From positions 1-64,000 of the forward strand of contig JAFWOY010000015.1 in the NCBI GenBank assembly GCA_017509755.1: a stretch of 64,000 nucleotides of DNA, given 5' to 3'. The notes below the pieces were generated by a model that saw nothing but the letters and a program-made list of their open reading frames with translations, was not told the origin of the DNA and searched no databases. The position numbers were made by a program, and so were the translations under genes. Positions 1-64,000 of this stretch are shown in pieces; position 1 is the stretch's first letter, and the number at the start of each line of letters is the position of its first letter. The stretch comes from Bacteroidales bacterium. Its GTDB lineage: Bacteria > Bacteroidota > Bacteroidia > Bacteroidales > UBA932.

Positions 1-1372
1 CGAGGATGTTCGACAGGGCCGTGGCGACATCGCCGGTGGTGAGCGTGGTGTTGACGGCGCCGAGGGCCGTGACCACTTCGGCGATCTTGGCGCTCAGGTC
101 CGTGTCGAGCGATGTCAGGGAGCCAGGGATGGCTTCCACCGCCGTCTTGACCAGGGCCAGCGCGTCGGTGACGTCGGCGACGCCACCTGTCACGGCTTGC
201 TGAATCGCCACAAGCTTCGTCGTCAAGTCGGTCGTCTGGCCGCTGATGGCCTGTTCGAGGGCCGCGAGTTTCTCGGCCGTAGTGGTGCCCGACGTCTCGA
301 TCGCCGTCTTGATGGCTTCCAGCGCCGTGGCGTCGTCGCTCGCACCTTTCTTGACAGCCGCCTCGATGGTGGCCAGCTTCGACGACAGCGTGGTCGTCTG
401 GCTCGAGATGGCCTGCTCAATCTTCGCAAGTTTCTCGGCCTCCGTGCCTGCCAGCGATTCGACCGCCTTTTGGATCAGCGCACGCTGCTCCTTGGCGTCG
501 GCAACGCCGTTCTCCACCGCCGTCTCGATGGCATCGAGTTTTGTTTCCAGGCTGGAGGTCTGGCTCTTCATCGCTTCTTCGAGGGCAGCGAGTTTCTCTT
601 CAACAGTGCCCTGCAGCGATTCGATGGCTTCCTTCAGCAGGTTTTCCTGGTCTTTCTGGTCGGCGAAGCCGTCTTTCACCGCCGCCTCGACCAGGGCGAG
701 TTTGGCGCCCAGGTCGGTCGTCTGGTCGCCAACCGCCTTTTCAATGGCGGCGAGTTTCTCTTCCATCGTGCCGTCCAAGGTCTCGATCGCCTCTTTAATC
801 AGATCCTGCGCATCTTTGACATCGGCCAGGCCGGTCGTCACGGCGGCCTCGATCAGGCCGAGCTTCGTCTCCAGGCCCGTTGTCTGTTCCTTGACGGCCG
901 TCTCGATGGCAGCGAGTTTCTCGGCCATCGTGCCGCCCAGCGATTCGAGGGCCTGCTGCAGCAGCTCCTGCTGCGTCTTCGCGTCGGCGAAGCCGTTCTT
1001 CACGGCCGCCTCGACCAAGGCGATCTTCGTTTCCAGACTCGTAGTCTGCGACTTGATGGCCGTTTCGATGGCCGCCAGTTTTTCGGCCATCGTACCGTTC
1101 ATCGACTCTACGGCCTGCTGGATCAGCTTGATGGCGGCCTGGCTGTCGGCCAGACCGTCGGACATCGCCTTTTCGATAGTCGCCAGCTTGTCGGAGAGCG
1201 CGGTATTGGCATTGTTGATGGCCGCAATGATGGAGCTCATGTCGGTTTCAAGCGTGACATTGATTTCAGCGGGTTCCGGCTCACAGGAAGTCAGGAGGAT
1301 CAGCGTGAAGCCGAAGAGTGCCACGGCGCAAAGAATGCCGCACCAAAACGATTTATTCTTGAAAGCTTTCAT
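1..1372 (-). CDS. Repeat-rich surface lipoprotein (3' end outside window)
   Basis: Reading back from the ATG at 1372, the frame stays open for 457 codons to the left edge, so the gene is partial. A signal peptide ends in the lipobox LLTSC, with the acylated Cys at residue 30. From residue 59 to 382 there are six tandem 54-residue repeats (162 nt each), followed by a degenerate seventh. Each unit has the pattern LxxKLAxIEAAV..GxAD....L...AIESL.GT..EKLAAIE.AI..QTT and looks helical, coiled-coil-like and rich in Ala, Glu and Lys. The barrel gene ends 15 nt upstream, so the two are probably co-transcribed. I recognise no family. A stalk or spacer anchored in the outer membrane is an inference from the architecture; nothing catalytic is visible. 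Confidence 0.8.
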   Translation of the reverse strand, partial: MKAFKNKSFWCGILCAVALFGFTLILLTSCEPEPAEINVTLETDMSSIIAAINNANTALSDKLATIEKAMSDGLADSQAAIKLIQQAVESMNGTMAEKLAAIETAIKSQTTSLETKIALVEAAVKNGFADAKTQQELLQQALESLGGTMAEKLAAIETAVKEQTTGLETKLGLIEAAVTTGLADVKDAQDLIKEAIETLDGTMEEKLAAIEKAVGDQTTDLGAKLALVEAAVKDGFADQKDQENLLKEAIESLQGTVEEKLAALEEAMKSQTSSLETKLDAIETAVENGVADAKEQRALIQKAVESLAGTEAEKLAKIEQAISSQTTTLSSKLATIEAAVKKGASDDATALEAIKTAIETSGTTTAEKLAALEQAISGQTTDLTTKLVAIQQAVTGGVADVTDALALVKTAVEAIPGSLTSLDTDLSAKIAEVVTALGAVNTTLTTGDVATALSNIL

Positions 1373-1387
1373 AATAAAACTCTTTTT

Positions 1388-2092
1388 TTATTTCGAAAGA
1401 TTGAAACGAAGACCCAGGGTCGCGAACGGCTGGCTCTTGGCCGAAAACTCGTTCTTCCCGGACAGGATGAGGCGGTAGCCGCCGCCAACACTCACAGCCA
1501 CTTGCGGCAAGAACGCATATTCCAGAGAAAGCGTCACCGGAATATAGGGCGCTGCATACTTGTGTCCCACATTGTGCCCCGTGACATGGATCGTGTTGCC
1601 CATGCCGCCGGGCTTGACTTCATTCTTCACGGCGATGGTATAGGTGTTTCCGACCGCGAACTGGCAGCCGGCACCCGCACCCAGGTACAAGGACAAGGGC
1701 CCTTCACCCAGCAGATTGAATTCACCGGTGAGTTCCGCAGCGTGAAAATGGTTTTTCAGGTTGCGATAGACATCACCCGCTACGCCACCACCCGGGAGCG
1801 CATTCATCGTACCATTGGTCTGTTCGCGGATCATCCGCGTGTAACCGTAGTCCAGCCCCATCCGGAAACGGGGGCTGAAATTATAGAACAGTCCGACGAC
1901 GCCCTGGGGCTGGATCAGGGTCAGGGCATTCTTGCCCGAGTTGGCAAAATCGCCGCCCAGCGACCAGGAAAGGCCACCGTCGAGACGAATACCCAACGTT
2001 CCCTCACGCGCATCCTGCGCATAAAGGGAAGCCGGCAGTAATAGCAACAAGGCCAGCAAGCAAAAAAGAGAACGTCTCATATGAAAATGCAT
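1388..2092 (-). CDS. Outer-membrane beta-barrel protein (porin/OmpA-like)
   Basis: The 234-residue protein has a clear signal peptide (RRSLFCLLALLLLLPASLYAQ) followed by alternating hydrophobic and polar strands with glycines and aromatics. Examples are GTLGIRLDGGLSWSLGG, YNFSPRFRMGLDYGY and the C-terminal LGLRFNLSK with its penultimate-strand look. This is the style of the small outer-membrane beta-barrel families common in Bacteroidota. A second start at 2080 (residue 5, MRRSLF) is equally plausible. It is the first gene of a unit with the repeat lipoprotein 15 nt downstream, so the two may form a surface assembly. Its function is unknown. Confidence 0.75.
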   Translation of the reverse strand: MHFHMRRSLFCLLALLLLLPASLYAQDAREGTLGIRLDGGLSWSLGGDFANSGKNALTLIQPQGVVGLFYNFSPRFRMGLDYGYTRMIREQTNGTMNALPGGGVAGDVYRNLKNHFHAAELTGEFNLLGEGPLSLYLGAGAGCQFAVGNTYTIAVKNEVKPGGMGNTIHVTGHNVGHKYAAPYIPVTLSLEYAFLPQVAVSVGGGYRLILSGKNEFSAKSQPFATLGLRFNLSK

Positions 2093-2129
2093 ATTATTTA
2101 AATATTATTCAAGTAGATAGCTATCCCTA

Positions 2130-2137
2130 CAAATATA
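2130..2137 (-). promoter_or_regulatory. Putative -7 box TATATTTG for the barrel gene
   Basis: On the minus strand TATATTTG matches the Bacteroidota -7 consensus TAnnTTTG. It lies about 37 nt before the 2092 start. No clear -33 box is visible. Confidence 0.4.
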
Positions 2138-2182
2138 CTAAATAATATGCGATTCGCTGTAATTTTTTTGCACGAACCCAAA

Positions 2183-2713
2183 CTACAGGGTGATGCGCAC
2201 AAGCCCGCCGAAGGGAGGAAGAGCGGCAAATGCCGCTTCTGGGCTTACCAAACCGGCATAGACCTGGGCAGACACCAGGACACCCCCGTGGGCAAAGATG
2301 ACGACGCGTTGCCACGGTTTGGTTTTCAGTTCGTCTAAAAAGCAACTCACACGCTGAAACTGTTGCATGAAAGATTCACCGCCGGTGACGGGCGTATGGA
2401 TATGGTCAGCATACCAGGTCTGCAGATGCGGGTCGGTAATGTCGTCGAAAAGCATCATCTCCCATTCTCCGAAATCGAGCTCGAGGAGTCGACTGTCCCG
2501 CACCGCATCAGCGTAGCCACAGAAAGCCGCCAGCCGCGTGCAGCGGGAGAGTGGACTCGTGTAGGCGCAATCAATGGGACCGCAAGCATCCAATTCGGCC
2601 TTTGTGCAGGCGGCTTCCGCCTCGAACGATTCTTTAAGCGGCACATCGGTCTGCCCATAGCAGGTCCCCATCGGGACATCCACGGCGGTATGGCGGATGA
2701 GTATGACTTCCAT
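2183..2713 (-). CDS. Histidine phosphatase family protein (CobC/alpha-ribazole phosphatase-like)
   Basis: The 176-residue protein starts EVILIRHTAVDVPMGTCYGQTDVPL. It has the RHT phosphohistidine motif near the N-terminus, the conserved YGQ(T/S)DVPL segment of alpha-ribazole phosphatases, and a second catalytic histidine in FAHGGVLVS. Family members remove phosphate from alpha-ribazole 5'-phosphate in cobalamin nucleotide-loop assembly. No other B12 gene is adjacent, so the substrate is inferred from the family only. I chose the ATG at 2713 rather than an upstream start because the promoter box lies at 2721-2728, upstream of this ATG. Confidence 0.75.
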   Translation of the reverse strand: MEVILIRHTAVDVPMGTCYGQTDVPLKESFEAEAACTKAELDACGPIDCAYTSPLSRCTRLAAFCGYADAVRDSRLLELDFGEWEMMLFDDITDPHLQTWYADHIHTPVTGGESFMQQFQRVSCFLDELKTKPWQRVVIFAHGGVLVSAQVYAGLVSPEAAFAALPPFGGLVRITL

Positions 2714-2720
2714 AACAATA

Positions 2721-2760
2721 CAAAGATACAAGAAAAAACCGATTGTTTTTTGTATCTTTG
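2721..2760. promoter_or_regulatory. Back-to-back TATCTTTG promoters
   Basis: TGTATCTTTG occurs on the minus strand (CAAAGATACA at 2721-2730) and again on the plus strand (2751-2760), forming a 10-bp inverted repeat with 20 nt between the arms. Each copy contains the -7 box and points at one of the divergent genes: the phosphatase at 2713 (7 nt away) and the sigma factor at 2782 (21 nt away). Confidence 0.6.
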
Positions 2761-2781
2761 ACGGCAACTATTCCAGGCCGC

Positions 2782-3360
2782 ATGCCACCACGCTACGACA
2801 ACAAGGACCTGGCCATTCTCCGGGTGTTTTCCGAAGCCATCAAAGCTTCAGATACGGAAGCTTATGAGGTATTGTTCCGGGCGGAATTTGAGAATGTCAA
2901 GTTTTTTATCCAGCACTACCTGCATGACAATGCGGAGGCGGAGGATCTGGCCCAGGAGGCATTTGCCGCTTTATGGACCAACCGGGACCGCATCGACCCG
3001 CAGCGGAACATCCGATCCTTCCTCTTCACCATCGCCCGCAACAAAGCGCTCAACCACCTGAGTTCCCTCCGGACGCGGCTTACAGATCCTTTGGAAAAAG
3101 CGTCCGTGAACCTGTCGATCGAGAGTTTGGGCAGCGAAGCCATTACTTCGCGCATCGATGCGATGGACATGAAGCGGATCATCGACCTCGTCTATGAAAA
3201 GTTGCCTGAGCTGACCCGCCGGATCTTCGTGATGAACCGCGAGGAAAACATGACCTATGAGGAGATTGCCGAATCGACCGGCCTGACGGTGAAGAAAGTG
3301 GAATACAACATGGTGAAGGCCCTGAAACAATTCAAAAGCAAATTGTCGGTTTTTAAATGA
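2782..3360 (+). CDS. ECF RNA polymerase sigma-70 factor (system A)
   Basis: The 192-residue protein has sigma region 2 (YEVLFRAEFENVKFFIQHYLHDNAEAEDLAQEAFAALW, about residues 26-64). Region 4 follows near the C-terminus, with the helix-turn-helix MTYEEIAESTGLTVKKVEYNMVKALKQFK. It belongs to the FecI-like sigma factors that Bacteroidota pair with FecR and STN-bearing SusC transporters. The start at 2782 is preferred because the promoter box ends at 2760; an in-frame start at 2743 would lie upstream of it. fecR A follows 46 nt downstream. Its likely targets are the shared promoters at 3361 and 15245. Confidence 0.9.
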   Translation: MPPRYDNKDLAILRVFSEAIKASDTEAYEVLFRAEFENVKFFIQHYLHDNAEAEDLAQEAFAALWTNRDRIDPQRNIRSFLFTIARNKALNHLSSLRTRLTDPLEKASVNLSIESLGSEAITSRIDAMDMKRIIDLVYEKLPELTRRIFVMNREENMTYEEIAESTGLTVKKVEYNMVKALKQFKSKLSVFK

Positions 3361-3397
3361 TTTTTGAGGGGAAAGGCCCAGATTCCGGTATTATTGG
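3361..3397 (+). promoter_or_regulatory. Candidate ECF sigma A promoter of fecR A
   Basis: TTTTTGAGGGGAA (3361-3373), 14 nt, then GTATTATTGG (3388-3397), ending 9 nt before the fecR start. The same two blocks with the same 14-nt gap occur on the minus strand upstream of susC A (15245-15209). This suggests -35 and -10 elements read by the adjacent sigma factor. Confidence 0.6.
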
Positions 3398-3406
3398 AAC
3401 TATAAC

Positions 3407-4429
3407 ATGAAACTAGATACACTCAATAAGTATTTCAACGGAACCGCTTCGGATGACGAGCGGCGGGAAGTGCTCGCCTGGGTGGAAGAAAGTCCTGCAA
3501 ACAAGGAGGAATTCCAACAGCGCGAAGCCGATTTTCTCTTCGCTTCGATGCCTGACACGGAAGCTTCCCAGGCGGCTACGACCCACATTCTCAACGTGAT
3601 TGCGCCCAAACGGCGGAAGATCCGGATCCTGAATGCCGTGGCCAGCGCAGCCGCTGTTTTCGTGGTCGGCGCCTTCCTCTGGGTCCTGCACGACAACAGC
3701 CGCCTCAACAGCCAGGTCGCCAGCCTGACGGCCCAGAACGAGAAACTCATCGCCATCCCGGAACTCGTCCAGGGCGAATCCGTCCTCAACTACAAGGTCA
3801 ATCCCGGCGTAAAGGGCAGAATAACCCTGCCCGACGGCAGCGAGGTTATCCTCAACAGCGCCAGCACGCTCCGCACGCCGGCCCGCTTCGAGAACGGCAA
3901 GCGCGTGGTGGAACTGGAAGGCGAAGGCTATTTCAAAGTCGAATCGAATCCCGACTGGCCGATGTACGTCCGCACGAGCCGGGGCGTCACCGTCAAGGTC
4001 ACCGGTACGGAATTCAATCTATCCACTTATAGCGACGATGCGGCCCTCAAACTGACGCTTGTCCGCGGCAAGGTCTCGCTGCTCGATGAAAAGTCCGAGA
4101 CAGAAGTCGTTGTCCGGGAGAAGGAAGAAGTGGTCGTCGGCGCAAGGGCCCAGCTGGAGAAACCCACCCGCAAAACGGCCGACATGAAGCTCAACACCTC
4201 CTGGAAAGACGGCTACCTGGTGTTCGACAACACGCCCATCCGCGAGGTCATCAAGAAAATGGAACGCTGGTACGGCGTCGATATCACCGTGGCCGACGCC
4301 CGCGTGATGAACAACACCTTCACCGCCAGTTTCCGCAGCGAATCGCTCCAGCAGGTACTAACACTGCTGAGCATCACCTGCGACATCCACTCAAAAATAA
4401 AGAGCCCCACCGAAGTGGAGCTCTGGTAG
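3407..4429 (+). CDS. FecR family anti-sigma/sensor protein (system A)
   Basis: The 340-residue protein has a cytoplasmic N-terminal segment (MKLDTLNKYFNGTASDDERREVLAW), one membrane helix at about residues 72-90 (ILNAVASAAAVFVVGAFLWVL), a periplasmic FecR beta domain with LPDGSEVILNSASTL and GEGYFKVE, and a C-terminal domain (YLVFDNTPIREVIKKMERWYGV). In the FecIRA paradigm it relays substrate occupancy from the STN domain of the TonB-linked transporter to the sigma factor. Its last ten codons (ending in PTEVELW) also form the left copy of a 31-bp repeat duplicated beyond the neighbouring ATPase gene. Confidence 0.9.
   Translation: MKLDTLNKYFNGTASDDERREVLAWVEESPANKEEFQQREADFLFASMPDTEASQAATTHILNVIAPKRRKIRILNAVASAAAVFVVGAFLWVLHDNSRLNSQVASLTAQNEKLIAIPELVQGESVLNYKVNPGVKGRITLPDGSEVILNSASTLRTPARFENGKRVVELEGEGYFKVESNPDWPMYVRTSRGVTVKVTGTEFNLSTYSDDAALKLTLVRGKVSLLDEKSETEVVVREKEEVVVGARAQLEKPTRKTADMKLNTSWKDGYLVFDNTPIREVIKKMERWYGVDITVADARVMNNTFTASFRSESLQQVLTLLSITCDIHSKIKSPTEVELW
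4399..4429. repeat. 31-bp direct repeat, left copy (3' end of fecR)
   Basis: The block from AAAGAGCCCC to CTCTGGTAG is identical to 5674-5704. It contains a 10-bp hairpin with one mismatch. Read on the minus strand, the loop is TTCG closed by C-G. It includes the fecR stop codon. Confidence 0.9.
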
Positions 4430-4464
4430 AAATCTTTGCAACCTGCTGCAGCACCCCGATGACA

Positions 4465-4508
4465 ACACAAATTTGTGTTACACAAGTTTGTGTTACACAA
4501 ATTTGTGT
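4465..4508. promoter_or_regulatory. Three tandem 14-bp palindromes, period 15 bp
   Basis: ACACAAATTTGTGT at 4465-4478, ACACAAGTTTGTGT at 4480-4493 and ACACAAATTTGTGT at 4495-4508. The outer copies are perfect palindromes and the middle one differs at its centre. The third copy covers the TTTG at 4502-4505 that sits at -33 spacing to the ATPase promoter. An operator array for a dimeric repressor is the simplest reading. Confidence 0.75.
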
Positions 4509-4533
4509 ATTTGCAATAAAAAACTTACCTTCG
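4502..4533 (+). promoter_or_regulatory. Putative promoter of the ATPase gene
   Basis: TTTG at 4502-4505, 20 nt, then TACCTTCG at 4526-4533. This is close to the Bacteroidota TTTG-N19-21-TAnnTTTG consensus, with one mismatch in the -7 box. The start codon is 16 nt downstream. Confidence 0.5.
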
Positions 4534-4549
4534 TACAAAGAATAAAGCT

Positions 4550-5671
4550 ATGGAACAACCTTTTGTGTTCGGCGTACCTGCTGAAGATCCGCATTTCATT
4601 GGAAGAGAGAAGGAAATGGCCCGCCTGGAGACCAATTTCAAATATGGCGTAAATACCGTTTTGATGTCCCCCAGACGCTGGGGAAAGACATCCTTGGTAA
4701 ACAGAGCCGTACGGTCGATCAAGGAAAAAGGTCGCATCGTGGTGCAGATGGACATCTTTGCCTGCCGAAGCGAATATGACTTTTACAATACTTTCGCTGC
4801 AGCCGTTCTCCAGCAAACCGCATCCAGAATAGATGAATGGAAGAACTTAGCGAAAGGTTTCATCGAAAGACTGACACCGAAAATTTCCTTGTCGCCGGAT
4901 CCGGGAACAACCTATTCCGTCTCGCTGGGGATTACGCCGAAGACGCATACTCCGGAAGAAATACTCTCACTTCCTGAAATAATTGCCGAACGGAAAAACT
5001 CTGAACTGATCATCTGTATCGATGAATTCCAGCAGGTGGGTGAATTTCCTGATTCTTTATCTGTCCAGAAACGACTCCGGAGTATATGGCAGCATCAAAA
5101 GCACGTATCCTACTGTCTGTATGGCAGCAAACTGCATATGATGACGCGTTTGTTCCAGAGAAAAAGCTATCCTTTCTACCGTTTTGGCGAAGTGCTGAAC
5201 TTGGAGCCGATTCCTCTTCAGACATGGATCCCATATATTCAAGGACGCTTCATGGCATTTGGCAAAAAGATTGAGGAGAAATATATAAAGCAAATCTGTG
5301 ACATAGTCTCGTATCAAGCCTCCTACGTTCAGCAGTTGTCTTACTCCGTGCTCCTGTTTTCGGAAAAAGAAGCAACGGATGAATCCTTTATACAAGCCGT
5401 AGATGACCTGCTAGCACAAAATAACAATGTATTTATTGAGCAGACCCAGTCTTTGACAACGTACCAGCTGAATTTCCTTCGTGCCGTTCTTGACGGGGTT
5501 TCAAGCCGTTTTGGCGAAGCAGCGATCCGGGAACAATACAATCTGGGCTCTCCTTCCAATATCACACGTCTCAAGACATCCATGACTGAAAAAGAACTGG
5601 TAGAATTGACAGAAAAGGGGATTGTTATTGGAGATCCGGTCTTGAAGCTCTGGCTTGACAAGATATTATAG
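4550..5671 (+). CDS. AAA-type ATPase (ATPase_2/MNS-like P-loop NTPase)
   Basis: The 373-residue protein begins EQPFVFGVPAEDPHFIGREKEM, the N-terminal box typical of this family. It has a P-loop variant SPRRWGKTS (residues 40-48), a Walker B strand LIICIDEF (about 153-160) and a C-terminal winged-helix-like region (LGSPSNITRLKTSMTEKELVELTEKGIV). Such ATPases occur as expanded, apparently mobile paralogues in Bacteroidota and archaea; their cellular role is poorly defined. The gene is poorer in G+C than both neighbours, is preceded by three operator-like palindromes and is bounded by 31-bp direct repeats, which together suggest acquisition. No toxin or nuclease domain is visible. Confidence 0.85.
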   Translation: MEQPFVFGVPAEDPHFIGREKEMARLETNFKYGVNTVLMSPRRWGKTSLVNRAVRSIKEKGRIVVQMDIFACRSEYDFYNTFAAAVLQQTASRIDEWKNLAKGFIERLTPKISLSPDPGTTYSVSLGITPKTHTPEEILSLPEIIAERKNSELIICIDEFQQVGEFPDSLSVQKRLRSIWQHQKHVSYCLYGSKLHMMTRLFQRKSYPFYRFGEVLNLEPIPLQTWIPYIQGRFMAFGKKIEEKYIKQICDIVSYQASYVQQLSYSVLLFSEKEATDESFIQAVDDLLAQNNNVFIEQTQSLTTYQLNFLRAVLDGVSSRFGEAAIREQYNLGSPSNITRLKTSMTEKELVELTEKGIVIGDPVLKLWLDKIL

Positions 5672-5673
5672 AA

Positions 5674-5704
5674 AAAGAGCCCCACCGAAGTGGAGCTCTG
5701 GTAG
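5674..5704 (-). terminator. 31-bp repeat, right copy; terminator of the tlpA operon
   Basis: Read on the minus strand this is GAGCTCCAC-TTCG-GTGGGGCTC followed directly by a run of T. It is a classic intrinsic terminator with a stable UUCG tetraloop, 7 nt after the stop of the convergent tlpA gene at 5712. The sequence is identical to 4399-4429. Confidence 0.8.
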
Positions 5705-5711
5705 CTTAGAA

Positions 5712-6929
5712 TTAATTGCCGTAGATTTTTACCAGCTGGCGGTCCAGGCGGGCGTCACGGCAGTTGGTCTCCACCACTTCCCCGTCGGGGCCGATGAGTA
5801 CGCAATGGGGAATGCCGTTGAAGTTATAAGTCTTCGCCACTTCCCCGAAACCATCCTCGCAGGCAAGCTGTGTCCAGCTCATCTGCTCCTCACCCAGCGC
5901 CTTTTTCCAGGCATCCAGTTTATCGTCCATCGAGACACTCACGATATCGAAGCCCTGCGGGTGATAGCGTTCGTAAACCTCCTTCAGATGCGGAATCGAA
6001 CTGCGGCAGGGGCCGCACCACGAAGCCCAGAATTCGAGCAGGGTATAATTGCCTTTGCCCAGGTATTCGGACAACTGGTGATGCGCATCCGAGGCATCGA
6101 CGAGCGTCACGTCCGCGAACTTGGCACCGTCGGCCGTAGCGGAGATGACATTCACACGTTCTACCACGGCCGTGCCCAGCGGCGTAGCTTTCACTTTCGG
6201 AGAAAGCATTTCCAGCAAGGCTGCAAGTTCGGCCTGGTTGAATTTTCCGGCCGTTTCCGAAAGCGCCAGCACGCCGGCAGCATTGTCGGCGTTGCGCGTG
6301 ATGAAGTCTTTCAGGAAAGCCCGCTCATCAGCCTTGGCGGCGTCGATCTTGTCCAGTTCGGACACGATGTAGTCGATGGTTGCATCCTTCTGGTAATAAT
6401 AGCGCTGGTTGAACCGGCCGGTAATATCGGCCGTGACTTTGCCCAGCCGGCTGTATTCCCGTTGATACTCCTGATAGAGACCGGCGAGGCGGGATCCGCT
6501 CATCGTCACGTCGGCATAGTCATAATTGCCATAGGCATAAAACTCGAAATCGCTCGTCAGGCTGTCGACAGGTGCTTCCACCCGGATCGTACCGCCGTCC
6601 ACCAAAATGGGCACAACCGGATGCATCAGGATACCCCGATCGTCCGAGGCGGCCCGGCGATCGTCGGGGAAATACTTGAGGATCATCAGCGCAGGTTCTT
6701 CTACCGTACCTCGGAAAGTAAATTTCCCGTCACGGATGACGGTACTGTCGATCACTTCGGGTTGGAACCGGCTTTCGGGCTCCACCCCGGCGCGGGTCAG
6801 ATAAACGGTTTTTCCTTCCACATCGCCGGTGAAACGGCCGTCGATCTGGAACTTGCCACTGTTTCCGCCGCAGGCGGAAACAAGCAGGGCGGCCCCCAGG
6901 GCCGCCGCTGCAATTAATTTAGTCTTCAT
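5712..6929 (-). CDS. TlpA/ResA-type thioredoxin lipoprotein (system A)
   Basis: The 405-residue protein has a lipobox (LLVSAC, Cys about 20) and an N-terminal beta-rich DUF4369-like domain with the usual FRGTVEEPALMIL segment. A helical middle region and a C-terminal thioredoxin-like domain follow, with FWASWCGPC at about 301-308 and the cis-Pro motif GIPHCVLI. Proteins of this design sit in the periplasm or outer membrane and carry out thiol-disulfide exchange, usually reductively. It is the last gene of the minus-strand susCD A unit, 16 nt downstream of another TlpA paralogue. Its substrate is unknown. Confidence 0.88.
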   Translation of the reverse strand: MKTKLIAAAALGAALLVSACGGNSGKFQIDGRFTGDVEGKTVYLTRAGVEPESRFQPEVIDSTVIRDGKFTFRGTVEEPALMILKYFPDDRRAASDDRGILMHPVVPILVDGGTIRVEAPVDSLTSDFEFYAYGNYDYADVTMSGSRLAGLYQEYQREYSRLGKVTADITGRFNQRYYYQKDATIDYIVSELDKIDAAKADERAFLKDFITRNADNAAGVLALSETAGKFNQAELAALLEMLSPKVKATPLGTAVVERVNVISATADGAKFADVTLVDASDAHHQLSEYLGKGNYTLLEFWASWCGPCRSSIPHLKEVYERYHPQGFDIVSVSMDDKLDAWKKALGEEQMSWTQLACEDGFGEVAKTYNFNGIPHCVLIGPDGEVVETNCRDARLDRQLVKIYGN

Positions 6930-6945
6930 AAAGGAAAGCGAATGA

Positions 6946-8121
6946 TTAGTCGAGCAGTTCGGCGAGTTTGGCGGCGAGTTCGTCGTGGTCCATCTTGCCG
7001 ATCACCTTGCCTTCCTTGTCGAGGAGGAAGTAGGACGGGATGTAGTGGACACCGTAGAGCTGGCCGACGCGGGACGGCTTGTTCGGGATGGGGAACTCAT
7101 CGACCACATGGATCCAGGGCGTCTGGTCCTGGGCGACAGCCTGTTTCCAGGCATCGTGGTTGTCGTCGTCCGAAACACCGATGATCTCGAATCCTTTGGC
7201 GTGATACTTCTTGTAGAGTTCCTTCATGGCCGGCATACCGGCGCGGCAAGGCTTGCACCAGGAGGCCCAGAAGTCCACGAGGACATACTGGCCGCGCAGC
7301 GACGAGAGCGTCACCGGCTTGCCTTCCAGATCGTTCAAGGTGAAATCCGGGGCGACGGCGCCGGGCTGCGTGGCTTTGCGGGCCGCCAGCTCCGTACGGG
7401 CGTCGGTAGCCAGGAAACTGCCACGCACCTTCTCGCTGAACTGATTGAAGCCAGCCTCAAAGTCTTCGGTCGCAGCACTGCTGTTACGGATGCCGAACTG
7501 ATAGGCGGCCGCTTCGACATCGAGATTATCGGCGATGAGCCGCTTCGTCTCTTCTTCGATGGCGTCATAATAGGCTTCCATCTGATCGGCATACTTCGTC
7601 CGGATCTCAGCCTGCTTCTGCTGATAGGCAGCCATGTCGGTGTACCCCATCGACTGGACTTCATTCAGGGCAGCCGCAAGCTCCTTGAATTCGGGACGCT
7701 CGCCGACGACTTCGGGAAGGCGCTGCACCTGATCGGAGAAGACGTTGTTCGGGCCGCCGGTCGTGGTGACATCCGTGAGGAACTTGCCGCCGTAGCGGGA
7801 ATAGTCCACGATCTTGTCGGGATTGATCTTCATGGTCAGCGGGCAGTTTTCCATATAGAGATTGGTCTGCAGGGGATCCTGTCCTGCCGGAAGCAGGGAG
7901 ACAGAACCGATCACCACGTCGGGCACCGAGCCCTTGAAGGTGAATTTGCCTTTGTTCATCGCGACGGTATCGCTGAAATGCGTACCATCAGGGAGATCAT
8001 AGGAAAGGACGGCTTTGCCGTCGAGGCTGCCCGCCTGGCCCTTGATGACATAGCCAGGTTCTTTGGGCGCGCAGCTGCTGAGGGCTGCGATGGCCAGGAT
8101 GATAACGAATATTCTTTTCAT
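6946..8121 (-). CDS. TlpA/ResA-type thioredoxin lipoprotein (system A)
   Basis: The 391-residue lipoprotein (ALSSCAPKE) has the same plan as its downstream neighbour. A DUF4369-like N-terminal domain (FKGSVPDVVIGSVSLL) and a helical linker precede the thioredoxin-like domain, with FWASWCKPC at about 285-292 and the cis-Pro segment YIPSYFLL. The Lys in the CxxC distinguishes it from the CGPC of the next gene. It lies between the DsbD-N-like fusion protein and the other TlpA gene, which fits a shared extracytoplasmic redox job attached to the SusCD A transporter. Confidence 0.88.
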   Translation of the reverse strand: MKRIFVIILAIAALSSCAPKEPGYVIKGQAGSLDGKAVLSYDLPDGTHFSDTVAMNKGKFTFKGSVPDVVIGSVSLLPAGQDPLQTNLYMENCPLTMKINPDKIVDYSRYGGKFLTDVTTTGGPNNVFSDQVQRLPEVVGERPEFKELAAALNEVQSMGYTDMAAYQQKQAEIRTKYADQMEAYYDAIEEETKRLIADNLDVEAAAYQFGIRNSSAATEDFEAGFNQFSEKVRGSFLATDARTELAARKATQPGAVAPDFTLNDLEGKPVTLSSLRGQYVLVDFWASWCKPCRAGMPAMKELYKKYHAKGFEIIGVSDDDNHDAWKQAVAQDQTPWIHVVDEFPIPNKPSRVGQLYGVHYIPSYFLLDKEGKVIGKMDHDELAAKLAELLD

Positions 8122-8131
8122 GATTGCTTGG

Positions 8132-8152
8132 ATGCCCGGTCAAGCCGGGCAT
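8132..8152. repeat. REP-like palindrome
   Basis: ATGCCCGG-TCAAG-CCGGGCAT lies in the gap between two genes of the same unit. A degenerate relative occurs at 57265-57288. It may be a dispersed palindromic repeat or an mRNA-stabilising hairpin. Confidence 0.5.
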
Positions 8153-8158
8153 GACGGC

Positions 8159-10144
8159 TTAGAGTTTTACTTTGAATTCTTTGGTTTCAGGCACCAGGCA
8201 GGTGTTGTTGTTGCAGCACTGGTAGGTGACCTTGACGATGGCTTCGCCTTCACCCTTGCCCTGGATGGACTGGCGGAATTCGCCGGTGCCGCGATAGACG
8301 GTCGTACCGGAAGCATCGAGCAGCTGGGCTTCAGGGACATAGAGCGGGCCCACTTTCGTGTAGCCTTCCGGAAGGGTGATCTCCACGGTCGTCACCACGA
8401 AGACCTCGTCCGCCGGAACCACGGCGTAGGTGTGGTAGCCCGGATGGATCTTCTGGAAGACCACGATGTCCTTGCCATTTTCGGTATTGACGGCTTCGGC
8501 CTGCAGATAGACAGGGTTGCGGTCGTCGGTCAGCTGAGCGGGAGCGGCAGGACCGCGACGGCCGTTGCCACGGGCGGCTTTTTGCGCCATGTAGGCTTCT
8601 TCCTCTTCGGCCAGACGCACGCGGTAATCGTTGCCCGGCACATTTTCGAAGGTGTTGACCAGCCAGAGATAGCCGCCGCTCTCGGTGAAGAAGAGTTTGT
8701 CGTGATAGCGGTTATACCAGTCGCGCCACTCCTTGGCCGTTTTGAAGCGGCAGAGGGTATAGCGTTTGAGGATCGTCTCGGCGATATCCTTTTCCGGATC
8801 ATTCTTCTCAAGCATCGAGATGCACTTGTCGAGAATGCGGATGTCGTTGTTCGGAATGCCCAGGTAGCGGACTTCGTCGTCGATGGCCAGACCGTAGGAG
8901 CCTTCCGGGCACCAGAACCAGCCGAGGTTCTTGTCGTAATAATCCTTGTAAGCCTGCTCATCCATTCCAAAGACGTTGTAGAGACCCTGGCCGCGGTCCA
9001 TCTGCATCAGGTATTCGCGATACGTGAGCATCCGCTGCGGCGGGAAATTTTCGTAGATGGCCATGTTCGGGTCCACCTCCTCGCCCTTCGCCTTCTGCGC
9101 CTTGATGATAGCCTTGAGGCTGTCCACCGTCCTGTTGAACTCCTCGTTGGAGCGGTTCATGTCCTTCCACATCTCGCGCGTCATCCGGTTCTTGTCCATA
9201 CCGATATGGTCGCGTGTCGCAACACCATCATTGAACTTCCGGGCAATGGGGTGCTGTCCGGCGAACTGCTTCATATAGACCACGGCATTGACGAAGAGCG
9301 CCCTGGCGGTCTCGGTCATGTAGGCCGGGGAAGCTGCAAAGCCCCAGGTGAACCAGTTGGCGTGGCGGCCGAGCGCCACGGCGTCGATGCTCTTGGCGCA
9401 TTTGCCGCCGCTGATGACCTCGGTCTCGGGCGAATCGAGATAGCCGCCCGGGCGGGAGACCATGCCGACGCGGTAGTTGTTGCCGTCGGGCAGCTTGTCC
9501 GTATAGTTGATGGTCTGCATCGGGAACATCTCGGTCTCGGCGGGGAGCTTTTCACCCATGTATTTGGCCACTTCGAGCGCGGGGGCCGGCGTGGGCTGCA
9601 TGCTCGTCTCGAGCTTGACTTTCACCGGGCCCTGGAAAATGGGATGCGTGGCGTTCCAGCCGAGGGCCAGGTCTTCCAGGCAGAGGCAGTACCAGTCATT
9701 CTTGGTACCGATGCGGCGGCCCATGTTTTCGCCGGCCTCAGCGATGGTGATCACCGGCCGGTTGAAGTCGAGCGGGAAATACTGCGGACGGGCATAGCGG
9801 ACCATGCGGCCGTGCTCATCCACTTCGCGGATGCCCGGCGCGATGGCAGCCGGCGTACCGTCGATGATGGTCACGTCGTAGTAGTCGGACATCGAAAAAT
9901 GATAGTCCTTGGCATCGACGACCTTGACGGTCTTGAAATTCTTCTTGAGGAATTTCTCAAAGGCGGCAGTTCGTTCGGCAGCGCTCTTGGCCACGACGGC
10001 CGGGTCGGGCGGCGTGCCGATTCCGATGGTCTCGATTTCAGGCGAGCCGCCCACGTAAAGCACGCTCACCGCCTGCTTTTTCTGGGCGTTGAGGCCCAGA
10101 AAACAGCAGAGCAGGAGGGAAAGGGTCAGAAATAACCTTTTCAT
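8159..10144 (-). CDS. Secreted protein with C-terminal DsbD-N-like domain
   Basis: The 661-residue protein has a signal peptide (MKRLFLTLSLLLCCFLGLNAQ). Residues about 24-290 suggest a glutamine-amidotransferase/ThuA-like fold (VLYVGGSPEIE, HPIFQGPVKV, SIDAVALGRHANWFTW, then RALFVNAVVYMKQF), at low confidence. The middle part is unknown. The last 100 residues resemble the N-terminal domain of DsbD: HPGYHTYAV, LPEGYTKVGPL and VTYQCCNNNTCLVPETKEF, with a Cys pair at 644 and 649 matching ACNDENC in the DsbD encoded at 15811. It is co-transcribed with susCD A and two TlpA genes. A redox partner that exchanges electrons with DsbD or TlpA proteins is an inference. Confidence 0.75.
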   Translation of the reverse strand: MKRLFLTLSLLLCCFLGLNAQKKQAVSVLYVGGSPEIETIGIGTPPDPAVVAKSAAERTAAFEKFLKKNFKTVKVVDAKDYHFSMSDYYDVTIIDGTPAAIAPGIREVDEHGRMVRYARPQYFPLDFNRPVITIAEAGENMGRRIGTKNDWYCLCLEDLALGWNATHPIFQGPVKVKLETSMQPTPAPALEVAKYMGEKLPAETEMFPMQTINYTDKLPDGNNYRVGMVSRPGGYLDSPETEVISGGKCAKSIDAVALGRHANWFTWGFAASPAYMTETARALFVNAVVYMKQFAGQHPIARKFNDGVATRDHIGMDKNRMTREMWKDMNRSNEEFNRTVDSLKAIIKAQKAKGEEVDPNMAIYENFPPQRMLTYREYLMQMDRGQGLYNVFGMDEQAYKDYYDKNLGWFWCPEGSYGLAIDDEVRYLGIPNNDIRILDKCISMLEKNDPEKDIAETILKRYTLCRFKTAKEWRDWYNRYHDKLFFTESGGYLWLVNTFENVPGNDYRVRLAEEEEAYMAQKAARGNGRRGPAAPAQLTDDRNPVYLQAEAVNTENGKDIVVFQKIHPGYHTYAVVPADEVFVVTTVEITLPEGYTKVGPLYVPEAQLLDASGTTVYRGTGEFRQSIQGKGEGEAIVKVTYQCCNNNTCLVPETKEFKVKL

Positions 10145-10153
10145 TTCTGTAGA

Positions 10154-11584
10154 TTAAAGATTGTTCGGAACGATGTTGGGGTTGTTGCTGATGGCATTCT
10201 TCGGGAAGGGGAAGATCCACATCTTCGAATCGGGCGCCAGCGTGTAGGTCTTGCCGACCAGTTCGCGGGTGAAGGTCTCCTTCATGTCATCGAGCTGATT
10301 CCAGCGCTTGCGGATGATGAAGTTGTACGGGCTGTACACGAATTCGCTGTGCGACACCTGTTTCAGGTGGGCGATAGCATCGGCCTTGGTGGTCACGTTG
10401 CCCTGCAGCGGCGCATAGATGTCGGGCTCCACACGGTTCACGCGGACGGCATCGAGATAGCGCATGGCTTCGTCGATATTACCCTTGCGGATGGCGCATT
10501 CGGCGAGCGTAAGGTACATGTGCGGGGTCTTCAGGCCGTAGGTGTTCCAGCTGGAGTTCAGGTCGAAGGTCATAAAGCACGGGACGCCGGTCATGGTTTC
10601 GCCGCCCATGATATAGTCGTACATCATGTCCATGCTGGCCATCCGGGAATACGTGGCATAACCGGGTTCGAAACGGGCGATGCCTTCCTGGCTGACAGCC
10701 TCGTAGAAAATGATGTCGTAGGTATGGAAATAATCTTCTTCCTGCTGGAGCAGCGCCAGGTAGACGGAGGGATACTGGCCGCCGATCATGTAGCCGGTCG
10801 TGATGGTGGTATGGGCGGCATCCAGGTAGTTGGACACGGTGCTGTTGATGTCGAGCGCCTGCTTAGCAACGGAAGCGGCCTCGTCGAATTTCTGCATGGC
10901 CATCAGCGCCATCGCCTTGACGGCATAGGGGCAGGCCTTGCTCATGCGCATGCGGTTCACATTGTTCAGCGGCAGGGCGTTCAGGGCGATGGCCGCGTCG
11001 CAGTCGGCGATGATCTGGTCATAGACCGCGGCGACGGTCCAGATTTCAGTCGGTTCGGAGATGTCCCAGTCTTCCAGCAGCATGGGGATGCCCGGCGTAT
11101 TGGCGGCCGTCGAAGGGTTGTAGGCGGCTGCAAACTTGTTGACCAGGATATACAGGGCCCAGGCACGGATGGTGTACGCCTCGGCACGAAGCTGGTTTTT
11201 CTTGGCCTCGTCGCCGGTAGCCGACTCCACGCGGCTCAGGATCGGGTTGGCAACCCGGCCGATGAAGCCGTACATGCTGGTATAGTCGCCGTCGTTGGCG
11301 GTCAGATCGTTGAAGGTTTCGATCTTCGATTCGTCCCAGGTCAGCATGATGGTATAGCGGGACGGCGTGGGCGAAGCCAGCTCGTTGGGAATGTTGGCGT
11401 AGCTGATCATGTCGCCGCACATGCGCTTCATATCGGTAGTCGGACCCTCGAATTCCGCATTGAGCAGGAGCTCCAGCTCATCGACGGTGGAAAGCAGGTT
11501 CATGCCCTTGGGCTGCAGTTCCGTGAACTGTGCGCAGGAAGCCAGGAGCAGACAGGTAGTCAGGATAGCAAATATCTTTTTCAT
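10154..11584 (-). CDS. SusD/RagB-family outer-membrane lipoprotein (system A)
   Basis: The 476-residue lipoprotein (LLLASCAQF) has TPR-like helices and the SusD-type C-terminal block (YNFIIRKRWNQLDDMKETFTRE) seen in the family. SusD proteins cap the SusC barrel and bind the incoming ligand at the cell surface. The gene starts 12 nt after susC A. No glycoside hydrolase is nearby, so the ligand may be peptide-like, as for RagAB, rather than glycan; this is inference. Confidence 0.9.
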   Translation of the reverse strand: MKKIFAILTTCLLLASCAQFTELQPKGMNLLSTVDELELLLNAEFEGPTTDMKRMCGDMISYANIPNELASPTPSRYTIMLTWDESKIETFNDLTANDGDYTSMYGFIGRVANPILSRVESATGDEAKKNQLRAEAYTIRAWALYILVNKFAAAYNPSTAANTPGIPMLLEDWDISEPTEIWTVAAVYDQIIADCDAAIALNALPLNNVNRMRMSKACPYAVKAMALMAMQKFDEAASVAKQALDINSTVSNYLDAAHTTITTGYMIGGQYPSVYLALLQQEEDYFHTYDIIFYEAVSQEGIARFEPGYATYSRMASMDMMYDYIMGGETMTGVPCFMTFDLNSSWNTYGLKTPHMYLTLAECAIRKGNIDEAMRYLDAVRVNRVEPDIYAPLQGNVTTKADAIAHLKQVSHSEFVYSPYNFIIRKRWNQLDDMKETFTRELVGKTYTLAPDSKMWIFPFPKNAISNNPNIVPNNL

Positions 11585-11596
11585 AGCACGGATGTC

Positions 11597-14500
11597 TTAG
11601 AAGTTGATGTGAAGACCGAAGATATAGGAGCTGCGCGCCGGGATGCCGAGAGTCTCAGGATCGAAGCGGACGCTCTTGTCGTAATACGGCATGGTCTTGT
11701 ACGGACGGAAAGCGGTCCAGACAGCCGGGATGTTGTCCACCTGGAACTGCAGATTCACGCGGGAGGCGCCGATGCGGCGGGCCCAGTTTTCGGGGAGTTC
11801 ATAGCCCAGCACGATGTTGCGGATCTTCAGGAAAGCGGCGTTGCGGACGGAGATGTCACTCGTACTGGGTTCGCGGCCGAGTGAATTGGAGGCATAGCGG
11901 CCGATACCCGGGGTGTTGGTCGGATGCTCCGGCGTCCAGGCATTGAGGAAGTAGCTGTTGACAGCGGCACCGCTGCCAACGGCGAAGGTCTCGTCTTCTG
12001 CCAGCGCACGCATCACATGGCCACCGTAGTAAGCCATCAGGACACTCAGGCTCAGACCATTCCAGGTAAAGCGATTGTCGAAGCCGGCGATGACGACAGG
12101 CTCGGTCTGGCCGGAATACTCCATCACATCGACGCTGGCACTCTGGGCGCTGTGCGTCTTGCGGTCATTGTCGGAATACCAGAGCGTCATACCTTTTTCA
12201 CCTTCCGCATCGCTGATGCCGGCGAAGCGCCAGCTCCACAGGGCGCTGGTCGGATAGCCTACCCGATAGGGGTTGCTCATCAACTCCCATGCACGGGTGG
12301 AAGCATTCTCCACATTGGTGATCTTGTTCTTGTTGAGCGCAAAGGTCAGGGTACTGCTCCAGCCGAAGTCGCTGCGGCGGCGTTCGCGGATCCAGTCGCC
12401 CGTGAAAGTCAGCTCGAAACCATTGTTGACCATATCGGCCACATTCATGAACATGGAGGTGAAACCGGTGGTCGGGTCGAGGGTCTTGTAGGAGAACAGG
12501 TCGAGGCCGCGTTTGCGGTAGTAGTCGAGGGATCCGCGGAAGCGGTTCTCCACGAAGGAATAGTCGATACCGACATTGGCCGTCTTCGTGCGCTCCCACT
12601 TGAGGTTCGGGTTGGCCGGACTCTGGATGGTGCCGAAGGGCTCGTTGGTGTAGTAGTTCAGGCCCGTGCTGGTAGCCGTCATGTAGCTGGTGGCACCCTG
12701 GTAGATGTTACCCGTGACACCGTAGCTCAGACGGAGTTTGAGGGCATTGATCCAGTCCACGCCTTTGAGGAAGCTCTCGTTGTTGATGTTCCAGGCCACG
12801 CCGGCGCTCCAGAGCGGACGGCCGCGGAGCTTCACGTTCAGGCCATAGACATCGGCGTAGTCTTTACGGAAGGAACCGAAGACATTGTACTTCTCATCAT
12901 AGGTATAGGTGAAGTTCGCATAGCCGGAAGCGAAGCGGTGATGCTGCTCCACGACCGGGTCCATATTGCTGCGGATATACGGGTCGTATGCAAACTGGAC
13001 AGCCGGGAAACCACCGCCGATTGCCATGTAATTGCTGCTGTAACGCATCTGGCTGATGGTGGCAAAGTCGATGGTTGCCGTAGAGGCATTCTGCAGCTGG
13101 TCGTCGTAGCCGAGCATCAGGGCGCTGGTGCCCGAATAGAGCGTCTCGCGGAATTCAATACCGGCCAGGGCCACGATCTCGTGTTTGCCGAAGGTATTCG
13201 TATAGTTGAGCTGGCCGCGGGCAGTCCAGTAGCGGCCGTCCACGTTCTGCGCGGCACGGAAACCGCCGGAAGGCGGGGTGAGGTGCGTCACATTGCCCTG
13301 CGGGTCAATCTGCGTATAGGCGTTGTAGATCGTCTTTGCCGCCTGGCTTTCCTGCGTGGCATACCAGTCGGCGGTGCGATGGTCAGTCTCATAGACAAAC
13401 TGGGCGTTGGCGGTCAGGCCATTGAAAATCTTGAAGAGCAGGTCGCCATGATAGCGCATGTACTGGCGCTTGGTATTTATCACATTGTTGTAATATTCGT
13501 CCACCAGGTTGATACCCAGCTCCTTGAAATAGCCGCCTTCGCTGTTGTCTCGGTACTGGTTGCCGTTGTACCAGGTGTAGAGGAGTTTGTCAGAGCCGTC
13601 CGCGTTGTAAAGGCTCTCGTAGGCAGGATATCGCCAGGGATTTTCAAAACCGTTGTAGGTATAGCCTTTGGTCCGCTGGTTGCCGTAAATGCCGTTGACG
13701 GCCACGGTGGCGGTCATCCATTTGGCCACATCGTAGGAGCCCTTGTAGCTGATCTGCATCTGGCGGTCGAAGGTGTTGATGACACCGGCATTGTCGTTGC
13801 GCCAGTTGACCACGAAATTGCTCTGGAAGCGGTCGGAGCGGCTGCGCAGGGCCAGGTTGTACTGCTGCATCAGCTGACGGCGATAGACCGCGTCGGCGTA
13901 TTCCCGGGCGAAGTTGTTCTTCGAGAGTTGGTTGCAGAGCTGGTCGATTTCAGCCTGGGAACCTTCCCCGATGTACATCCGGTAGTAGGCATAATCAATG
14001 GGGGAAACGTAGCCCGAGCCGCCCAGGAGGTTGTTTTCCATCGACTGGGTCGGGTTGGTAACCTCGCCGTCGTTGTGGAAATAATAATAGTCGTAATAAT
14101 TCTTCTCCAAAGCGACCTGCTGCTCGGCATTCATGTAGAAGTTCTGCGCATAGTCCATGTTGTGCTTGGAATAGACCGTCACGTTGGTGGAGAAGTCCAC
14201 GTCTATCTTGCCTTTCTCGCGGGCGCTCTTGGTAGTGATGACGATGATACCGTTGGAGGCGCGGGCGCCGTAGATGGCGGCGGCCGCAGCGTCCTTCAGC
14301 ACGTTGATGCTCTCGATATCGTAGGGGTTCAGGTCGTCGATGCTTCCTTCCATCGGCAGGCCGTCCACCACGAGGAGCGGGTTGGCCTCGGCGTACATGG
14401 AGCTGACGCCACGGATGGTAAGTTTGCCACCGTAGGTAGAAAGACCGGCCACGCGGCCTTCGAGGTTCTGCATCAGGCTCGGGGTGTAGCGTTCTTCGAT

Positions 14501-15169
14501 GGTCTTGGAATTGACCGTGGCAATGGCACCCGTCACCTTCTTCTGCTGGATTTCCTGATAACCGGTCACCACCGCCCCTTCGATGAACATCCGGCTGTAT
14601 GTCATCTGCACATCGAAATTGCTGCGGCCGTTAAGCGGTTCCTTGACCGTATCCATACCCAGAAAAGAGACCTCGATCGTGGCGGTGCGGGGATCTTTGA
14701 CAGCCAGGGTATAGTTACCGTTAACATCGGTAATGGCGTAAGTCTTCTCGGTAACATTCTGGACGGCGGCACCGGCGACCGGCAGGCCGTCCTGGTCAGT
14801 GATGCGGCCTTTGAGCATCACGGCTCCGCGACCGGCTTGGCCCTGTTGCTGGCCATTCGTGGCTGCCGGCGAAAGGGCGATCTGTTTGTCAAGGATCTTG
14901 TAGTTGATGTTCAACGGTTTGAGCATCTGGTCAAGAACAGCGGTCAAACCGGCGTTCTGGACGTGGATGGTGACCGGTTTGTCTGCACCGACCTGCTGGT
15001 CGTTATAGACAAACGTGTAGTCCACCTGCTTCTGGATCTCGTTCAGGACGGTCTTCAGGGGCGTCCTGTCGAAGTTCAGCGTGATGTTCTGGGCGGAGAC
15101 CAGCTGCACGGAACCGAGCAGCAGCACCAGCGACAGCGACATCATCTTGAGGAAGTGTTTGACTGACAT
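11597..15169 (-). CDS. SusC/RagA-family TonB-linked transporter with STN domain (system A)
   Basis: The 1190-residue protein has in order a signal peptide, an STN/secretin-like domain (FDRTPLKTVLNEIQKQVDYTF, about residues 33-100), a carboxypeptidase-like beta domain (GRITDQDGLPVAGAAVQNV), a plug with NPLLVVDGLPMEGSIDDLNPYDIESINVLKDAAAAAIYGARASNG, and a long beta-barrel ending in YIFGLHINF. The STN domain is the part that signals to FecR in transporter-regulated ECF systems, linking it to the FecR at 3407. A candidate ECF promoter lies at 15209-15245. Confidence 0.95.
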   Translation of the reverse strand: MSVKHFLKMMSLSLVLLLGSVQLVSAQNITLNFDRTPLKTVLNEIQKQVDYTFVYNDQQVGADKPVTIHVQNAGLTAVLDQMLKPLNINYKILDKQIALSPAATNGQQQGQAGRGAVMLKGRITDQDGLPVAGAAVQNVTEKTYAITDVNGNYTLAVKDPRTATIEVSFLGMDTVKEPLNGRSNFDVQMTYSRMFIEGAVVTGYQEIQQKKVTGAIATVNSKTIEERYTPSLMQNLEGRVAGLSTYGGKLTIRGVSSMYAEANPLLVVDGLPMEGSIDDLNPYDIESINVLKDAAAAAIYGARASNGIIVITTKSAREKGKIDVDFSTNVTVYSKHNMDYAQNFYMNAEQQVALEKNYYDYYYFHNDGEVTNPTQSMENNLLGGSGYVSPIDYAYYRMYIGEGSQAEIDQLCNQLSKNNFAREYADAVYRRQLMQQYNLALRSRSDRFQSNFVVNWRNDNAGVINTFDRQMQISYKGSYDVAKWMTATVAVNGIYGNQRTKGYTYNGFENPWRYPAYESLYNADGSDKLLYTWYNGNQYRDNSEGGYFKELGINLVDEYYNNVINTKRQYMRYHGDLLFKIFNGLTANAQFVYETDHRTADWYATQESQAAKTIYNAYTQIDPQGNVTHLTPPSGGFRAAQNVDGRYWTARGQLNYTNTFGKHEIVALAGIEFRETLYSGTSALMLGYDDQLQNASTATIDFATISQMRYSSNYMAIGGGFPAVQFAYDPYIRSNMDPVVEQHHRFASGYANFTYTYDEKYNVFGSFRKDYADVYGLNVKLRGRPLWSAGVAWNINNESFLKGVDWINALKLRLSYGVTGNIYQGATSYMTATSTGLNYYTNEPFGTIQSPANPNLKWERTKTANVGIDYSFVENRFRGSLDYYRKRGLDLFSYKTLDPTTGFTSMFMNVADMVNNGFELTFTGDWIRERRRSDFGWSSTLTFALNKNKITNVENASTRAWELMSNPYRVGYPTSALWSWRFAGISDAEGEKGMTLWYSDNDRKTHSAQSASVDVMEYSGQTEPVVIAGFDNRFTWNGLSLSVLMAYYGGHVMRALAEDETFAVGSGAAVNSYFLNAWTPEHPTNTPGIGRYASNSLGREPSTSDISVRNAAFLKIRNIVLGYELPENWARRIGASRVNLQFQVDNIPAVWTAFRPYKTMPYYDKSVRFDPETLGIPARSSYIFGLHINF

Positions 15170-15208
15170 AGGATGTAGTTTGGTTGATTGAGTTGAATAG
15201 TTTTCTAC

Positions 15209-15245
15209 CCAATACTACATTTTTCCCTTCGCTTCCCCTCAAAAA
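15209..15245 (-). promoter_or_regulatory. Candidate ECF sigma A promoter of susC A
   Basis: On the minus strand TTTTTGAGGGGAA (15245-15233), 14 nt, then GTAGTATTGG (15218-15209), about 39 nt before the susC start. Both blocks and the exact gap match the site before fecR A at 3361-3397. Confidence 0.6.
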
Positions 15246-15278
15246 AATCGGGGACTGGTGCTCATCACCGGTCCCCGA
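15241..15278 (-). terminator. Intrinsic terminator after the dsbD-tlpA unit
   Basis: A 13-bp stem (15248-15260 with 15266-15278, one G-T pair, loop of 5) is followed on the minus strand by seven T (15247-15241). It separates the dsbD-tlpA transcript from susC A, and its T-run overlaps the -35-like block of the susC promoter. Confidence 0.85.
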
Positions 15279-15306
15279 CCTTCCTAATAACCATATTTAT
15301 AATAAC

Positions 15307-15786
15307 CTAATCTAAAACGCTGTCGAGATAGGTGTAGAAGGCGGGATCTTCGCCCAGGATAATTTTGGCGATCTTACCCTGCGGATCAAGGACGATTTTC
15401 GTAGGGAATCCCTTCACGTCATAAACCTTGACCAGGTCGTTGTCGGCAGGATTCAGCACGCTGATCCAGGGAAGCTCGTATTTCGCCGTGGCAGCTTTCC
15501 ATTTCTCTTCAGTGTCGCGGCAGGCGATGCCCACGAATTCCACCTTGCCCTTGTGCTTGGCATAGGCCGTCTTCATGTCGGGGAAGCCCTTGATGCACCA
15601 TTTGCACCAGCTGCCCCAGAAATCGATCACCACATATTTTCCCTGGAGCGAGGAAAGCGTGAACGTCGAACCATCCACCTTCTTGGCGGAGAAATCGGGA
15701 GCCTTGGCACCTTCGACGATGCCCTGGGCGCTGATGGCTGTGGAGATGCCGGCGAGCAGCAGGCAGGAGAGAATAAACTTTTTCAT
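15307..15786 (-). CDS. Small TlpA-like thioredoxin, exported
   Basis: The 159-residue protein consists of a signal peptide (MKKFILSCLLLAGISTAISAQ) and one thioredoxin-like domain (GAKAPDFSAKKVDGSTFTL, FWGSWCKWC at 57-64, GFPTKIVLDPQG). The CKWC active site is unusual for TlpA proteins, which mostly have C-(G/K/V)-P-C; losing the Pro before the second Cys normally shifts the redox potential. The ATG at 15786 is preferred over one 21 nt upstream because it begins the typical MKK signal peptide. dsbD ends 24 nt upstream, so DsbD is the likely electron donor. Confidence 0.88.
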   Translation of the reverse strand: MKKFILSCLLLAGISTAISAQGIVEGAKAPDFSAKKVDGSTFTLSSLQGKYVVIDFWGSWCKWCIKGFPDMKTAYAKHKGKVEFVGIACRDTEEKWKAATAKYELPWISVLNPADNDLVKVYDVKGFPTKIVLDPQGKIAKIILGEDPAFYTYLDSVLD

Positions 15787-15810
15787 AACGAAGGCTTTAG
15801 CATGCAAATA

Positions 15811-17832
15811 TTATTCCAATCCTTTTTCCAGGAATGCCACATATTCATCCACATCGAGATTGTAGCTGCGGGCAGGCACCTTGTTTTTCTCCGTGACCGG
15901 GTCGAGAATGACATAATATGGCTGGGCATTCACGTGGTAACGCTTCATCATGAAGTACGAGTTGATCTTGCCCAGGCTCTTGAGCACTTTGCCGTCTTCG
16001 GTCGTGACCCAGTCTTTCTCATCGAGCACTTTCTTGTCATCGCCGTAGAGCGAGCAGACCACATAATCGTTCTTCATCATCTTGAGGACGCGTGGATCGC
16101 TCCAGACGCGCGATTCCATCTCCCGGCAGTTCACACAGCCGTGGCCGGTAAAGTCGAGCAGAACAGGCTTCCCGACCTTGGCGGCATAGGCGCGGGCTTC
16201 CTCATAATCGAAGAAGGCGGGGATATCATAAGGCATGTGCAGGAAATCCGCGTACTTGCGGTGCGTGGGAATACCGGATTCATTGTCTGCCGGTTGCCCC
16301 ACGACATAAGTAGTGCCACCTCCTGCGTGTTGATTGGGATCCAGCACGAAGTCCTGCGTAGTGATGGGCGGCAGATAGCCCGAGAGCGCTTTGAGCGGCG
16401 CGCCCCACATACCTGGAATCATATAGACGACGAAGGTAAAGACCACGATCACAAGAATCAGGCGGAAGACACTCAGATGCTCCACAGGCGAATCGTAGGC
16501 GAACTTGATCTTGCCCAGCAGGTAGAGACCCAGCAGGAAGAACACCACGATCCAGATGGCCAGATAGACCTCGCGGTCGAGCAGGCCCCAGTGATAGGTC
16601 TGGTCGGCGACGCTCAGGAACTTGAAGCCCAGCGCCACCTCAACGAAGCCGAGGACCACCTTCACGCTGTTGAGCCAGCCACCGGATTTCGGGAGCTTGT
16701 CCAGCAGGCTCGGCGCAAATGCCAGGAGCGTGAACGGCAGGGCAAAGGCGATCGAGAAGGCGAGCATCGTGATGATCGGCTCCCAGAACTGGCCCTGCGT
16801 ACTCTTGATGAGCACCGAACCCACAATCGGACCCGTGCAGGAAAATGATACCAGAACCAGCGTCAGCGCCACGAAGAACACGCCGCCCAGGCCGCCCTTG
16901 TTGGACTTGGCGTCCGACTTGTTGAGCCAGGAACTCGGCAGGGTGATTTCGAAGGCACCGAAGAACGAGGCTGCAAAGATCATGAAGATCAAGAAGAAGA
17001 TGATATTCGGAAGCCAGTGCGTAGCCAGCCAGTTGAAGATGTCGGCCGTCACGGCTTCACCGCCGGCGAAGTAGGTAATCAGGATGATGACCGCGATGGG
17101 AATGGTATAGAGGCCGACGATGGAGAGGCCGAAAATGCTGGCCAGCCACTTGCCGCGACCTTTCTTCTTCTCCTCCCCTTCCGCGACCTGGTTCTGCTTC
17201 AGGAAGAAACTCACCGTCATCGGAATCATCGGGAACACGCAAGGCGTCAGCAACGCCACGAAACCCCAGGCAATTGCCTCGAGGATCAGGCCCCAGATGG
17301 ATTTGCCTTCACCCGGCGCAGTGGCATTCGGGTCGGCTTCCGGTTCTGCCGGCGCGAGGACAGGCAGTCCTTCGCCGCCCGGCAGCGTCACATTCACCGT
17401 AAAATCATCCGGCGGGATGCAGTTCTCATCGTTGCAAGCCTGCCATTCCACCGTGACGGGGACTTCCACCTCGTTGCCCTGCAGCAATTCGACCTTCTGG
17501 GCGATGACCACCGGGCTGTCGCAGGTACCGATCTCAATGCCGAAGACATCGTCGAAGCCCTTGTGGACCTCGGAAACGACGTAGGGATCGCCGACAAGTT
17601 TCACCTTGCCGCCGTCCTCGACGGTGAAGATCGTACCGTTGGGGCCGCTGGAGCCGTAGTCGGTCAGGTCGTAGATGTGCCAGCCGCCTACAATCGTACC
17701 GGTGGCACGGATCTCATAGGTGTTGCCTTCCACCTGGACAGCCTCGGCCTTCCAGGAGACGGGCTGCATCGGCTGGGCGAACGAAGGCACCGCCAGCAGC
17801 AGGGAAAGGAGCAGAAGTCTGAAATGTCTCAT
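15811..17832 (-). CDS. dsbD: Thiol:disulfide interchange protein DsbD
   Basis: The 673-residue protein has the complete three-domain plan. A signal peptide and periplasmic alpha domain carry ACNDENCIPP at about 132-141. The multi-helix membrane domain has the paired cysteines in TPCVFPMIPMTVSFF and FSCTGPIVGSVL, and the C-terminal thioredoxin-like domain has HGCVNC (566-569). DsbD moves electrons from cytoplasmic thioredoxin across the inner membrane to periplasmic reductases. It is followed in the same unit by the small TlpA protein, and four further TlpA or DsbD-N-like proteins are encoded within 10 kb on either side, which are plausible clients. Confidence 0.95.
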   Translation of the reverse strand: MRHFRLLLLSLLLAVPSFAQPMQPVSWKAEAVQVEGNTYEIRATGTIVGGWHIYDLTDYGSSGPNGTIFTVEDGGKVKLVGDPYVVSEVHKGFDDVFGIEIGTCDSPVVIAQKVELLQGNEVEVPVTVEWQACNDENCIPPDDFTVNVTLPGGEGLPVLAPAEPEADPNATAPGEGKSIWGLILEAIAWGFVALLTPCVFPMIPMTVSFFLKQNQVAEGEEKKKGRGKWLASIFGLSIVGLYTIPIAVIILITYFAGGEAVTADIFNWLATHWLPNIIFFLIFMIFAASFFGAFEITLPSSWLNKSDAKSNKGGLGGVFFVALTLVLVSFSCTGPIVGSVLIKSTQGQFWEPIITMLAFSIAFALPFTLLAFAPSLLDKLPKSGGWLNSVKVVLGFVEVALGFKFLSVADQTYHWGLLDREVYLAIWIVVFFLLGLYLLGKIKFAYDSPVEHLSVFRLILVIVVFTFVVYMIPGMWGAPLKALSGYLPPITTQDFVLDPNQHAGGGTTYVVGQPADNESGIPTHRKYADFLHMPYDIPAFFDYEEARAYAAKVGKPVLLDFTGHGCVNCREMESRVWSDPRVLKMMKNDYVVCSLYGDDKKVLDEKDWVTTEDGKVLKSLGKINSYFMMKRYHVNAQPYYVILDPVTEKNKVPARSYNLDVDEYVAFLEKGLE

Positions 17833-17870
17833 CTGTTATCGATTTGTTTTGTTTTTCGTGGGAATTCTGA

Positions 17871-17878
17871 CAAATATA
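17871..17878 (-). promoter_or_regulatory. Putative -7 box TATATTTG for dsbD
   Basis: TATATTTG on the minus strand, 38 nt before the dsbD start, matches TAnnTTTG. Confidence 0.4.
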
Positions 17879-17904
17879 CAAAATCCCCCCGGCTTTCCCT
17901 TTTT

Positions 17905-19260
17905 TTATTTCAACAGATTCTCGATCCAGGCGATGATGTCCGGGTCACTGGGGCGTTTGGCGTCCAGCGAAAGGATGCAGCCCTGCGCGTCGATGAAGAG
18001 GAAGCGCGGGATCCCTTCGATGTCATAATTCCGGCAGAGGGCGCTCTCGAACTCGTCGTGGACGATGTACTGCGGCCAGGCGAGTTTCTCCTCCGCCACG
18101 ACGGCTTTCCAGTTCTTCTCCTTCTTGTCGAGCGAGACGCTCACCAACTGGATGCGGGGATCGTTCTTGTAGTGCTCATACAACTTGATCATATACGGCG
18201 TCTCGGCCCGGCATGGGCCGCACCAGGTAGCCCAGCAATCGATGTAGGCGGCCTTGCCGCGCAGGGCGGAGAGCGTATATTTGATTCCGTCCACGTCGTA
18301 AAAGTCAAACTCCACCGCCTGAGCGCCGGGAATCATCGTGATATAATGATCGTACTGTTCCTGGATCTTCTCAGGGACAACCCGGTCGGGCTCGATGGCC
18401 TTGTAAACCTCGAACACCTCGGCAAGATTGGCGGGAGCGCGGCGAATGACGCCATCGATGCGCTCGTCGGCAAGCTGGCGGACGATTTCCTTGTTGGTGA
18501 TCTTCTCTTTCAGCACATCGAACCATGCGATATAACGGTCTTTGTCCTTCGGCATCCAGAAGCTGCAATAACCCTCCATATACAACTCGGCATCCTGACG
18601 GTTTCCGTTGCGGTCGAGCGACTCAAGAAAAGTTTCGTAAGCTTCGTCTGGCTCCTGAGCGAGCATAGGATACCAGTTGTACGCATTTTTAACCTTCGCT
18701 TCATAGTCGTTCTTCATCCACTCCCTGAACACGGGACTCTGCACCTTCGGAAGCAGGGCGACAAGGGAATCCTTCCGCACCTGCAGGTCTTTGCAGAAAT
18801 CATCGAACGAAGTCAGATCCTTGGTATCATAGTGGGCCATAACCACGGGATTCTGGATATTCTGGTAGAATTCTCCCTCCGTGAGGAAATCATAGGCATC
18901 CTTGTTGTCGCCCGTGTAGTTGACGACGGTATCATAGACCTCTTCCCCGCCCTCGTTGCCGACCGACTTGAATTCCAGGTCGATGTTGGCTTTCATGCCC
19001 GGTTCGACGAAGAACTTCACACCGCCCTTCGGGTCGTCGCAGATGATGTAGCGAGTGCAGGGATCCGCCTTGATCTCGATCGAATAGTTGCCCTCAGCGT
19101 CGACCTCGATCGGAATCTCCTGGGTCCGGCCGGCGATGTCGTATAGCATCACCTTGCTTTCAGGCTTCAGACCCATAATCTTGCCGGTGAAAACCGCCGG
19201 CTTGGGGCCGCAACTGACTGCGGCCAGCAGCACAAGAGTTGCTAATAGGATTTGTTTCAT
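17905..19260 (-). CDS. TlpA/ResA-type thioredoxin lipoprotein (system B)
   Basis: The 451-residue lipoprotein (LLAAVSCGPKP) has an N-terminal beta-rich DUF4369-like domain, a long helical insert and a C-terminal thioredoxin-like domain with CWATWCGPC (about 342-350) and GIPRFLFID containing the cis-Pro. The gene follows susD B after 3 nt, so it belongs to the susCD B transcript. The same susC-susD-tlpA order occurs in system A. It is presumably reduced by DsbD and acts on a cysteine-containing partner or cargo of the transporter; this is not demonstrated by sequence. Confidence 0.9.
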   Translation of the reverse strand: MKQILLATLVLLAAVSCGPKPAVFTGKIMGLKPESKVMLYDIAGRTQEIPIEVDAEGNYSIEIKADPCTRYIICDDPKGGVKFFVEPGMKANIDLEFKSVGNEGGEEVYDTVVNYTGDNKDAYDFLTEGEFYQNIQNPVVMAHYDTKDLTSFDDFCKDLQVRKDSLVALLPKVQSPVFREWMKNDYEAKVKNAYNWYPMLAQEPDEAYETFLESLDRNGNRQDAELYMEGYCSFWMPKDKDRYIAWFDVLKEKITNKEIVRQLADERIDGVIRRAPANLAEVFEVYKAIEPDRVVPEKIQEQYDHYITMIPGAQAVEFDFYDVDGIKYTLSALRGKAAYIDCWATWCGPCRAETPYMIKLYEHYKNDPRIQLVSVSLDKKEKNWKAVVAEEKLAWPQYIVHDEFESALCRNYDIEGIPRFLFIDAQGCILSLDAKRPSDPDIIAWIENLLK

Positions 19261-19263
19261 TTC

Positions 19264-20679
19264 TTAGCGTTCGTTTTGGACGAGTTGCGGATTGAAATCC
19301 ATCACATTGTACGGAATCAGCAGTTGCCAGCGGGGATCGCCGACCGGCATCGTGTAGTTATTTCCGTAGATGGAACGGGTCATGTCCTCCGCCGTCTTGG
19401 GGTCGGCGTTCAGGCGCTTCTTGTTAAGGAAGGAGAGATCCGTATAGACCAGTTCCCGGCGGCGTTCGTTCAGGATTTCGGTGAGCAGTTGGTCGGGATT
19501 GGTCGTGGTAATCGGCTGATACGTGGCGGCCGCATAACGGTGCTGGCGCAGATGGTTCAGGGCGGAAAGCGCCTCGTTCACGTCTGGACTGCTCTTGCGC
19601 AGCGCTGCCTCAGCCCTGGTCAGCCAGACCTCGGAGATGTTGATGCCACCGTTGAGGATACGCGTCCAGTTGACAGTTTCCATAATACCCGACATTTCAA
19701 GCGCACCCATGAACGTGGTCCAGCGCAGGTCGTTGGCCTTGTCGGTAATGGCCTCCAGCTTATCGGAATAGGGACCCAACAGGGACTCGGTCTTGTAGCG
19801 GAGATACAAGATCTCGGGATTGGTGGTCCGGTTCGTATCGTAGCCGCCGATACCGTAAGCCGGAATGCCCGGCATATACTGGAAGAGCGTATTGTAGTCG
19901 ATCAGCGTGTTGCGGAGCTGAAGCGAAGCGACCGCATCGGCATAAGCCTTGTCATAGTCCTGCATCCACAGATAGGTGCGGGCGCGGAGGGCGTAGGCCG
20001 TGGCCTTACCGGGCAGGTTGTTGAATTCCGGATTCGTGTTGTCGAAGAGCTGGATGGCCATGTCGAGATCTTTGAGGATCTGGTCATAGACCTCGGCGAC
20101 CGTAGCCCTGGGATACTGGTTGTTGATGTTGGACTCCAGCACAAGGGGCACGCCCAGATCGGTGGAGGCCGTCGCGGCGTTGTACTGTTTGCCGTAGAGG
20201 TTGACCAGTTCGAAGTAGTTGAAGGCACGGTGCACCAAGGCACGGGCCTTGACGGTCTCGCGGGTGTAGCTTACGCCAGGTTCCGCCGTGTCGATGTTGT
20301 CGAGAACGAAGTTGGCCACATAGTTCGACTTGTAGAGGCCGTCCCAGTTCATATCGGCATCAGCCGCCGACCAGATTTCCTTGTTCCAGACGATGGTGTT
20401 ATAGACGAACGCGTTGTTCTTGAAAACGCTGTAATAGACCGATGCCGGGTTTTCGGGCGCGTTGAAGTCGTCGCTCAGGAATTCGATGAAGTTCACGCAA
20501 TAGCAGATATCGGTGAAAGCATAGTTATCACCACCCATCGCCAACGAGCCGTTGTTCATCATGTCGCCGAAGTTGTCGACCGTTGTCGGGATAGTCTGTC
20601 CCTTGGGGACGATGTCCACGAACGATTCGCAGGATGCAAGCGAAAGGGCCGCAATCAGAAGGATATAAAGTTTTTTCAT
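19264..20679 (-). CDS. SusD/RagB-family outer-membrane lipoprotein (system B)
   Basis: The 471-residue lipoprotein (AALSLASCESFVDIVPKG) has the SusD pattern of N-terminal TPR-like helices, a mid-protein ATAYALRARTYLWMQDYDKAYADA repeat and a C-terminal LNERRRELVYTDLSFLNKKR block, which is a SusD hallmark. The start at 20679 begins the signal peptide MKKLYILL and lies 4 nt after the susC B stop. A longer frame to 20748 would add a non-signal extension overlapping susC. Confidence 0.92.
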   Translation of the reverse strand: MKKLYILLIAALSLASCESFVDIVPKGQTIPTTVDNFGDMMNNGSLAMGGDNYAFTDICYCVNFIEFLSDDFNAPENPASVYYSVFKNNAFVYNTIVWNKEIWSAADADMNWDGLYKSNYVANFVLDNIDTAEPGVSYTRETVKARALVHRAFNYFELVNLYGKQYNAATASTDLGVPLVLESNINNQYPRATVAEVYDQILKDLDMAIQLFDNTNPEFNNLPGKATAYALRARTYLWMQDYDKAYADAVASLQLRNTLIDYNTLFQYMPGIPAYGIGGYDTNRTTNPEILYLRYKTESLLGPYSDKLEAITDKANDLRWTTFMGALEMSGIMETVNWTRILNGGINISEVWLTRAEAALRKSSPDVNEALSALNHLRQHRYAAATYQPITTTNPDQLLTEILNERRRELVYTDLSFLNKKRLNADPKTAEDMTRSIYGNNYTMPVGDPRWQLLIPYNVMDFNPQLVQNER

Positions 20680-20683
20680 GGCC

Positions 20684-23600
20684 TTAGAACTTGAGATTGA
20701 GAGACACGGTATAATAAGTAGGCTGATCGCCGTAGTACGTTCCGCCAATCAGGCGGTCGGTATCCAGCTTGTAGCTGTTGGCTGCCCAGAACCAGGGATT
20801 CTCGACGTTGAATTTCAGCGCGAGACCGGTCAGCCAGGACGTCCGGACGAGGGAACTGAAGTCATAGCCCAGTCCGATGTATTTGAGGCGGATCAGGTTG
20901 CCTTTCTCCATAATCTTGTCGTTGTTGTTGATCACGCCGAGGTAAGTGCCCGCGATATTGTCGTAAGCGGCCCGGGGAATCCAGGTCTTCTCCTCATCGC
21001 CGGGCTGGCGCCAACGGTTGTCGAACGACTTGAACACGTTGTTGCCCGAGTAGGCATACACCTGCGGCATCTGGACCATCTGTCCCCACTTGTATGTGAA
21101 GGCGAAATCGAAGGACAGGTTCTTCCAGGTCAGGGCGTTGGAGAAAGCGCCGTAGTATTTGGGGCTCCGGCGGCCCAAGAAGAGGATGTCATCGAGCGTC
21201 AGGGTCGACATCATCTCGTAACCGAGGACGTCACCGGCAGCGTTGTATATCTGCATCTGGCCTTCCGGGGAGAGCTTGGCCATCCGGTATCCATACACAT
21301 AATCCACAGGCTGGCCTTCCATCGGGTTGTGCGACATCAGGCTCGTGTAGGAGTTCTGGCCGGAATACACACTGGTCACCGTATTGTGGTTGTAGGCCAG
21401 GGTGAAGGAAGAATACCACTGGAAATCCTTTCCGCGCACCGGATAGCCGGAGATGGAAAAGTCCACACCGTAGTTCTCCAGCTCGGCATAGTTGATCTTC
21501 GCGGAAGCCCAGCCGGTCGTCGGGTCCATCGCCGCATTGCCGAGGGCGTCCTTCGTATGCTTGTGGTAGTACTCCGCCTCAACGTTGAGCCGATGGTCGA
21601 ACATACTCAGTTCGAAACCGGCGTTCTGAATGAACACTTTCTCCCAGCCCAGTTCCGGGTTCTCGGGATTCTGGATGGTCAACACTTTCTGGCCGGTGAA
21701 CGCATCGAGCATATTGGCCGTAATGACGTAAGGCGAGGTCGTTTTGTCGACGTTTCCACTCAGACCATAAGAAGCCTTGAGCGAGAGTTCATCGATGGCA
21801 TCCACGTGGAAGAACTGCTCGTTGGAAACCGTCCACTTGCCGCCAATCGACCAGGTAGGCTGGTTGCGGTATTTCTTCGACCGGCCGAAGAGGTTGGTCT
21901 TGTCGTAACGCATACTGGTGAAGAGGGTGTAGCGGTTGTCATAGGTGCCGCTGGCGGTGAAGAAGGTCGAGAAATATCGGTTCTCCACATCCGAAACGGA
22001 AGGATAATACTGGATGGTCTGGCGGCCGGCCTCCTGTGAATAGCCGTACACTCCTTCGCTGGCCAGCGTATAATAGTCCATGCGGGTATCGTAAGTCAGG
22101 CCCTGCACGTCATAGCCGTACTGGATGTCGTGCAGACCCCGCGTCCGGATGGCGAACATTTCGGTACCGGCCAGAGCCGAGACATACCATTTGTCGCTGG
22201 AATAATTGTAGTTCAGCACGTTCCTCCAAGTGTAACTCACGCCGTCGGAATTGCGGACGTCGCGGTTGGCGCCCTCCGGCAGATAGGAGGTCAGCATACC
22301 GGTCGCATCGTCGTACGCCGTGAACCTGTTGAACTGGTCGCGCGTATAGTAACTGTTGCGGCCGTAGATCACCTCGTTGGCCGCGTGGTCCACGGTATAC
22401 ATCCCACTCGTGGTGAACTTGAAGCCCCACGGGAGGTTAAAATCCAGCGCCATATTGGCCGACACGTTGTAGGCGTCGGTACGGTCGGTCACCTGGTCGC
22501 GGTCCTTGAGCCGGTTGTAGCTCCAGTCCGCATAACCCTTGGCCTCCAGTTCGTCTTTCAGGAACTGGGAGACACCGCGCATCTCGTTGGCGTAGGAGCC
22601 GTCGGAGTTGAAGAGACGCGTGAATGGAGCCATCGAGGTCGGAGTGCCCGTATAGGCGTCCGCCACGGAATAGTGGGCGCGGATACCGGTGCTCAGCTTG
22701 ATGCGTTTGGTGATGTCGATGGAAGAGTTCCAGAGCAGGCCGGCGCGGTTCTGGCTGTTGCCGATCAGGTCGCCGCGGGAGTTCTCGAAGTTAATGGAGA
22801 CATAGTTGGACGTTATCTCCGAGCCGCTCGTGATGACGATGTTGTGCGTCTGGAAGAGGGAGTTCTGGTAGAAGTTCTTGCGGATGTCGTTCCAGTTGGT
22901 ATAGGAGCCCAGCGCCTGGTAGCGGGAATCCCGCTCGGATTCTGAAATGTCCCCGTGCTGGTAATAGTATTCAATCAGGGCCGCCTCATCGAAGGAATAG
23001 GGAGAGCCTTGGATGATTCGCTGGATATCGAAGGTATTGGCAAAGTGCTCGCGCTCCCAGTCGATGCGCTGGGCGGAGTTCAAGTAGCCGAGCGATTCGA
23101 CGTCGAACTTGCTGCCGACCTTCACGTCGCCCGAATAGGAGACGTGCGTCTTGGCGTTGCGCGATCCTTTCTTGGTCGTGATGACGATCACGCCATTGGC
23201 AGCACGAACGCCCCAGATCGAGGCCGCGGCTGCGTCTTTCAGAACGGAGATCTGCTCGATGTCGTTGGGGTTTACGTTAAAGGCATCGTATTCCATCGGG
23301 AAACCGTCCACGACGATCAGCGGAGCGGTCTCGGCGTAGAGCGTTGCCTGGCCGCGGACAATCATCTTGCCCTCGCCATCGACGGCCAGACCGGGAACGA
23401 CACCTTCGAGGCGGTCCACCACGTTGTTGGTCACGATCTTATTCATCTTGTCGTCGGTCACCACGGCATAGGAACCGGTGGACCGGCCCTTCTCGATGGT
23501 CTGGTAACCGGTGATGACCGATTCGGTGATGACCATATCGGAGTGCATCTCCACGTTTTTCTGGATGTCCTGCTCGCCCGGTTCGAGGGTGAGGTAGGCG

Positions 23601-24106
23601 TCTTCCATACCCAGGTAGGTGAATTTCAGCGTGGAACTCTCCACGGGAACTTTGAAGGTAAAGAAGCCGTTCTCGTCGGTAATGGTGCAGACGCGGGTCT
23701 CGCCAATACAAACCGGAACGCCGATGAGCGGTTCACCCTCCGTGTCGCGGACATAACCGCTGATGGTACGGGTACGGCCGCTGAGCTGCTGGGCACTGAT
23801 GCTGACAATGTTGCCTTTGACTGTGTATTGGCATTCAATCAGATTGACCAGGTCGCGGATTACCTCTTCGGCGGGCCGCTTCCGGGCCTGGATGGTCACC
23901 TTCGGCCAGGTTTTGGCCAGGTCGGAGGAATAAACGAAATTCAGGCCGGTCTGCTTCTGTAGCGAAGCAAGCACGGTCTCCACGGGGGCGGACTGGTAGT
24001 TGACCGTCACCTTCGTGTCGAGGTCAGGTGCCGCGGCAGCCGTCACGACCGTCAGAACGGTCAGCGACAATGCCAGGAGCACCTTCTTTAATGCATTGAT
24101 GATCAT
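20684..24106 (-). CDS. SusC/RagA-family TonB-linked transporter with STN domain (system B)
   Basis: The 1140-residue protein has a signal peptide, an STN domain (VNYQSAPVETVLASLQKQTGLNFVYSSDL), a carboxypeptidase-like domain (GYVRDTEGEPLIGVPVCIG), a plug with APLIVVDGFPMEYDAFNVNPNDIEQISVLKDAAAASIWGVRAANG, and a C-terminal barrel ending YTVSLNLKF. The STN domain implies signalling to the FecR encoded 17 nt upstream. susD and a tlpA gene follow directly, so the whole B system from sigma factor to TlpA is on one strand. The transported substrate is unknown. Confidence 0.95.
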   Translation of the reverse strand: MIINALKKVLLALSLTVLTVVTAAAAPDLDTKVTVNYQSAPVETVLASLQKQTGLNFVYSSDLAKTWPKVTIQARKRPAEEVIRDLVNLIECQYTVKGNIVSISAQQLSGRTRTISGYVRDTEGEPLIGVPVCIGETRVCTITDENGFFTFKVPVESSTLKFTYLGMEDAYLTLEPGEQDIQKNVEMHSDMVITESVITGYQTIEKGRSTGSYAVVTDDKMNKIVTNNVVDRLEGVVPGLAVDGEGKMIVRGQATLYAETAPLIVVDGFPMEYDAFNVNPNDIEQISVLKDAAAASIWGVRAANGVIVITTKKGSRNAKTHVSYSGDVKVGSKFDVESLGYLNSAQRIDWEREHFANTFDIQRIIQGSPYSFDEAALIEYYYQHGDISESERDSRYQALGSYTNWNDIRKNFYQNSLFQTHNIVITSGSEITSNYVSINFENSRGDLIGNSQNRAGLLWNSSIDITKRIKLSTGIRAHYSVADAYTGTPTSMAPFTRLFNSDGSYANEMRGVSQFLKDELEAKGYADWSYNRLKDRDQVTDRTDAYNVSANMALDFNLPWGFKFTTSGMYTVDHAANEVIYGRNSYYTRDQFNRFTAYDDATGMLTSYLPEGANRDVRNSDGVSYTWRNVLNYNYSSDKWYVSALAGTEMFAIRTRGLHDIQYGYDVQGLTYDTRMDYYTLASEGVYGYSQEAGRQTIQYYPSVSDVENRYFSTFFTASGTYDNRYTLFTSMRYDKTNLFGRSKKYRNQPTWSIGGKWTVSNEQFFHVDAIDELSLKASYGLSGNVDKTTSPYVITANMLDAFTGQKVLTIQNPENPELGWEKVFIQNAGFELSMFDHRLNVEAEYYHKHTKDALGNAAMDPTTGWASAKINYAELENYGVDFSISGYPVRGKDFQWYSSFTLAYNHNTVTSVYSGQNSYTSLMSHNPMEGQPVDYVYGYRMAKLSPEGQMQIYNAAGDVLGYEMMSTLTLDDILFLGRRSPKYYGAFSNALTWKNLSFDFAFTYKWGQMVQMPQVYAYSGNNVFKSFDNRWRQPGDEEKTWIPRAAYDNIAGTYLGVINNNDKIMEKGNLIRLKYIGLGYDFSSLVRTSWLTGLALKFNVENPWFWAANSYKLDTDRLIGGTYYGDQPTYYTVSLNLKF

Positions 24107-24123
24107 TATAACTAAGAATTAGG

Positions 24124-25227
24124 TTATTGCTTGTGGATGAAGATGGAACCCTCCGACAGATCGAACTGCAAGCCTGTGACCATCGCGAGGCTCTCGATAG
24201 TGGTCGAGAGGTCCTCGTAGCGGTCGAAGTTGCCGGAGAGGCGCGGCGCGCCGAGCGATTCGTCGGCGAATGCCACCTTGCAGCCGTACCATTTGGCGAT
24301 GACCGTCATCACCCGGCTCAGCGGCCAGTCCTGGAAGGCGAACTTGCCGGTGTTCCAGGCGACGTACTGTTCCACATCGACCGTCTCGACCGTCAGGGTC
24401 TCGCCCAGGGTCGCCTTCTGGCCCGGCTCGATGTGCCGTTCCTCGCCGCTGGCGGGCGTGACGCTCACGCTGCCTTCGACCAGGACCACTTCGGTCGCGC
24501 CTTCCGTCTCGCGGGTCGAGACATTGAACTCGGTGCCATAGACCTTGACATCGCCCTGCTTCGTGTGGACGATGAACTGGCGGGCGGCATCCTTGGCCAC
24601 CATAAAATAGGCCTCGCCGTCGAGAATCACCTCGCGGGTCTTCGACTCGGGTTTTTCGGGATAGATCAGATAGGTGTCATTGTTCAGGTGAACCACGCTG
24701 CCGTCGTCGAGGGTGAGCCAGTACTCCTTGGTCTGCTCGGTCGTCACCTGACGGGCCGCAGCGAAGTCCTCGGGGCGGGCCGAGGCCGTGCTGCGCACGG
24801 CTTCCGCGACCGCATCGGCCGTCAGGCCGGTGACCGCCGCCTCCTGCTTGCCGGTCTTGCTGCTTTGCGCCATCGCCAGCTGGACGTCTTCTGGCAGCGA
24901 CGGGCTCCCGGCCGGACGGCCGGGGCGGAGCAGCAGGATGCCGCCGGCGATGAGGAGGACGGCCGCGGCGGCGGCTGCCGCGTAGCGGTAGCGCCGCCAC
25001 ACCGACGGCCGGACCACCTTCGGCACCGGTGCGTCTTCCGCACGCCGGATGTCCTTCGGCGCCGGCGCCGGCGCGTCCGCGCCGGTCTCCTTCAGCCGCT
25101 TCAGCAGGGCGGCCAGCGCCTGCTCGTCATCGATGCCGGCGAATTCGCGGTAACGGCGGACGAGTTCGTCCCCGTCAATCTCCCCCAGGAGCATCAGCTC
25201 CTTCAGTTCCCTGAACTTTTCTTCCAT
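24124..25227 (-). CDS. FecR family anti-sigma/sensor protein (system B)
   Basis: The 367-residue protein has an N-terminal cytoplasmic domain (EEKFRELKELMLLGEIDGDELVRRYREF), a low-complexity Ala/Pro stretch, a membrane helix at about 80-100 (YAAAAAAAVLLIAGGILLL), a FecR domain (LTLDDGSVVHLNNDTYLIYPE, LDGEAYFMVAKD) and a C-terminal DUF4974-like domain (FAFQDWPLSRVMTVIAKWYGCKV). The ATG at 25227 follows an ECF-promoter-like site. susC B starts 17 nt downstream, so fecR and susC share a transcript here, unlike in system A. Confidence 0.9.
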   Translation of the reverse strand: MEEKFRELKELMLLGEIDGDELVRRYREFAGIDDEQALAALLKRLKETGADAPAPAPKDIRRAEDAPVPKVVRPSVWRRYRYAAAAAAAVLLIAGGILLLRPGRPAGSPSLPEDVQLAMAQSSKTGKQEAAVTGLTADAVAEAVRSTASARPEDFAAARQVTTEQTKEYWLTLDDGSVVHLNNDTYLIYPEKPESKTREVILDGEAYFMVAKDAARQFIVHTKQGDVKVYGTEFNVSTRETEGATEVVLVEGSVSVTPASGEERHIEPGQKATLGETLTVETVDVEQYVAWNTGKFAFQDWPLSRVMTVIAKWYGCKVAFADESLGAPRLSGNFDRYEDLSTTIESLAMVTGLQFDLSEGSIFIHKQ

Positions 25228-25250
25228 TTTCTGTCCTTTTACATAACCTA

Positions 25251-25277
25251 GTACGCAAAGTTCAGAAAAAGGGGGAC
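25251..25277 (-). promoter_or_regulatory. Possible ECF sigma B promoter of fecR-susCD B
   Basis: On the minus strand GTCCCCC (25277-25271), 15 nt, then CGTAC (25255-25251), 23 nt before fecR B. The CGTAC element resembles common ECF -10 sites. Only one instance exists in the window, so support is weak. Confidence 0.3.
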
Positions 25278-25380
25278 AAGTTTTCAAAGTTGTTTCAGGC
25301 AGAGATGATCCGGAAATATCCGGTGGCAGATATTGCTTTCAGCAAAGCACACTTAATCAGACGGGTAGCCGCCACTGCCC

Positions 25381-25962
25381 TTATTTCATCAGGAAGAGCA
25401 GGAGGAGGAAGGCCTCCGGCGGAAGCAGTTCGCGGAGGCGGGCCAGCCCGCGCTGGCGCTGTTTCTTTACGCTCTCCGGCGTGATGCCCAGCTCGGCCGC
25501 GATCTCGGCGCTGGTCTTGCCCTGAACGGACAGCAGGAAGAGTTCCCGCTGCCGGGCCGGCAAGGCATCGATGGCCAGCAGAAGCTGCCGGTAGATTTCT
25601 TCCCGATGCAGGACCAGTTCGCCGTCCTCGTCGGTTTTCATCTCCGAAAACGCCTGTTCCACGGCTTCGATGCGGCTGCGCTCCACTTTCGCGTGGCGCA
25701 GATGGGAAATGCTTCCGTTGCGGACCGAATTGTAGAGATACGCCTTCAGAGTTCCCTGGCTTTGGAAGGTATTCCGTTTCTGCCAAACATTGACAAACGT
25801 ATCCTGCACAATCTCCTCCGCTACCTTCAATTCCCCGACCATACGGGCGGAAAACAGCACCAGCGCCTTGTAGAAATGCTTGTAAAGCATCGACAAGGAG
25901 GAATCATCCCATCGATGGATGACCTCCATCCGCAAAGGCCTGCTATAATCATCTGCTGCCAT
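25381..25962 (-). CDS. ECF RNA polymerase sigma-70 factor (system B)
   Basis: The 193-residue protein has region 2 (LYKHFYKALVLFSARMVGELKVAEEIVQDTFVNVWQ) and region 4 (LPARQRELFLLSVQGKTSAEIAAELGITPESVKKQRQRGLARLRELL). It is a FecI-like sigma factor located just upstream of its FecR, with about 150 nt between them. I chose the ATG at 25962 (MAADDYS); 25929 (MEVIHRW) is possible. The upstream hydrolase gene ends 16 nt before this start, so some transcription may read in from there. Confidence 0.85.
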   Translation of the reverse strand: MAADDYSRPLRMEVIHRWDDSSLSMLYKHFYKALVLFSARMVGELKVAEEIVQDTFVNVWQKRNTFQSQGTLKAYLYNSVRNGSISHLRHAKVERSRIEAVEQAFSEMKTDEDGELVLHREEIYRQLLLAIDALPARQRELFLLSVQGKTSAEIAAELGITPESVKKQRQRGLARLRELLPPEAFLLLLFLMK

Positions 25963-25978
25963 CTTCCGGCCCGAAGGA

Positions 25979-27307
25979 TTATCCCAGCGTGGCGATGATG
26001 TCGCGCAGGAGCGCGTTGAAATCGATGACGTGGTCGGGTTTCGGCGAATATCCCAGTACGACAACCACCAGATCTTTGGAAGGGATGATGAAAATCATCT
26101 GCCCGTCGTGACCCTGACAGGAATACAGGTCTGCGGGAGCGGAAGGATAGGTCCCGGCGCGGTTCAGCCAGAAACATGCGCCGTAACCGTCCTTGCTGTC
26201 GGAAGCCGGCGTGGTGGTGTATTCCACCCAATGCTCCGGAAGGATCCGTTCTTCCCCGATACAACCGTCGTGAAGGTACATATGACCCAGGCGGGCGAAG
26301 TCCCGCGCGGTGGCGTACAGGTAGGACGAGCCGACCGGCGTACCGCTCATATCGGGTTCGAAGCAGGGATTGTCGATACCCAGCGGATCGAAGAGCCGTT
26401 CGTGGATATAATTAAGGAATTCCGCATCCGAGGGGAATCTGCCGCGTAGATAGCGCATGATGATGTTGGTACTGCCGCTCGAATAGTACCAGTGGGTGCC
26501 GGGCTTGGCCATCAGGGGTTTTGACAGGGCGAAAAGGCCCATGTCCTCCTCCCGGTGCAGCATGAGGTTCACATCGGAACGGGTGCCGTAGTTTTCGTTC
26601 CATTCCAGACCGCTCTGCATCTGCATCAGGTCGTTGAGCGTAATCGCAGCCCGGCCGTCGCCCTGCCACTCGGGGATGTCCATCGGAGCATGGATATCCA
26701 CCAGGCCGTCACCGGCCATGACACCCACGATCGCATTGGTAAAACTCTTGCCCATACTCCAGCTCAGGAGCCGGGTTTCGGCGGTGATGCCCTCGCGATA
26801 CCGCTCGGCTACCACGCCATCCTGATGCACGACGATGAACGCGAAGGGAGTACCATTATAGGCATGGTCGTCCACCAATGCCTTGGCGATGGGCGTCAGC
26901 CGGGCCGTGAGCGTCGAATCGCCGGGAAGCAGCGTTTCAAGCCCGGGATTATTGTGCACCTCCGGATATTCCTGCGCCAGCAGCCGTGCCATGGCGTTCT
27001 TTCCCCGCAGGAGCGTTACGCCATATCCCTCCCGATAGAGCGCCGTCGACTTGCTCCAGAGGAAACGGCTGGTTACCGTATGGTTTTCGTAATCCACCCG
27101 GTTGCGGGTGTATTGGATAAAGGAGAAATGCAGGTCGAGCGCCTCAACGTCGGCGGGCTCGCGACCGGACACGAAAACATCGGAGGCCAGGTTCTTGGCC
27201 GCGTAGCCCGTAATGATGGGCATCAGACTGTTCAGATAAAGGCAGCCGCCCAGAAGCGCGGCCAGCAGCAACGCCAAAGCGATGCGAATGATTGACTTCT
27301 TTTTCAT
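25979..27307 (-). CDS. Serine hydrolase, beta-lactamase class C-like
   Basis: The 442-residue protein has an N-terminal hydrophobic anchor (IRIALALLLAALLGGCLYL, possibly a lipobox-like Cys at 22). The class C/esterase fold carries the SxxK motif SMGK (184-187), the YSS motif at 275-277 and a GHDGQM segment near the C-terminus in place of KTG. Such proteins are usually peptidases or esterases of cell-wall or small-molecule substrates rather than true resistance enzymes. A TATCTTTC box lies 9 nt before the start. The ECF sigma gene follows 16 nt downstream. Confidence 0.85.
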   Translation of the reverse strand: MKKKSIIRIALALLLAALLGGCLYLNSLMPIITGYAAKNLASDVFVSGREPADVEALDLHFSFIQYTRNRVDYENHTVTSRFLWSKSTALYREGYGVTLLRGKNAMARLLAQEYPEVHNNPGLETLLPGDSTLTARLTPIAKALVDDHAYNGTPFAFIVVHQDGVVAERYREGITAETRLLSWSMGKSFTNAIVGVMAGDGLVDIHAPMDIPEWQGDGRAAITLNDLMQMQSGLEWNENYGTRSDVNLMLHREEDMGLFALSKPLMAKPGTHWYYSSGSTNIIMRYLRGRFPSDAEFLNYIHERLFDPLGIDNPCFEPDMSGTPVGSSYLYATARDFARLGHMYLHDGCIGEERILPEHWVEYTTTPASDSKDGYGACFWLNRAGTYPSAPADLYSCQGHDGQMIFIIPSKDLVVVVLGYSPKPDHVIDFNALLRDIIATLG

Positions 27308-27316
27308 ATACAGTCC

Positions 27317-27324
27317 GAAAGATA
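27317..27324 (-). promoter_or_regulatory. Putative -7 box TATCTTTC for the serine hydrolase
   Basis: TATCTTTC on the minus strand, 9 nt before the ATG, is a one-base variant of TATCTTTG. Confidence 0.4.
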
Positions 27325-27341
27325 ATCATTTTGAGGCAAAT

Positions 27342-28340
27342 CTACAAAAAGCCCCGGCGGAGGAGTTCTTCGGCGATCTGGACGGCGTTGGTGGCGGCGC
27401 CTTTGCGGAGGTTGTCGGCCACGCACCAGAAGTTCAGGCCGCTTGCGACGGAGAAGTCGCGGCGGAGGCGGCCGACGAAGACTTCGTCCCGGCCTTCGGC
27501 ATACAGCGGCATCGGATAGATGTTGTGCGCCGGGTCGTCCTGGACGACGACGCCTTCTGTGTTTTCCAGGATGCGGCGGACGTCGGCCAATTCGAACGGC
27601 TTTTCGAATTCGAGATTCACCGACTCGCTGTGGCCGCCGCGGACGGGCACACGGACCGTGGTCGCGCTGACGCCGATGCTCTCGTCGCGGAGGATCTTGT
27701 GCGTCTCGTTCACCATCTTCATCTCCTCTTTCGTATATCCGTTTTCCAGGAAACTGTCGATGTGCGGCAGGATATTGCGGTCGATGGGATAGGGATACAC
27801 GGCCGGATAACTCCCCCAGGCCTCCCCTGCCCGCTCGGCCTCCATCTGGACAACGGCTTTCTGCCCGGTGCCGGTGATGCTCTGGTAGGTCGATACGACG
27901 ATGCGGCGGATCGTATAGGCGGCGTGGAGCGGCGCCAGCGGCAGCAGCATCTGGATGGTCGAGCAATTGGGATTGGCGATGATGAAGTCCTTTCCCGTCA
28001 GGACATCGGCGTTGATTTCAGGGACGACGAGTTTCTTGTCCGGATCCATCCGCCAGCAGGAAGAGTTGTCCACGACGCGGCAGCCGGCGGCGGCGAAGCG
28101 CGGCGCCAGCGCGCGCGAAGCGGCCGCGCCGGCGGAGAAGAGCGCGAGCTGCGGCCGGCGGCCGATGGCCTCATCGGCGCTGACGACTTTGTGCGCTTTC
28201 CCCCGGAAGACGACGGTCTTGCCGACCGACCGCTCCGAAGCGACAGGAATCAATTCATCGACGGGGAAATTCCGTTCCTCCAGGATCTGGATCATCCGGG
28301 TACCCACCAGCCCGGTGGCCCCTACTACAGCCACTTTCAT
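27342..28340 (-). CDS. asd: Aspartate-semialdehyde dehydrogenase
   Basis: The 332-residue enzyme has the NADP-binding GATGLVGTRM at 7-16, catalytic Cys126 in NPNCSTIQ, the SITGTGQKAV segment and RVPVRGGHSESV with the active-site His. It reduces aspartyl phosphate to aspartate semialdehyde, the branch point to lysine, threonine and methionine. It is the last gene of the metY-metX-thrA-orf115 unit, 39 nt after orf115. No TAnnTTTG box is visible directly upstream, so its transcription probably depends on read-through across the hairpin array. Confidence 0.95.
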   Translation of the reverse strand: MKVAVVGATGLVGTRMIQILEERNFPVDELIPVASERSVGKTVVFRGKAHKVVSADEAIGRRPQLALFSAGAAASRALAPRFAAAGCRVVDNSSCWRMDPDKKLVVPEINADVLTGKDFIIANPNCSTIQMLLPLAPLHAAYTIRRIVVSTYQSITGTGQKAVVQMEAERAGEAWGSYPAVYPYPIDRNILPHIDSFLENGYTKEEMKMVNETHKILRDESIGVSATTVRVPVRGGHSESVNLEFEKPFELADVRRILENTEGVVVQDDPAHNIYPMPLYAEGRDEVFVGRLRRDFSVASGLNFWCVADNLRKGAATNAVQIAEELLRRGFL

Positions 28341-28379
28341 ATATCTTCGATTTATATCTATCTAATTTTCAACTATTTC

Positions 28380-28727
28380 CTAACCTCTTTCTGTTCCGGC
28401 CGGGACAGAAAGACGCGGGGCATCCGTCGGCCTCGATAAAATGTCATCTCGATCATTCTGATTATCTGCCACATACGGTAATCTTTCTGTTCCAGTCGGG
28501 ACAGAAAGACGGGGATTCCCTATCGGCCTCGAAGAAATCGCGTTTTTAACATGCTGACTCCCAGCCGCATACGACAATCTTTCTGTTCCAAACGGGACAG
28601 AAAGATGGTAATCCCCTGCAGGCTTCGAAGAAACATCGTTTTTAACACATTGATTCGCAGCCATATACAACATTCTTTCTGTTCCGGAAGGGACAGAAAG
28701 ACGCACATTGTAAATGGGAGGAATCAT
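28380..28727 (-). CDS. Repeat protein of 32-residue RLSVPxGTER units (orf115)
   Basis: The 115-codon frame lies between thrA and asd. Its ATG (28727-28725) overlaps the thrA stop TGA as ATGA, the same coupling seen at the metY-metX junction of this operon. The product consists of 3.3 copies of a 32-residue repeat: (R/H)LSVPxGTER(L/M)xYxAxNQ, a variable stretch, then SRP. It ends in RLSVPAGTERG. The period is exactly 96 bp with no indels and no stops over 314 bp. There is no signal peptide or membrane segment and I recognise no family. The alternative is that the DNA is a non-coding hairpin array that happens to be open. Confidence 0.45.
   Translation of the reverse strand: MIPPIYNVRLSVPSGTERMLYMAANQCVKNDVSSKPAGDYHLSVPFGTERLSYAAGSQHVKNAISSRPIGNPRLSVPTGTERLPYVADNQNDRDDILSRPTDAPRLSVPAGTERG
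28387..28700. repeat. Four hairpin repeats, exact 96-bp period
   Basis: CTTTCTGTTCC-N4-GGGACAGAAAG occurs at 28387-28412, 28483-28508, 28579-28604 and 28675-28700. The arms are identical in all four copies, while the loops differ (GGCC, AGTC, AAAC, GGAA). The 70-nt segments between them are diverged but alignable. The stem is continuous with one T-G wobble on the plus strand and has a C-A mismatch on the minus (mRNA) strand. Confidence 0.9.
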
Positions 28728-31099
28728 ATCGACAGGATGTCTTGCAGGAGGCCGCCGGCGGTCTGGCGGGGGCCGGCGCCGGCGCCGCGGATGACCAGCG
28801 GCGAAGGATAATCGGCGGTGGTGATGACGGCGCAGTTGTCGGTTCCGGCCAGCGAATAGAGCGGACTGTCGGGGTCGACGGCCTGCAGACCGATGGATAT
28901 CTGCCAACGCGGAACGACGCCCCGCCCGGAAGCGGATGCGGCCTCGCGCAGCGAAGCGACGTAGCGGAGGCGGCGGCCGGCGGCGCTGGCGGCCGCGTAG
29001 GCGGCGGCCAGGTCGGCTTCGGCCGGGAAGGCCTCGAGACGGATGTCGGCTTCTTCAAGCGGAAGGCCGGCCACGCGGGCGAGAATCAGCGTCTTGCGGA
29101 GGACGTCGCGGCCGCTCAGGTCGATGGCCGGGTCCGGCTCGGTGTATCCTTTCTGGCGGGCATCTTCGACCAACGCAGCAAAATCGTGACCTTCATAGCG
29201 GTCGCACAAGTAATTGAGCGTTCCCGAAAGGACGGCCTCCACGCAGACAAGCGTGTCGCCGGAGACGGCGGCCCGGTCGAGCGCCGCGAGAATCGGCAGG
29301 GCCGCACCGACCGTCGTTTCATAACGGAGGCCGACGTGCGAACGCGCTGCAGCTCCGGTGAGCGCTGCATAGCTTTCATAGCTGCCGGAGAACGGGATCT
29401 TGTTGCAGGCCACCACGTTGTAGCCGGCCTTGAACAGTTGCGGATAGCGGAGCCCCGTCTCTTCACTGGCCGTACAGTCCACGAAGACCGCGTCGGCCAG
29501 CGACAGGCCGGCAAGCGCATCGAAGAAGGAACCGGCCACGCCCTGTTCCAGGGCGGAAGGATCGACCCCGGCCGAGTCGATCAGATAGCGACGGCTGTTG
29601 GCCAGGCCGCAGATCCGCAGGTCCTTGCCGGTCCGGCGGGCGATGGCGTCGTGGTTCTCCCGGATCATCCGGACCAATGCCTTCCCGACCGTTCCGTAGC
29701 CGGCGATGAACAGGTTGACGGTCCGCAGCGGTGAACGGTCGAAGAATTCCCCGTGGATGGCCCGGATGGCCTCGTCGGCCTTGTCGGAGGCGACGATCAC
29801 CGAGATGTTCCGTTCGGAAGAGCCCTGCGCCGTAGCCCGGACCGGAATGCCGCGTGCGCCCAGCGCCGCGAGCATCCGGCCCGTCGCACCGCTGTGTCCC
29901 AGGATGTCGTCACCCACCAGGCAGACGATGGAATAGCCCGTCTCCACCTTGAGCGGCTGGAGTTTTCCCAGGGAGATTTCGTAGGCGAAGCAGGTATCGG
30001 CCGCCTGCTTGGCCGCCGGGGCGTCCGCCTCGGCGATGGCGATGCACATCGTATGGACCGAAGAGGCCTGCGTGATGAGGATGATGTTGATGCCGGCGCG
30101 CGTCAGGGCATCGAACAGCCGGGACGAGAAGCCGGGAATCCCGACCATGCCGCTGCCTTCCAGCGAGATCAGCGCGATCTTGTCGGAATTGGCGATGCCC
30201 AGCAGCGCCTCTTCGCGGCGCGGCGGGTTCTTCTCCACCAGGGTCCCGGGTTCGTCGGGGGCAAAAGTATCTTTTACATAAATGGGAATCCCTTCGTTGA
30301 TGACGGGCTGGATGGTCGGGGGAAAAATGACTTTCGCCCCGAAATGGGAGAGTTCCTGCGCAGCGCGGTACGAAATGTTGCGGATGGTCCGCGCCGTGGG
30401 AACGGTCTTGGGATTGGTGGTCATGATGCCGGGCACATCTGTCCAGATTTCGACCAGGCGGGCCTTGACCGCGACGGCAAAGAGCGAGGCGGTATAGTCG
30501 GAACCGCCGCGTCCCAGCGTGGTCACGCGCCCCAGTTCGTCGGAAGCGATGAAACCGGGCACGATGAACAGCGCCGTATGCGGCTGGCTTTCGACGGCCG
30601 CGGCTATTTTCTCATTGGTCAGCGCCGTATCGACGACCCCGTTGTGGGTACGGACCAGTTTCCGGGAATCCAGCCAGCGGCAGGGAATGCCCAGCGAAGT
30701 GAATTTGGCCGCCAGAATCTTCGTGGAAAACAGCTCGCCGTAACTCTGGATGGCATCCAGGCTCGCCGGACTGAGTTCCCCCAGCAGGAAGACACCGTGC
30801 AGGATACCGCCCAGTGAATCGAACAGGCTGTCCACCGCAGCGCGGACCTCCGGAATCCGTCCGGCCGGGAGGAGCTGCGTCATCATTTCCTGATGACGGA
30901 CGGCCAAAGCGTCCAACTCTGCCAGATAGGACTCGTCCCGCTCGGAAGCGAGCCGGCCCAGCCGGATCAGGGTGTCGGTACAGCCGCTGAGGGCGGAACA
31001 GACCAGGATGGTGCGGTCGCGCTCCAGCGATGCGCGCACGATTTCGATGATTCTTTCGGGAGAAGAGACGGACGTGCCGCCGAATTTCATCACTTGCAT
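28724..31099 (-). CDS. thrA: Bifunctional aspartate kinase/homoserine dehydrogenase
   Basis: The 791-residue fusion has the aspartokinase signature KFGGTSVSSPERI at the N-terminus, GRGGSDYTASLFA in the kinase domain, tandem ACT-like regulatory segments (about 310-440), and from about residue 455 the homoserine dehydrogenase with FIAGYGTVGKAL and the catalytic region ending QKGYTEPDPAIDLSGRDV. It catalyses the first and third steps from aspartate towards threonine and methionine. The start overlaps the 3' end of metX by 10 nt, and the stop overlaps the orf115 start by 4 nt. Confidence 0.96.
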   Translation of the reverse strand: MQVMKFGGTSVSSPERIIEIVRASLERDRTILVCSALSGCTDTLIRLGRLASERDESYLAELDALAVRHQEMMTQLLPAGRIPEVRAAVDSLFDSLGGILHGVFLLGELSPASLDAIQSYGELFSTKILAAKFTSLGIPCRWLDSRKLVRTHNGVVDTALTNEKIAAAVESQPHTALFIVPGFIASDELGRVTTLGRGGSDYTASLFAVAVKARLVEIWTDVPGIMTTNPKTVPTARTIRNISYRAAQELSHFGAKVIFPPTIQPVINEGIPIYVKDTFAPDEPGTLVEKNPPRREEALLGIANSDKIALISLEGSGMVGIPGFSSRLFDALTRAGINIILITQASSVHTMCIAIAEADAPAAKQAADTCFAYEISLGKLQPLKVETGYSIVCLVGDDILGHSGATGRMLAALGARGIPVRATAQGSSERNISVIVASDKADEAIRAIHGEFFDRSPLRTVNLFIAGYGTVGKALVRMIRENHDAIARRTGKDLRICGLANSRRYLIDSAGVDPSALEQGVAGSFFDALAGLSLADAVFVDCTASEETGLRYPQLFKAGYNVVACNKIPFSGSYESYAALTGAAARSHVGLRYETTVGAALPILAALDRAAVSGDTLVCVEAVLSGTLNYLCDRYEGHDFAALVEDARQKGYTEPDPAIDLSGRDVLRKTLILARVAGLPLEEADIRLEAFPAEADLAAAYAAASAAGRRLRYVASLREAASASGRGVVPRWQISIGLQAVDPDSPLYSLAGTDNCAVITTADYPSPLVIRGAGAGPRQTAGGLLQDILSI

Positions 31100-32103
31100 A
31101 GCAGATACGGTTCAAGTAATTCTGTCAACTGTTTGGTTTCTAGCAGGAAACCATCGTGTCCAAAAGACGATGTTAAACGTTTATAAACGGCTCCGGGGAT
31201 CATCGGCGCCCAGGTTTCAATCTCCGCGGGCGGGAAAATCGCATCGGTATCGATGGAGGCGACGAGCGTTTTCGCCCGGATGCGCCCCAGGGCCGCAGCG
31301 ACGCCGCCGCGCCCCCGACCCACATTGTGGCTGTCCACCGCATTGCAAAGATAATAATACGAATACGCATCAAAACCACGTCGCAGCAGTTTTTCGCCTT
31401 GATAGCGTTCATACGAGGCAGCCCGTACGGCGAACAGCGTGTCATCATCGGGCTCGGCCTGGGTCAGACCGTATCCTTCAAAGCAGCGATAGGAGATCAG
31501 TGCCTGGGCGCGGGCGCAGCGGAGGCCCGCCGCGCCGCCCGACAAGTCAACGGCCTGCCGGAAAGTCGGGTCGGCCTCAAGGGCCATCCGCTGCGTCTCG
31601 ATGCCGGCCGAGAGGAAAGGCGAAACGCGAGGCGCCGTGGCAATGAAAGCGGCACGGTCGAACAATTCCGGCTCAGAAACAGCCCATTCCACTGCCTGGA
31701 AACCGCCGATGGAACTGCCCACCAGCAAATCTACCCGCTCAATGCTCAAAGCGCGTCGCACTGCAGCCATCGCCGCGACCATATCGCGGACCGTCACAGC
31801 CGGGAAATCGAAGTAGTACGGCAGTCCCGTATCCGGATTGACCGATGCCGGCCCGGAAGAACCGTAGGGGGAAGCGATCATATTGACGCACACGATGAAG
31901 TCGCGTTCGGTATCGAAGAATCTGCCCGGCCCCACCATCTCGGGCCACCAGTCTTCCGGATCGCTGTTCGCTGTCAGGGCGTGGCAAATCCAAACCACAC
32001 GACCGTGCTGAACGCGGGAAGTGTGGTATACCACGTTCACCCGGTCGAGCCGCCCGCCCGCTTCAAAGGCAAAGTCATCCAGAAAGAGTTCGTGCCGGAT
32101 CAT
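31090..32103 (-). CDS. metX: Homoserine O-acetyltransferase (MetX, alpha/beta hydrolase fold)
   Basis: The 337-residue protein has the MetX signature segments VVWICHALTANSDPEDWWP, ASPYGSSGPASVNP and the nucleophile elbow GSSIGG (Ser131). The late Asp lies in SIDTDAIFPP and His in FGHDGFL. It acetylates homoserine for direct sulfhydrylation by the MetY encoded immediately upstream. Both junctions overlap: ATGA with metY upstream, and 10 nt with thrA downstream. Homoserine made by ThrA is therefore produced from the same message. Confidence 0.93.
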   Translation of the reverse strand: MIRHELFLDDFAFEAGGRLDRVNVVYHTSRVQHGRVVWICHALTANSDPEDWWPEMVGPGRFFDTERDFIVCVNMIASPYGSSGPASVNPDTGLPYYFDFPAVTVRDMVAAMAAVRRALSIERVDLLVGSSIGGFQAVEWAVSEPELFDRAAFIATAPRVSPFLSAGIETQRMALEADPTFRQAVDLSGGAAGLRCARAQALISYRCFEGYGLTQAEPDDDTLFAVRAASYERYQGEKLLRRGFDAYSYYYLCNAVDSHNVGRGRGGVAAALGRIRAKTLVASIDTDAIFPPAEIETWAPMIPGAVYKRLTSSFGHDGFLLETKQLTELLEPYLLCK

Positions 32104-33386
32104 ACGTGCGCCGCTTCGAGTGCCTGCCGGAGATCTTCGATGATGTCGTCGGCATCTTCCAGCCCGATGCTCAGCCGCATCAAGTCGGGGGCGATACCGG
32201 CTGCACGCAACTGTTCATCCGAAAGCTGCCGATGCGTGTGCGAAGCCGGATGCAGGATGCAACTGTGGCAGTCGGCCACGTGCGTCTCGATGGTGATGAG
32301 TTTCAGGGCATCCATAAAGCGGTTATCGAACGCCCGCCCGCCTTTCAGGCCCAGGCAGAGGACGCCGCTGGAGCCTTCGGGAAGGTATTTGAGCGCTTTT
32401 TCGTGCTGGCTGTCGCCGGGCAGTCCCGGGTATTTCACCCAGGCCACGTCGGGATGGCGCTGCAGGAAGCGCGCGATTTCCAGCGCGCTTTCGCAATGGC
32501 GCGGCACGCGGAGGTGCAGCGTCTGCAAGCCGAGATTCAGATAGAAGGCATTCTGCGGGCTCTGGATGGATCCCAGGTCACGCATCAGGTGGGTCGTAGC
32601 CTTGGTGATATAAGCCGCCCGGCCGAAGGCTTTCGTATAGACCAGCCCGTGATAGGAAGCATCGGGCGTGCACAGGCCTGGGAAGTTGTCGGCATGGGCT
32701 TCCCAGTCAAAATTGCCGCTGTCCACCAGCGCGCCGCCGACCGCCACGCCCTGGCCGTCCATGTATTTGGTCGTGGAATGGGTCACGATGTCGGCGCCCC
32801 ACTCGAAGGGCCGGCAATTCACGGGCGTAGGGAAGGTATTGTCCACGATGAGGGGCACGCCGTGCGCATGGGCGATCCGGGCGAATTTCTCGATGTCAAG
32901 CACTTCCACGCCGGGATTGGACAGGGTCTCCCCGAAGAGGAGCTTGGTTTCCGGCCGGAAGGCCGCCGCAATCACGTCTTCCGGATCGTCGGGATTGACG
33001 AAAGTGACGGCGATGCCCATTTTTTCCAGCGTGACGCCCAGCAGGTTGAAAGTGCCGCCATAGATGTTGGCCGCACTGACGATATGGTCGCCGGCCTGGC
33101 AGATGTTCAGGCAGGCGAAGAGATTGGCGGCCTGGCCCGAAGAAGTCAGCATCGCACCCACGCCTCCTTCCAGGTCGGCAATCTTGGCTGCCACATGGTC
33201 GTTGGTCGGATTCTGGAGCCGGGTGTAGAAATACCCGCTCTCCTCCAGATCGAACAACCGTCCCATCTGGTCTGACGTCTCATATTTGAAAGTCGTACTC
33301 TGAATGACCGGAATCTGTCGGGGTTCTCCTTTGCCGGGCTGGTAGCCCGCGTGCACGCAGCGCGTGCCGATGCCTTGCTTTTTCAT
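32100..33386 (-). CDS. metY: O-acetylhomoserine aminocarboxypropyltransferase (MetY)
   Basis: The 428-residue PLP enzyme of the Cys/Met metabolism family carries TSSGQAANLFA and SNPGVEVLDIEKFA. The PLP lysine is K207 in HSTTKYMDGQG. It makes homocysteine from O-acetylhomoserine and sulfide. The ATG at 33386 begins MKKQGIGTRCVHAGY; a TTG 27 nt upstream overlaps the promoter and is unlikely. It is the first gene of the five-gene unit and diverges from the Lrp-type regulator. Confidence 0.95.
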   Translation of the reverse strand: MKKQGIGTRCVHAGYQPGKGEPRQIPVIQSTTFKYETSDQMGRLFDLEESGYFYTRLQNPTNDHVAAKIADLEGGVGAMLTSSGQAANLFACLNICQAGDHIVSAANIYGGTFNLLGVTLEKMGIAVTFVNPDDPEDVIAAAFRPETKLLFGETLSNPGVEVLDIEKFARIAHAHGVPLIVDNTFPTPVNCRPFEWGADIVTHSTTKYMDGQGVAVGGALVDSGNFDWEAHADNFPGLCTPDASYHGLVYTKAFGRAAYITKATTHLMRDLGSIQSPQNAFYLNLGLQTLHLRVPRHCESALEIARFLQRHPDVAWVKYPGLPGDSQHEKALKYLPEGSSGVLCLGLKGGRAFDNRFMDALKLITIETHVADCHSCILHPASHTHRQLSDEQLRAAGIAPDLMRLSIGLEDADDIIEDLRQALEAAHV

Positions 33387-33410
33387 GGTGTGTCTCTCTT
33401 CTGTCGGATG

Positions 33411-33442
33411 CAAAGATAGAGACCGGCCGGAAAACGCACAAT
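33411..33442 (-). promoter_or_regulatory. Promoter of the metY-metX-thrA-orf115-asd unit
   Basis: On the minus strand ATTG (33442-33439), 20 nt, then TATCTTTG (33418-33411), 24 nt before the metY ATG. Both boxes and the spacing match the Bacteroidota vegetative consensus, with one mismatch in the -33 box. Confidence 0.65.
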
Positions 33443-33469
33443 AGTCTGTAAAAATTCGGAAAATATTTC

Positions 33470-33531
33470 TAAATTTGCCACTATAAACACAGTATTTAGA
33501 TTAATTTTCTAATTTTCATCCAATAATTAGA
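33470..33531 (+). promoter_or_regulatory. Lrp-gene promoter and palindromic site
   Basis: TAAATTTG (33470-33477) is a TAnnTTTG box about 65 nt before the Lrp-type gene. Downstream in its leader lies the inverted repeat TCTAATT (33508-33514) and AATTAGA (33525-33531), in an AT-rich stretch. This is a plausible autoregulatory site, by analogy with Lrp/AsnC operators. Confidence 0.4.
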
Positions 33532-33542
33532 ACAATACTCCC

Positions 33543-34007
33543 ATGTCTGCTTCCCTCGACAGCATCGACCTCCAGATCCTGCGCTGCCTGCAGGAAGACG
33601 CCCGCCAGACAACCAAGGAACTGGCGGCGAAGGTCAACCTCTCCACCACGCCCGTGTTCGAGCGGCTCAAAAGACTGGAACGCGAAGGCTACATCCGGCA
33701 GTACGTCGCCATCCTCGACGCGGAGAAGCTCGATCTGGGCTTCGAGGTCTACTGCTCTGTCAAGCTGAAACAGATGTCGCGCGACGTGGCCCGCGACTTC
33801 ACCCGGATGATCCGCCAGATTCCCCAGGTCGCGGAATGCTACAACATTTCAGGCGAATACGACTACCTGCTCAAGATCCGCGCCCGCAACATGAAGCAGT
33901 ACAACGATTTCATCATCAACACCCTCGGCACCCTCGACACCATCGGCAGCATCCAGTCATCGTTCGTGATGAACGAGATCAAACACAGTTACGGCCTTTG
34001 TCTATGA
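33543..34007 (+). CDS. Lrp/AsnC family transcriptional regulator
   Basis: The 154-residue protein has an N-terminal helix-turn-helix (DLQILRCLQEDARQTTKELAAKVNLSTTPVFERLKRLEREGYI) and a C-terminal ligand-binding RAM domain (YNISGEYDYLLKIRARNMKQYNDFIINTL). Members of this family sense amino acids. The gene diverges from the methionine/threonine operon across a 156-bp AT-rich gap, which makes that operon a likely target. Its TGA overlaps the ATG of the UvrA-like gene (ATGA). Confidence 0.93.
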   Translation: MSASLDSIDLQILRCLQEDARQTTKELAAKVNLSTTPVFERLKRLEREGYIRQYVAILDAEKLDLGFEVYCSVKLKQMSRDVARDFTRMIRQIPQVAECYNISGEYDYLLKIRARNMKQYNDFIINTLGTLDTIGSIQSSFVMNEIKHSYGLCL

Positions 34008-36268
34008 ACACTTTCGATACGATCCGCATCCGCGGGGCGCGCGAAAACAACCTGCGCGACCTCTCGCTCGACATACCCAAATACAAGATCACGATCTTTA
34101 CCGGCGTCTCCGGCTCCGGAAAAAGTTCGCTGGTGATGGATACCATCGCGGCCAAAAGCCGCCGGGAACTCAACGACACCTTCCCTACCTTCGTCCAGCA
34201 GTATCTTCCGAAATACGGACGTCCGAAAGTCGATTCAATCGAAGGGCTTCCCATCGCCATCGTCATCGACCAGAAAAAGCCGGCGCAGAATTCCCGTTCC
34301 ACCGTCGGTACCTATACGGATATATACGCTTTGATACGCCTGCTCTTCTCGCGCGTGGGCAAACCGTTCGTGGGCTACTCCGACAGTTTCAGCTTCAACC
34401 ATCCGCAGGGCAGCTGCCCGCGCTGCGCCGGTCTGGGCGAAATCCGGGAACTCGACATCCACAAGCTCGTGGATTTCGACAAAAGTCTCAACGACGAGGA
34501 TACCATCCACTACATTGCCTTCGGCAAAGGCGGCTGGCGCTGGATCCGCTACGCCCGCAGCGGCCTGTTCGATCTCGACAAGAAGATCAAGGACTACACG
34601 CCTGAAGAACTCGACCTGTTCCTCAACAGCCCGCAGATCCGGCTGAAGAACCCGCCGGCCGGCTGGCCGAAGAGCGCGAAATACGAGGGCCTGATCCCGC
34701 GGATGTACCGCAGCATCATCAATTCGGAGGAGGGGCTGCTGCATGCGGCCGTCTTGAATCCGATGCTCACGATGGGCACCTGTCCGGATTGCGGCGGCAC
34801 AAGACTCAATCCCAAGGTCCTCAGCTGCAAGATCGAAGGGCTGAACATCGCGGAGGTATGCGCCATGTCCATCTCCCGGCTGAACGCCTGGATCCGGAGC
34901 CTGGGCAACCCGCTGGCCGTCGACCTGAAGGCCGCCATCGGGGAACGGCTTTCCGCCCTGGAGGAGATCGGCCTCGGCTACCTGTCGCTCAGCCGGCCGG
35001 TCGGCACGCTTTCGGGCGGCGAGGCCCAACGCTGCAAGATTGCGAAATATATCAACTCATCCCTGTCGGATGTGCTGTACATCCTGGACGAACCTAGTGT
35101 CGGGCTGCATCCCCGCGACATCGAGCGGCTGAAACGCTCGGTCCGCCGGCTGCGCGACCGGGGCAACACCGTCCTGCTGGTGGAGCACCATCCGGAGATG
35201 ATCCGCATCGCCGACCACATTGTGGACCTCGGCCCCGGACCGGGGATCGACGGCGGCCAGATCCTCTTCGAGGGTACGTTCGAGGCATTGCTCCGGAGTG
35301 ACACGGCTACAGGGCACCTCGTGGAGGAGCGGCTGCCTTTCAAGGAAGCGCCGCGAATCGGAAGCAAATCATTCTGCGTGGAGCACGCATCCTTGAACAA
35401 CCTGCGGGACCTCAGCATTGATTTTCCGCTGAGCGTTTTCGGCGTAGTGGCGGGCGTGGCCGGTTCCGGCAAAAGTTCGCTGATGGAGTGCTTCCGGCGG
35501 CAATATCCCGATCCTTCACAAGTCATCTATATCAGCCAGAAGAACATCGGGGTGAGCCTGCGTTCCACGCCCGGAACCTATATGGACGTGGCCGGTGACA
35601 TCCGCAAAGCGTTCGCACGGGCGCATAAGATGAAGGAAGCGTATTTTACCTTCAACGGAGCAGGCGCCTGCCCGGTCTGTGGGGGCAAAGGCGTCATCGT
35701 GTCGGAGATGGCGTTCATGGATGCGATCGAGACAACCTGCGAGGCCTGCGGCGGACTGCGCTACCGGGACGAGGCTTTGCGCTACACGCTCACAAGCCCT
35801 TCGACGGGCGAAACGCTGAACATCGCGCAGGCGATGGACCTGTCGGTCCGACTGGCTTCTGCCTTCTTTGCCGGAACCGTCATCGAACAAAAACTGCGGC
35901 CGCTGGTCGCCGTCGGCCTGCAATACCTGCACCTGAACCAGGCGCTCTCGACGCTTTCGGGCGGCGAACTCCAGCGTCTCAAACTGGCTTCCTATCTGGG
36001 CGAGGAAGGAAAGATATTCATCGTCGACGAGCCCACCGACGGCCTGCATATCAAGGATATCCGGCACATCATCCAACTATTTGACACGCTGGTGGAACGC
36101 GGCAATACGGTCTATATGATCGAGCACAACCTCGATGTCATCCGCAGCGCCGATTATCTTCTGGAACTCGGTCCGGGCGCTGGCGAGGAAGGAGGGCGTC
36201 TCCTCTACGCTGGCTCCCCCGCCGGCCTGCACAACTGTCCCGACTCCGTCACTGCCGGCTATTTATAA
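34004..36268 (+). CDS. UvrA-like ABC ATPase lacking the UvrB-binding domain
   Basis: The 754-residue protein has two ABC ATPase halves, with GVSGSGKSS at 34-42 and GVAGSGKSS in the second half. It has two LSGGE signatures, two Walker B strands (YILDEPSVGLHP, FIVDEPTDGLH) and the UvrA zinc motifs SCPRCAGLGE, CPVCGGKG and CEACGG. Canonical UvrA is about 940 residues. Here the region between the first P-loop and FSFNHPQGSCPRC runs straight through STVGTYTDIYALIRLLF, so the UvrB-binding domain is missing. Such UvrA2/DrrC-type paralogues have been linked to drug or antibiotic tolerance rather than classical excision repair. It is translationally coupled to the Lrp-type gene. Confidence 0.9.
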   Translation: MNTFDTIRIRGARENNLRDLSLDIPKYKITIFTGVSGSGKSSLVMDTIAAKSRRELNDTFPTFVQQYLPKYGRPKVDSIEGLPIAIVIDQKKPAQNSRSTVGTYTDIYALIRLLFSRVGKPFVGYSDSFSFNHPQGSCPRCAGLGEIRELDIHKLVDFDKSLNDEDTIHYIAFGKGGWRWIRYARSGLFDLDKKIKDYTPEELDLFLNSPQIRLKNPPAGWPKSAKYEGLIPRMYRSIINSEEGLLHAAVLNPMLTMGTCPDCGGTRLNPKVLSCKIEGLNIAEVCAMSISRLNAWIRSLGNPLAVDLKAAIGERLSALEEIGLGYLSLSRPVGTLSGGEAQRCKIAKYINSSLSDVLYILDEPSVGLHPRDIERLKRSVRRLRDRGNTVLLVEHHPEMIRIADHIVDLGPGPGIDGGQILFEGTFEALLRSDTATGHLVEERLPFKEAPRIGSKSFCVEHASLNNLRDLSIDFPLSVFGVVAGVAGSGKSSLMECFRRQYPDPSQVIYISQKNIGVSLRSTPGTYMDVAGDIRKAFARAHKMKEAYFTFNGAGACPVCGGKGVIVSEMAFMDAIETTCEACGGLRYRDEALRYTLTSPSTGETLNIAQAMDLSVRLASAFFAGTVIEQKLRPLVAVGLQYLHLNQALSTLSGGELQRLKLASYLGEEGKIFIVDEPTDGLHIKDIRHIIQLFDTLVERGNTVYMIEHNLDVIRSADYLLELGPGAGEEGGRLLYAGSPAGLHNCPDSVTAGYL

Positions 36269-36301
36269 GATGGACGCCCCTTGTGCCCGCCTGCCTGTCG
36301 C

Positions 36302-36537
36302 TTACAGGCGGACGCGTACTTGCTTCAGGGCCCATTCATACAGATCCGGCCGGACCGGATTGGCCGCACGCAGCGTTGCCACTCGGGACTCAGCAGCGGA
36401 ATGATATTTTCCGGAATGATCGCTATACCGCGGCTCATCTCCACGATCCGCAGCAAAACATCCACACGGCCGCCTCGAAATCTTCTGCCTCCTCCAGATC
36501 TTCTACAATGGCCTGCATCACTAGCCTTCCTCCTCAA
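36302..36537 (-). pseudogene. Remnant of a LysR-type regulator C-terminus
   Basis: On the minus strand the frame 36537-36325 reads LLRIVEMSRGIAIIPENIIPLLSPEWQRCVRPI, resembling the C-terminal effector domain of OxyR-like LysR proteins. After about 36360 the match seems to continue in another frame (NPVRPDLYEWALKQVRVRL, stop at 36302). A third frame upstream reads MQAIVEDLEEAEDFEAAVWM. No DNA-binding domain remains. Several shifts within 240 bp suggest a decayed gene fragment. Confidence 0.35.
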
Positions 36538-36555
36538 CGTCGCTATTCAAGCTGG

Positions 36556-37857
36556 TCAACGGGCAAGGCTGCTGAGCCAGTCGGCGAGCAGTTGGAGGAC
36601 TTTCGGGGAGATGGTTTCTTCGAGTTGGGAATATTCGGCGGCTTCGCCGGTCTGGCAGGTTTGGAAGAGATGGTTGACACCTTCGACGGGAACGATTTGT
36701 GACCGGGGTGAGGCCGGCAACCCCTTCCGGAGCGCATCGAGATTGACAGTACAATCGACCTGCGTGTCGCGGGTCCCGTTTAAGGCGAGGACCGGGCAGG
36801 AGATATCACCGAGCCGGTCGGACAGATCGAGGCTGACAAAAAACCGCAGATAAGGCGTTCCGAGTTGAGCCTGGACGGCAGCCAGGTTCTGCTGCAAGGC
36901 CGTCGGCAGGTCGAAACCGGCCGGGGAAGGCAGGGAACGGCCATCTTTGACTGCGTCGAAGGTTTCGGACAAAGCCTTGCAGTAACGATCAGTGGTAGCT
37001 TCATCGAGGCCGGCTGCCTGCAAAGCGTGCCGGTTCTGCGCCAGCAGAGTCTGGGCGCCCGACACGGCCATTCCGGCCAGACTCACGATGAAGTCGGCTT
37101 TCTTCTCCGCTGCAAGCATGAAGGCAATCGTGCCACCCTCGCTGTGGCCGATCACGCCCACACAGTCGAAGCGTTCGCGCAGCAAGGCAAGGCCGGCTGC
37201 GGCATCTTGCTTCAGGTCTTCCGTTGTCATGTGGATGACATCCCCGGTGGATTCCCCAAAGCCGCGGTCATCATAGCGCAGCGTAGCGATGCCTTGCCGG
37301 GCCAGATAGTCGGCAATCACGGCAAAAGGCTTGTGCTCGAACAAAGTTTCATCGCGGTCCTGCTGCCCGCTGCCGGTAACCAGCAGACAAACGGGCGTAG
37401 AACGGCTATAGTTTTCCGGCAAAACCAGTGTTCCGCGCAAGACCGCATCACCATTGGCGAAAGAGACTTCCTGGGCCGTATAAGGGAACGGCAACTGCGG
37501 CGTTTGCGGCCGCTTACGCACCGGCACGCCCTGGGTCAGCGTCATGGCGAACGACACACCGTGTTGCGTAAAAGTTCCGATGATCTTCTCGCCGAATTGA
37601 TAGCCTTCATAAAAGGCATTGATCGCGGGGATATCGATGCGGAGCGCGCCATGCGAGGTCTGCGACGCTTCAGCCGGAATTCCCTTGGCACCTTGATCCG
37701 GCACATCCAGCGTACAAGACTCACCAGATAAATTGAATACCAGTCTCAGTGAAACCCCTTGTACTTCCATCGTACCGGACCAGCTTCCCGAAGGAACCTG
37801 GGCTTGGCACAATGAAAAACAGGACAGGAGCAAGAGCGAAAAAAGGATCCGTTTCAT
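36556..37857 (-). CDS. Exported alpha/beta hydrolase with N-terminal beta domain
   Basis: The 433-residue protein has a signal peptide (ILFSLLLLSCFSLCQAQ), an N-terminal beta-rich domain of about 100 residues (SGSWSGTMEVQGVSLRLVF...) and an alpha/beta hydrolase domain from about residue 125. The nucleophile is Ser239 in GHSEGG, the acid lies in ALNGTRDTQV and the base in GVNHLFQ. This two-domain plan is common among Bacteroidota periplasmic esterases/peptidases of the S9/DUF3887 type. The substrate is unknown. It stands alone, divergent from the MBL-fold gene. Confidence 0.88.
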   Translation of the reverse strand: MKRILFSLLLLSCFSLCQAQVPSGSWSGTMEVQGVSLRLVFNLSGESCTLDVPDQGAKGIPAEASQTSHGALRIDIPAINAFYEGYQFGEKIIGTFTQHGVSFAMTLTQGVPVRKRPQTPQLPFPYTAQEVSFANGDAVLRGTLVLPENYSRSTPVCLLVTGSGQQDRDETLFEHKPFAVIADYLARQGIATLRYDDRGFGESTGDVIHMTTEDLKQDAAAGLALLRERFDCVGVIGHSEGGTIAFMLAAEKKADFIVSLAGMAVSGAQTLLAQNRHALQAAGLDEATTDRYCKALSETFDAVKDGRSLPSPAGFDLPTALQQNLAAVQAQLGTPYLRFFVSLDLSDRLGDISCPVLALNGTRDTQVDCTVNLDALRKGLPASPRSQIVPVEGVNHLFQTCQTGEAAEYSQLEETISPKVLQLLADWLSSLAR

Positions 37858-37879
37858 AGCCGTGTGTTTTTTGGTTATA

Positions 37880-37887
37880 CAAAATTA
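37880..37887 (-). promoter_or_regulatory. Putative -7 box TAATTTTG for the hydrolase
   Basis: TAATTTTG on the minus strand, 22 nt before the start at 37857, matches TAnnTTTG. Confidence 0.4.
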
Positions 37888-37926
37888 GTACAATCTGTCC
37901 AGTTTGCAAATCTGCAGCAGATACCT

Positions 37927-37962
37927 TATCTTTACACTATGAAGAAAACTTCGCTGTTTTGA
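37927..37962 (+). other. Promoter box followed by a 7-codon leader ORF (MKKTSLF)
   Basis: TATCTTTA (37927-37934) is followed after 4 nt by ATG (37939). The frame MKKTSLF stops at TGA 37960-37962, and the MBL-fold gene starts 18 nt later. The box-to-ATG distance equals that of the near-leaderless gene at 39469. This is either a leader peptide or the remains of an earlier start. Confidence 0.3.
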
Positions 37963-37980
37963 CTATTTGATACAAAGACC

Positions 37981-38763
37981 ATGATGAAAAAACTGCTCTT
38001 AGGGCTCGCTGCGGTAGCCGCCGTGAGTCTCACGCTGGGTTGCAAGCCCGCGAAAAAAGTCACCGTCGAACCGTCCTCCACAGTTTCTGAAGCCGGTTAC
38101 GAGGTGGAACGCTTCATCTCCGACAGCGGGAAGCCCGTCGATATCACCCTCATCAAACACGGCAGCCTTGCCATCGATTACGACGGAGTCTCCATCCAGA
38201 TCGACCCGGTCACGAAACATGGCAAGACAACCGACTATGCCACCCAGTTCCCCAAAGCCGATTTCATCCTCATCACCCACGAGCACGGCGACCACCTGGA
38301 TGCCGAGGCGATCGCTGCCCTGACCAAAGAGGGAACCTGCCTGCTGATGAACCAGCGCAGCCGTGACCAGTACGGCAGCGGAGAGGTTATCGGCAACGGG
38401 GAGAAAAAGCAGCTGACCGATGCCATCCTGCTCGAAGCGGTTCCCGCTTACAACAGCACCGAAGGCCGGGAGAACTTCCACCCGAAAGGCAACGGCAACG
38501 GCTATGTGCTGACCATCGACGGCCTGCGTATATACATCGCCGGCGACACGGAGGACATTCCCGAAATGGCGCAGCTGAAAGACATCGACGTGGCCTTCCT
38601 GCCCGTGAACCAGCCCTTCACGATGACCGTCGAGCAATGCGTGTCTGCCGCCAAGACCATCCAGCCGAAAGTGCTCATCCCCTATCATTTCAGCAACACA
38701 GACTTAAGTGCCCTTCCGGAACTGCTTCCGGGTATCGACGTGCGGCTCCGCCAAATGCAATAA
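37981..38763 (+). CDS. MBL-fold metal-dependent hydrolase, lipoprotein
   Basis: The 260-residue protein has a lipobox (SLTLGC, Cys21) and the metallo-beta-lactamase motif THEHGDHLD with metal ligands H100, H102, D104 and H105. Later ligands lie in YIAGDTED and YHFS. The domain resembles UPF0173/UlaG-like hydrolases. The substrate is unknown; export and lipidation suggest action at the periplasmic face of a membrane. The nitroreductase gene follows after 4 nt, so the two are co-transcribed. Confidence 0.88.
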   Translation: MMKKLLLGLAAVAAVSLTLGCKPAKKVTVEPSSTVSEAGYEVERFISDSGKPVDITLIKHGSLAIDYDGVSIQIDPVTKHGKTTDYATQFPKADFILITHEHGDHLDAEAIAALTKEGTCLLMNQRSRDQYGSGEVIGNGEKKQLTDAILLEAVPAYNSTEGRENFHPKGNGNGYVLTIDGLRIYIAGDTEDIPEMAQLKDIDVAFLPVNQPFTMTVEQCVSAAKTIQPKVLIPYHFSNTDLSALPELLPGIDVRLRQMQ

Positions 38764-38767
38764 AGCC

Positions 38768-39448
38768 ATGACCATCCAGGAAGCCATCGTGGCCCGGCAC
38801 TCCGTCCGCAAGTACACGGACCAGGCCATTGAGCCGGAGAAAATCGCAGCCCTGCAAGGCTGCATCGACGCCTGCAACGAAGAAGGCAGGCTGCACATCC
38901 AACTGGTGACCCAGGAGCCCAAAGCTTTCGCTGCCGGACTCTGGAAATACGGTTCTTTTTCTGGGGTGAAGAACTATCTGGTGATGGCCGCGACCAAGGA
39001 CAAAGGAGCGGAAGAACGAATCGGTTACTATGGCGAGAAAATCGTGCTTCTCGCCCAGACCCTCGGTCTCAACAGCTGCTGGGTCGGTCTTACCTACAAG
39101 ATAATCCCGGGTACATTCACCCTGGCTGAGGGAGAGACTGTCCATTGCGTCGTTGCCTTGGGCTACGGCCAGAACCAAGGAGTCCAGCACGCACTCAAGC
39201 CCATGGAGAAATTCTACGAAACCCCTGCAGGCCAACCCGCACCACAGTGGTTCCTCGACGGCATGATGGCAGCCCTGCTCGCCCCGACCGCCATCAACCA
39301 GCAGAAATTCAAATTCATCCTCCACGAAGACGGCGGCGTCGAAGCCCAAACCCTCTTCTCGATGGCCGGTTACACAACCATCGACCTGGGCATCGTCAAA
39401 TACCACTTCGAAACCGCCGCCGGCACCGCGAATTTCCACTGGAAATGA
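38768..39448 (+). CDS. Nitroreductase family protein (FMN-dependent)
   Basis: The 226-residue protein has the typical N-terminal RHSVRKYTDQAIEPEKI (FMN phosphate contact), a central YYGEKIVLLAQTLGLNSCWVGLTYK and a C-terminal TAINQQKFKFIL with FSMAGYTTIDLGIVKYHFE. Family members reduce nitro groups, quinones or flavins using NAD(P)H. The start at 38768 follows the MBL gene by 4 nt. Its stop lies just upstream of the promoter of the chelatase operon; a link to heme or flavin supply for that operon is speculative. Confidence 0.88.
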   Translation: MTIQEAIVARHSVRKYTDQAIEPEKIAALQGCIDACNEEGRLHIQLVTQEPKAFAAGLWKYGSFSGVKNYLVMAATKDKGAEERIGYYGEKIVLLAQTLGLNSCWVGLTYKIIPGTFTLAEGETVHCVVALGYGQNQGVQHALKPMEKFYETPAGQPAPQWFLDGMMAALLAPTAINQQKFKFILHEDGGVEAQTLFSMAGYTTIDLGIVKYHFETAAGTANFHWK

Positions 39449-39456
39449 ATAATCAT

Positions 39457-39464
39457 TACCTTTG
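39457..39464 (+). promoter_or_regulatory. -7 box TACCTTTG of the chelatase operon
   Basis: TACCTTTG ends 4 nt before the ATG at 39469. Transcription starting a few bases after the box would give a leaderless or nearly leaderless mRNA. Confidence 0.6.
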
Positions 39465-39468
39465 TGCC

Positions 39469-40410
39469 ATGATAAGACATTTCCTACTTTTTTTGGCACT
39501 TTGCGTGCTTGCCCTTCCCCTGGCCTACGGCCAAGAACATGATAATTTTGCCTGGAACGATCTGTTGGCAACGCTCCAGCCAGGCGACAAGGCAGCCCTG
39601 CTGCTGGTCCACTTCGGAACGACCTACGATGAGACCCGCGCCAAAACCATCGATGCCATCAACGCCAAAGCCGCGGAGGCCTTTCCGCAACTGGATGTGC
39701 GGGAAGCCTGGACCTCCCGCATCGTCATCCGCAAGTTGAAAGGACGCGGCATTGAGAAACAGACGCCGCTGGAAGCCCTACTCCGGCTGCGCGCCGAAGG
39801 CTACACGCACGTCGTGGTTCAGAGCACCACGCTGCTGGACGGCGCCGAGATGGAGTCACTGCGACGCGACGTGGCCAGCGTCGAGCCCTTCTTCAAAGAA
39901 ATCCGGGTAGGTACTCCCCTGCTCTATTCGGTTGAAGATTGCGCCAAAGTAGCCGATCTGCTGGCGGCCCGTCACGCAGCTGCGGCTGATCCCAAGAAGA
40001 AAGCCCATGTCGTCCTGGTAGGCCACGGCACCTATACACCCGCCACTGCCACTTACAGCCAGATGGACCATCTGCTCAAAGCCGCCGGCCATCCCCTTTT
40101 CCATGTCACGACGTTGGAAGGATACCCGACCTTCGAGACCGTCAAAGCCAGTCTCAAGGCAGCCGGTGCACGCAAAGTGACCCTCGTCCCCTTCCTTTTC
40201 GTGGCAGGCGACCATGCTACGAACGATATAGCCACCGACTGGAAAGAAGCACTCGAAGCCGAAGGCCTGCAAGTGGATTGCCGGCTGGAAGGGCTGGGTG
40301 AGATTCCGGAGATCCAGGACCTCTATCTCGACCACATCCGTTTCAGCCTGCACCACGCACCCGTGGACATCATGAAGAAGAAACAGGATTATGCTGCGGG
40401 GAAAGAATAG
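39469..40410 (+). CDS. cbiK: Exported CbiK-like sirohydrochlorin cobaltochelatase/tetrapyrrole chelatase
   Basis: The 313-residue protein has a signal peptide (MIRHFLLFLALCVLALPLAYGQ). The class II chelatase fold of CbiK carries the N-terminal LVHFGTTYDETRAKTIDAIN and the metal-binding histidine in VGHGTYTPATATYSQMDHLL. Cytoplasmic CbiK inserts Co2+ into sirohydrochlorin; periplasmic versions with signal peptides are known in Desulfovibrio. Here it heads a unit with hmuSTUV, overlapping hmuS by 20 nt. That context favours heme or another tetrapyrrole as substrate over B12 synthesis. A start at 39445 overlapping the nitroreductase stop is possible but breaks the clean signal peptide and lies upstream of the promoter box. 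Confidence 0.85.
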   Translation: MIRHFLLFLALCVLALPLAYGQEHDNFAWNDLLATLQPGDKAALLLVHFGTTYDETRAKTIDAINAKAAEAFPQLDVREAWTSRIVIRKLKGRGIEKQTPLEALLRLRAEGYTHVVVQSTTLLDGAEMESLRRDVASVEPFFKEIRVGTPLLYSVEDCAKVADLLAARHAAAADPKKKAHVVLVGHGTYTPATATYSQMDHLLKAAGHPLFHVTTLEGYPTFETVKASLKAAGARKVTLVPFLFVAGDHATNDIATDWKEALEAEGLQVDCRLEGLGEIPEIQDLYLDHIRFSLHHAPVDIMKKKQDYAAGKE

Positions 40411-43400
40411 TTCCCTCCTGCGCCGCATCTTTCTGAAATGCGCTGCCATCATCCTGCTGGTTGCAGCGTTTTGGCTGGTCTTTCTGCGTCCGACCCGCAT
40501 CCTGGTAGTCAATGCCACACTCGCCCAACAAGCTGACGTCGCCCTTAACAACGATTGCCGCCGGATCCGGTTGCGGTTTGAAGACGCCGACCAGGTGGCC
40601 GGTGAAAACGGCACGCTGCGCCGGACCGACGCCGTGGTCATTTTCAGCCGCGGCCTCTATCTCGACGACGCGCAGGTGGCCCGGCTTGAAAAAGCAGGTG
40701 ACAGAGGGCTGACCATTTTCACCAATACCCTGAACAACCAGCATGTCGATGTCCAGTGCAATTTGACAGAGGAACAGCGCCAGACACTGCTGGAATACTT
40801 CCGTAACCCGAGCCGGCACAATTACCGCAACGGACTGCGTTACCTGCGCCACATCGCCACCCCGCTCCGGGTCGGAGACCGGACCTGCGAGCCGCCCGTT
40901 CCTCTGCTCACCGATATGTATTACCACCGGGAATACGGCCAGTATTTCCCGGACCATGAAGCCCTGACGGCCTACCTGCGCGAAAAAGGACTTTACCACG
41001 AAGACGGGCCCGCCGTCCTGTTTATCTCCGGGCTGAATTTCCCCATGGAAGGGAATCGCGCCCATGTGGATACCCTGATCAGCCGGCTGACCGATGCCGG
41101 ATTCAATGTATATCCCCTCACAGCCGCAGGCGAAAAACGCCAGCAGATGATCCGCGCCCTGCATCCTGCGGCCGTCATTTATCTGCCGATGGGAAGGCTG
41201 GGAGATGACGATTTCATCCACTGGCTGCACACCGAGAACATTCCGCTTTTCAATCCCTTCCCGCTCATCCAGCCGCACAGCGAATGGATTGATCCGCTGC
41301 AGCCGGTCAGCAGCGGCACTCTCACCGCCCGCGTGGTGGTCCCCGAAATCGACGGCGGAATCGGCAACTTTTGCATCGCTACCCAGAACGAAAGCCCGGA
41401 CGGATTCTATCTCTATACACCGGAAAAAGAGCGCATCGATGCGTTCCTGGCGTTTTTCACCCGCACCATGGCACTGCGGGCCATGCCCAACCGCGACAAG
41501 CGCGTGGCCATCGGCTATTTCAAGTCTCCCGGCAAGGATGCGTTGCTGGCCAGTGGAATGGAGGTAATCCCTTCGCTGTACCGTTTTCTGTTGCGGCTGC
41601 GCAGGGAAGGGTACAATGTCAGCGGCCTGCCCGACAGCGAAGCCGCATTCGGGCGCCTGATCCATCAGGAAGGCAGTGTGATGGGATCTTATGCCCCGGG
41701 CGCGCAAGCTGAGTTTCTCCGGCATGCGCATCCTGTGTGGCTCAGCCGGGACCGTTATGAGCAGTGGGCCCGGGAGACTTTAGTGCCCGAGAAATACCAG
41801 GAAGTCGTCGAGCGCTACGGCCATGCGCCGGGCCATCTGCTGGTACGAGGCGACAGCCTGGCCGTGGCCTGCCTGCAGTTCGGCAACATATTGCTATTTC
41901 CGCAGCCTCGGCCCGCTTTGGGCGACGACGAATTCCGCCTCGTCCACGGGGCGGGTGTAGCACCGCCGCACAGTTACCTGGCACCGTATCTCTACCTGAA
42001 AAAAGGCTTCCGGGCCGACGTGCTGATCCATTTCGGTACGCATGGAAACCTGGAGTTCACACCTGGAAAGAATGTGGGACAGTCGCAGGCGGACTGGTCA
42101 GACGTACTGATCGGCAACCTGCCGCATTTCTATTACTATACGACCGGCAATGTGGGCGAGGGCATCATCGCCAAACGTCGCACGCACGCCACGCTGATCA
42201 CTTATCTCACACCCCCTTACGTGGAAAGTGGCATGCGGCAGCGCTACAGCTCCCTGCTGGACGCCATCCACCGGGCGCTGGCGGCCGGCGGTGCGGACGT
42301 TTCGCTCGGCCTGCGCATCAAACGCCAGGCCGTACAACTCGGCCTGCACCGCGACCTGGAACTCGATTCGACGCTGACTGTGCCCTTCACAACCGAAGAA
42401 CTCGAGCAACTCGACAACTTTGCCGAGGAAATCGCCGACGAGAAGGTCACCGGCGCCTATTATACGCTGGGACAGCCGTACAGTGAACGCGACCTGGTCA
42501 CCACGACCCTCGCCATCTGCGCCGACCCGCTCGCCTATGAAATGGCGCGGCAAGACCGGGATGCCGGACGCATCACGACCGTCCAATTGCAGGATCTTTC
42601 CTACCTGCAACACAACTACTTACCTGCGGCTCGCCGACAGATCACCGCACTGCTGCAACATCCCCCGAAAGACACGGCGGCCCTCGCACCGGCGCTGCGG
42701 CGGGCCCTCGCCTGCCGAAACGGCCTGGAAGCCGCTTCCCGCAATGAACTCGACGCCATGGTCCGTGCCTTGAATGGCGGAACCGTGTTCCCGGCGCCGG
42801 GCGGCGATCCGGTCCTCAACCCGAATGTCCTGCCGACAGGGCGCAATATGTACAGCATCAATGCCGAAGCCACCCCGAATTCCCAAGCGTGGGAAGACGG
42901 GAAACGGTTGGCCGAAGAGACGCTGCAACAGTATCTGGCGCAGCATGGAAACTATCCGCACAAAGTCAGCTATACTTTCTGGGCCGGCGAATTCATCGCC
43001 ACGGAAGGGGCGACGCTCGCCCAGGCTTTCTGGATGCTGGGCGTAGAGCCGCTGCGCGACCGCCAGGGGCGCGTCGTGGACCTGCGGCTGGTGCCGGGCG
43101 AAGAACTGGGCAGGCCGCGCATCAACGTATTGGTTCAGGTATCCGGACAGTTGCGCGATATAGCCGGTTCGCGGCTGCGGCTGCTTACCGATGCTGTCAA
43201 ACTGGCCGCTGAGGCACCTGAGGCGGGCGGATGGCCCAACTACGTGGCTTCCGGCACTCAAGCGCAGGAGAAGACCCTGCTGGAAAAGGGACTCTCACCC
43301 GCCCGGGCCCGCGAGTTGTCCACGATGCGGGTGTTCGGCCCGCTCAACAGCGGTTACAGCACGGGTATGCTCGGTTTTATCGAAAGCAGCGGCAGCTGGG

Positions 43401-44332
43401 ATGACGAGAAAGAGATTGCCGACGGCTTCCTCAACAACATGGGCGCGGCTTACGGTGACGATGCCAACTGGGCCACCTTCGAGCCGGGCCTGCTGTCCGC
43501 AGCATTGCAGGAAACGGATGTCGTAATCCAGCCTCGCCAAAGCAACACATGGGGACCGATGTCCCTCGACCATGTCTATGAATTTACCGGGGGGCTCTCC
43601 CTCGCCGTCCGGCAGGTGACCGGAAAGGAGCCAACGGCATTCTTCGCGGACTACCGCAACCGGTACAACCGCCGCCTGCAGGGCGCCCGCGAAGCCGTCG
43701 CCGTAGAAACCCGCGCCACCATCCTCAACCCCGTTTTTATCCAGGAGCGGATGAAAGGCGGCGAAGGTTCGGCCCAGATGTTCGGCGAACTCTTCCGCAA
43801 TGTGTTCGGCTGGAACGCCACGCGTCCCTCCGTCCTTGACCCGCAGCTGTTCGACGAGCTCTACGATACCTATATCCTTGACCAGCATGGTCTTGGTATC
43901 CACGAATACTTGAATCGCGTGAATCCGGCCGCTTTCCAGGCCATGACCGCGGTGATGCTCGAAAGTGCCCGCAAGGGTTATTGGAAAGCCTCACCGGAGC
44001 AACTGCAGACCACGGCTGCCCTGCACGCGGCCACTACCGAAGCGCACGGGGCCGCCTGCACGGAATTCGTCTGCGGCAATGCCAAACTGGAACGTTTCAT
44101 CGCTGGCCAACTTCCGGAATCTTCGCGCCGGTCCTATGATGCGGCCATGAAGGCTGTACGCAATGTCGCCGCTTCCGATGCCTCGGAGGTCGTATTGAAA
44201 TCCGACCGGCTGTCGGATCCTTCGCAAAAGCCCGAGTTGCTGCAACATGCCGTGTGGGTTGGCGCCGTCCTTGCCATCCTCTTGTTTATCCTTCTGCTGT
44301 ACGTACTCCGGCGTAAAAACCACACCGTCTGA
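40391..44332 (+). CDS. hmuS: HmuS: membrane-anchored CobN-family chelatase
   Basis: The 1313-residue protein of the CobN/BchH family has the signature HFGTHGNLEFTPGKNVGQS near residue 550 and a C-terminal block NMGAAYGDDANWATFEP...TWGPMSLDHVYEF. Unlike cytoplasmic CobN it has a membrane helix near each end (about 12-33 and 1286-1307), placing the large domain outside the cytoplasm. The order hmuS-hmuT-hmuU-hmuV matches the Porphyromonas hmuYRSTUV heme-uptake operon without hmuY/hmuR. No CobS/CobT partners are present. Handling of the metal in heme is the best guess. It overlaps cbiK and ends as TGATG with hmuT. Confidence 0.9.
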   Translation: MLRGKNSSLLRRIFLKCAAIILLVAAFWLVFLRPTRILVVNATLAQQADVALNNDCRRIRLRFEDADQVAGENGTLRRTDAVVIFSRGLYLDDAQVARLEKAGDRGLTIFTNTLNNQHVDVQCNLTEEQRQTLLEYFRNPSRHNYRNGLRYLRHIATPLRVGDRTCEPPVPLLTDMYYHREYGQYFPDHEALTAYLREKGLYHEDGPAVLFISGLNFPMEGNRAHVDTLISRLTDAGFNVYPLTAAGEKRQQMIRALHPAAVIYLPMGRLGDDDFIHWLHTENIPLFNPFPLIQPHSEWIDPLQPVSSGTLTARVVVPEIDGGIGNFCIATQNESPDGFYLYTPEKERIDAFLAFFTRTMALRAMPNRDKRVAIGYFKSPGKDALLASGMEVIPSLYRFLLRLRREGYNVSGLPDSEAAFGRLIHQEGSVMGSYAPGAQAEFLRHAHPVWLSRDRYEQWARETLVPEKYQEVVERYGHAPGHLLVRGDSLAVACLQFGNILLFPQPRPALGDDEFRLVHGAGVAPPHSYLAPYLYLKKGFRADVLIHFGTHGNLEFTPGKNVGQSQADWSDVLIGNLPHFYYYTTGNVGEGIIAKRRTHATLITYLTPPYVESGMRQRYSSLLDAIHRALAAGGADVSLGLRIKRQAVQLGLHRDLELDSTLTVPFTTEELEQLDNFAEEIADEKVTGAYYTLGQPYSERDLVTTTLAICADPLAYEMARQDRDAGRITTVQLQDLSYLQHNYLPAARRQITALLQHPPKDTAALAPALRRALACRNGLEAASRNELDAMVRALNGGTVFPAPGGDPVLNPNVLPTGRNMYSINAEATPNSQAWEDGKRLAEETLQQYLAQHGNYPHKVSYTFWAGEFIATEGATLAQAFWMLGVEPLRDRQGRVVDLRLVPGEELGRPRINVLVQVSGQLRDIAGSRLRLLTDAVKLAAEAPEAGGWPNYVASGTQAQEKTLLEKGLSPARARELSTMRVFGPLNSGYSTGMLGFIESSGSWDDEKEIADGFLNNMGAAYGDDANWATFEPGLLSAALQETDVVIQPRQSNTWGPMSLDHVYEFTGGLSLAVRQVTGKEPTAFFADYRNRYNRRLQGAREAVAVETRATILNPVFIQERMKGGEGSAQMFGELFRNVFGWNATRPSVLDPQLFDELYDTYILDQHGLGIHEYLNRVNPAAFQAMTAVMLESARKGYWKASPEQLQTTAALHAATTEAHGAACTEFVCGNAKLERFIAGQLPESSRRSYDAAMKAVRNVAASDASEVVLKSDRLSDPSQKPELLQHAVWVGAVLAILLFILLLYVLRRKNHTV

Positions 44333-44865
44333 TGACCTTTCTGCTTGCCCTGATTGTCCTGCTGTCGCTTTTGAGCTTCCTGCTCAAGAACAGTTTCTAT
44401 CCGCATAGCTGGGCAGGCGTTGCGGCTTTTTGCCTGGCTCTTGCAGTCTGGCTCGCGATTCCGTGGTTGACCCGGCTTCCGGCAGCGACCGTCGCTTCTT
44501 GGACAACCTCGCCCGACCGCATGCTCGACGGCGCTGTCTGTATCGTCCTGGAAGTTGCCTTGATGGCGGCATTCTGCTTCAGCCGTCCGGCGGGCCGCCT
44601 GCGCCTGCTGACGTTTTACCCGGGTCTGCTCGCTTTTCCTGCCATTTGCTGGGCCTGGCTGCAACTGCTCATTTCCCGGCCCGGCATCCATTTCGGGCGC
44701 TTTGCCTGGATTGCCGCGCTGGTCACGATGCTGGTCGCTTTCGGAGGCAGCCGCCTGATCCGTCGTCTGGTACCTGAAGAGCAGGCGCGATTGGAAGGCC
44801 TTTTTCTCATCAATCTGTTCCTGCTCCTGCTGAGCGTAGCGGCTACAGGAGCTATTACCTTCTGA
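44332..44865 (+). CDS. hmuT: HmuT-like integral membrane protein
   Basis: The 177-residue protein has about five predicted membrane helices (MTFLLALIVLLSLLSFLL; AGVAAFCLALAVWLAIPWL; MLDGAVCIVLEVALMAAFC; FAWIAALVTMLVAFGG; LFLINLFLLLLSVAATGAI). The sequence is poorly conserved, and assignment as HmuT rests mainly on position between hmuS and hmuU. The ATG overlaps the hmuS stop by one base (TGATG). Confidence 0.7.
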   Translation: MTFLLALIVLLSLLSFLLKNSFYPHSWAGVAAFCLALAVWLAIPWLTRLPAATVASWTTSPDRMLDGAVCIVLEVALMAAFCFSRPAGRLRLLTFYPGLLAFPAICWAWLQLLISRPGIHFGRFAWIAALVTMLVAFGGSRLIRRLVPEEQARLEGLFLINLFLLLLSVAATGAITF

Positions 44866-44878
44866 AAATCTTTTGCTT

Positions 44879-45481
44879 ATGGAAACTATATCAAATGCTT
44901 TGTTCTGGATTTCGAACGGTCTGCTGGTGCCGGTAGTCGTGCTGCTGCTCCTGTTTCTTGTGCGGGCCCTGATCCTGGTCGGCGGTTTCTTCGGAGAATA
45001 CTACCGGCGGCACGCACTGCAGAAAAAGGTAACCACCCTGCTGGAGGGAGAGGCTTCCGCCCGAGAAGCGGGATTGGCGGAATTGTCCGCCCGGCCGGAA
45101 GCGGACAAGATTCCGTTGCTGCGAGCGGTCCGCCAGCTGCTTGCGCATCGTTCGGATTCGGCCTGGTGCGAACGCCTGCTGTCCAATTACGAAGTGGATG
45201 CCCAACGGGAACTCGCCAGTGCCCGGACGTTGGCAAAGCTGGGCCCGATGCTGGGTTTGATGGGCACGCTCATCCCGATGGGGCCGGCCCTGGTCGGTCT
45301 GGCTGCTGGCGATCTGGCCTCGATGGCCTACAATATGCAGGTCGCTTTCGCCACCACGGTGGTCGGCATGCTGATTGCCGCCATCGGCGTCGTCATCCTG
45401 CAGGTCCGCCAGCGCTGGTATGCGCGAGAACTCAATGATTTGGAATATATTGCCCAATTTGTCCGCGATGAAAAGGCATAG
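44879..45481 (+). CDS. hmuU: HmuU-like MotA/TolQ/ExbB proton-channel protein
   Basis: The 200-residue protein has an N-terminal helix (NGLLVPVVVLLLLFLVRALILV), a cytoplasmic loop and a two-helix region carrying the ExbB/TolQ signature ARTLAKLGPMLGLMGTLIPMGPALVGL ... AFATTVVGMLIAAIGVVIL. In this family such channels convert proton motive force into work on a periplasmic partner; here the partners are probably HmuV and HmuS. The ATG at 44879 is 13 nt after hmuT; its 3' end overlaps hmuV by 14 nt. Confidence 0.88.
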   Translation: METISNALFWISNGLLVPVVVLLLLFLVRALILVGGFFGEYYRRHALQKKVTTLLEGEASAREAGLAELSARPEADKIPLLRAVRQLLAHRSDSAWCERLLSNYEVDAQRELASARTLAKLGPMLGLMGTLIPMGPALVGLAAGDLASMAYNMQVAFATTVVGMLIAAIGVVILQVRQRWYARELNDLEYIAQFVRDEKA

Positions 45482-45800
45482 GAATCCGCTGCTGCACGAC
45501 GAGGCCGACATCGACCCGATGTCCACCGTCGCCAATCTCTTCGACGTGGCGATGGTTTTCGCCGTGGCCTTGATGGTGGCGCTGGTGGCCCGCTTCAATA
45601 TGTCGGAGATTTTCACGAAAGAAGACTTTACCATGGTCAAGAATCCCGGCCAGGCCGACATGGAGATCATCACGCGGGAAGCGGGGCAGATCAAGCGCTA
45701 CACGCCCAGCGAATCGCAGGAAACGACCGGCCAGCGCGGCCGCCGCGTCGGCACGGCCTACGAACTGGAAAACGGTGAAATCATCTATATTCCAGAGTAA
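45468..45800 (+). CDS. hmuV: HmuV-like DUF2149 protein
   Basis: The 110-residue protein has a short N-terminal cytoplasmic segment containing DEADIDPMSTVANLFDVAMVF, a single membrane helix (FDVAMVFAVALMVALVARF) and a small extracytoplasmic domain ending YELENGEIIYIPE. DUF2149 proteins accompany MotA/ExbB-like channels, and the topology is like ExbD. It is the last gene of the chelatase operon; the rsmE promoter lies 4 nt after its stop. Confidence 0.85.
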   Translation: MKRHRNPLLHDEADIDPMSTVANLFDVAMVFAVALMVALVARFNMSEIFTKEDFTMVKNPGQADMEIITREAGQIKRYTPSESQETTGQRGRRVGTAYELENGEIIYIPE

Positions 45801-45804
45801 TCAC

Positions 45805-45812
45805 TATCTTTG
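45805..45812 (+). promoter_or_regulatory. -7 box TATCTTTG of rsmE
   Basis: TATCTTTG, 7 nt before the rsmE ATG and 4 nt after the hmuV stop. Confidence 0.6.
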
Positions 45813-45819
45813 TAATCCC

Positions 45820-46581
45820 ATGGAACTCTTCTACTCGAAAACCATCTCCGAAGGTGGCCGGCAACTTGATGCCGACGAATCGGCCCACTGTGTCCGGGTA
45901 CTCCGCCACCGCCGCGGTGATACCATCCACGTTGTGGACGGACACGGGATGCTCTACCGCTGCACCGTCGTGGACGATGACCCGCGCGGAGTCGTTTTCG
46001 ATGTGGAGGAATGGGTGGAAAACTATGGCAGCCATGACTACTATCTGACGATGGCGGTCTGTCCGCCCAAGAATATCGACCGCTACGAATGGTTCGCCGA
46101 GAAGGCGACGGAAATCGGGGTCGATGTCATCGTGCCGGTCTTCGGTGACTATTCCGAGCGGAAGGTCTTCAAACCGGAACGGATCGAACGCCTGCTGGTC
46201 AGCGCTGCCAAGCAATCGCACAAAGGAGCCATCCCCCGACTCTGTGACGCCATGACCGTCACCGAGTTCCTCCAACAAGACCAGGCGGGCTTGAAACTGA
46301 TCTGCTACTGCGACGAGGTTACCGGGAAAGTTGACATCAAAGAGGCCCTTCGTGCAGGCCTGTCCAGCACGCAGCCCGTCTGTCATCCTGCGCAAAGTGA
46401 GGGAGCCGACAAACCGACAATCACCATCCTCATAGGTCCAGAAGGCGACTTCTCCCGAACGGAAGTCACCCTGGCCCTCGAACGCGGCTGGCAGCCCGTC
46501 TCGCTTGGTGACTCCCGCCTCCGCATCGAAACAGCCGCCCTCGTAGCGACGGCCGCTGTCTATCTGCACTTTTCCCGCTGA
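45820..46581 (+). CDS. rsmE: 16S rRNA (uracil-1498-N3)-methyltransferase RsmE
   Basis: The 253-residue SPOUT-type methyltransferase has an N-terminal PUA-like domain (ESAHCVRVLRHRRGDTIHVVDG) and the C-terminal knot with LIGPEGDFSRTEV and VSLGDSRLRIETAALVA. It methylates U1498 of 16S rRNA. A stretch around residues 183-197 (TQPVCHPAQSEGAD, bases about 46368-46411) looks like an in-frame insertion derived from an intergenic repeat, placed in a loop just before the knot. The start at 45820 fits the promoter box. Confidence 0.95.
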   Translation: MELFYSKTISEGGRQLDADESAHCVRVLRHRRGDTIHVVDGHGMLYRCTVVDDDPRGVVFDVEEWVENYGSHDYYLTMAVCPPKNIDRYEWFAEKATEIGVDVIVPVFGDYSERKVFKPERIERLLVSAAKQSHKGAIPRLCDAMTVTEFLQQDQAGLKLICYCDEVTGKVDIKEALRAGLSSTQPVCHPAQSEGADKPTITILIGPEGDFSRTEVTLALERGWQPVSLGDSRLRIETAALVATAAVYLHFSR

Positions 46582-47160
46582 TTATTCCCGGATGATCTTG
46601 ATTTCGCCGTGGAGGCCAACAGCAATGATCTGGGAGGGTTCGCCGGTGGCACCTTCTTCCAGGTAGGGGTCAGCTACCCAGTCAACAGCTTCGATGATTT
46701 CCAGCGGAATGTCTTCGTAGAAGGCCGGAGCAGGCTCGCCGGAGATGTTGGCGGAGGTGGAAACGATTGGTTTGTGGAACCGGCGGATGACTTCCACGCA
46801 GAAATCGTTCATCGGAATCCGGATGCCGGCGCTGCCGTCTTCGGCGATGACGTTGGATGCCAGGTTCATCGCTCCCGGATAGATGAGAGTCATCGGTTTG
46901 TCGTTGACTTCCAGCAGGTTGATAGCGACTTCCGGAATGACTTTCACATACTTTCCGAGCATGTCGGCATCAGCTACCAGGGTGATAAGGCTTTTGCTGT
47001 CCGCGCGTTTCTTGATCTCATAGACGCGGGCTACGGCTTCTTCGTTGGTCGCATCGCAGCCGATGCCCCACACGGTGTCGGTCGGATATAGGATGATGCC
47101 GCCGGCTTTCAGCGTCTCTACGGCCGCCTTTACTTCTTCAAGATCGATTTCCTGTTCCAT
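46582..47160 (-). CDS. tsaC: Threonylcarbamoyl-AMP synthase (YrdC/Sua5 domain)
   Basis: The 192-residue single YrdC domain has LKAGGIILYPTDTVWGIGCDATNEEAVARVYEIKKR, KPMTLIYPG and PIVSTSANISGEPAP, all diagnostic. It makes threonylcarbamoyl-AMP for tRNA t6A37; TsaE for the same pathway is encoded at 62994. The start at 47160 (MEQEIDLEEVK) is used because the in-frame upstream extension runs through a 102-bp inverted-repeat element. It is convergent with rsmE with no gap. Confidence 0.93.
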   Translation of the reverse strand: MEQEIDLEEVKAAVETLKAGGIILYPTDTVWGIGCDATNEEAVARVYEIKKRADSKSLITLVADADMLGKYVKVIPEVAINLLEVNDKPMTLIYPGAMNLASNVIAEDGSAGIRIPMNDFCVEVIRRFHKPIVSTSANISGEPAPAFYEDIPLEIIEAVDWVADPYLEEGATGEPSQIIAVGLHGEIKIIRE

Positions 47161-47187
47161 ATTGATTAGTTTTTCACTTGATTGCCT

Positions 47188-47289
47188 GGCCTTTGGGGAT
47201 GCTATCTGAAAACCACCCTCCCAAGCAAGCTTGGGCCCCTCCCTCTGGGGCGTGGGCGCCAATGTTTTCAGAGAGCATCCCCAAAGGCC
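47188..47289. repeat. 102-bp inverted-repeat element (MITE/REP-like)
   Basis: 26-bp arms (47188-47213 and 47264-47289) starting GGCCTTTGGGGATGCT are complementary with one mismatch and enclose 50 bp. Inside is a second hairpin, CCCAAGC-AA-GCTTGGG, and a GCCCC/GGGGC pair, so the whole folds as a branched cruciform. It fills the gap between tsaC and the endonuclease-like gene; there is no T-run typical of a terminator. Confidence 0.75.
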
Positions 47290-47295
47290 TTATAA

Positions 47296-48363
47296 CTAAA
47301 GTTTGTCAAAATAAATCATCGCCGTGACGGGATAATGGTCCGACCAGGGGATACGGCAGGTCTCATGCTGGTCGGCGGCGTATTCCTGGGGAAGCAGGAT
47401 GTAGTCGACGCGGAGCATGGGCCAGAGGACGGAATAGGTGGCGCCGAATCCTGTTCCCGCTTCGGCAAAGCTGTCATTCTTCGTCTTGACCAGCCGCTGG
47501 TACGTATAGGAGAGCGGGGTATCGTTGAAGTCGCCGCACACCACATTCGGATAGGGGCTGGATGCTTCACTTTGCAGCACGGCATCGACTTGCGCCGAAC
47601 GGCGGCGTGTCGCCTCATGCATCTTTTCGTGAACCTGGACCATCTCGTCCGTAAAATTGTTCTTGCGGAAAAGCCGCTTGACAAGGGCCGTAAAAGAGAT
47701 GCTGTAGCTTTCCAGATGACAGTTGTACACGCGCAGCGTCCGCCCGTTCACGTCGATATCCGTCACCAGACTCAAATTGCGGCTGTCGGGGAAGGTCAAC
47801 GACGTGGTGTTGCGGATAGGATAACGGCTGAGGGTCATGTTGCCGAAATAGCGGTTGCCCTTGAAAAGATGGCGGGCCCGGTAGGGATAATCCGGCAGGT
47901 AGGTGCTCAGGGCTGACGTATCCCCCACGGAGAACTCCTGCAGGCAGACAATGTCGGCCTTTTGCTCCGCCAGGAAACGGCGGATGCCGGCGATGGCTTC
48001 ATTGGTCGTAACGTTCCGTCCCCCGGCCGCATAGCGTCCCAGGTTGTAGGTCAACACTTTGATGCCCTGGCCGGACAGATCCTGCTCTTCGCGGCCGAAC
48101 TTGACGAAACGGTCAGCCAGGAACAGGGTCGGAAGGATGGCGATGATTGGAATCAGCAGCGAGCGCCGGTATTTCAGCAGCGCAATCAGCAGAACCAGTC
48201 CATTGAACGCCAGGATGGGAATGAAATACAGGCCGAAAAACATGATGACCGGATGGTCCGTCGGATTGAAAAACAGCGCCAGATACGACAACAACAACAC
48301 GGCTGCTGCAACCATGGCCAGCAGTGCGAAGAGCGTCGAGCCGAATGTCCGTTTCCGTTTCAT
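47296..48363 (-). CDS. Endonuclease/exonuclease/phosphatase family membrane protein
   Basis: The protein of about 355 residues has two to three N-terminal membrane helices (LFALLAMVAAAVLLLSYLALFF; VIMFFGLYFIPILAFNGLVLLIALL) and an EEP domain with VLTYNLGRY, DIVCLQEFS, NCHLES, VVCGDFNDTP and WSDHYPV, the standard catalytic residues of Mg-dependent phosphoesterases. The nucleic acid, inositol or sphingolipid target cannot be told. The start at 48363 forms ATGA with the rhomboid stop; 48369 is an alternative. Confidence 0.9.
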   Translation of the reverse strand: MKRKRTFGSTLFALLAMVAAAVLLLSYLALFFNPTDHPVIMFFGLYFIPILAFNGLVLLIALLKYRRSLLIPIIAILPTLFLADRFVKFGREEQDLSGQGIKVLTYNLGRYAAGGRNVTTNEAIAGIRRFLAEQKADIVCLQEFSVGDTSALSTYLPDYPYRARHLFKGNRYFGNMTLSRYPIRNTTSLTFPDSRNLSLVTDIDVNGRTLRVYNCHLESYSISFTALVKRLFRKNNFTDEMVQVHEKMHEATRRRSAQVDAVLQSEASSPYPNVVCGDFNDTPLSYTYQRLVKTKNDSFAEAGTGFGATYSVLWPMLRVDYILLPQEYAADQHETCRIPWSDHYPVTAMIYFDKL

Positions 48364-48962
48364 TCCCATTCCGTGTACATCTGCCCCTTCTTTTTCCAGA
48401 TCAGGATCAAAATCAGCCCGAAGAGCATGCCGCCCAGATGGGCGAAGTGCGCCACGCCGTCGTGCGTGCCGAGAATGCCGGTCAGCAGTTCAATGGCAGC
48501 GAAGATGATGACGAACCATTTGGCCTTGAGCGAGACAGGCGGGAAAACCAGGGTCAGCACATAATTCGGATAGAGCATGCCGAATCCCAGCAGCAAGCCG
48601 TAAATCGCGCCGGAAGCACCCACCGTCGGGATGTTGGAAAGCGGCTGCGACAGCAGCACCAGTTCATGGCAGAGGGCCGCGCCCAACCCGCACACAAAGT
48701 AAAAAATCAGGAATTTCTTGCTGCCCCACAGGCGCTCCAGAAGCGGTCCGAACACAAAGAGCGACCACATATTGAAAAAGATATGCATGAAATTGCCATG
48801 CATGAACATATGGGTCACGAACTGCCACCACCGGAAGAAAGGCGAACCGATGGGAAACAAAGCGAACAACTGATACATCGGATCACCGATCAGTTCGGTG
48901 CCGAAAAAGACAATGATATTGATGATGAGCAGGTTTTTGACGGCTGGCGGCAGATATCTCAT
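48360..48962 (-). CDS. Rhomboid family intramembrane serine protease
   Basis: The 200-residue protein has six predicted helices, the L1-loop WQFVTHMFMHGNFMHIFFNMWSL, catalytic Ser117 in GASGAIYG and catalytic His175 in AHFAHLGG. Rhomboids cut transmembrane substrates within the bilayer. The ATG overlaps the mutL stop (ATGA) and the stop overlaps the next start, so the three genes are translationally linked. Confidence 0.95.
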   Translation of the reverse strand: MRYLPPAVKNLLIINIIVFFGTELIGDPMYQLFALFPIGSPFFRWWQFVTHMFMHGNFMHIFFNMWSLFVFGPLLERLWGSKKFLIFYFVCGLGAALCHELVLLSQPLSNIPTVGASGAIYGLLLGFGMLYPNYVLTLVFPPVSLKAKWFVIIFAAIELLTGILGTHDGVAHFAHLGGMLFGLILILIWKKKGQMYTEWE

Positions 48963-50752
48963 AATTTCTTCTCCAAATCTTCAAACGTTAGGATGGTAAA
49001 ACAGCGGCGCCCGTCGGGTGTCAGGTTGGGCTCCCGGCAGGCGAACAGTTGGTCTACCAATAATTGTGCCTCCTCGGCATGCAGGCTTCCGGCCCCGCTG
49101 GCGGCAGCGGATTCTGCCATTCTTGCAGCCAGCAGGTGACGCTGGTCTTCCAGGGATGTATCATCTCGCAGCGCCGCGATCAGTTGGTCCAGACAGGTCT
49201 TGACCTGATCTTCCGAGAGCGGATAGCCCTCGGGCAAGCCGTTGACCACGACCGTATTGCCACCGAAATCCTGGATGTCGAAGCCGAGCCTGGATACCAG
49301 GTCCGGCTGCTCCAACAGTGTGAGACAGTCCTCCGCGCTGAGCGTTACCGTGACAGGGAAAAGCGACTGCTGCTTGACAGGCTGCTGTTCGGCAATCTTC
49401 TCGAGATAGCGTTCGTAGTAGATGCGTTGCCGGGCGCGCCGGATATCGACGACCAGCAGGCCTGACTTGACCGGCGTGAGGATGTATCGGCGCTGCAGCA
49501 CAAGCAGTTTGCCAGACGAAGCGGCGGATTCTTCTTCGAAGAGCCGGCCATAACCCGGAGAAGGATCCAGAACCGGCCCTGCCGATGGCGTTGCCGGGAA
49601 TTCCGGCACCGACAGGTCGGAAGGCGTATCAAACGGATTGAAAAGCGGGCTGTAGTCCATCCGGGGCGGGCGGTGCCAGTCCCCGCCGGAGCTACTACCG
49701 CCACTTGGCGGGCCGAAGACCGGAATCTCGGGCGCCCCTTTCATGTCGAAGTCGATGCTCGGGGTGAAATCATTCTTGCCAAGCGCCTCGCGGACAGCGG
49801 CTATGAGAATTTCGAAGATCATGCCTTCGTCCTCGAATTTCACCTCTGTCTTGGCGGGATGGATGTTGACGTCCACTCGTTCCGGCTCCGTCTCGAGAAA
49901 GAGGAAATAAGCCGGCGTATAATCTTCCGGGATCAGTTTCTCATAGGGCTTGCAGACCGCCTTGTGGAAGAACGGCGATCGGAAATAGCGACCGTTGACG
50001 AAGAAGAACTGGTTGCCGGCGCTCTTGCGGGCGTCTTCGGGATTGCCGATGTAGCCGCTCACGCGGACCAGTGTCGTATCGACTTTGACTTCCACGAGTT
50101 CCTTGGCCAGGTTCATGCCGTAGATGTCGAGAATGCGCTTCTTGCGGGTGGCTGCGGGCCGCAGGTTGTGGATCTCCTTGCCGTTGGAACTCAGTTTAAA
50201 AGACACTTCCGGCCGGATGAGGGCGATGCGCAGGAATTCCTGGATGATGGCCCGGAGTTCCGTATTGTCCGACTTGAGGAATTTGCGGCGGGCCGGCACA
50301 TTGTAGAACAAGTTGCGGACTGCGAAATGGGTGCCGGACGGGGCCGCGACGGGCTGGACTTTCGGCGGATTCGAAGCGGAAATCTCCACCATCGTGCCAA
50401 TCTCGTCTTCGGGGCGGCGGGTGCGGAGGGTAACTGCCGCGACGGCCGCTATGGAAGGAAGCGCCTCGCCCCGGAAACCGTAGGTCTGGATTTTCTCCAG
50501 ATCTTCGGCGGAAGCAATCTTGCTGGTGGCATGCCGTTCAAAACAGAGGACCGCATCGTCGGCCGACATGCCGGAGCCGTCGTCGATGACCTGGATCAAA
50601 GTCTTGCCGGCATCGAGAACGGACACGGTGACACTGCGGGCCCCGGCATCCACGGCGTTTTCCATCAGTTCCTTGACGACGGAAGCAGGGCGCGACACCA
50701 CTTCACCTGCGGCAATCAGGTTGGAGATGTGCTGGGGAAGAACCTGAAGCAT
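48959..50752 (-). CDS. mutL: DNA mismatch repair protein MutL
   Basis: The 597-residue protein has the GHKL ATPase N-terminus (ISNLIAAGEVVSRPASVVKELMENAVDAG, QVIDDGSGMSADDAVL, TYGFRGEALPSIAAVA, APSGTHFAVRNLFYNVPAR) and a C-terminal dimerisation domain. I see no DQHAxxER(V/I)xYE endonuclease motif; the equivalent position reads DIRRARQRIYYERYLE, so endonuclease activity is doubtful. Its start overlaps the preceding small gene by one base. Confidence 0.96.
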   Translation of the reverse strand: MLQVLPQHISNLIAAGEVVSRPASVVKELMENAVDAGARSVTVSVLDAGKTLIQVIDDGSGMSADDAVLCFERHATSKIASAEDLEKIQTYGFRGEALPSIAAVAAVTLRTRRPEDEIGTMVEISASNPPKVQPVAAPSGTHFAVRNLFYNVPARRKFLKSDNTELRAIIQEFLRIALIRPEVSFKLSSNGKEIHNLRPAATRKKRILDIYGMNLAKELVEVKVDTTLVRVSGYIGNPEDARKSAGNQFFFVNGRYFRSPFFHKAVCKPYEKLIPEDYTPAYFLFLETEPERVDVNIHPAKTEVKFEDEGMIFEILIAAVREALGKNDFTPSIDFDMKGAPEIPVFGPPSGGSSSGGDWHRPPRMDYSPLFNPFDTPSDLSVPEFPATPSAGPVLDPSPGYGRLFEEESAASSGKLLVLQRRYILTPVKSGLLVVDIRRARQRIYYERYLEKIAEQQPVKQQSLFPVTVTLSAEDCLTLLEQPDLVSRLGFDIQDFGGNTVVVNGLPEGYPLSEDQVKTCLDQLIAALRDDTSLEDQRHLLAARMAESAAASGAGSLHAEEAQLLVDQLFACREPNLTPDGRRCFTILTFEDLEKKL

Positions 50753-51126
50753 CAGCTGACGAGCAAAAGGATGAAGCCTTTCGACAGATAATAGGCCGCC
50801 GCCGCAATCGCGATGAGCGTCAGGGCCAGGATGACTTTCTTGACGATGCTCATCGCCGAATTCTCCTTCTCCTCGGAGAGGCGTCTCTCTTCATAGGTCC
50901 TGCGGAAGGAACCGCGGATATGCATCCCGGGGATATAGCGTTTGCCCGTATCCTCATCGACCAGCCCTTCCTTCTTGGCGATGGCTTCGATTTCCTCGCC
51001 GGGCATGGTCTTGCCGTATTTCTTGTAGATTTCCTCGAGCTTCTCCTTGCGCTCGTCGTAGTACCGCGGCTCGTAGTGGAACACGCGGTGCTCAGGTATG
51101 TGCCAGAATTTGAAACCGAAAGCCAT
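50752..51126 (-). CDS. Small membrane protein of unknown function
   Basis: The 124-residue protein has an acidic/basic N-terminal part (FHYEPRYYDERKEKLEEIYKKYG, RGSFRRTYEERRLSEEKENSAM) and one C-terminal helix (KKVILALTLIAIAAAAYYLSKGFILLL). I do not recognise a named family; it looks like a conserved Bacteroidota protein linked to mutL. It heads the mutL-rhomboid-EEP unit, ending TGATG with mutL, and has a TATCTTTG box 24 nt upstream. Confidence 0.75.
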   Translation of the reverse strand: MAFGFKFWHIPEHRVFHYEPRYYDERKEKLEEIYKKYGKTMPGEEIEAIAKKEGLVDEDTGKRYIPGMHIRGSFRRTYEERRLSEEKENSAMSIVKKVILALTLIAIAAAAYYLSKGFILLLVS

Positions 51127-51150
51127 AGCCGAACCGTTTGATTGTTGTTA

Positions 51151-51175
51151 CAAAGATAATCATTTTTTATCTTTG
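51151..51175. promoter_or_regulatory. Palindromic divergent promoter (two TATCTTTG boxes)
   Basis: CAAAGATAA-N7-TTATCTTTG is a perfect 9-bp inverted repeat. The minus-strand box (51158-51151) serves the small membrane protein/mutL unit and the plus-strand box (51168-51175) serves ispF, 21 nt before its ATG. Confidence 0.65.
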
Positions 51176-51196
51176 CGGAAACAAGCGCTATTTCCC

Positions 51197-51676
51197 ATGG
51201 ATTTCAGAGTAGGCAACGGATATGATGTGCATCAACTGGCCGCAGGACTGCCATTGGTCCTGGGCGGCGTGAAGATTCCCCATTCGAAAGGCTGCGTAGC
51301 CCATTCCGACGGAGACGTGCTGATCCACGCCCTGTGCGATGCCCTGCTGGGCGCGCTGGCTCTGGGTGATATCGGCCAGCATTTCCCCGACACCGCCGAC
51401 GAATATGCCGGAATCGACAGCAAGATCCTGTTGACGCGTGTCGCCGCCATGATCCGCAGCGCCGGCTGGGACATCGTCAATGTCGACAACACCCTGCTGG
51501 CGCAGAAACCGAAGATTGCGCTCTTCGTCCCGCAGATGCGCCAAACGCTTGCCGAGGTGCTCGGCCTGCCCGTCGAAGCCGTTTCGGTCAAAGCGACAAC
51601 CACGGAACACCTCGGTTTCGTCGGACGCGAAGAAGGCATCGCCGCCTACGCCACCTGTCTCCTGCGCCGCCCGTGA
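51197..51676 (+). CDS. ispF: 2-C-methyl-D-erythritol 2,4-cyclodiphosphate synthase
   Basis: The 159-residue protein has GNGYDVHQL (metal-binding Asp and His), CVAHSDGDVLIHALCDALLGALALGDIGQHFPDT and VSVKATTTEHLGFVGREEGIAAYA, diagnostic for IspF of the MEP isoprenoid pathway. The ATG at 51197 follows the promoter box. The stop codon sits within a 14-bp palindrome at 51673-51686 of unclear meaning. Confidence 0.96.
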   Translation: MDFRVGNGYDVHQLAAGLPLVLGGVKIPHSKGCVAHSDGDVLIHALCDALLGALALGDIGQHFPDTADEYAGIDSKILLTRVAAMIRSAGWDIVNVDNTLLAQKPKIALFVPQMRQTLAEVLGLPVEAVSVKATTTEHLGFVGREEGIAAYATCLLRRP

Positions 51677-51697
51677 CCGCGGTCACCGAAAAAATCG

Positions 51698-51705
51698 TAT
51701 CTTTG
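51698..51705 (+). promoter_or_regulatory. -7 box TATCTTTG of the membrane acyltransferase gene
   Basis: TATCTTTG, 6 nt before the ATG at 51712. Confidence 0.6.
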
Positions 51706-51711
51706 TGTATT

Positions 51712-52884
51712 ATGACACAAGCCAAAACCCAACGCTATGTCGCCCTTGATGTCCTGCGGGGCATGACCGTAGCCGGAATGATCCTGGTCAACAACCCCGG
51801 CAGCTGGGCGCATATTTTTCCGCCACTCAAACACGCACCGTGGATCGGCTGTACACCGACCGACCTGGTATTCCCCTTCTTCCTCTTCTGCGTCGGCGTA
51901 GCCATGGCCTTCTCGTTCGCGAAATATGGCGATGCGCTGAACAAGAAAAGCGCCTGGAAGCTCGTCAAGCGCGGCGTTCTCATCTTTCTGGTGGGTACCT
52001 TGCTGAACCTCTTCCCCTTCTACCCCACCTCGCCGCACGACGCGAGCTGGACCTTCGGCCAGAACTGGACCTACTGGATCCAGCACTACCGCGTCTTCGG
52101 CGTGCTGCAACGGATCGCGATGTGCTACGTCCTCGGCGGCTTTTTGGCCCTTTGGCTGAAGACGCCGAAAAAGATCCTCATCGGCCTGGCGGTCGTGACC
52201 TGCCTCCACTGGCTGATCCTCTACCTTTTCGGCACGGAACCGGGCTGGTCCACCCTGGAAGGCAATATTTCCGGCAAGATCGATATCGCCCTGCTCGGCG
52301 AGAACCACGTCTATCACGGCTACGGCATCGCCTTCGATCCGGAAGGCCTGCTGGGTGCGCTGTCCGGCGCAGGCACGGTGCTCCTGGGCTATTTCATCGG
52401 TCAGCTGATCCGACACACAGCCAACAAGACGGAAGCCGTGGCCAAACTTTACACGGCAGCCGTCATCTGTCTGGCACTCGGCTGCATCTGGAGCATCTGG
52501 CTCCCCATCAGCAAGCCGCTGTGGACAGGGTCCTACGTGCTCTACGCTGGCGGCTGGGCCACCCTCTGTCTCGCTTTCTTCGTCTGGTTCATCGATGTCA
52601 AGGGCAAGGAGAAATTCTTTACGCCCTTCAAGGCCATGGGCATGAATCCGCTCTTCGCCTTCGTCATGGCCGGACTCATCTCCAAGATCTTCGGCCGGAT
52701 GATCCACTGGACCACGCCCGACGGAAAAGCCACGAACTGCCTCAACTGGTTCTACCGCAACTGCTGCGCCAGCATCTTCGGCGAAACCGAATACGCCTCG
52801 CTGATGTACGCCCTCTGCTACGTAGCCCTCTTCCTCGGTATGGCGATGCTCCTTTACCGGAAGAAGATTGTCATCAAGTTATAG
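51712..52884 (+). CDS. DUF5009/HGSNAT-like membrane acyltransferase
   Basis: The 390-residue polytopic membrane protein opens with RYVALDVLRGMTVAGMILVNNPGSW and continues TPTDLVFPFFLFCVGVAMAFSF, the hallmark of the heparan-alpha-glucosaminide N-acetyltransferase-like/acyltransferase_3-related family. It has about ten helices. In Bacteroidota these proteins are thought to acetylate sugars across the membrane. The true substrate is unknown. The gene is monocistronic with a near-leaderless promoter. Confidence 0.88.
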   Translation: MTQAKTQRYVALDVLRGMTVAGMILVNNPGSWAHIFPPLKHAPWIGCTPTDLVFPFFLFCVGVAMAFSFAKYGDALNKKSAWKLVKRGVLIFLVGTLLNLFPFYPTSPHDASWTFGQNWTYWIQHYRVFGVLQRIAMCYVLGGFLALWLKTPKKILIGLAVVTCLHWLILYLFGTEPGWSTLEGNISGKIDIALLGENHVYHGYGIAFDPEGLLGALSGAGTVLLGYFIGQLIRHTANKTEAVAKLYTAAVICLALGCIWSIWLPISKPLWTGSYVLYAGGWATLCLAFFVWFIDVKGKEKFFTPFKAMGMNPLFAFVMAGLISKIFGRMIHWTTPDGKATNCLNWFYRNCCASIFGETEYASLMYALCYVALFLGMAMLLYRKKIVIKL

Positions 52885-52968
52885 TACTATATGCTACCGC
52901 TATGGTAACAGTCAACGCAGCGGAGTCAGTAGCGGAGCGGAATAGACTGTCCTGATTTACATGATTCT

Positions 52969-53475
52969 ATGGCCTACATCGGACTGCTCTCTGATACACA
53001 CGGATATTTCGACGACAAATTGCGCCAGTTCCTAGAGCCGGTGGATGTCATCTGGCATGCCGGCGACTTCGGCACCGGGGTCGTTGCCCAGGAGATTGCC
53101 TCCTTCAAACCCCTTCTGGGCGTTTACGGCAACTGCGACGGCTACGATGTCCGGGACTACCATCCCGTGATGCACTTCTTCGAACAAGACGGGATGAGTG
53201 TCCTGATGACCCACATCGGCGGCTATCCCGGCCGCTACGACTACCGGGCCCTGCGCCTGATCGAAGCCTACCGGCCCCAGCTCTTCGTCTGCGGCCACTC
53301 CCACATCCTGAAAGTGGTCCACGACAAGCACTACGACATGATGGTGGTCAACCCCGGCGCCGCCGGCCTCCAAGGTTTCCATCTCGTCCGCACCGCCCTC
53401 CGCTTCCGCATCGAAGACGGCAAGCTGAAAGACATGGAAGTCGGCGAATGGCCGAAAACCCTCGCCCAGCCATAG
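52969..53475 (+). CDS. Metallophosphoesterase, YfcE/MJ0936 family
   Basis: The 168-residue protein has the calcineurin-type metal motifs LLSDTHGYFD, HAGDFG, GNCDGYD, THIGGYPG and CGHSHILKV. Members are phosphodiesterases of about this size. The 84-bp gap before it holds no clear promoter. Confidence 0.92.
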   Translation: MAYIGLLSDTHGYFDDKLRQFLEPVDVIWHAGDFGTGVVAQEIASFKPLLGVYGNCDGYDVRDYHPVMHFFEQDGMSVLMTHIGGYPGRYDYRALRLIEAYRPQLFVCGHSHILKVVHDKHYDMMVVNPGAAGLQGFHLVRTALRFRIEDGKLKDMEVGEWPKTLAQP

Positions 53476-53496
53476 CATTCTTCGGAAGAAAATGAT

Positions 53497-53504
53497 TATC
53501 TTTG
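53497..53504 (+). promoter_or_regulatory. -7 box TATCTTTG of the S9 peptidase gene
   Basis: TATCTTTG, 31 nt before the ATG at 53536. Confidence 0.55.
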
Positions 53505-53535
53505 TTTGATTGGAATTATCACAACAAAAACCGAT

Positions 53536-55983
53536 ATGAAAAAACTGATCTTTCTCTCGCTGACGCTGCTGCTTCTGGGCGGCGTGGCATCGGCCCAGGA
53601 GCCGAACTACGCCCTGGCAGACCAGTTCTCCGCCAAGAAGGTGGGCAACATGGTTTTCAGCACCGCCATCCGTCCCAACTGGTTCAAGAACTCCGACAAG
53701 TTCTGGTACGAGTGGAAAACCTCTGAAGGAACGGAGTACTACATCGTCGATCCGGTCGCCAGGACCCAGACCAAAGCTTTCGACATGGAACGCCTCGCCA
53801 TGGAGGTTTCCGCCATCGTCAAGGACCCGTTCGATGCCAAGCACCTGCCGCTTCGCAAACTGGAGCTGAAAGACGACAACAAGTTCACCTTCGAAGTCCA
53901 GAGCACCGAGATGGTGGAGAAGAAAGACAAGAAGAAAGACGGGGACAGCAAGGACAAGCCCAAAGGCAAACCCCAGAAAGAAAAGAAGGTCTATCGTTTC
54001 GAGTACATCCTCTCCAGCGGCAAACTGGTCGATGTGACGGAGAATGAAGAAGAGAAGGACTATCCGTCCTGGGCCTGCATCTCGCCCGACGGAACCAAAG
54101 CTGTCTATTCCAAGGGTTTCGATCTCTACTGGATGAGCATCGATGACGTGAAGAAGCTGATGGAAGATGAAAAAGATTCCACGGTAGTGGATCACCGGCT
54201 GACCTGCGACGGTACGAAGGACTTCTACTGGGGCGGCAGCAATTACCGCGGCGCAGATACGAAGGACACAACCAAGCGCACGGCCAACTACGTGCTCTGG
54301 TCTCCCGACTCGAAACGTTTCGCCGTCACCAAATACGACATGACCAAGGTCAAGGACCTCTGGGTCATCAATTCCGTGGCCCAGCCGCGTCCAACCCTGC
54401 AGACCTACAAGTACCAGATGCCAGGCGAGCCTGGCCCTACGGACCACATTTTCCTGTTCGACATGGCTGACGGAAGCTACCAGGAAATCGACATCTCGGC
54501 CTTCAAGGACCAGGACACCGATATCCAGCGCAAGGCCATGAAGAATGCCGACCGCTACGACGACTACCGCAAGAGCATCTGGATGGGTGACAACGACGGC
54601 TTCTACATGATCCGCCGCAGCCGCGACCTCAAACGCACCGACCTGATCCGCATCAACGTGGCGGACGGCAGCGTCAAACCGATCGTCGAAGAGCGCCTCA
54701 ACACCTATGTGGAGACCCGCACGCCCCGCTTCATCAACGGCGGCAAGGACCTCATCTGGTGGAGCGAGCGCAACGGCTGGGCCCAGCTCTACCTCTACGG
54801 AGCCGACGGCACGCTCAAGCAACCGATCACGAACGGTGCCTACCATGTGGAAAATGTGCTGGCCGTGGATGAAGCCGCCAAGGTCATCTATTTCCTGGCC
54901 ATGGGCGTCAACAAGGAAGAGAATCCCTACAACGGCCATATCTACCGCATCGGCTTCGACGGCAGCGGCCTGAAACAGGTCGATGATGCCGACGGCAATG
55001 CTACAGCCTCGTTCAGCGACGACGCGAAGTATTTCGTGGCCAACTTCTCCCGCGTGGACAGCACGCCGCAGAGCGCGCTCTATGACGGCACCGGTCGCAA
55101 GACCCCGCTCCAGACGGCCGACCTCTCGCTGCTCTTCGCAGCCGGCTACAAGTTCCCTACCCCGTTCAAGGTAAAAGCGGCTGACGGCGTTACCGACCTC
55201 TATGGCTACATGTACAAGCCGTTCGATTTCGACTCCACCAAGACCTATCCGATCATCGACTACGTGTATCCCGGACCGCAGGTGGAAGGCAACTCCGAAG
55301 CCTGGTCGCGCGGATTCACCCGCACCGACCGCCTCGCCCAGATCGGTTTCATCGTGATTACCGTAGGTAACCGCGGCGGCCACCCGAACCGCTCGAAGTG
55401 GTACCACAACTTCGGCTACGGCAACCTCCGCGACTACGGCCTCGAAGACCAGAAATATGCCATCCAGCAGCTGGCTGCCCGCTACAAGTTCATCGACATC
55501 GACCGCGTGGGCATCCACGGCCACAGCGGCGGCGGCTTCATGTCCACCGCAGCCATCCTCAAGTATCCGGACTTCTTCAAGGCAGCCGTCTCCTGCGCCG
55601 GCAACCACGACAACAGCATCTACAACCGCTGGTGGAGCGAGCAGCACCATGGCATCCTCGAAGAGATCACCGCAGAAGGCGACACCACCTTCAAATACAG
55701 CATCGACAAGAACCAGGATATCGCCGGCAACCTCAAGGGCCACCTGATGCTCGTCACCGGCGACATCGACGACAACGTGAGCCCGAGCAATACGATCCGC
55801 GTGGTCAACGCCCTGATCCGGGCCAACAAACGTTTTGAAATGCTCGTCCTCCCCGGCCAGCGTCACGGTTTCGGAGACATGAACGAGTACTTCTTCTGGC
55901 GTATGGCCGACTGGTACAGCGAATGGCTTCTCGGTACCTCGCACCGCGGCCAGGTGGATATCCGGGAACTGAACAACGATTGA
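53536..55983 (+). CDS. S9 family dipeptidyl peptidase IV-type protease, exported
   Basis: The 815-residue protein has a signal peptide (KKLIFLSLTLLLLGGVASAQ), a DPP IV-type beta-propeller and a C-terminal alpha/beta hydrolase domain with Ser664 in GIHGHSGGGFMS, Asp in TGDIDDNVSPSNT and His in GQRHGFGDMNEYF. A Lys/Asp-rich insert at about 133-156 (KKDKKKDGDSKDKPKGK) in the propeller is unusual and may be a flexible loop. Such enzymes cut dipeptides from peptide N-termini in the periplasm. Two serpin genes follow. Confidence 0.93.
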   Translation: MKKLIFLSLTLLLLGGVASAQEPNYALADQFSAKKVGNMVFSTAIRPNWFKNSDKFWYEWKTSEGTEYYIVDPVARTQTKAFDMERLAMEVSAIVKDPFDAKHLPLRKLELKDDNKFTFEVQSTEMVEKKDKKKDGDSKDKPKGKPQKEKKVYRFEYILSSGKLVDVTENEEEKDYPSWACISPDGTKAVYSKGFDLYWMSIDDVKKLMEDEKDSTVVDHRLTCDGTKDFYWGGSNYRGADTKDTTKRTANYVLWSPDSKRFAVTKYDMTKVKDLWVINSVAQPRPTLQTYKYQMPGEPGPTDHIFLFDMADGSYQEIDISAFKDQDTDIQRKAMKNADRYDDYRKSIWMGDNDGFYMIRRSRDLKRTDLIRINVADGSVKPIVEERLNTYVETRTPRFINGGKDLIWWSERNGWAQLYLYGADGTLKQPITNGAYHVENVLAVDEAAKVIYFLAMGVNKEENPYNGHIYRIGFDGSGLKQVDDADGNATASFSDDAKYFVANFSRVDSTPQSALYDGTGRKTPLQTADLSLLFAAGYKFPTPFKVKAADGVTDLYGYMYKPFDFDSTKTYPIIDYVYPGPQVEGNSEAWSRGFTRTDRLAQIGFIVITVGNRGGHPNRSKWYHNFGYGNLRDYGLEDQKYAIQQLAARYKFIDIDRVGIHGHSGGGFMSTAAILKYPDFFKAAVSCAGNHDNSIYNRWWSEQHHGILEEITAEGDTTFKYSIDKNQDIAGNLKGHLMLVTGDIDDNVSPSNTIRVVNALIRANKRFEMLVLPGQRHGFGDMNEYFFWRMADWYSEWLLGTSHRGQVDIRELNND

Positions 55984-56039
55984 CAGCCAGCCCGCCCGGC
56001 ACGATATTCGCCAAGGCTTTCGGAAAAACTGCAGTCCTT

Positions 56040-57263
56040 ATGAAAAAGTTTATCATTGTCGCCCTTATGATGAGTTTCCCTTTCTTCTGGTCGTGTGGTG
56101 CGCAGAACAGCGACGGTCCCAAGCGGATCGAACTGGACGACGCCGAGAAAGCCTATGTGGATGCCGGCAATGATTTCGCTTTCCGATTCCTGGCCCGCAT
56201 CGATGAGAACGAAAAGGCTGACTGGTTTGTCTCGCCGGTCAGCCTCCAGTTCCTCCTCGGCCTGGTCCTCGACGGTGCCGCCGGGGAAACGGAGGATGAA
56301 ATCTGCCAGACCCTTGGTTACCCGGCCGGACAGTCCGAAGCCGTCGATGCTTATTGCCGCAAGATGCTGTCCAGCCTTCCCGGTCTCGACAAAAAAACGA
56401 AACTGTCGCTGGCCAATGCCATCTTCTTCAACCAGCAGATGAAAATCCAGCCTCCGTACAAAAAGCGGGTCGAGAAGGCGTACGACGCGGAAGTGGAAAG
56501 CCTTGACTTCTCTCAGAAGCAGGCGTCACTCCGGATCATCAACGGCTGGTGCAGCAGGCAGACCAACGGCTTGATTCCGGCGGTGTTGGACGATGTCTCA
56601 CCGGATATGTTCGCTTATCTGCTCAACGCCCTTTATTTCAAGGGGAGTTGGATGTACCCGTTCAAGAAGCGCTATACAGAGGATCGGACATTCACGCTGG
56701 AATCGGGCCAGGAAAAGGAGATTCCGATGATGGCGAAGGAGCGTAAATTTTCCTACACCGAAAACGATGCCTGCCAGGTAGTCCGCCTGCCCTACGGCAA
56801 CGGCGCCTATTCCATGATCGTCCTTCTCCCGAAAAAGGGCTACACGGTTTCCGAAGTGATCAAAACACTGGACGCCGAAAGCTGGAAGGCCTTGCGCAAC
56901 AGCATGTCCAGCCGCACACCCGTTGACCTGTGGCTACCGCCGTTCGAGTCCAAGTACCATGTCAAGCTCAACGATATCCTCTGCGACATGGGCATGCCAC
57001 GCTCGTTCGGTCCAATGGCGGACTTCAAGCCGATGTCGCCCGACGCCCTCTGGCTCAGTTTCGTGCAGCAGGATGCCGTGATCAAGGTCGATGAGGAAGG
57101 TACTGAAGCCGCTGCCATTACCAGCGCCGGCATGCTCGGTGCCACGGCCGTGGCCGAACCGCCGCGCATCATCATCTTCCACTGCGACCACCCGTTCCTC
57201 TATCTGATCACGGAATCGAGCACAGGGGCCATCCTTTTTGCCGGAAAATTCACCGGGAAATAG
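56040..57263 (+). CDS. Serpin lipoprotein (miropin-like), copy 1
   Basis: The 407-residue protein has a lipobox (FPFFWSCGAQ) and a full serpin fold (NDFAFRFLARI, WFVSPVSLQFLLGLVLDGA, LSLANAIFF, LLNALYFKGSWMYPF, HPFLYLITESSTGAILFAGKF). The hinge EEGTEAAAITSAG has the small residues expected of an inhibitory serpin. The reactive loop continues MLGATAVAEPP, so P1 probably lies among Leu, Gly and Ala. Miropin of Tannerella is the known Bacteroidota precedent for a surface-anchored inhibitor of host proteases. It lies 56 nt after the peptidase gene. Confidence 0.93.
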   Translation: MKKFIIVALMMSFPFFWSCGAQNSDGPKRIELDDAEKAYVDAGNDFAFRFLARIDENEKADWFVSPVSLQFLLGLVLDGAAGETEDEICQTLGYPAGQSEAVDAYCRKMLSSLPGLDKKTKLSLANAIFFNQQMKIQPPYKKRVEKAYDAEVESLDFSQKQASLRIINGWCSRQTNGLIPAVLDDVSPDMFAYLLNALYFKGSWMYPFKKRYTEDRTFTLESGQEKEIPMMAKERKFSYTENDACQVVRLPYGNGAYSMIVLLPKKGYTVSEVIKTLDAESWKALRNSMSSRTPVDLWLPPFESKYHVKLNDILCDMGMPRSFGPMADFKPMSPDALWLSFVQQDAVIKVDEEGTEAAAITSAGMLGATAVAEPPRIIIFHCDHPFLYLITESSTGAILFAGKFTGK

Positions 57264-57264
57264 A

Positions 57265-57288
57265 GACCCGGTCGAACCGGGCATAACG
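57265..57288. repeat. REP-like palindrome, degenerate copy
   Basis: CCCGG-TCGAA-CCGGG (57267-57281) with the flank GCATAACG resembles the palindrome at 8132-8152. It lies between the two serpin genes, just after the first stop codon. Confidence 0.4.
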
Positions 57289-57300
57289 TATTATTGAATC

Positions 57301-58542
57301 ATGAAAAAGTATTTGCTGTTTCTTTTAGTACTTCCGCTGGTCATCCTGTCAGTCCGTTGCGGTCGCATTGACGAGGAGGATGACGGCAATAATGATTTCA
57401 AACCCATCTCCTTGACTACCAAGCAAACGGGTTATGTGGAATCGGGCAACCGGTTTGCCTGGCGCTTCATCGACGGTGTCGCTGATTGCGCGGCCCTGGA
57501 GAAAAAAGACAGCTGGTTTGTCTCGCCGCTGAGCCTGCAGATCGACCTGGGCATGCTGCTTAACGGCGCCAATGGGGAAACTGCCGACGAGATCTGCCGA
57601 GCCCTCGGCTACAAAGCAGGCGAACTGGCCGAGATCAACGCCTGGAGCAAATTGATGCTCACGGAATTGCCCAAAATGGACAAGAAGACCGAACTGGCCA
57701 TGGCCAATGCCATCTTCTACAACAAGACCATCAGCCTGAAAAAGCCTTACCGCAATACGGTCAGCGACGCGTACGCCGCCACGCTGGAAGCGCTTGACTT
57801 TTCGCAAAGCAAATCGGTCGACATCATCAATGGATGGTGCAGCGAGCAGACCAAAGGCATGGTCCCGAAGGTAATCGACCAGATCAGCCCGTCTTACCTT
57901 GCCTTCCTGATCAACGCCATCTATTTCAAGAGCCAGTGGACCGCCCAGTTTGACAAGAATGCCACGGTCGCCGAAGCCTTTACCACCGAGAGCGGGAAGA
58001 CCGTCAACGTTCCCATGATGAAGATGGCCGGCACCTCCTTCCAATACGGAAAGAAGGAACAATACCAGTTTATCCAGCTTCCTTATGGCAACGGCGCCTT
58101 CGCCATGACCATCCTGCTGCCCGCAAAAGGGCATACAGTCAAAGATATCACGGCCTTGCTGGCGAAAGAGGGGTTCTCAGCCGCGACCGTTCCGGTGGAA
58201 GTGGATCTCTGGTTGCCTCGTTTCGAAACCAAGTATCACATCAAACTCAACGACCTGCTTGCCTCCATGGGCATTTCTCAGGCTTTCAACCCCTTCGCCG
58301 CCGATTTCTCCGCCTTGAGCGACACACCCAGCTATGTGGATTTCGTGCAGCAGGACGCGGCCATCAAAGTAAACGAAGAAGGCAGTGAAGCCGCCGCCGT
58401 CACTGTCATCGGCATGCGCAAGAACACCAGCGTCGGCGGTAATCCCGGTGTCGTTTTCCACGCCGACCATCCCTTCCTCTACCTGATCAGCGAAACGAGC
58501 ACCGGCGCGATCCTCTTCGCCGGACAATTCGGCGGAAACTAA
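57301..58542 (+). CDS. Serpin lipoprotein (miropin-like), copy 2
   Basis: The 413-residue paralogue of copy 1 is collinear over the whole fold. It has a signal peptide with a Cys near residue 20 (LPLVILSVRCGR), NPxSLQ-like WFVSPLSLQIDLGMLLNGANGET and the serpin signature HPFLYLISETSTGAILFAGQFGG. The hinge EEGSEAAAVTVIG predicts an inhibitor, but the loop then reads MRKNTSVGGNPG, with basic residues where copy 1 has Leu-Gly-Ala. A different protease specificity (possibly trypsin-like) is inferred. Confidence 0.93.
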   Translation: MKKYLLFLLVLPLVILSVRCGRIDEEDDGNNDFKPISLTTKQTGYVESGNRFAWRFIDGVADCAALEKKDSWFVSPLSLQIDLGMLLNGANGETADEICRALGYKAGELAEINAWSKLMLTELPKMDKKTELAMANAIFYNKTISLKKPYRNTVSDAYAATLEALDFSQSKSVDIINGWCSEQTKGMVPKVIDQISPSYLAFLINAIYFKSQWTAQFDKNATVAEAFTTESGKTVNVPMMKMAGTSFQYGKKEQYQFIQLPYGNGAFAMTILLPAKGHTVKDITALLAKEGFSAATVPVEVDLWLPRFETKYHIKLNDLLASMGISQAFNPFAADFSALSDTPSYVDFVQQDAAIKVNEEGSEAAAVTVIGMRKNTSVGGNPGVVFHADHPFLYLISETSTGAILFAGQFGGN

Positions 58543-58549
58543 AAACCGC

Positions 58550-59707
58550 CTACTTGGTCTTTCCCTTGCGGACGAAACGGAGGGCGAAGGGCACGATGAT
58601 CATCATCGCCACGACGGCCGTGAACATCAGGGCTGGAAGCGTGGCGTAGCGGCCCAGGGCAAAAGCGTTGCCGGTAAGGCGGTTGAAGGTGAACTGGCCC
58701 AGCAGGGCGATGAAGATGGCGATGGACATCGCCGTACCCGACTGGTCGCGGAAGGCACCGCCGATGTAGTTCAAGACCACCGGGAACGTCGCGCCGACAC
58801 CGAAGCCGATCAGCGCCATGGCAATGTAGGCACCTACTGGCCCATTACAGACGGTAAACAGGACGACACCGACTGTCGCTACACTCAAGTATGTATATAG
58901 CGTACCCAGCGCGCCCAGTTTCCGCTGGATGGCGCCCAGCGGGAAACGGCCCGCCATCATGCCGATGGTGAACCAGGTCATGGCCAGCGTGGCCGCTTTC
59001 GTGTCCATCGGCGTGGTCTGGTTGAAGAATTCTACCGTGAAACTGCCGCTGCAACCTTCAAAGCCGCTCTCGAAGAAAAGGACGACCGCAAAGAGCAACA
59101 ATGCCGGGAACTTCAACAGGCCCAGCGATTTGTTCAAAGAAACGCTTCCCGAAGGCTTGGCCTGTGGAAACGCTGTCACGCAGAAAAAGACGATGAACAG
59201 GGCCATCACCACGGAAATCGCATTCAGCGGCAGGCTGTAATCGGGAATGAAATAGTTGAGCAGCGTCCAAAGCAGCGCGCCGATGCAGTAGAAAGCGCCC
59301 AATACGCCCAGACGGCCGCCCCGCTTGTCATCGTCATAAATATCCGAGACCAGTGCATTGGTAAGGCCGTTCAGGATGCCACCTCCAAGACCAAGACAGA
59401 ACATGGAACCGTGGAGTACCGGCAATTGGGTGAAGTGCGCAAGGCCCTGGACACCGGCCAGTGCCAGCACGGAGCTGATGATCAGCAGCCATTTGTAGCC
59501 GAAACGGTCGACCACCGGGCCGAAGATGACCGTACCCAGGATAATGCCGATCGACATCGTGGAAGGCAGAGACAGCGCCCCCTCGCCCACCACCTGGTTG
59601 AGTTTGCCCAGAATCGGTGCCAGTGACAGCATCGTCACGCCGAAGAAAGCCATTCCGGCGCAGGCGGCGACGAAAACGGCGGTTGTGTTGTAAGATTTGG
59701 CAGTCAT
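58550..59707 (-). CDS. MFS transporter
   Basis: The 385-residue protein has about twelve membrane helices, with the loop 2-3 motif GPVVDRFGYKWLL and GGRLGVLGAFYCIGALLW. It resembles the sugar permease group of MFS (FucP/GluP-like). It starts 3 nt after the ROK-family gene and ends a unit with GH18 and NamZ genes, so an amino sugar or cell-wall sugar is a likely substrate by context only. Confidence 0.85.
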   Translation of the reverse strand: MTAKSYNTTAVFVAACAGMAFFGVTMLSLAPILGKLNQVVGEGALSLPSTMSIGIILGTVIFGPVVDRFGYKWLLIISSVLALAGVQGLAHFTQLPVLHGSMFCLGLGGGILNGLTNALVSDIYDDDKRGGRLGVLGAFYCIGALLWTLLNYFIPDYSLPLNAISVVMALFIVFFCVTAFPQAKPSGSVSLNKSLGLLKFPALLLFAVVLFFESGFEGCSGSFTVEFFNQTTPMDTKAATLAMTWFTIGMMAGRFPLGAIQRKLGALGTLYTYLSVATVGVVLFTVCNGPVGAYIAMALIGFGVGATFPVVLNYIGGAFRDQSGTAMSIAIFIALLGQFTFNRLTGNAFALGRYATLPALMFTAVVAMMIIVPFALRFVRKGKTK

Positions 59708-59710
59708 AGA

Positions 59711-60628
59711 CTAACGATTGTTTTCTGTTTCCCGGATTCCCAGATAGGCTGCGCCCAGCAAGGCGGCATCCCCGCCGACCTGCGAAGCGCAGAATGAAAC
59801 TTCCCGCATCGAGATGGGCTGGCCCCACTTGCAGGCTTCCGCATAGATGCGGTCGATGAACTGGACGGCCGGACCGAACACCCCGCCGCCGAAAATCACT
59901 TTCTGCGGATTGAAGAGACTGACCAGGTTGGCCGTCCCCATACCCCACAGTTGGATCGCCTTGTCGAGAATCTGCGTGGCGACCGGATCGGTACCGTAAC
60001 CCGCAAAGACATCATAGCTGGTCTTGGAGGGGTCGTTCCACAGCAGTTTGGCCTGGGTGCCGATGCCGTTGCCGGAGGCATAGTATTCAAAGCATCCGAC
60101 CGGCTCGAATTCCGGCCGATACGGTGTTTCGAGCGCCATCCAGCCCGTCGCGCCGACAATGTCGCTGGCACCGTGGATGATGCGCCCGTCCAGCAGGATA
60201 CCGGCTCCGATGCCGGTTCCGACGGCCAGGTAAATAGCGTCCGTACATCCCTTGGCAGCGCCTTTCCAGACCTCGCCCAGAATGTAGCAGGTCCGGTCGC
60301 TCTCGACCGCAATGCAGACGGACGGATCCCCCACCGCCGCAGCGAGTTCCGCCTGCAGGGGATAATCGTCCCAACCGGGAATGTTCGGTGCCCACACCGT
60401 CCCTTTTTTCGAATAAACGATCCCGGGCACGCAAACGCCCACTGCATCGAGCGGCACAGCCGGGTGCGTTTGTCGCAGTGCAACGACCGCTTCAGCGACC
60501 AACGCGCCGACAGCAGGACCGGAAGCGCCTTCCAAGAGCCGGTATGTTTTGTCTATCATCCGCCCTGTCCGGTCGAACAGGGCCGCAGCAATCTTGGTTC
60601 CACCCAAGTCAATTCCGATAAAAGCCAT
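59711..60628 (-). CDS. ROK family sugar kinase-like protein with altered sugar site
   Basis: The 305-residue protein has the ATP-binding FIGIDLGGTKIAAALFD, the likely catalytic Asp in VESDRTCYILGE, and AVGTGIGAGILLDGRIIHGASDIVGATGW. In typical ROK kinases the last segment reads GExGH, with Glu and His binding sugar and zinc, followed by CxCGxxGCxE. Here it is GATGW and only GCFEYYASG survives. The zinc site and two sugar contacts thus appear lost, which points to an unusual substrate or a non-canonical role. Genome context (NamZ, GH18, MFS) suggests GlcNAc or MurNAc. Confidence 0.85.
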   Translation of the reverse strand: MAFIGIDLGGTKIAAALFDRTGRMIDKTYRLLEGASGPAVGALVAEAVVALRQTHPAVPLDAVGVCVPGIVYSKKGTVWAPNIPGWDDYPLQAELAAAVGDPSVCIAVESDRTCYILGEVWKGAAKGCTDAIYLAVGTGIGAGILLDGRIIHGASDIVGATGWMALETPYRPEFEPVGCFEYYASGNGIGTQAKLLWNDPSKTSYDVFAGYGTDPVATQILDKAIQLWGMGTANLVSLFNPQKVIFGGGVFGPAVQFIDRIYAEACKWGQPISMREVSFCASQVGGDAALLGAAYLGIRETENNR

Positions 60629-60638
60629 AGTATATTCC

Positions 60639-61793
60639 TTATTGTGTCATTACAGCATTCCAAATGGCGGTACGGAGCGTTCCGTTTGCATCATCCTGGT
60701 CGTATTCCCAGTACATCAGGCCGGCCATGCCCTTCGAACGGATCCAATCGCCTTTGGCCGCGATGCTGCGGGGATTGTCGTAGCCGCAGTAAAAGACACC
60801 GGTCATCGTCGAGACATACGGGCACTGGGCCACGGCATCCCACTGGTTGCGGCGGAACTTATAGCGGTCCATCTTCAGGATGCTCTTGTAAGAGATGGCT
60901 GTCGGCGACTGGCTCCACGAATGACGTCCGTAAAATGGGACGCCCAGCACCAGTTTCTTCGCCGGCACACCTGCATTCAGATAGGCCTGGACAGCCCGTG
61001 CACAGTCCTTGTACGCCCGCGAATCCTCCAGGGCGGAATGATGGTGCGGGGCTTCATCCAGATCGTAGGTCATGATATTGACATAATCGACATAGGGATC
61101 CATGCCCGCAATGTCGACATAGCGCCAGCCACCCTCAACAGCGGCCTTGTCAGCGCAGTAGCCAGCGTATGAAATCTCATAGCGGTCTCCCAGCGTCTCC
61201 CGCAACTGTTTGACCAGCAATATATAGTTGTCTGTATCGACCTGCGGGTTGCAGGCAGCGCCGCTCCAGGAAAGGCCCGGGAACTCCCAGTCGAGGTCGA
61301 TGCCGTCGATCCCGTATTTTTCGAGGAAAGCCAGACAGTCCGCCGCAAACGCCTTGCGGTTGGAATCGCTGGCCGCCAGGGCGGAGAAGCTGCCGCCCTG
61401 CTTGTTGTCGGCATTGGAAACCCCATGGGTGAAACTCAAACTGATCTTCAGGTTCGGATTCTCCTGCTTCAAGGCTGCGATGCTTTCGAAACGGGCCACC
61501 TTGCCCTGCACCTTGAAACCCTGATAGACGCCATCCACCATATACAGTTCGGCAAAGGCGTAGTTGATGTGCGTCATGCTGAAAGGATCCGGCGTCAAGG
61601 ATCCATAATAGGTTACATAGGCCGTGACCCGGCGGCCGTCGTCAATCCGCTCATTGAGGGAGACGACAGGCTCCACGATCTCGGGATCCGGTTCCAGTTC
61701 CCGGGGTTTTTCAGGCGTAAACGGTTCTTCTCCCCCGCAGGAGGCGAGAAAGCCGAGCAGCAGACAACCCAAAAACCAGCCTTTATTCCTCAT
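60639..61793 (-). CDS. GH18 family glycosidase lipoprotein
   Basis: The 384-residue protein has a lipobox (LLLGFLASCGG, Cys19) and a GH18 TIM barrel with VTAYVTYYG, the catalytic DGIDLDWE (163-170, acid Glu170), YVNIMTYDLDEAPHHHSAL and a late GLMYWEYDQDD. GH18 enzymes cut beta-1,4 bonds next to GlcNAc in chitin, glycoproteins or peptidoglycan. It overlaps namZ by 11 nt. That pairing favours a cell-wall or glycan-derived oligosaccharide as substrate; the exact bond is unknown. Confidence 0.9.
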   Translation of the reverse strand: MRNKGWFLGCLLLGFLASCGGEEPFTPEKPRELEPDPEIVEPVVSLNERIDDGRRVTAYVTYYGSLTPDPFSMTHINYAFAELYMVDGVYQGFKVQGKVARFESIAALKQENPNLKISLSFTHGVSNADNKQGGSFSALAASDSNRKAFAADCLAFLEKYGIDGIDLDWEFPGLSWSGAACNPQVDTDNYILLVKQLRETLGDRYEISYAGYCADKAAVEGGWRYVDIAGMDPYVDYVNIMTYDLDEAPHHHSALEDSRAYKDCARAVQAYLNAGVPAKKLVLGVPFYGRHSWSQSPTAISYKSILKMDRYKFRRNQWDAVAQCPYVSTMTGVFYCGYDNPRSIAAKGDWIRSKGMAGLMYWEYDQDDANGTLRTAIWNAVMTQ

Positions 61794-62988
61794 AGAGCAG
61801 ATACGGTTTCCGTTGTTCCTTGAACGCAGCGACATCGTCTGCCCACACGGCCTTGATCTCTTCCGCCGAAGCTCCTTCCTTGATCATCTTGCGCACATAG
61901 TCGCGGCCGATGAGCAATTCGAAGAAAGAACGGAAAAAATGGTCGTCGAGATGGAGATTGCGATAGGCATCGATCACGTACTCCAGGTTGATTCCGGCGG
62001 CATTCACCGCTTCGTCGGACGGCTGGGTGCGAAGGTCCACGCCGAAGCACTCCTGGTCCAATTGAGGAGGGAATTTGGCTCCTTCGATGCTGCGGGGCGT
62101 AAACGAGAACGTGTATCCCTTCATGTTCGGATGGCCATACATCTGGAAGGCTTTGTCCGTACCGCGGCCCAGGCTGACCGGCGTAGCTTCAAAATAGCAG
62201 AGGGACGGATAGAGATAGATGGAACGCATGTCAGGCAGGTTCGGCGACGGTTTGACCGGAAGCACATAATGCGACTGGTGGGTATAGTTGCGGCAGGGAA
62301 TGACAGTCAGGTCGCATTTGGCGCCGTCGGGCAGCCAGCCTTCCCCATTGATCATCTGCGCCAGTTCGCCCAATGTCATGCCGTGGCACACCGGAATCGG
62401 CCAATAGCCCACCCCGGACTTGTATTTCATGTCGAGAATCGGACCGTCCACGTAGAAGCCGATCGGGTTGGGCCGGTCCAGGACGATCATCTTCTTGCCG
62501 TGCCGGGCGCAGACGCCCATCATCTTGCCCATCGTCACATTATAGGTATAGAAGCGGCAGCCCACGTCCTGCAGGTCGAAGACCAGGACGTCGAATTCAT
62601 CCACTGCTTCGTCGGAGGGCACGCCGCCCTTTCCGTCGTAGAGCGAACGGATCGGGACACCGGTGGGCTCATCCACGGAACTGGCCACATGCTCGCCCGC
62701 ATCCGCCGTGCCGCGGAAACCATGTTCGGGCGAAAAGATCGAGACCACATTCACGCCAAGCGAAAGCAAGGTATCCAGCACATGCCGTCCGGGCGCGACA
62801 AGGCCTGTCTGGTTCGAGAGGATCGAGACCCGTTTCCCCTGCAGGAGCGGGAGATAAGCATCGACATCGGTGGCTCCGGGCAGGATGTCCGGCGTCGGAG
62901 CATATACGCGCGGCTGAGGCGCCTTTCCGCAAGCGGCCAGCATCGGGAGGGTCGAAAGCAGGAGCGTCAGCAGTAAAACTCGTTTCAT
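61783..62988 (-). CDS. namZ: Exo-beta-N-acetylmuramidase NamZ (DUF1343)
   Basis: The 401-residue lipoprotein (LAACG, Cys20) has the DUF1343 landmarks GKRVSILSNQTGLVAPGRHVLDTL, SIFSPEHGFRG, DVLVFDLQDVGCRFYTYNVTMG, VLDRPNPIGF and PSLCYFEATPVSLGRGTDKAF. For this family, release of terminal MurNAc from peptidoglycan fragments is established in Bacillus subtilis. It is followed by GH18, ROK kinase-like and MFS genes, together forming a plausible muropeptide/amino-sugar salvage operon. tsaE ends 5 nt upstream. Confidence 0.93.
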   Translation of the reverse strand: MKRVLLLTLLLSTLPMLAACGKAPQPRVYAPTPDILPGATDVDAYLPLLQGKRVSILSNQTGLVAPGRHVLDTLLSLGVNVVSIFSPEHGFRGTADAGEHVASSVDEPTGVPIRSLYDGKGGVPSDEAVDEFDVLVFDLQDVGCRFYTYNVTMGKMMGVCARHGKKMIVLDRPNPIGFYVDGPILDMKYKSGVGYWPIPVCHGMTLGELAQMINGEGWLPDGAKCDLTVIPCRNYTHQSHYVLPVKPSPNLPDMRSIYLYPSLCYFEATPVSLGRGTDKAFQMYGHPNMKGYTFSFTPRSIEGAKFPPQLDQECFGVDLRTQPSDEAVNAAGINLEYVIDAYRNLHLDDHFFRSFFELLIGRDYVRKMIKEGASAEEIKAVWADDVAAFKEQRKPYLLYEE

Positions 62989-62993
62989 ATCGT

Positions 62994-63407
62994 TCAGAAT
63001 AAAAGGGTTCTCGTTTCAGCGTCATCCACCAGGATCTGCACTTTCAGCACGTCATCGGGCAGCAGTTCCTCGATCATTTCGGGCCATTCGACCAGACAGA
63101 GCGCGCCGGAGTCGAAATACTCGTACAGGCCGATGTCCAGTGCCTCCGAAAGCCGGTTGATGCGATAGAAATCAAAATGATAAACGGGTTCTCCCGCCGC
63201 GTCGCGGTACTCGTTGACCAGCGTGAAGGTCGGGCTGTTCACGATATCCCGCACACCCAACGCCTCGCACAAAGCCGTGATAAAAGTGGTTTTGCCCGCG
63301 CCCATGGACCCGTAGAAAGCAAGGATGCGATGGTTGCCGATATGCGCGAGAAAAGCCCGCGCGGCGCGCGGAAGATCCTGTGTCCCGTTGATGATAATCT
63401 CCGTCAT
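62994..63407 (-). CDS. tsaE: tRNA threonylcarbamoyladenosine biosynthesis protein TsaE
   Basis: The 137-residue ATPase has ILAFYGSMGAGKTTFITALCEALG (P-loop), NSPTFTLVNEY and the HFDFYRI and LVEWPEMIEELLP motifs. It works with TsaB/TsaD in t6A37 formation. The start at 63407 is 6 nt after a TATCTTTG box; an ATG 18 nt upstream would overlap that box. It appears to head the transcript that continues into namZ. Confidence 0.95.
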   Translation of the reverse strand: MTEIIINGTQDLPRAARAFLAHIGNHRILAFYGSMGAGKTTFITALCEALGVRDIVNSPTFTLVNEYRDAAGEPVYHFDFYRINRLSEALDIGLYEYFDSGALCLVEWPEMIEELLPDDVLKVQILVDDAETRTLLF

Positions 63408-63413
63408 AGCATA

Positions 63414-63421
63414 CAAAGATA
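63414..63421 (-). promoter_or_regulatory. -7 box TATCTTTG of tsaE-namZ-GH18-ROK-MFS
   Basis: TATCTTTG on the minus strand, 6 nt before the tsaE ATG. Confidence 0.6.
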
Positions 63422-63503
63422 GCAAAATCCCGGGGTTTTACTCACTATTTGTTGGTATTGTTCCGCTGGCGGACAATGCCGATCTTTGTCCTGAAATTCC
63501 ACT

Positions 63504-64000
63504 ATGAAGACTTTAGATCAATTGAAAGTAGGCAGTTGGGGCCGCATTCTCCGCGTCGGCGGAACAGGAGCCCTGCGCCAACACATGCTTGATATGGGCA
63601 TTATCCCGGGCACGGTGGTCAAGTTGGCCAAACTGGCGCCCCTAGGAGACCCCATGGAACTGCGGATCCATGGTTACGCGCTCTCCCTGCGCAAGGCAGA
63701 TGCCGCCCGCATCGAGATTGAACCGGCCGAACCTGAAGCCCACGTCATGCCGCCGGACGAACCGCATGAAAATGAGCACCCGGGCTTGGGGGAAGGCGGA
63801 AAATACCACGATAAGGAGCACGAGAACGCGCTGCCGAAGGAAACGACGCTCACTTTTGCGCTGGCCGGGAACCAGAACTGCGGCAAAACGACGCTATTCA
63901 ACCAGCTTACCGGCTCGAACCAACATGTGGGGAACTTCCCCGGCGTGACGGTCGACCGCAAGGACGGCGTCATCCGCCGCCATCCGGAAACCCGGATCAC
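63504..64000 (+). CDS. feoB: FeoA-FeoB fusion ferrous iron transporter (3' end outside window)
   Basis: The ATG at 63504 opens a frame that stays open for 165 codons to the right edge. Residues 1-72 are a FeoA SH3-like domain (LDQLKVGSWGRILRVGGTGALRQHMLDMGIIPGT). Residues 73-112 form an acidic, histidine-rich linker with His at 80, 88, 92, 102 and 106. From 114 the FeoB G domain starts, with G1 AGNQNCGKTTLFNQLTG and G2 HVGNFPGVTVDRKDG. FeoA-FeoB fusions are usual in Bacteroidota and import Fe2+ under anaerobiosis. A GATCTTTG box (63481-63488) lies 15 nt upstream. Confidence 0.93.
   Translation, partial: MKTLDQLKVGSWGRILRVGGTGALRQHMLDMGIIPGTVVKLAKLAPLGDPMELRIHGYALSLRKADAARIEIEPAEPEAHVMPPDEPHENEHPGLGEGGKYHDKEHENALPKETTLTFALAGNQNCGKTTLFNQLTGSNQHVGNFPGVTVDRKDGVIRRHPETRI

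Follow-up and report, generated by a model that had tools for sequence, protein, structure and literature searches.

The window, by which we mean the whole 64,000-nucleotide stretch of Bacteroidales DNA analysed here, carries a fecR gene and a convergent tlpA-like thioredoxin gene with a single gene for an AAA+ ATPase between them (Table 1). An earlier reading of the sequence alone had proposed that an exact 31-bp duplication bounds the ATPase gene, and a repeat search recovered this direct repeat at the same positions, with 1,275 bp from start to start. The left copy comprises the final nine codons of fecR, its stop codon and a single further base; 7 bp separate the end of the right copy from the stop of the tlpA-like gene on the opposite strand. 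The ATPase gene is the sole open reading frame between the copies. The unit has the low G+C content that had been claimed for it (45.5% for the ATPase reading frame, against 57.8% for the window), and fecR and the tlpA-like gene are both intact, in keeping with the suggestion that both would stay functional. Inspection of the listed window reading frames showed no recombinase, as the sequence-only reading had also noticed, and no transposase beside the unit; the repeat search reported no inverted repeat at the two ends of the unit.

Table 1. Features of the fecR-tlpA locus, in window coordinates
Feature	Position	Strand	Basis or content
fecR, left neighbour; 3' end is the duplicated target	3407..4429	+	ORF; FecR and FecR_C domains
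Left copy of 31-bp repeat	4399..4429	+	native fecR 3' end with stop codon
Inserted unit, 1,244 bp, 44.4% G+C	4430..5673		sequence between the two repeat copies
Tandem array, three palindromes, period 15 bp	4465..4508		sequence
Presumed promoter and leader of ATPase gene	4509..4549	+	position and TTTGC / TTACCTTCG letters
AAA+ ATPase with C-terminal winged-helix-like part, 373 aa	4550..5671	+	ORF; near-cut-off Pfam matches; model and fold matches
Right copy of 31-bp repeat	5674..5704	-	minus strand: UUCG hairpin and U-tract, likely terminator of tlpA
tlpA-like thioredoxin gene, right convergent neighbour	5712..6929	-	ORF; thioredoxin-like domain match

On the minus strand the repeat folds into a UUCG-loop hairpin with a U-tract behind it (-17.6 kcal/mol, z -5.2, with 0 of 200 shuffles as good). 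Because both copies fold, both resemble terminators on that strand; within fecR (window 4393-4429, minus) the terminator fold also has a U-rich tail, and the hairpin there sits within the coding end of the gene. A scan of the genome (2,536,719 bases, 46 contigs) for the 22-bp hairpin core, allowing up to three mismatches, returned two copies, both at the window site, and the reversed control pattern gave no match in the same genome. We therefore rejected a dispersed repeat, which the sequence-only reading had named as a finding that would speak against insertion.

Upstream of the ATPase gene, three 14-bp palindromes stand at an exact spacing of 15 bp, two of them reading ACACAAATTTGTGT and the third differing by a single change. 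The letters that follow the array presumably mark a promoter, whose type is predicted. The position of the array just upstream of this presumed promoter suggests autoregulation, and the array is probably an operator through which the winged-helix part of the ATPase would regulate its own gene.

The predicted protein scores 31.5 bits against ATPase_2 (PF01637; E 1.9e-7), below the gathering cut-off of 33.2, and matches AAA_16 just under its cut-off. The motifs SPRRxGK(T/S)SLV and CIDEFQ, which we take to be the conserved nucleotide-binding motifs, are nearly invariant in 114 relatives. An AlphaFold model constructed from a 14-sequence alignment (mean pLDDT 85.8, with residues 103-130 below 50) displays an AAA+ fold with a winged helix, of the Orc1/Cdc6 type. 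Its best fold matches are PABY2304 (2qen, Z 24.6) and SSO1545 (2fna, Z 22.8), followed over the whole model by Orc1/Cdc6 structures (2qby, 2v1u and 1w5t, Z about 17 to 20); the NLR, TnsC and MuB ATPases reach Z of about 15 to 17. None of these likenesses of fold by itself shows a function, and families missing from the fold-match lists were given no weight. Assignment to a defence system was rejected, the best PADLOC match having an E-value of 0.0019.

The ATPase is not fixed among relatives of the window genome, the other circumstance that had been named as adverse to insertion: at E ≤ 1e-60 it is matched in 9 of 40 genomes of the genus, its own included, and apart from the query itself all of these matches are less than 50% identical. 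The site can be followed through the tlpA neighbour, which was found at E ≤ 1e-40 in 3 of 41 genomes searched, again including the window's own. In G003, of the same genus, a sigma factor gene, fecR and tlpA share the arrangement of the window at 86, 85 and 75% identity, and the stretch holds no ATPase. The G003 fecR gene has one end, coding for ...SPTEVELR and a stop, in the same place as in the window fecR, so that the left repeat copy is the native gene end. The insertion and the empty site that had been anticipated are thus borne out by a relative, although the junction is not base-perfect: the G003 genes are separated by about 200 bp of intergenic sequence unlike that of the window. In G014, the tlpA neighbour lies in another gene order.

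Sites of other ATPase relatives were compared in the same manner. At the L050 site, 2 of 8 genomes were matched, its own included; the second, G276, has a related gene with a broken reading frame and no ATPase within a 4.8 kb stretch. The neighbour gene of L017 occurs in 5 of 200 genomes, one of them its own, and the stretch examined in the 4 others is free of the ATPase. Seven relatives were available for the L020 site: prfB and fumarase are adjacent in 4 (L084-L087) and 3.2 kb apart in 1 (L083), and prfB falls outside the stretch in 2. None of the seven has an ATPase match there, but this is not a clean empty site, as L020 holds other extra genes in that place. The neighbour gene of L124 is present in 15 of 19 genomes, with differing left neighbours. 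In one genome of the L124 comparison, left of an exonuclease-like gene (L162, G457:C8), array-like palindromes are kept and the ATPase reading frame is gone, which looks like loss by deletion.

Relatives of the ATPase were sought with differing E-value limits in genome contigs (20 loci), in the genus as given above, in the order (22 of 295 genomes) and in the family (88 of 398 genomes). From the family search the best 30 matches were taken as loci together with 40 regions, and the weakest matches are represented only where they belonged to earlier sets. Flanking direct repeats were called at E ≤ 1e-5 and a length of at least 25 bp, with the upstream copy ending within 300 bp and the downstream copy starting within 150 bp of the gene. 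The labels sigma, FecR, thioredoxin and ATPase come from domain search; the labels prfB, fumarase, MBL-fold, lipoprotein, peroxiredoxin, exonuclease, ACT, DUF4298, integrase and XRE were read from translations. The 111 loci compared are not all independent, since the identical L021 and L043 were both kept, as were other vertical orthologs; L089 was dropped as belonging to the same genome as L017.

By this fixed criterion, a direct repeat flanks 10 of the 111 ATPase loci. Among 186 other genes taken from these loci and from the window, none has one (Fisher p 4e-5; 9e-4 if 7 of the 111 are counted instead). Exact matches of at least 12 bp were found at 12 of 111 ATPase loci compared with 19 of 3,330 mispaired flanks. 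After inspection, eight of the 111 loci, the window included, were accepted as carrying repeats that resemble target duplications. These range from 16 to 461 bp and have no common sequence: they are exact in the window, L020 (40 bp), L091 (30 bp) and L124 (16 bp), have one mismatch in L016 (19 bp), and in L017 (119 bp) and L050 (461 bp) are 96.6% and 93.5% identical; L150 has a 25-bp repeat (92%) and an exact 56-bp pair that brackets two ATPase genes. L016 and L124 were accepted from outside the fixed criterion, whereas repeats of L113, L136 and L145, also outside it, were left out of the eight. We rejected the repeats of four criterion loci (L023, L056, L063 and L133) and of two loci from the exact-match comparison (L058 and L135), judging them to be operators, terminators or dispersed repeats. 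The remaining 103 loci show no accepted scar, presumably through age, and the paralogs in the window genome itself, on C30 (43% identical) and C7 (26-29%), have no flanking repeat.

The duplicated stretches themselves are of several kinds. The 119-bp repeat of L017 spans the overlapping stops of two convergent reading frames, and the 461-bp repeat of L050 runs across a terminator that has the ends of an MBL-fold gene and a convergent gene on either side. The L091 repeat includes the stop of the upstream reading frame, the L150 repeat covers the 3' coding part of the upstream gene as far as the final codon, and the L020 and L124 repeats are intergenic, behind a stop. According to a simple ORF caller, the neighbours are convergent at 37 sites, divergent at 8 and codirectional at 57. 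Seven of the duplications were folded, the 461-bp repeat of L050 being left out, and a significant hairpin appeared only in that of the window; the other six are not significant hairpins, and we rejected the hairpin as the insertion target. The proposals that a terminator hairpin is the special target, and that insertion resembles the rebuilding of tRNA genes by integrases, are accordingly not supported: the duplications vary in sequence and length, with no constant site. What survives of the predicted duplications around other copies of the ATPase is that local sequence is doubled at some of them, several times as a gene 3' end. The best reading of the hairpin in the window is that it belongs to the site at which this copy happened to insert. 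At L150 (G352:C64), two different ATPase genes follow one another and are framed by three copies of a single gene's 3' end (1543-1598, 2826-2856 and 4309-4364, in ATPase orientation), a pattern that looks like successive insertions at one place.

The extent of the unit emerges from pairs of loci with closely related ATPases in unrelated flanks. The shared sequence, 97% identical in each of three pairs, runs from -107 to +3 around the reading frame in L015/L016, from -76 to 0 in L039/L040 and from -116 to -5 in L121/L125; in L093/L094 it is 93% identical and runs from -85 to +22. Other close pairs have one or both flanks in common and are vertical or rearranged. No end sequence shared between units was found by eye. 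L016 holds 93 bp beyond the stop border as defined against L015. An intact integrase-like reading frame lies directly upstream of the ATPase start in L034, and approximately the last 125 codons of it persist in L016 and the last 10 in L015, a shrinking remnant that fits passenger DNA. In L125 (G680:C1:35207-38837), two ATPase relatives, with 41 and 47% identity to the query, point towards each other within a stretch of 4 kb.

A tandem repeat (at least 12 of 14 positions matching) precedes the ATPase at 79 of 118 loci. In 78 of these the period is exactly 15 bp, the remaining one being a run of N (L134); such a repeat was seen in 2 of 112 control windows and in none of 118 shuffles. The letters of the array vary by subfamily (ACACAA-TTGTGT, TTAGTAATAA, CCACAATTTTGTGG) and the period is constant. 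The unit is thus made up of a 15-bp-period tandem array, a presumed promoter and the ATPase reading frame, and the proteins form an AAA+ family that is widespread, uncharacterised and accompanied by such an array. In L063 (G260:C20), an 83-bp copy of the array region (84% identical) begins right behind the ATPase stop, which suggests a second unit in tandem.

We compared the nucleotide identity of the ATPase with that of prfB in 15 pairs of genomes. The ATPase is the more similar of the two, often by far: 93.1 versus 67.5% in a pair from two genera, 89.9 versus 58.7% and 89.3 versus 63.3% in pairs from two families, and 97.0 versus 80.8% in one further pair. The gap is small in 2 of the 15 (G001/G053, 86.1 versus 85.5%; G445/G591, near-identical genomes, 99.6 versus 98.2%). 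The pairs were picked for close ATPases, and they show that transfer occurs, not how frequently. As judged by these nucleotide comparisons, the ATPase unit spreads horizontally. Carriage by plasmids was rejected (3 plasmid records only, at 25-26% identity), as was carriage by phages (2 records, at 34 and 26%), and a pattern scan of viral contigs gave no ATPase relative. The prfB-like match of the window genome (L183, G000:C26:37127-38182) has one in-frame TAG.

Beyond these observations (the duplication, a relative without the insertion, scars at some relatives, sharp-edged units in unrelated flanks, and horizontal spread), we consider it probable, although far from certain, that a horizontally mobile one-gene unit was inserted between fecR and tlpA with a long, variable target duplication. 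The mobile unit of the sequence-only reading is thereby retained, but its unusual target is neither a terminator hairpin nor any fixed site. The unit, consisting of array, promoter and ATPase gene, would have arrived between fecR and tlpA in linear or circular form and been ligated into a break in the chromosome. The two strand cuts of this break would have lain 31 nt from each other (16 to 461 nt in relatives), and fill-in would then have doubled the stretch between the offset cuts. Such joining would require no recognition of ends and no fixed site. Selection may keep those insertions that fall between gene 3' ends, where the duplication would leave each neighbour its own intact end. The variable duplications, with no common site or visible common ends, argue against the usual integrase or transposase and in favour of joining at offset breaks with fill-in. 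Counting against random joining, which does not predict it, the unit has tight borders, close to the array on one side and to the stop codon on the other. The proposed insertion also has against it that 103 of the 111 loci lack an accepted scar, that the G003 junction is imperfect, that L016 extends 93 bp past the border, that the repeats of L017 and L050 suit homologous recombination as well, that two of the 15 genome pairs barely separate ATPase from prfB, and that some loci are not independent.

Among the alternatives, a circle that carried the ATPase together with part of a gene end of another strain could have recombined with the chromosome by homology (Campbell type), leaving direct repeats. 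Homologous recombination would account for the long, diverged repeats of L017 and L050, but those of 16, 30, 31 and 40 bp are exact and sharp-edged, and lengths of 16-40 bp are short for this process. It also requires an earlier insertion through which the circle had acquired the same gene end, and we regard it as unlikely. The tight borders, unexplained by joining at offset breaks, lead us to keep a further reading, in which the AAA+ winged-helix protein and the 15-bp array would themselves be mobility machinery: a recombinase-free, one-gene element whose initiator-like ATPase, attached to the array, would copy out the unit or replicate it as an episome that is then joined to breaks in the chromosome, doubling a target stretch of variable length. 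We hold this to be rather unlikely; if true, its signature would be the constancy of the 15-bp period together with the tight borders, which run from array to stop codon.

Alternatively, an integrase supplied in trans could insert the unit site-specifically at terminators or the 3' ends of genes, the 31 bp being an attachment site restored on both sides. Some integrative elements use gene 3' ends as attachment sites, and the window unit shares with them a repeated gene 3' end and a gene left intact; gene 3' ends lie within several of the duplications, and L034 has its integrase-like gene beside the ATPase. Among the window reading frames, however, no integrase was seen by eye in or beside the unit, the repeats between copies contain no constant attachment sequence, and the integrase codons left in L016 and L015 look like those of a passenger. 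On balance this seems quite unlikely. We are more doubtful still of in-trans transposition by a transposase of the IS1549/IS1634 kind. The direct repeats of these elements are reported to be long and of variable length, 8-514 bp (PMC2266710), which is the likeness to our loci, but there the transposase is encoded by the element. The window unit shows neither a transposase gene nor terminal inverted repeats, and no common ends were found by eye. That the repeats are merely unrelated terminators, operators or dispersed repeats, as six in our sample were judged to be, and that nothing was inserted, is hardly credible given the drop in G+C between the repeats, the G003 junction, the 0 of 186 control genes and the horizontal spread.

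A limited literature search met no description of an ATPase of the window type as mobile. When genes spread between genomes and no carrier is known, a patchy distribution is usually the one sign of it; in the present case several genomes show, at base resolution, the unit that moves, where it begins and ends, and the scars of its landing. As to the protein, the archaeal ATPase_2 members SSO1545 and PABY2304 match nearly the whole model, but at about 15% identity, and the window ATPase is bacterial, has a 15-bp-period array upstream and has a Pfam score just under the cut-off. The Orc1/Cdc6 initiators likewise appear similar in fold over the whole model and have a repeat array beside the gene; at 10-15% identity, this likeness is one of predicted fold and array position and implies no origin role.

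The closest known process to the probable insertion between fecR and tlpA is insertion with long target duplication, as described for restriction-modification genes (Nobusato et al. 2000, as cited in PMC1643837, PMC3874152 and PMC3031569). In the cases described there, a unit with no mobile element of its own is present in one genome and absent from a relative, flanked by long, variable direct repeats on the order of 100 bp, and in each of these respects our loci agree. The cargo differs: the unit described here, from Bacteroidales, encodes an AAA+ ATPase, has repeats of 16 to 461 bp and a 15-bp-period array per unit, and its sole reading frame in the window matches ATPase_2 and AAA_16 only, not a restriction-modification gene. 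The process is thus similar and the system is not the same, and insertion with long, variable target duplications, an old loose end, can now be tested outside restriction-modification systems.

Follow-up and report, generated by a model that had tools for sequence, protein, structure and literature searches.

Self-repressing genes with tandem operators are known from several systems, for example plasmid rep genes with iterons and toxin-antitoxin promoters. Among proteins, the closest described relatives of the ATPase discussed here are PABY2304 (PDB identifier 2qen), SSO1545 (PDB identifier 2fna) and the Pfam family ATPase_2 (PF01637), whose fold it has in common over nearly its whole length, at a sequence identity to the two proteins of about 15%. 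No matched operator array for ATPases of the PABY2304/SSO1545 type was found in the literature that could be searched. The Cdc6/Orc1 proteins, seen on origin DNA (PDB identifiers 2qby and 2v1u), are alike in their AAA+ domain and winged helix and bind origin DNA. The locus examined here lies in a 64,000-nucleotide stretch of a Bacteroidales bacterium (assembly GCA_017509755.1, contig JAFWOY010000015.1, positions 1-64,000, forward strand), hereafter the window. It belongs to a family of which an ATPase (E <= 1e-60) is present in 60 of the 295 genomes sampled across Bacteroidales, and plasmid-annotated relatives are named 'ATP-binding protein' and nothing more. Our literature search met with no description of such arrays, which is weak evidence of absence given its thin coverage of subscription journals.

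A palindrome array upstream of an ATPase gene

Directly upstream of the ATPase gene, the window carries three tandem 14-bp palindromes (ACACAANNTTGTGT) that start at 4465, 4480 and 4495, i.e., with start-to-start spacings of 15 and 15 bp, the second differing by one base change. The features of the array, promoter and gene are as follows.

4465..4478, no strand: palindrome 1, ACACAAATTTGTGT (sequence inspection)
4480..4493, no strand: palindrome 2, ACACAAGTTTGTGT (sequence inspection)
4495..4508, no strand: palindrome 3, ACACAAATTTGTGT (sequence inspection)
4502..4505, forward strand: -33 box TTTG, within palindrome 3 (sequence, family-wide promoter overlap)
4526..4533, forward strand: -7 box TACCTTCG, 20 bp past the -33 box (sequence, family-wide promoter comparison)
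4550..5671, forward strand: ATPase gene, encoding a 373-aa AAA-type protein, ATPase_2-like, with a predicted C-terminal winged helix (open reading frame, Pfam, structure model, fold search)
5552..5590, forward strand: predicted recognition helix, codons 335-347, including R340 (structure model, covariation)

Both the 15-bp phasing of three palindromes and the coverage of the -33 TTTG by the last of them, as proposed in the initial annotation, are thus confirmed at these positions. The -7 box is one base from the consensus TAnnTTTG, and relatives mostly have TATCTTTG or TATATTTG. A search of the 64-kb window with the palindrome pattern, allowing up to two mismatches, returned six strand matches against 0.34 expected, all of them at the three sites, and the whole 2.54-Mb genome holds neither an exact match elsewhere nor a second such array. 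The array may also be parsed as odd-centred palindromes (TTGTGTTACACAA), in which case it consists of half-sites of alternating direction every 7-8 bp. An RNA element or a tRNA was considered as an identity and rejected, since Rfam and tRNA searches of the window gave no match.

The protein has a Walker A-like RRxGKTS and a Walker B-like CIDEFQQ motif, both invariant, and its AlphaFold2 model (mean pLDDT 86) shows a C-terminal winged helix with a recognition helix at residues 335-347. It matches Pfam ATPase_2 with 31.5 bits (E 1.9e-07), just under the gathering score of 33.2, and is therefore termed ATPase_2-like and not filed as a member. In a fold search with the whole model, the archaeal ATPases 2qen (Z 24.2) and 2fna (Z 22.7) are the best matches, followed by ORC/Cdc6 proteins at a lower score (Z about 18), to which the likeness is one of fold only, and, lower still, by NLR, CED-4 and TnsC ATPases. 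Together, the motifs, the model and the Z scores identify a P-loop ATPase of the 2qen/2fna fold with a C-terminal winged helix. Searches with the ATPase found no match in NCBIfam or among PDB sequences, no relative in viral contigs, and in PHROGs a single weak match to a family of unknown function. A known anti-phage defence system was also rejected as an identity, since the best PADLOC match (E 0.0019, 15 bits) is weak and to candidate families.

Conservation and position of the array

A scan of genome contigs yielded 20 loci encoding relatives, and whole-genome searches in the genus and the order extended the sample to 122 distinct members. Nearly all relatives of the 20-locus set with readable upstream DNA carry CACAANNTTGTG two or three times, spaced by 15 bp, directly before a TATCTTTG-like box, and those that bear the array sit in differing gene neighbourhoods. 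When the 130 bp upstream of each member were scored for the best repeat at lags of 9 to 25, with a cut-off of at least 18 of 24 matches, the strongest repeat had a lag of 15 in 63 of the 122 members and of 14 in a further 11; 6 of 610 shuffles reached the cut-off, all of them at lags other than 14 and 15, as did just three downstream regions. Among the 85 members whose identity to the window protein is 33% or more, the best lag is exactly 15 for 79, and one of the six others (L026) has 66 bp of upstream DNA only, in which a partial array is visible. The initial annotation had named beforehand the absence of the palindromes upstream of homologous ATPase genes as the finding that would speak against it; the array is nearly universal, so this objection falls away. 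The lag-14 members are related more distantly (22-30% identity), and in a distant L003-like clade the upstream period scan found no array. Several L003-like members sit after what looks like one shared small conserved gene. Upstream of position 786 in L151, a distant relative on a Vibrio plasmid, CTAAATACTAA-type repeats recur at about 14 bp, which suggests that the period rule may extend beyond Bacteroidota.

The array is also largely constant in its relation to the core promoter, as it overlaps the region from -33 to +1 of the gene's own promoter in 69 of 74 members. Within these 69, it lies on the -33 side in 48, covers the -7 box in 18, and is at or downstream of the -7 box in three. Occlusion, and hence repression, would fit best with the 21 members in which the array is on or past the -7 box. 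The -33 side position in 48 of the 74 members, where contact with RNA polymerase is possible, could instead suggest that the ATPase activates its own gene by binding the array; this reading is at odds with the same 21 members, and we regard it as highly improbable.

The association of array and ATPase appears to be specific. A TTATTA-type array (TTATTAGTAATAA) occurs at nine loci in 295 genomes, eight of them directly upstream of a family ATPase, and the reversed-sequence control found none. The window-type two-copy pattern was found at seven places in six other genomes among 392, two at ATPases and five solo. A few arrays of this type lack a family ATPase within about 1.5 kb. Thus, the association is strong, not absolute, and the arrays without an ATPase suggest that the sites may have another role too. 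Solo arrays at L064, L066, L068, L069 and L157 have no family ATPase in the surrounding DNA examined, and one at L065, around position 1501, lies between 368-bp direct repeats that are 98% identical.

Array sequences and the predicted recognition helix

The sequence of the half-sites differs by subfamily and includes TTGTGT, TTATTA, TTGTTA, GGTTA, GGTAT and TTGTTTC, among others. The window genome encodes a second close relative (43% identical), whose array is not the same, and arrays likewise differ within other genomes that hold more than one member (e.g., G062, G085, G086, G261 and G240). Arrays recur with their ATPase clades across other hosts; the array follows the ATPase and not the host. 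These observations bear on a host-encoded repressor that would recognize the array and silence an incoming cassette, with the ATPase as a passenger. The location of the array over the promoter is that of a silencing site, and the few arrays without an ATPase would be accommodated as well. However, the differences among paralogs in one host, the recurrence of the same array with the same ATPase clade elsewhere and the absence of any other such array from the window genome argue against a host regulator, as does the covariation of operators with the ATPase's own helix described below, and we consider this explanation very unlikely.

In partial Mantel tests, operator distance is correlated with recognition-helix distance, N-terminal distance being controlled (partial rank correlation 0.36, permutation maximum 0.13, n=999), a value that shared ancestry can inflate. 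A segment-wise scan of the whole protein gave its top two scores at residues 325-342 and 334-351 (0.32 and 0.30), with the next best at 0.17, and the recognition helix at 335-347 was found independently from the structure model. At residue 340, Arg goes with TTGT in 34 of 39 cases, Ile with TTAT in 11 of 12, and Lys with GGTW/WACC in nearly all, and in the per-column test columns 166, 328, 305 and 135, outside the helix, score about as high as 340. Operators thus covary with the recognition helix of the protein that they accompany, to a degree that common descent may exaggerate.

Based on these sequence comparisons, we hypothesize that the array is probably the ATPase's own operator, to which the ATPase binds so as to repress its own promoter. 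The initial annotation had left the choice between self-binding and a host repressor; self-binding is the part that we retain, as it is well supported by sequence evidence, and the host repressor is the part that paralog arrays, clade-linked arrays and helix covariation disfavor. We infer repression as the sign of control, and any part played by ATP. The recognition helix in the C-terminal winged-helix domain of the ATPase would read the half-site TTGTGT (ACACAA), and several adjacent protomers would occupy six half-sites whose direction alternates every 7-8 bp. Bound protomers would cover the -33 region, and the gene would in this way repress itself; binding may be cooperative and may be switched by ATP or a ligand. 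As operator and gene would travel as one cassette, expression could be controlled wherever it has landed, independently of host regulators.

A mobile cassette and its likeness to known systems

The array and the gene are one mobile, low-GC cassette inserted at the window site. Its boundaries are as follows.

4399..4429, forward strand: upstream copy of a 31-bp direct repeat, the 3' end of a FecR-like gene at 3407-4429 (repeat search, open reading frame)
4430..5673, forward strand: inserted cassette of 1244 bp, 44% GC against 58% in the window (composition, empty-site and junction comparison)
5674..5704, forward strand: the same 31-bp direct repeat, downstream copy (repeat search)

The 31-bp repeat is perfect. 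A sister species within the genus (L169, FecR 89% identical) has a single copy of it, no ATPase and the next gene close by, i.e., an empty site. The ATPase gene of the cassette is under purifying selection. Exact flanking repeats of at least 20 bp were found for 10 of 117 members and for none of 318 control segments. Clean duplications of unrelated sequence measure 31 bp in the window, 40 in L020, 59 in L141, 75 in L116, 119 in L017 and 239 in L103; empty-site support pertains to the window case only, and some of the other flanking repeats may be ordinary repeats. From these clean cases we left out L125, L079 and L088, whose duplications have further copies nearby, and L044, which could be a dispersed repeat and whose sister locus, having no alignment across the junction, was not used as an empty site. 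A transposon with defined ends was rejected, since a comparison of cassette junctions revealed no shared sequence, no terminal sequences were found, and duplications range from 31 to more than 200 bp. In L015, L016 and L034, the ATPase and its array directly follow the apparent end of an integrase-type gene (MKWTGHSDYKAMKPYIDIVD...).

Given the solo array flanked by 368-bp repeats at L065, the array could additionally be a cis-acting site for the movement of one-gene Bacteroidales cassettes that insert with long variable target duplications, an extra role that we think rather unlikely. A further alternative is that the array is mainly an origin or recombination site, with the ATPase as an ORC/Cdc6-like initiator acting on iteron-like repeats and promoter control a side effect. 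The likeness of the fold to Cdc6/Orc1 on origin DNA, the mobility of the cassette with its long duplications and the same solo array could be read in its favor, but the closest folds are those of archaeal ATPases not known to act as initiators, the array keeps close to the core promoter in 69 of the 74 members, and in our searches no member of the close family was found as an independent replicon, the plasmid matches being distant (22-28% identical). We therefore hold an origin or recombination site to be improbable, and favor the array as an operator of the ATPase gene.

A matched operator array provides a handle on the targets and the control of the family's ATPases, and the family offers a natural set of protein-site pairs for deriving a recognition code. 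Judging by the long target duplications, the cassettes would seem to insert by a route that does not resemble that of a standard transposon. The ATPase very probably represents, as judged from sequence, a known principle, self-regulation via tandem operators, within a large and little-studied ATPase family. As in plasmid rep/iteron and toxin-antitoxin systems, repeated sites lie over the gene's own promoter. Unlike in those systems, the presumed regulator is an AAA-type ATPase itself, encoded in a one-gene cassette, and the 14-15 bp period of its sites is kept while their sequence diversifies.
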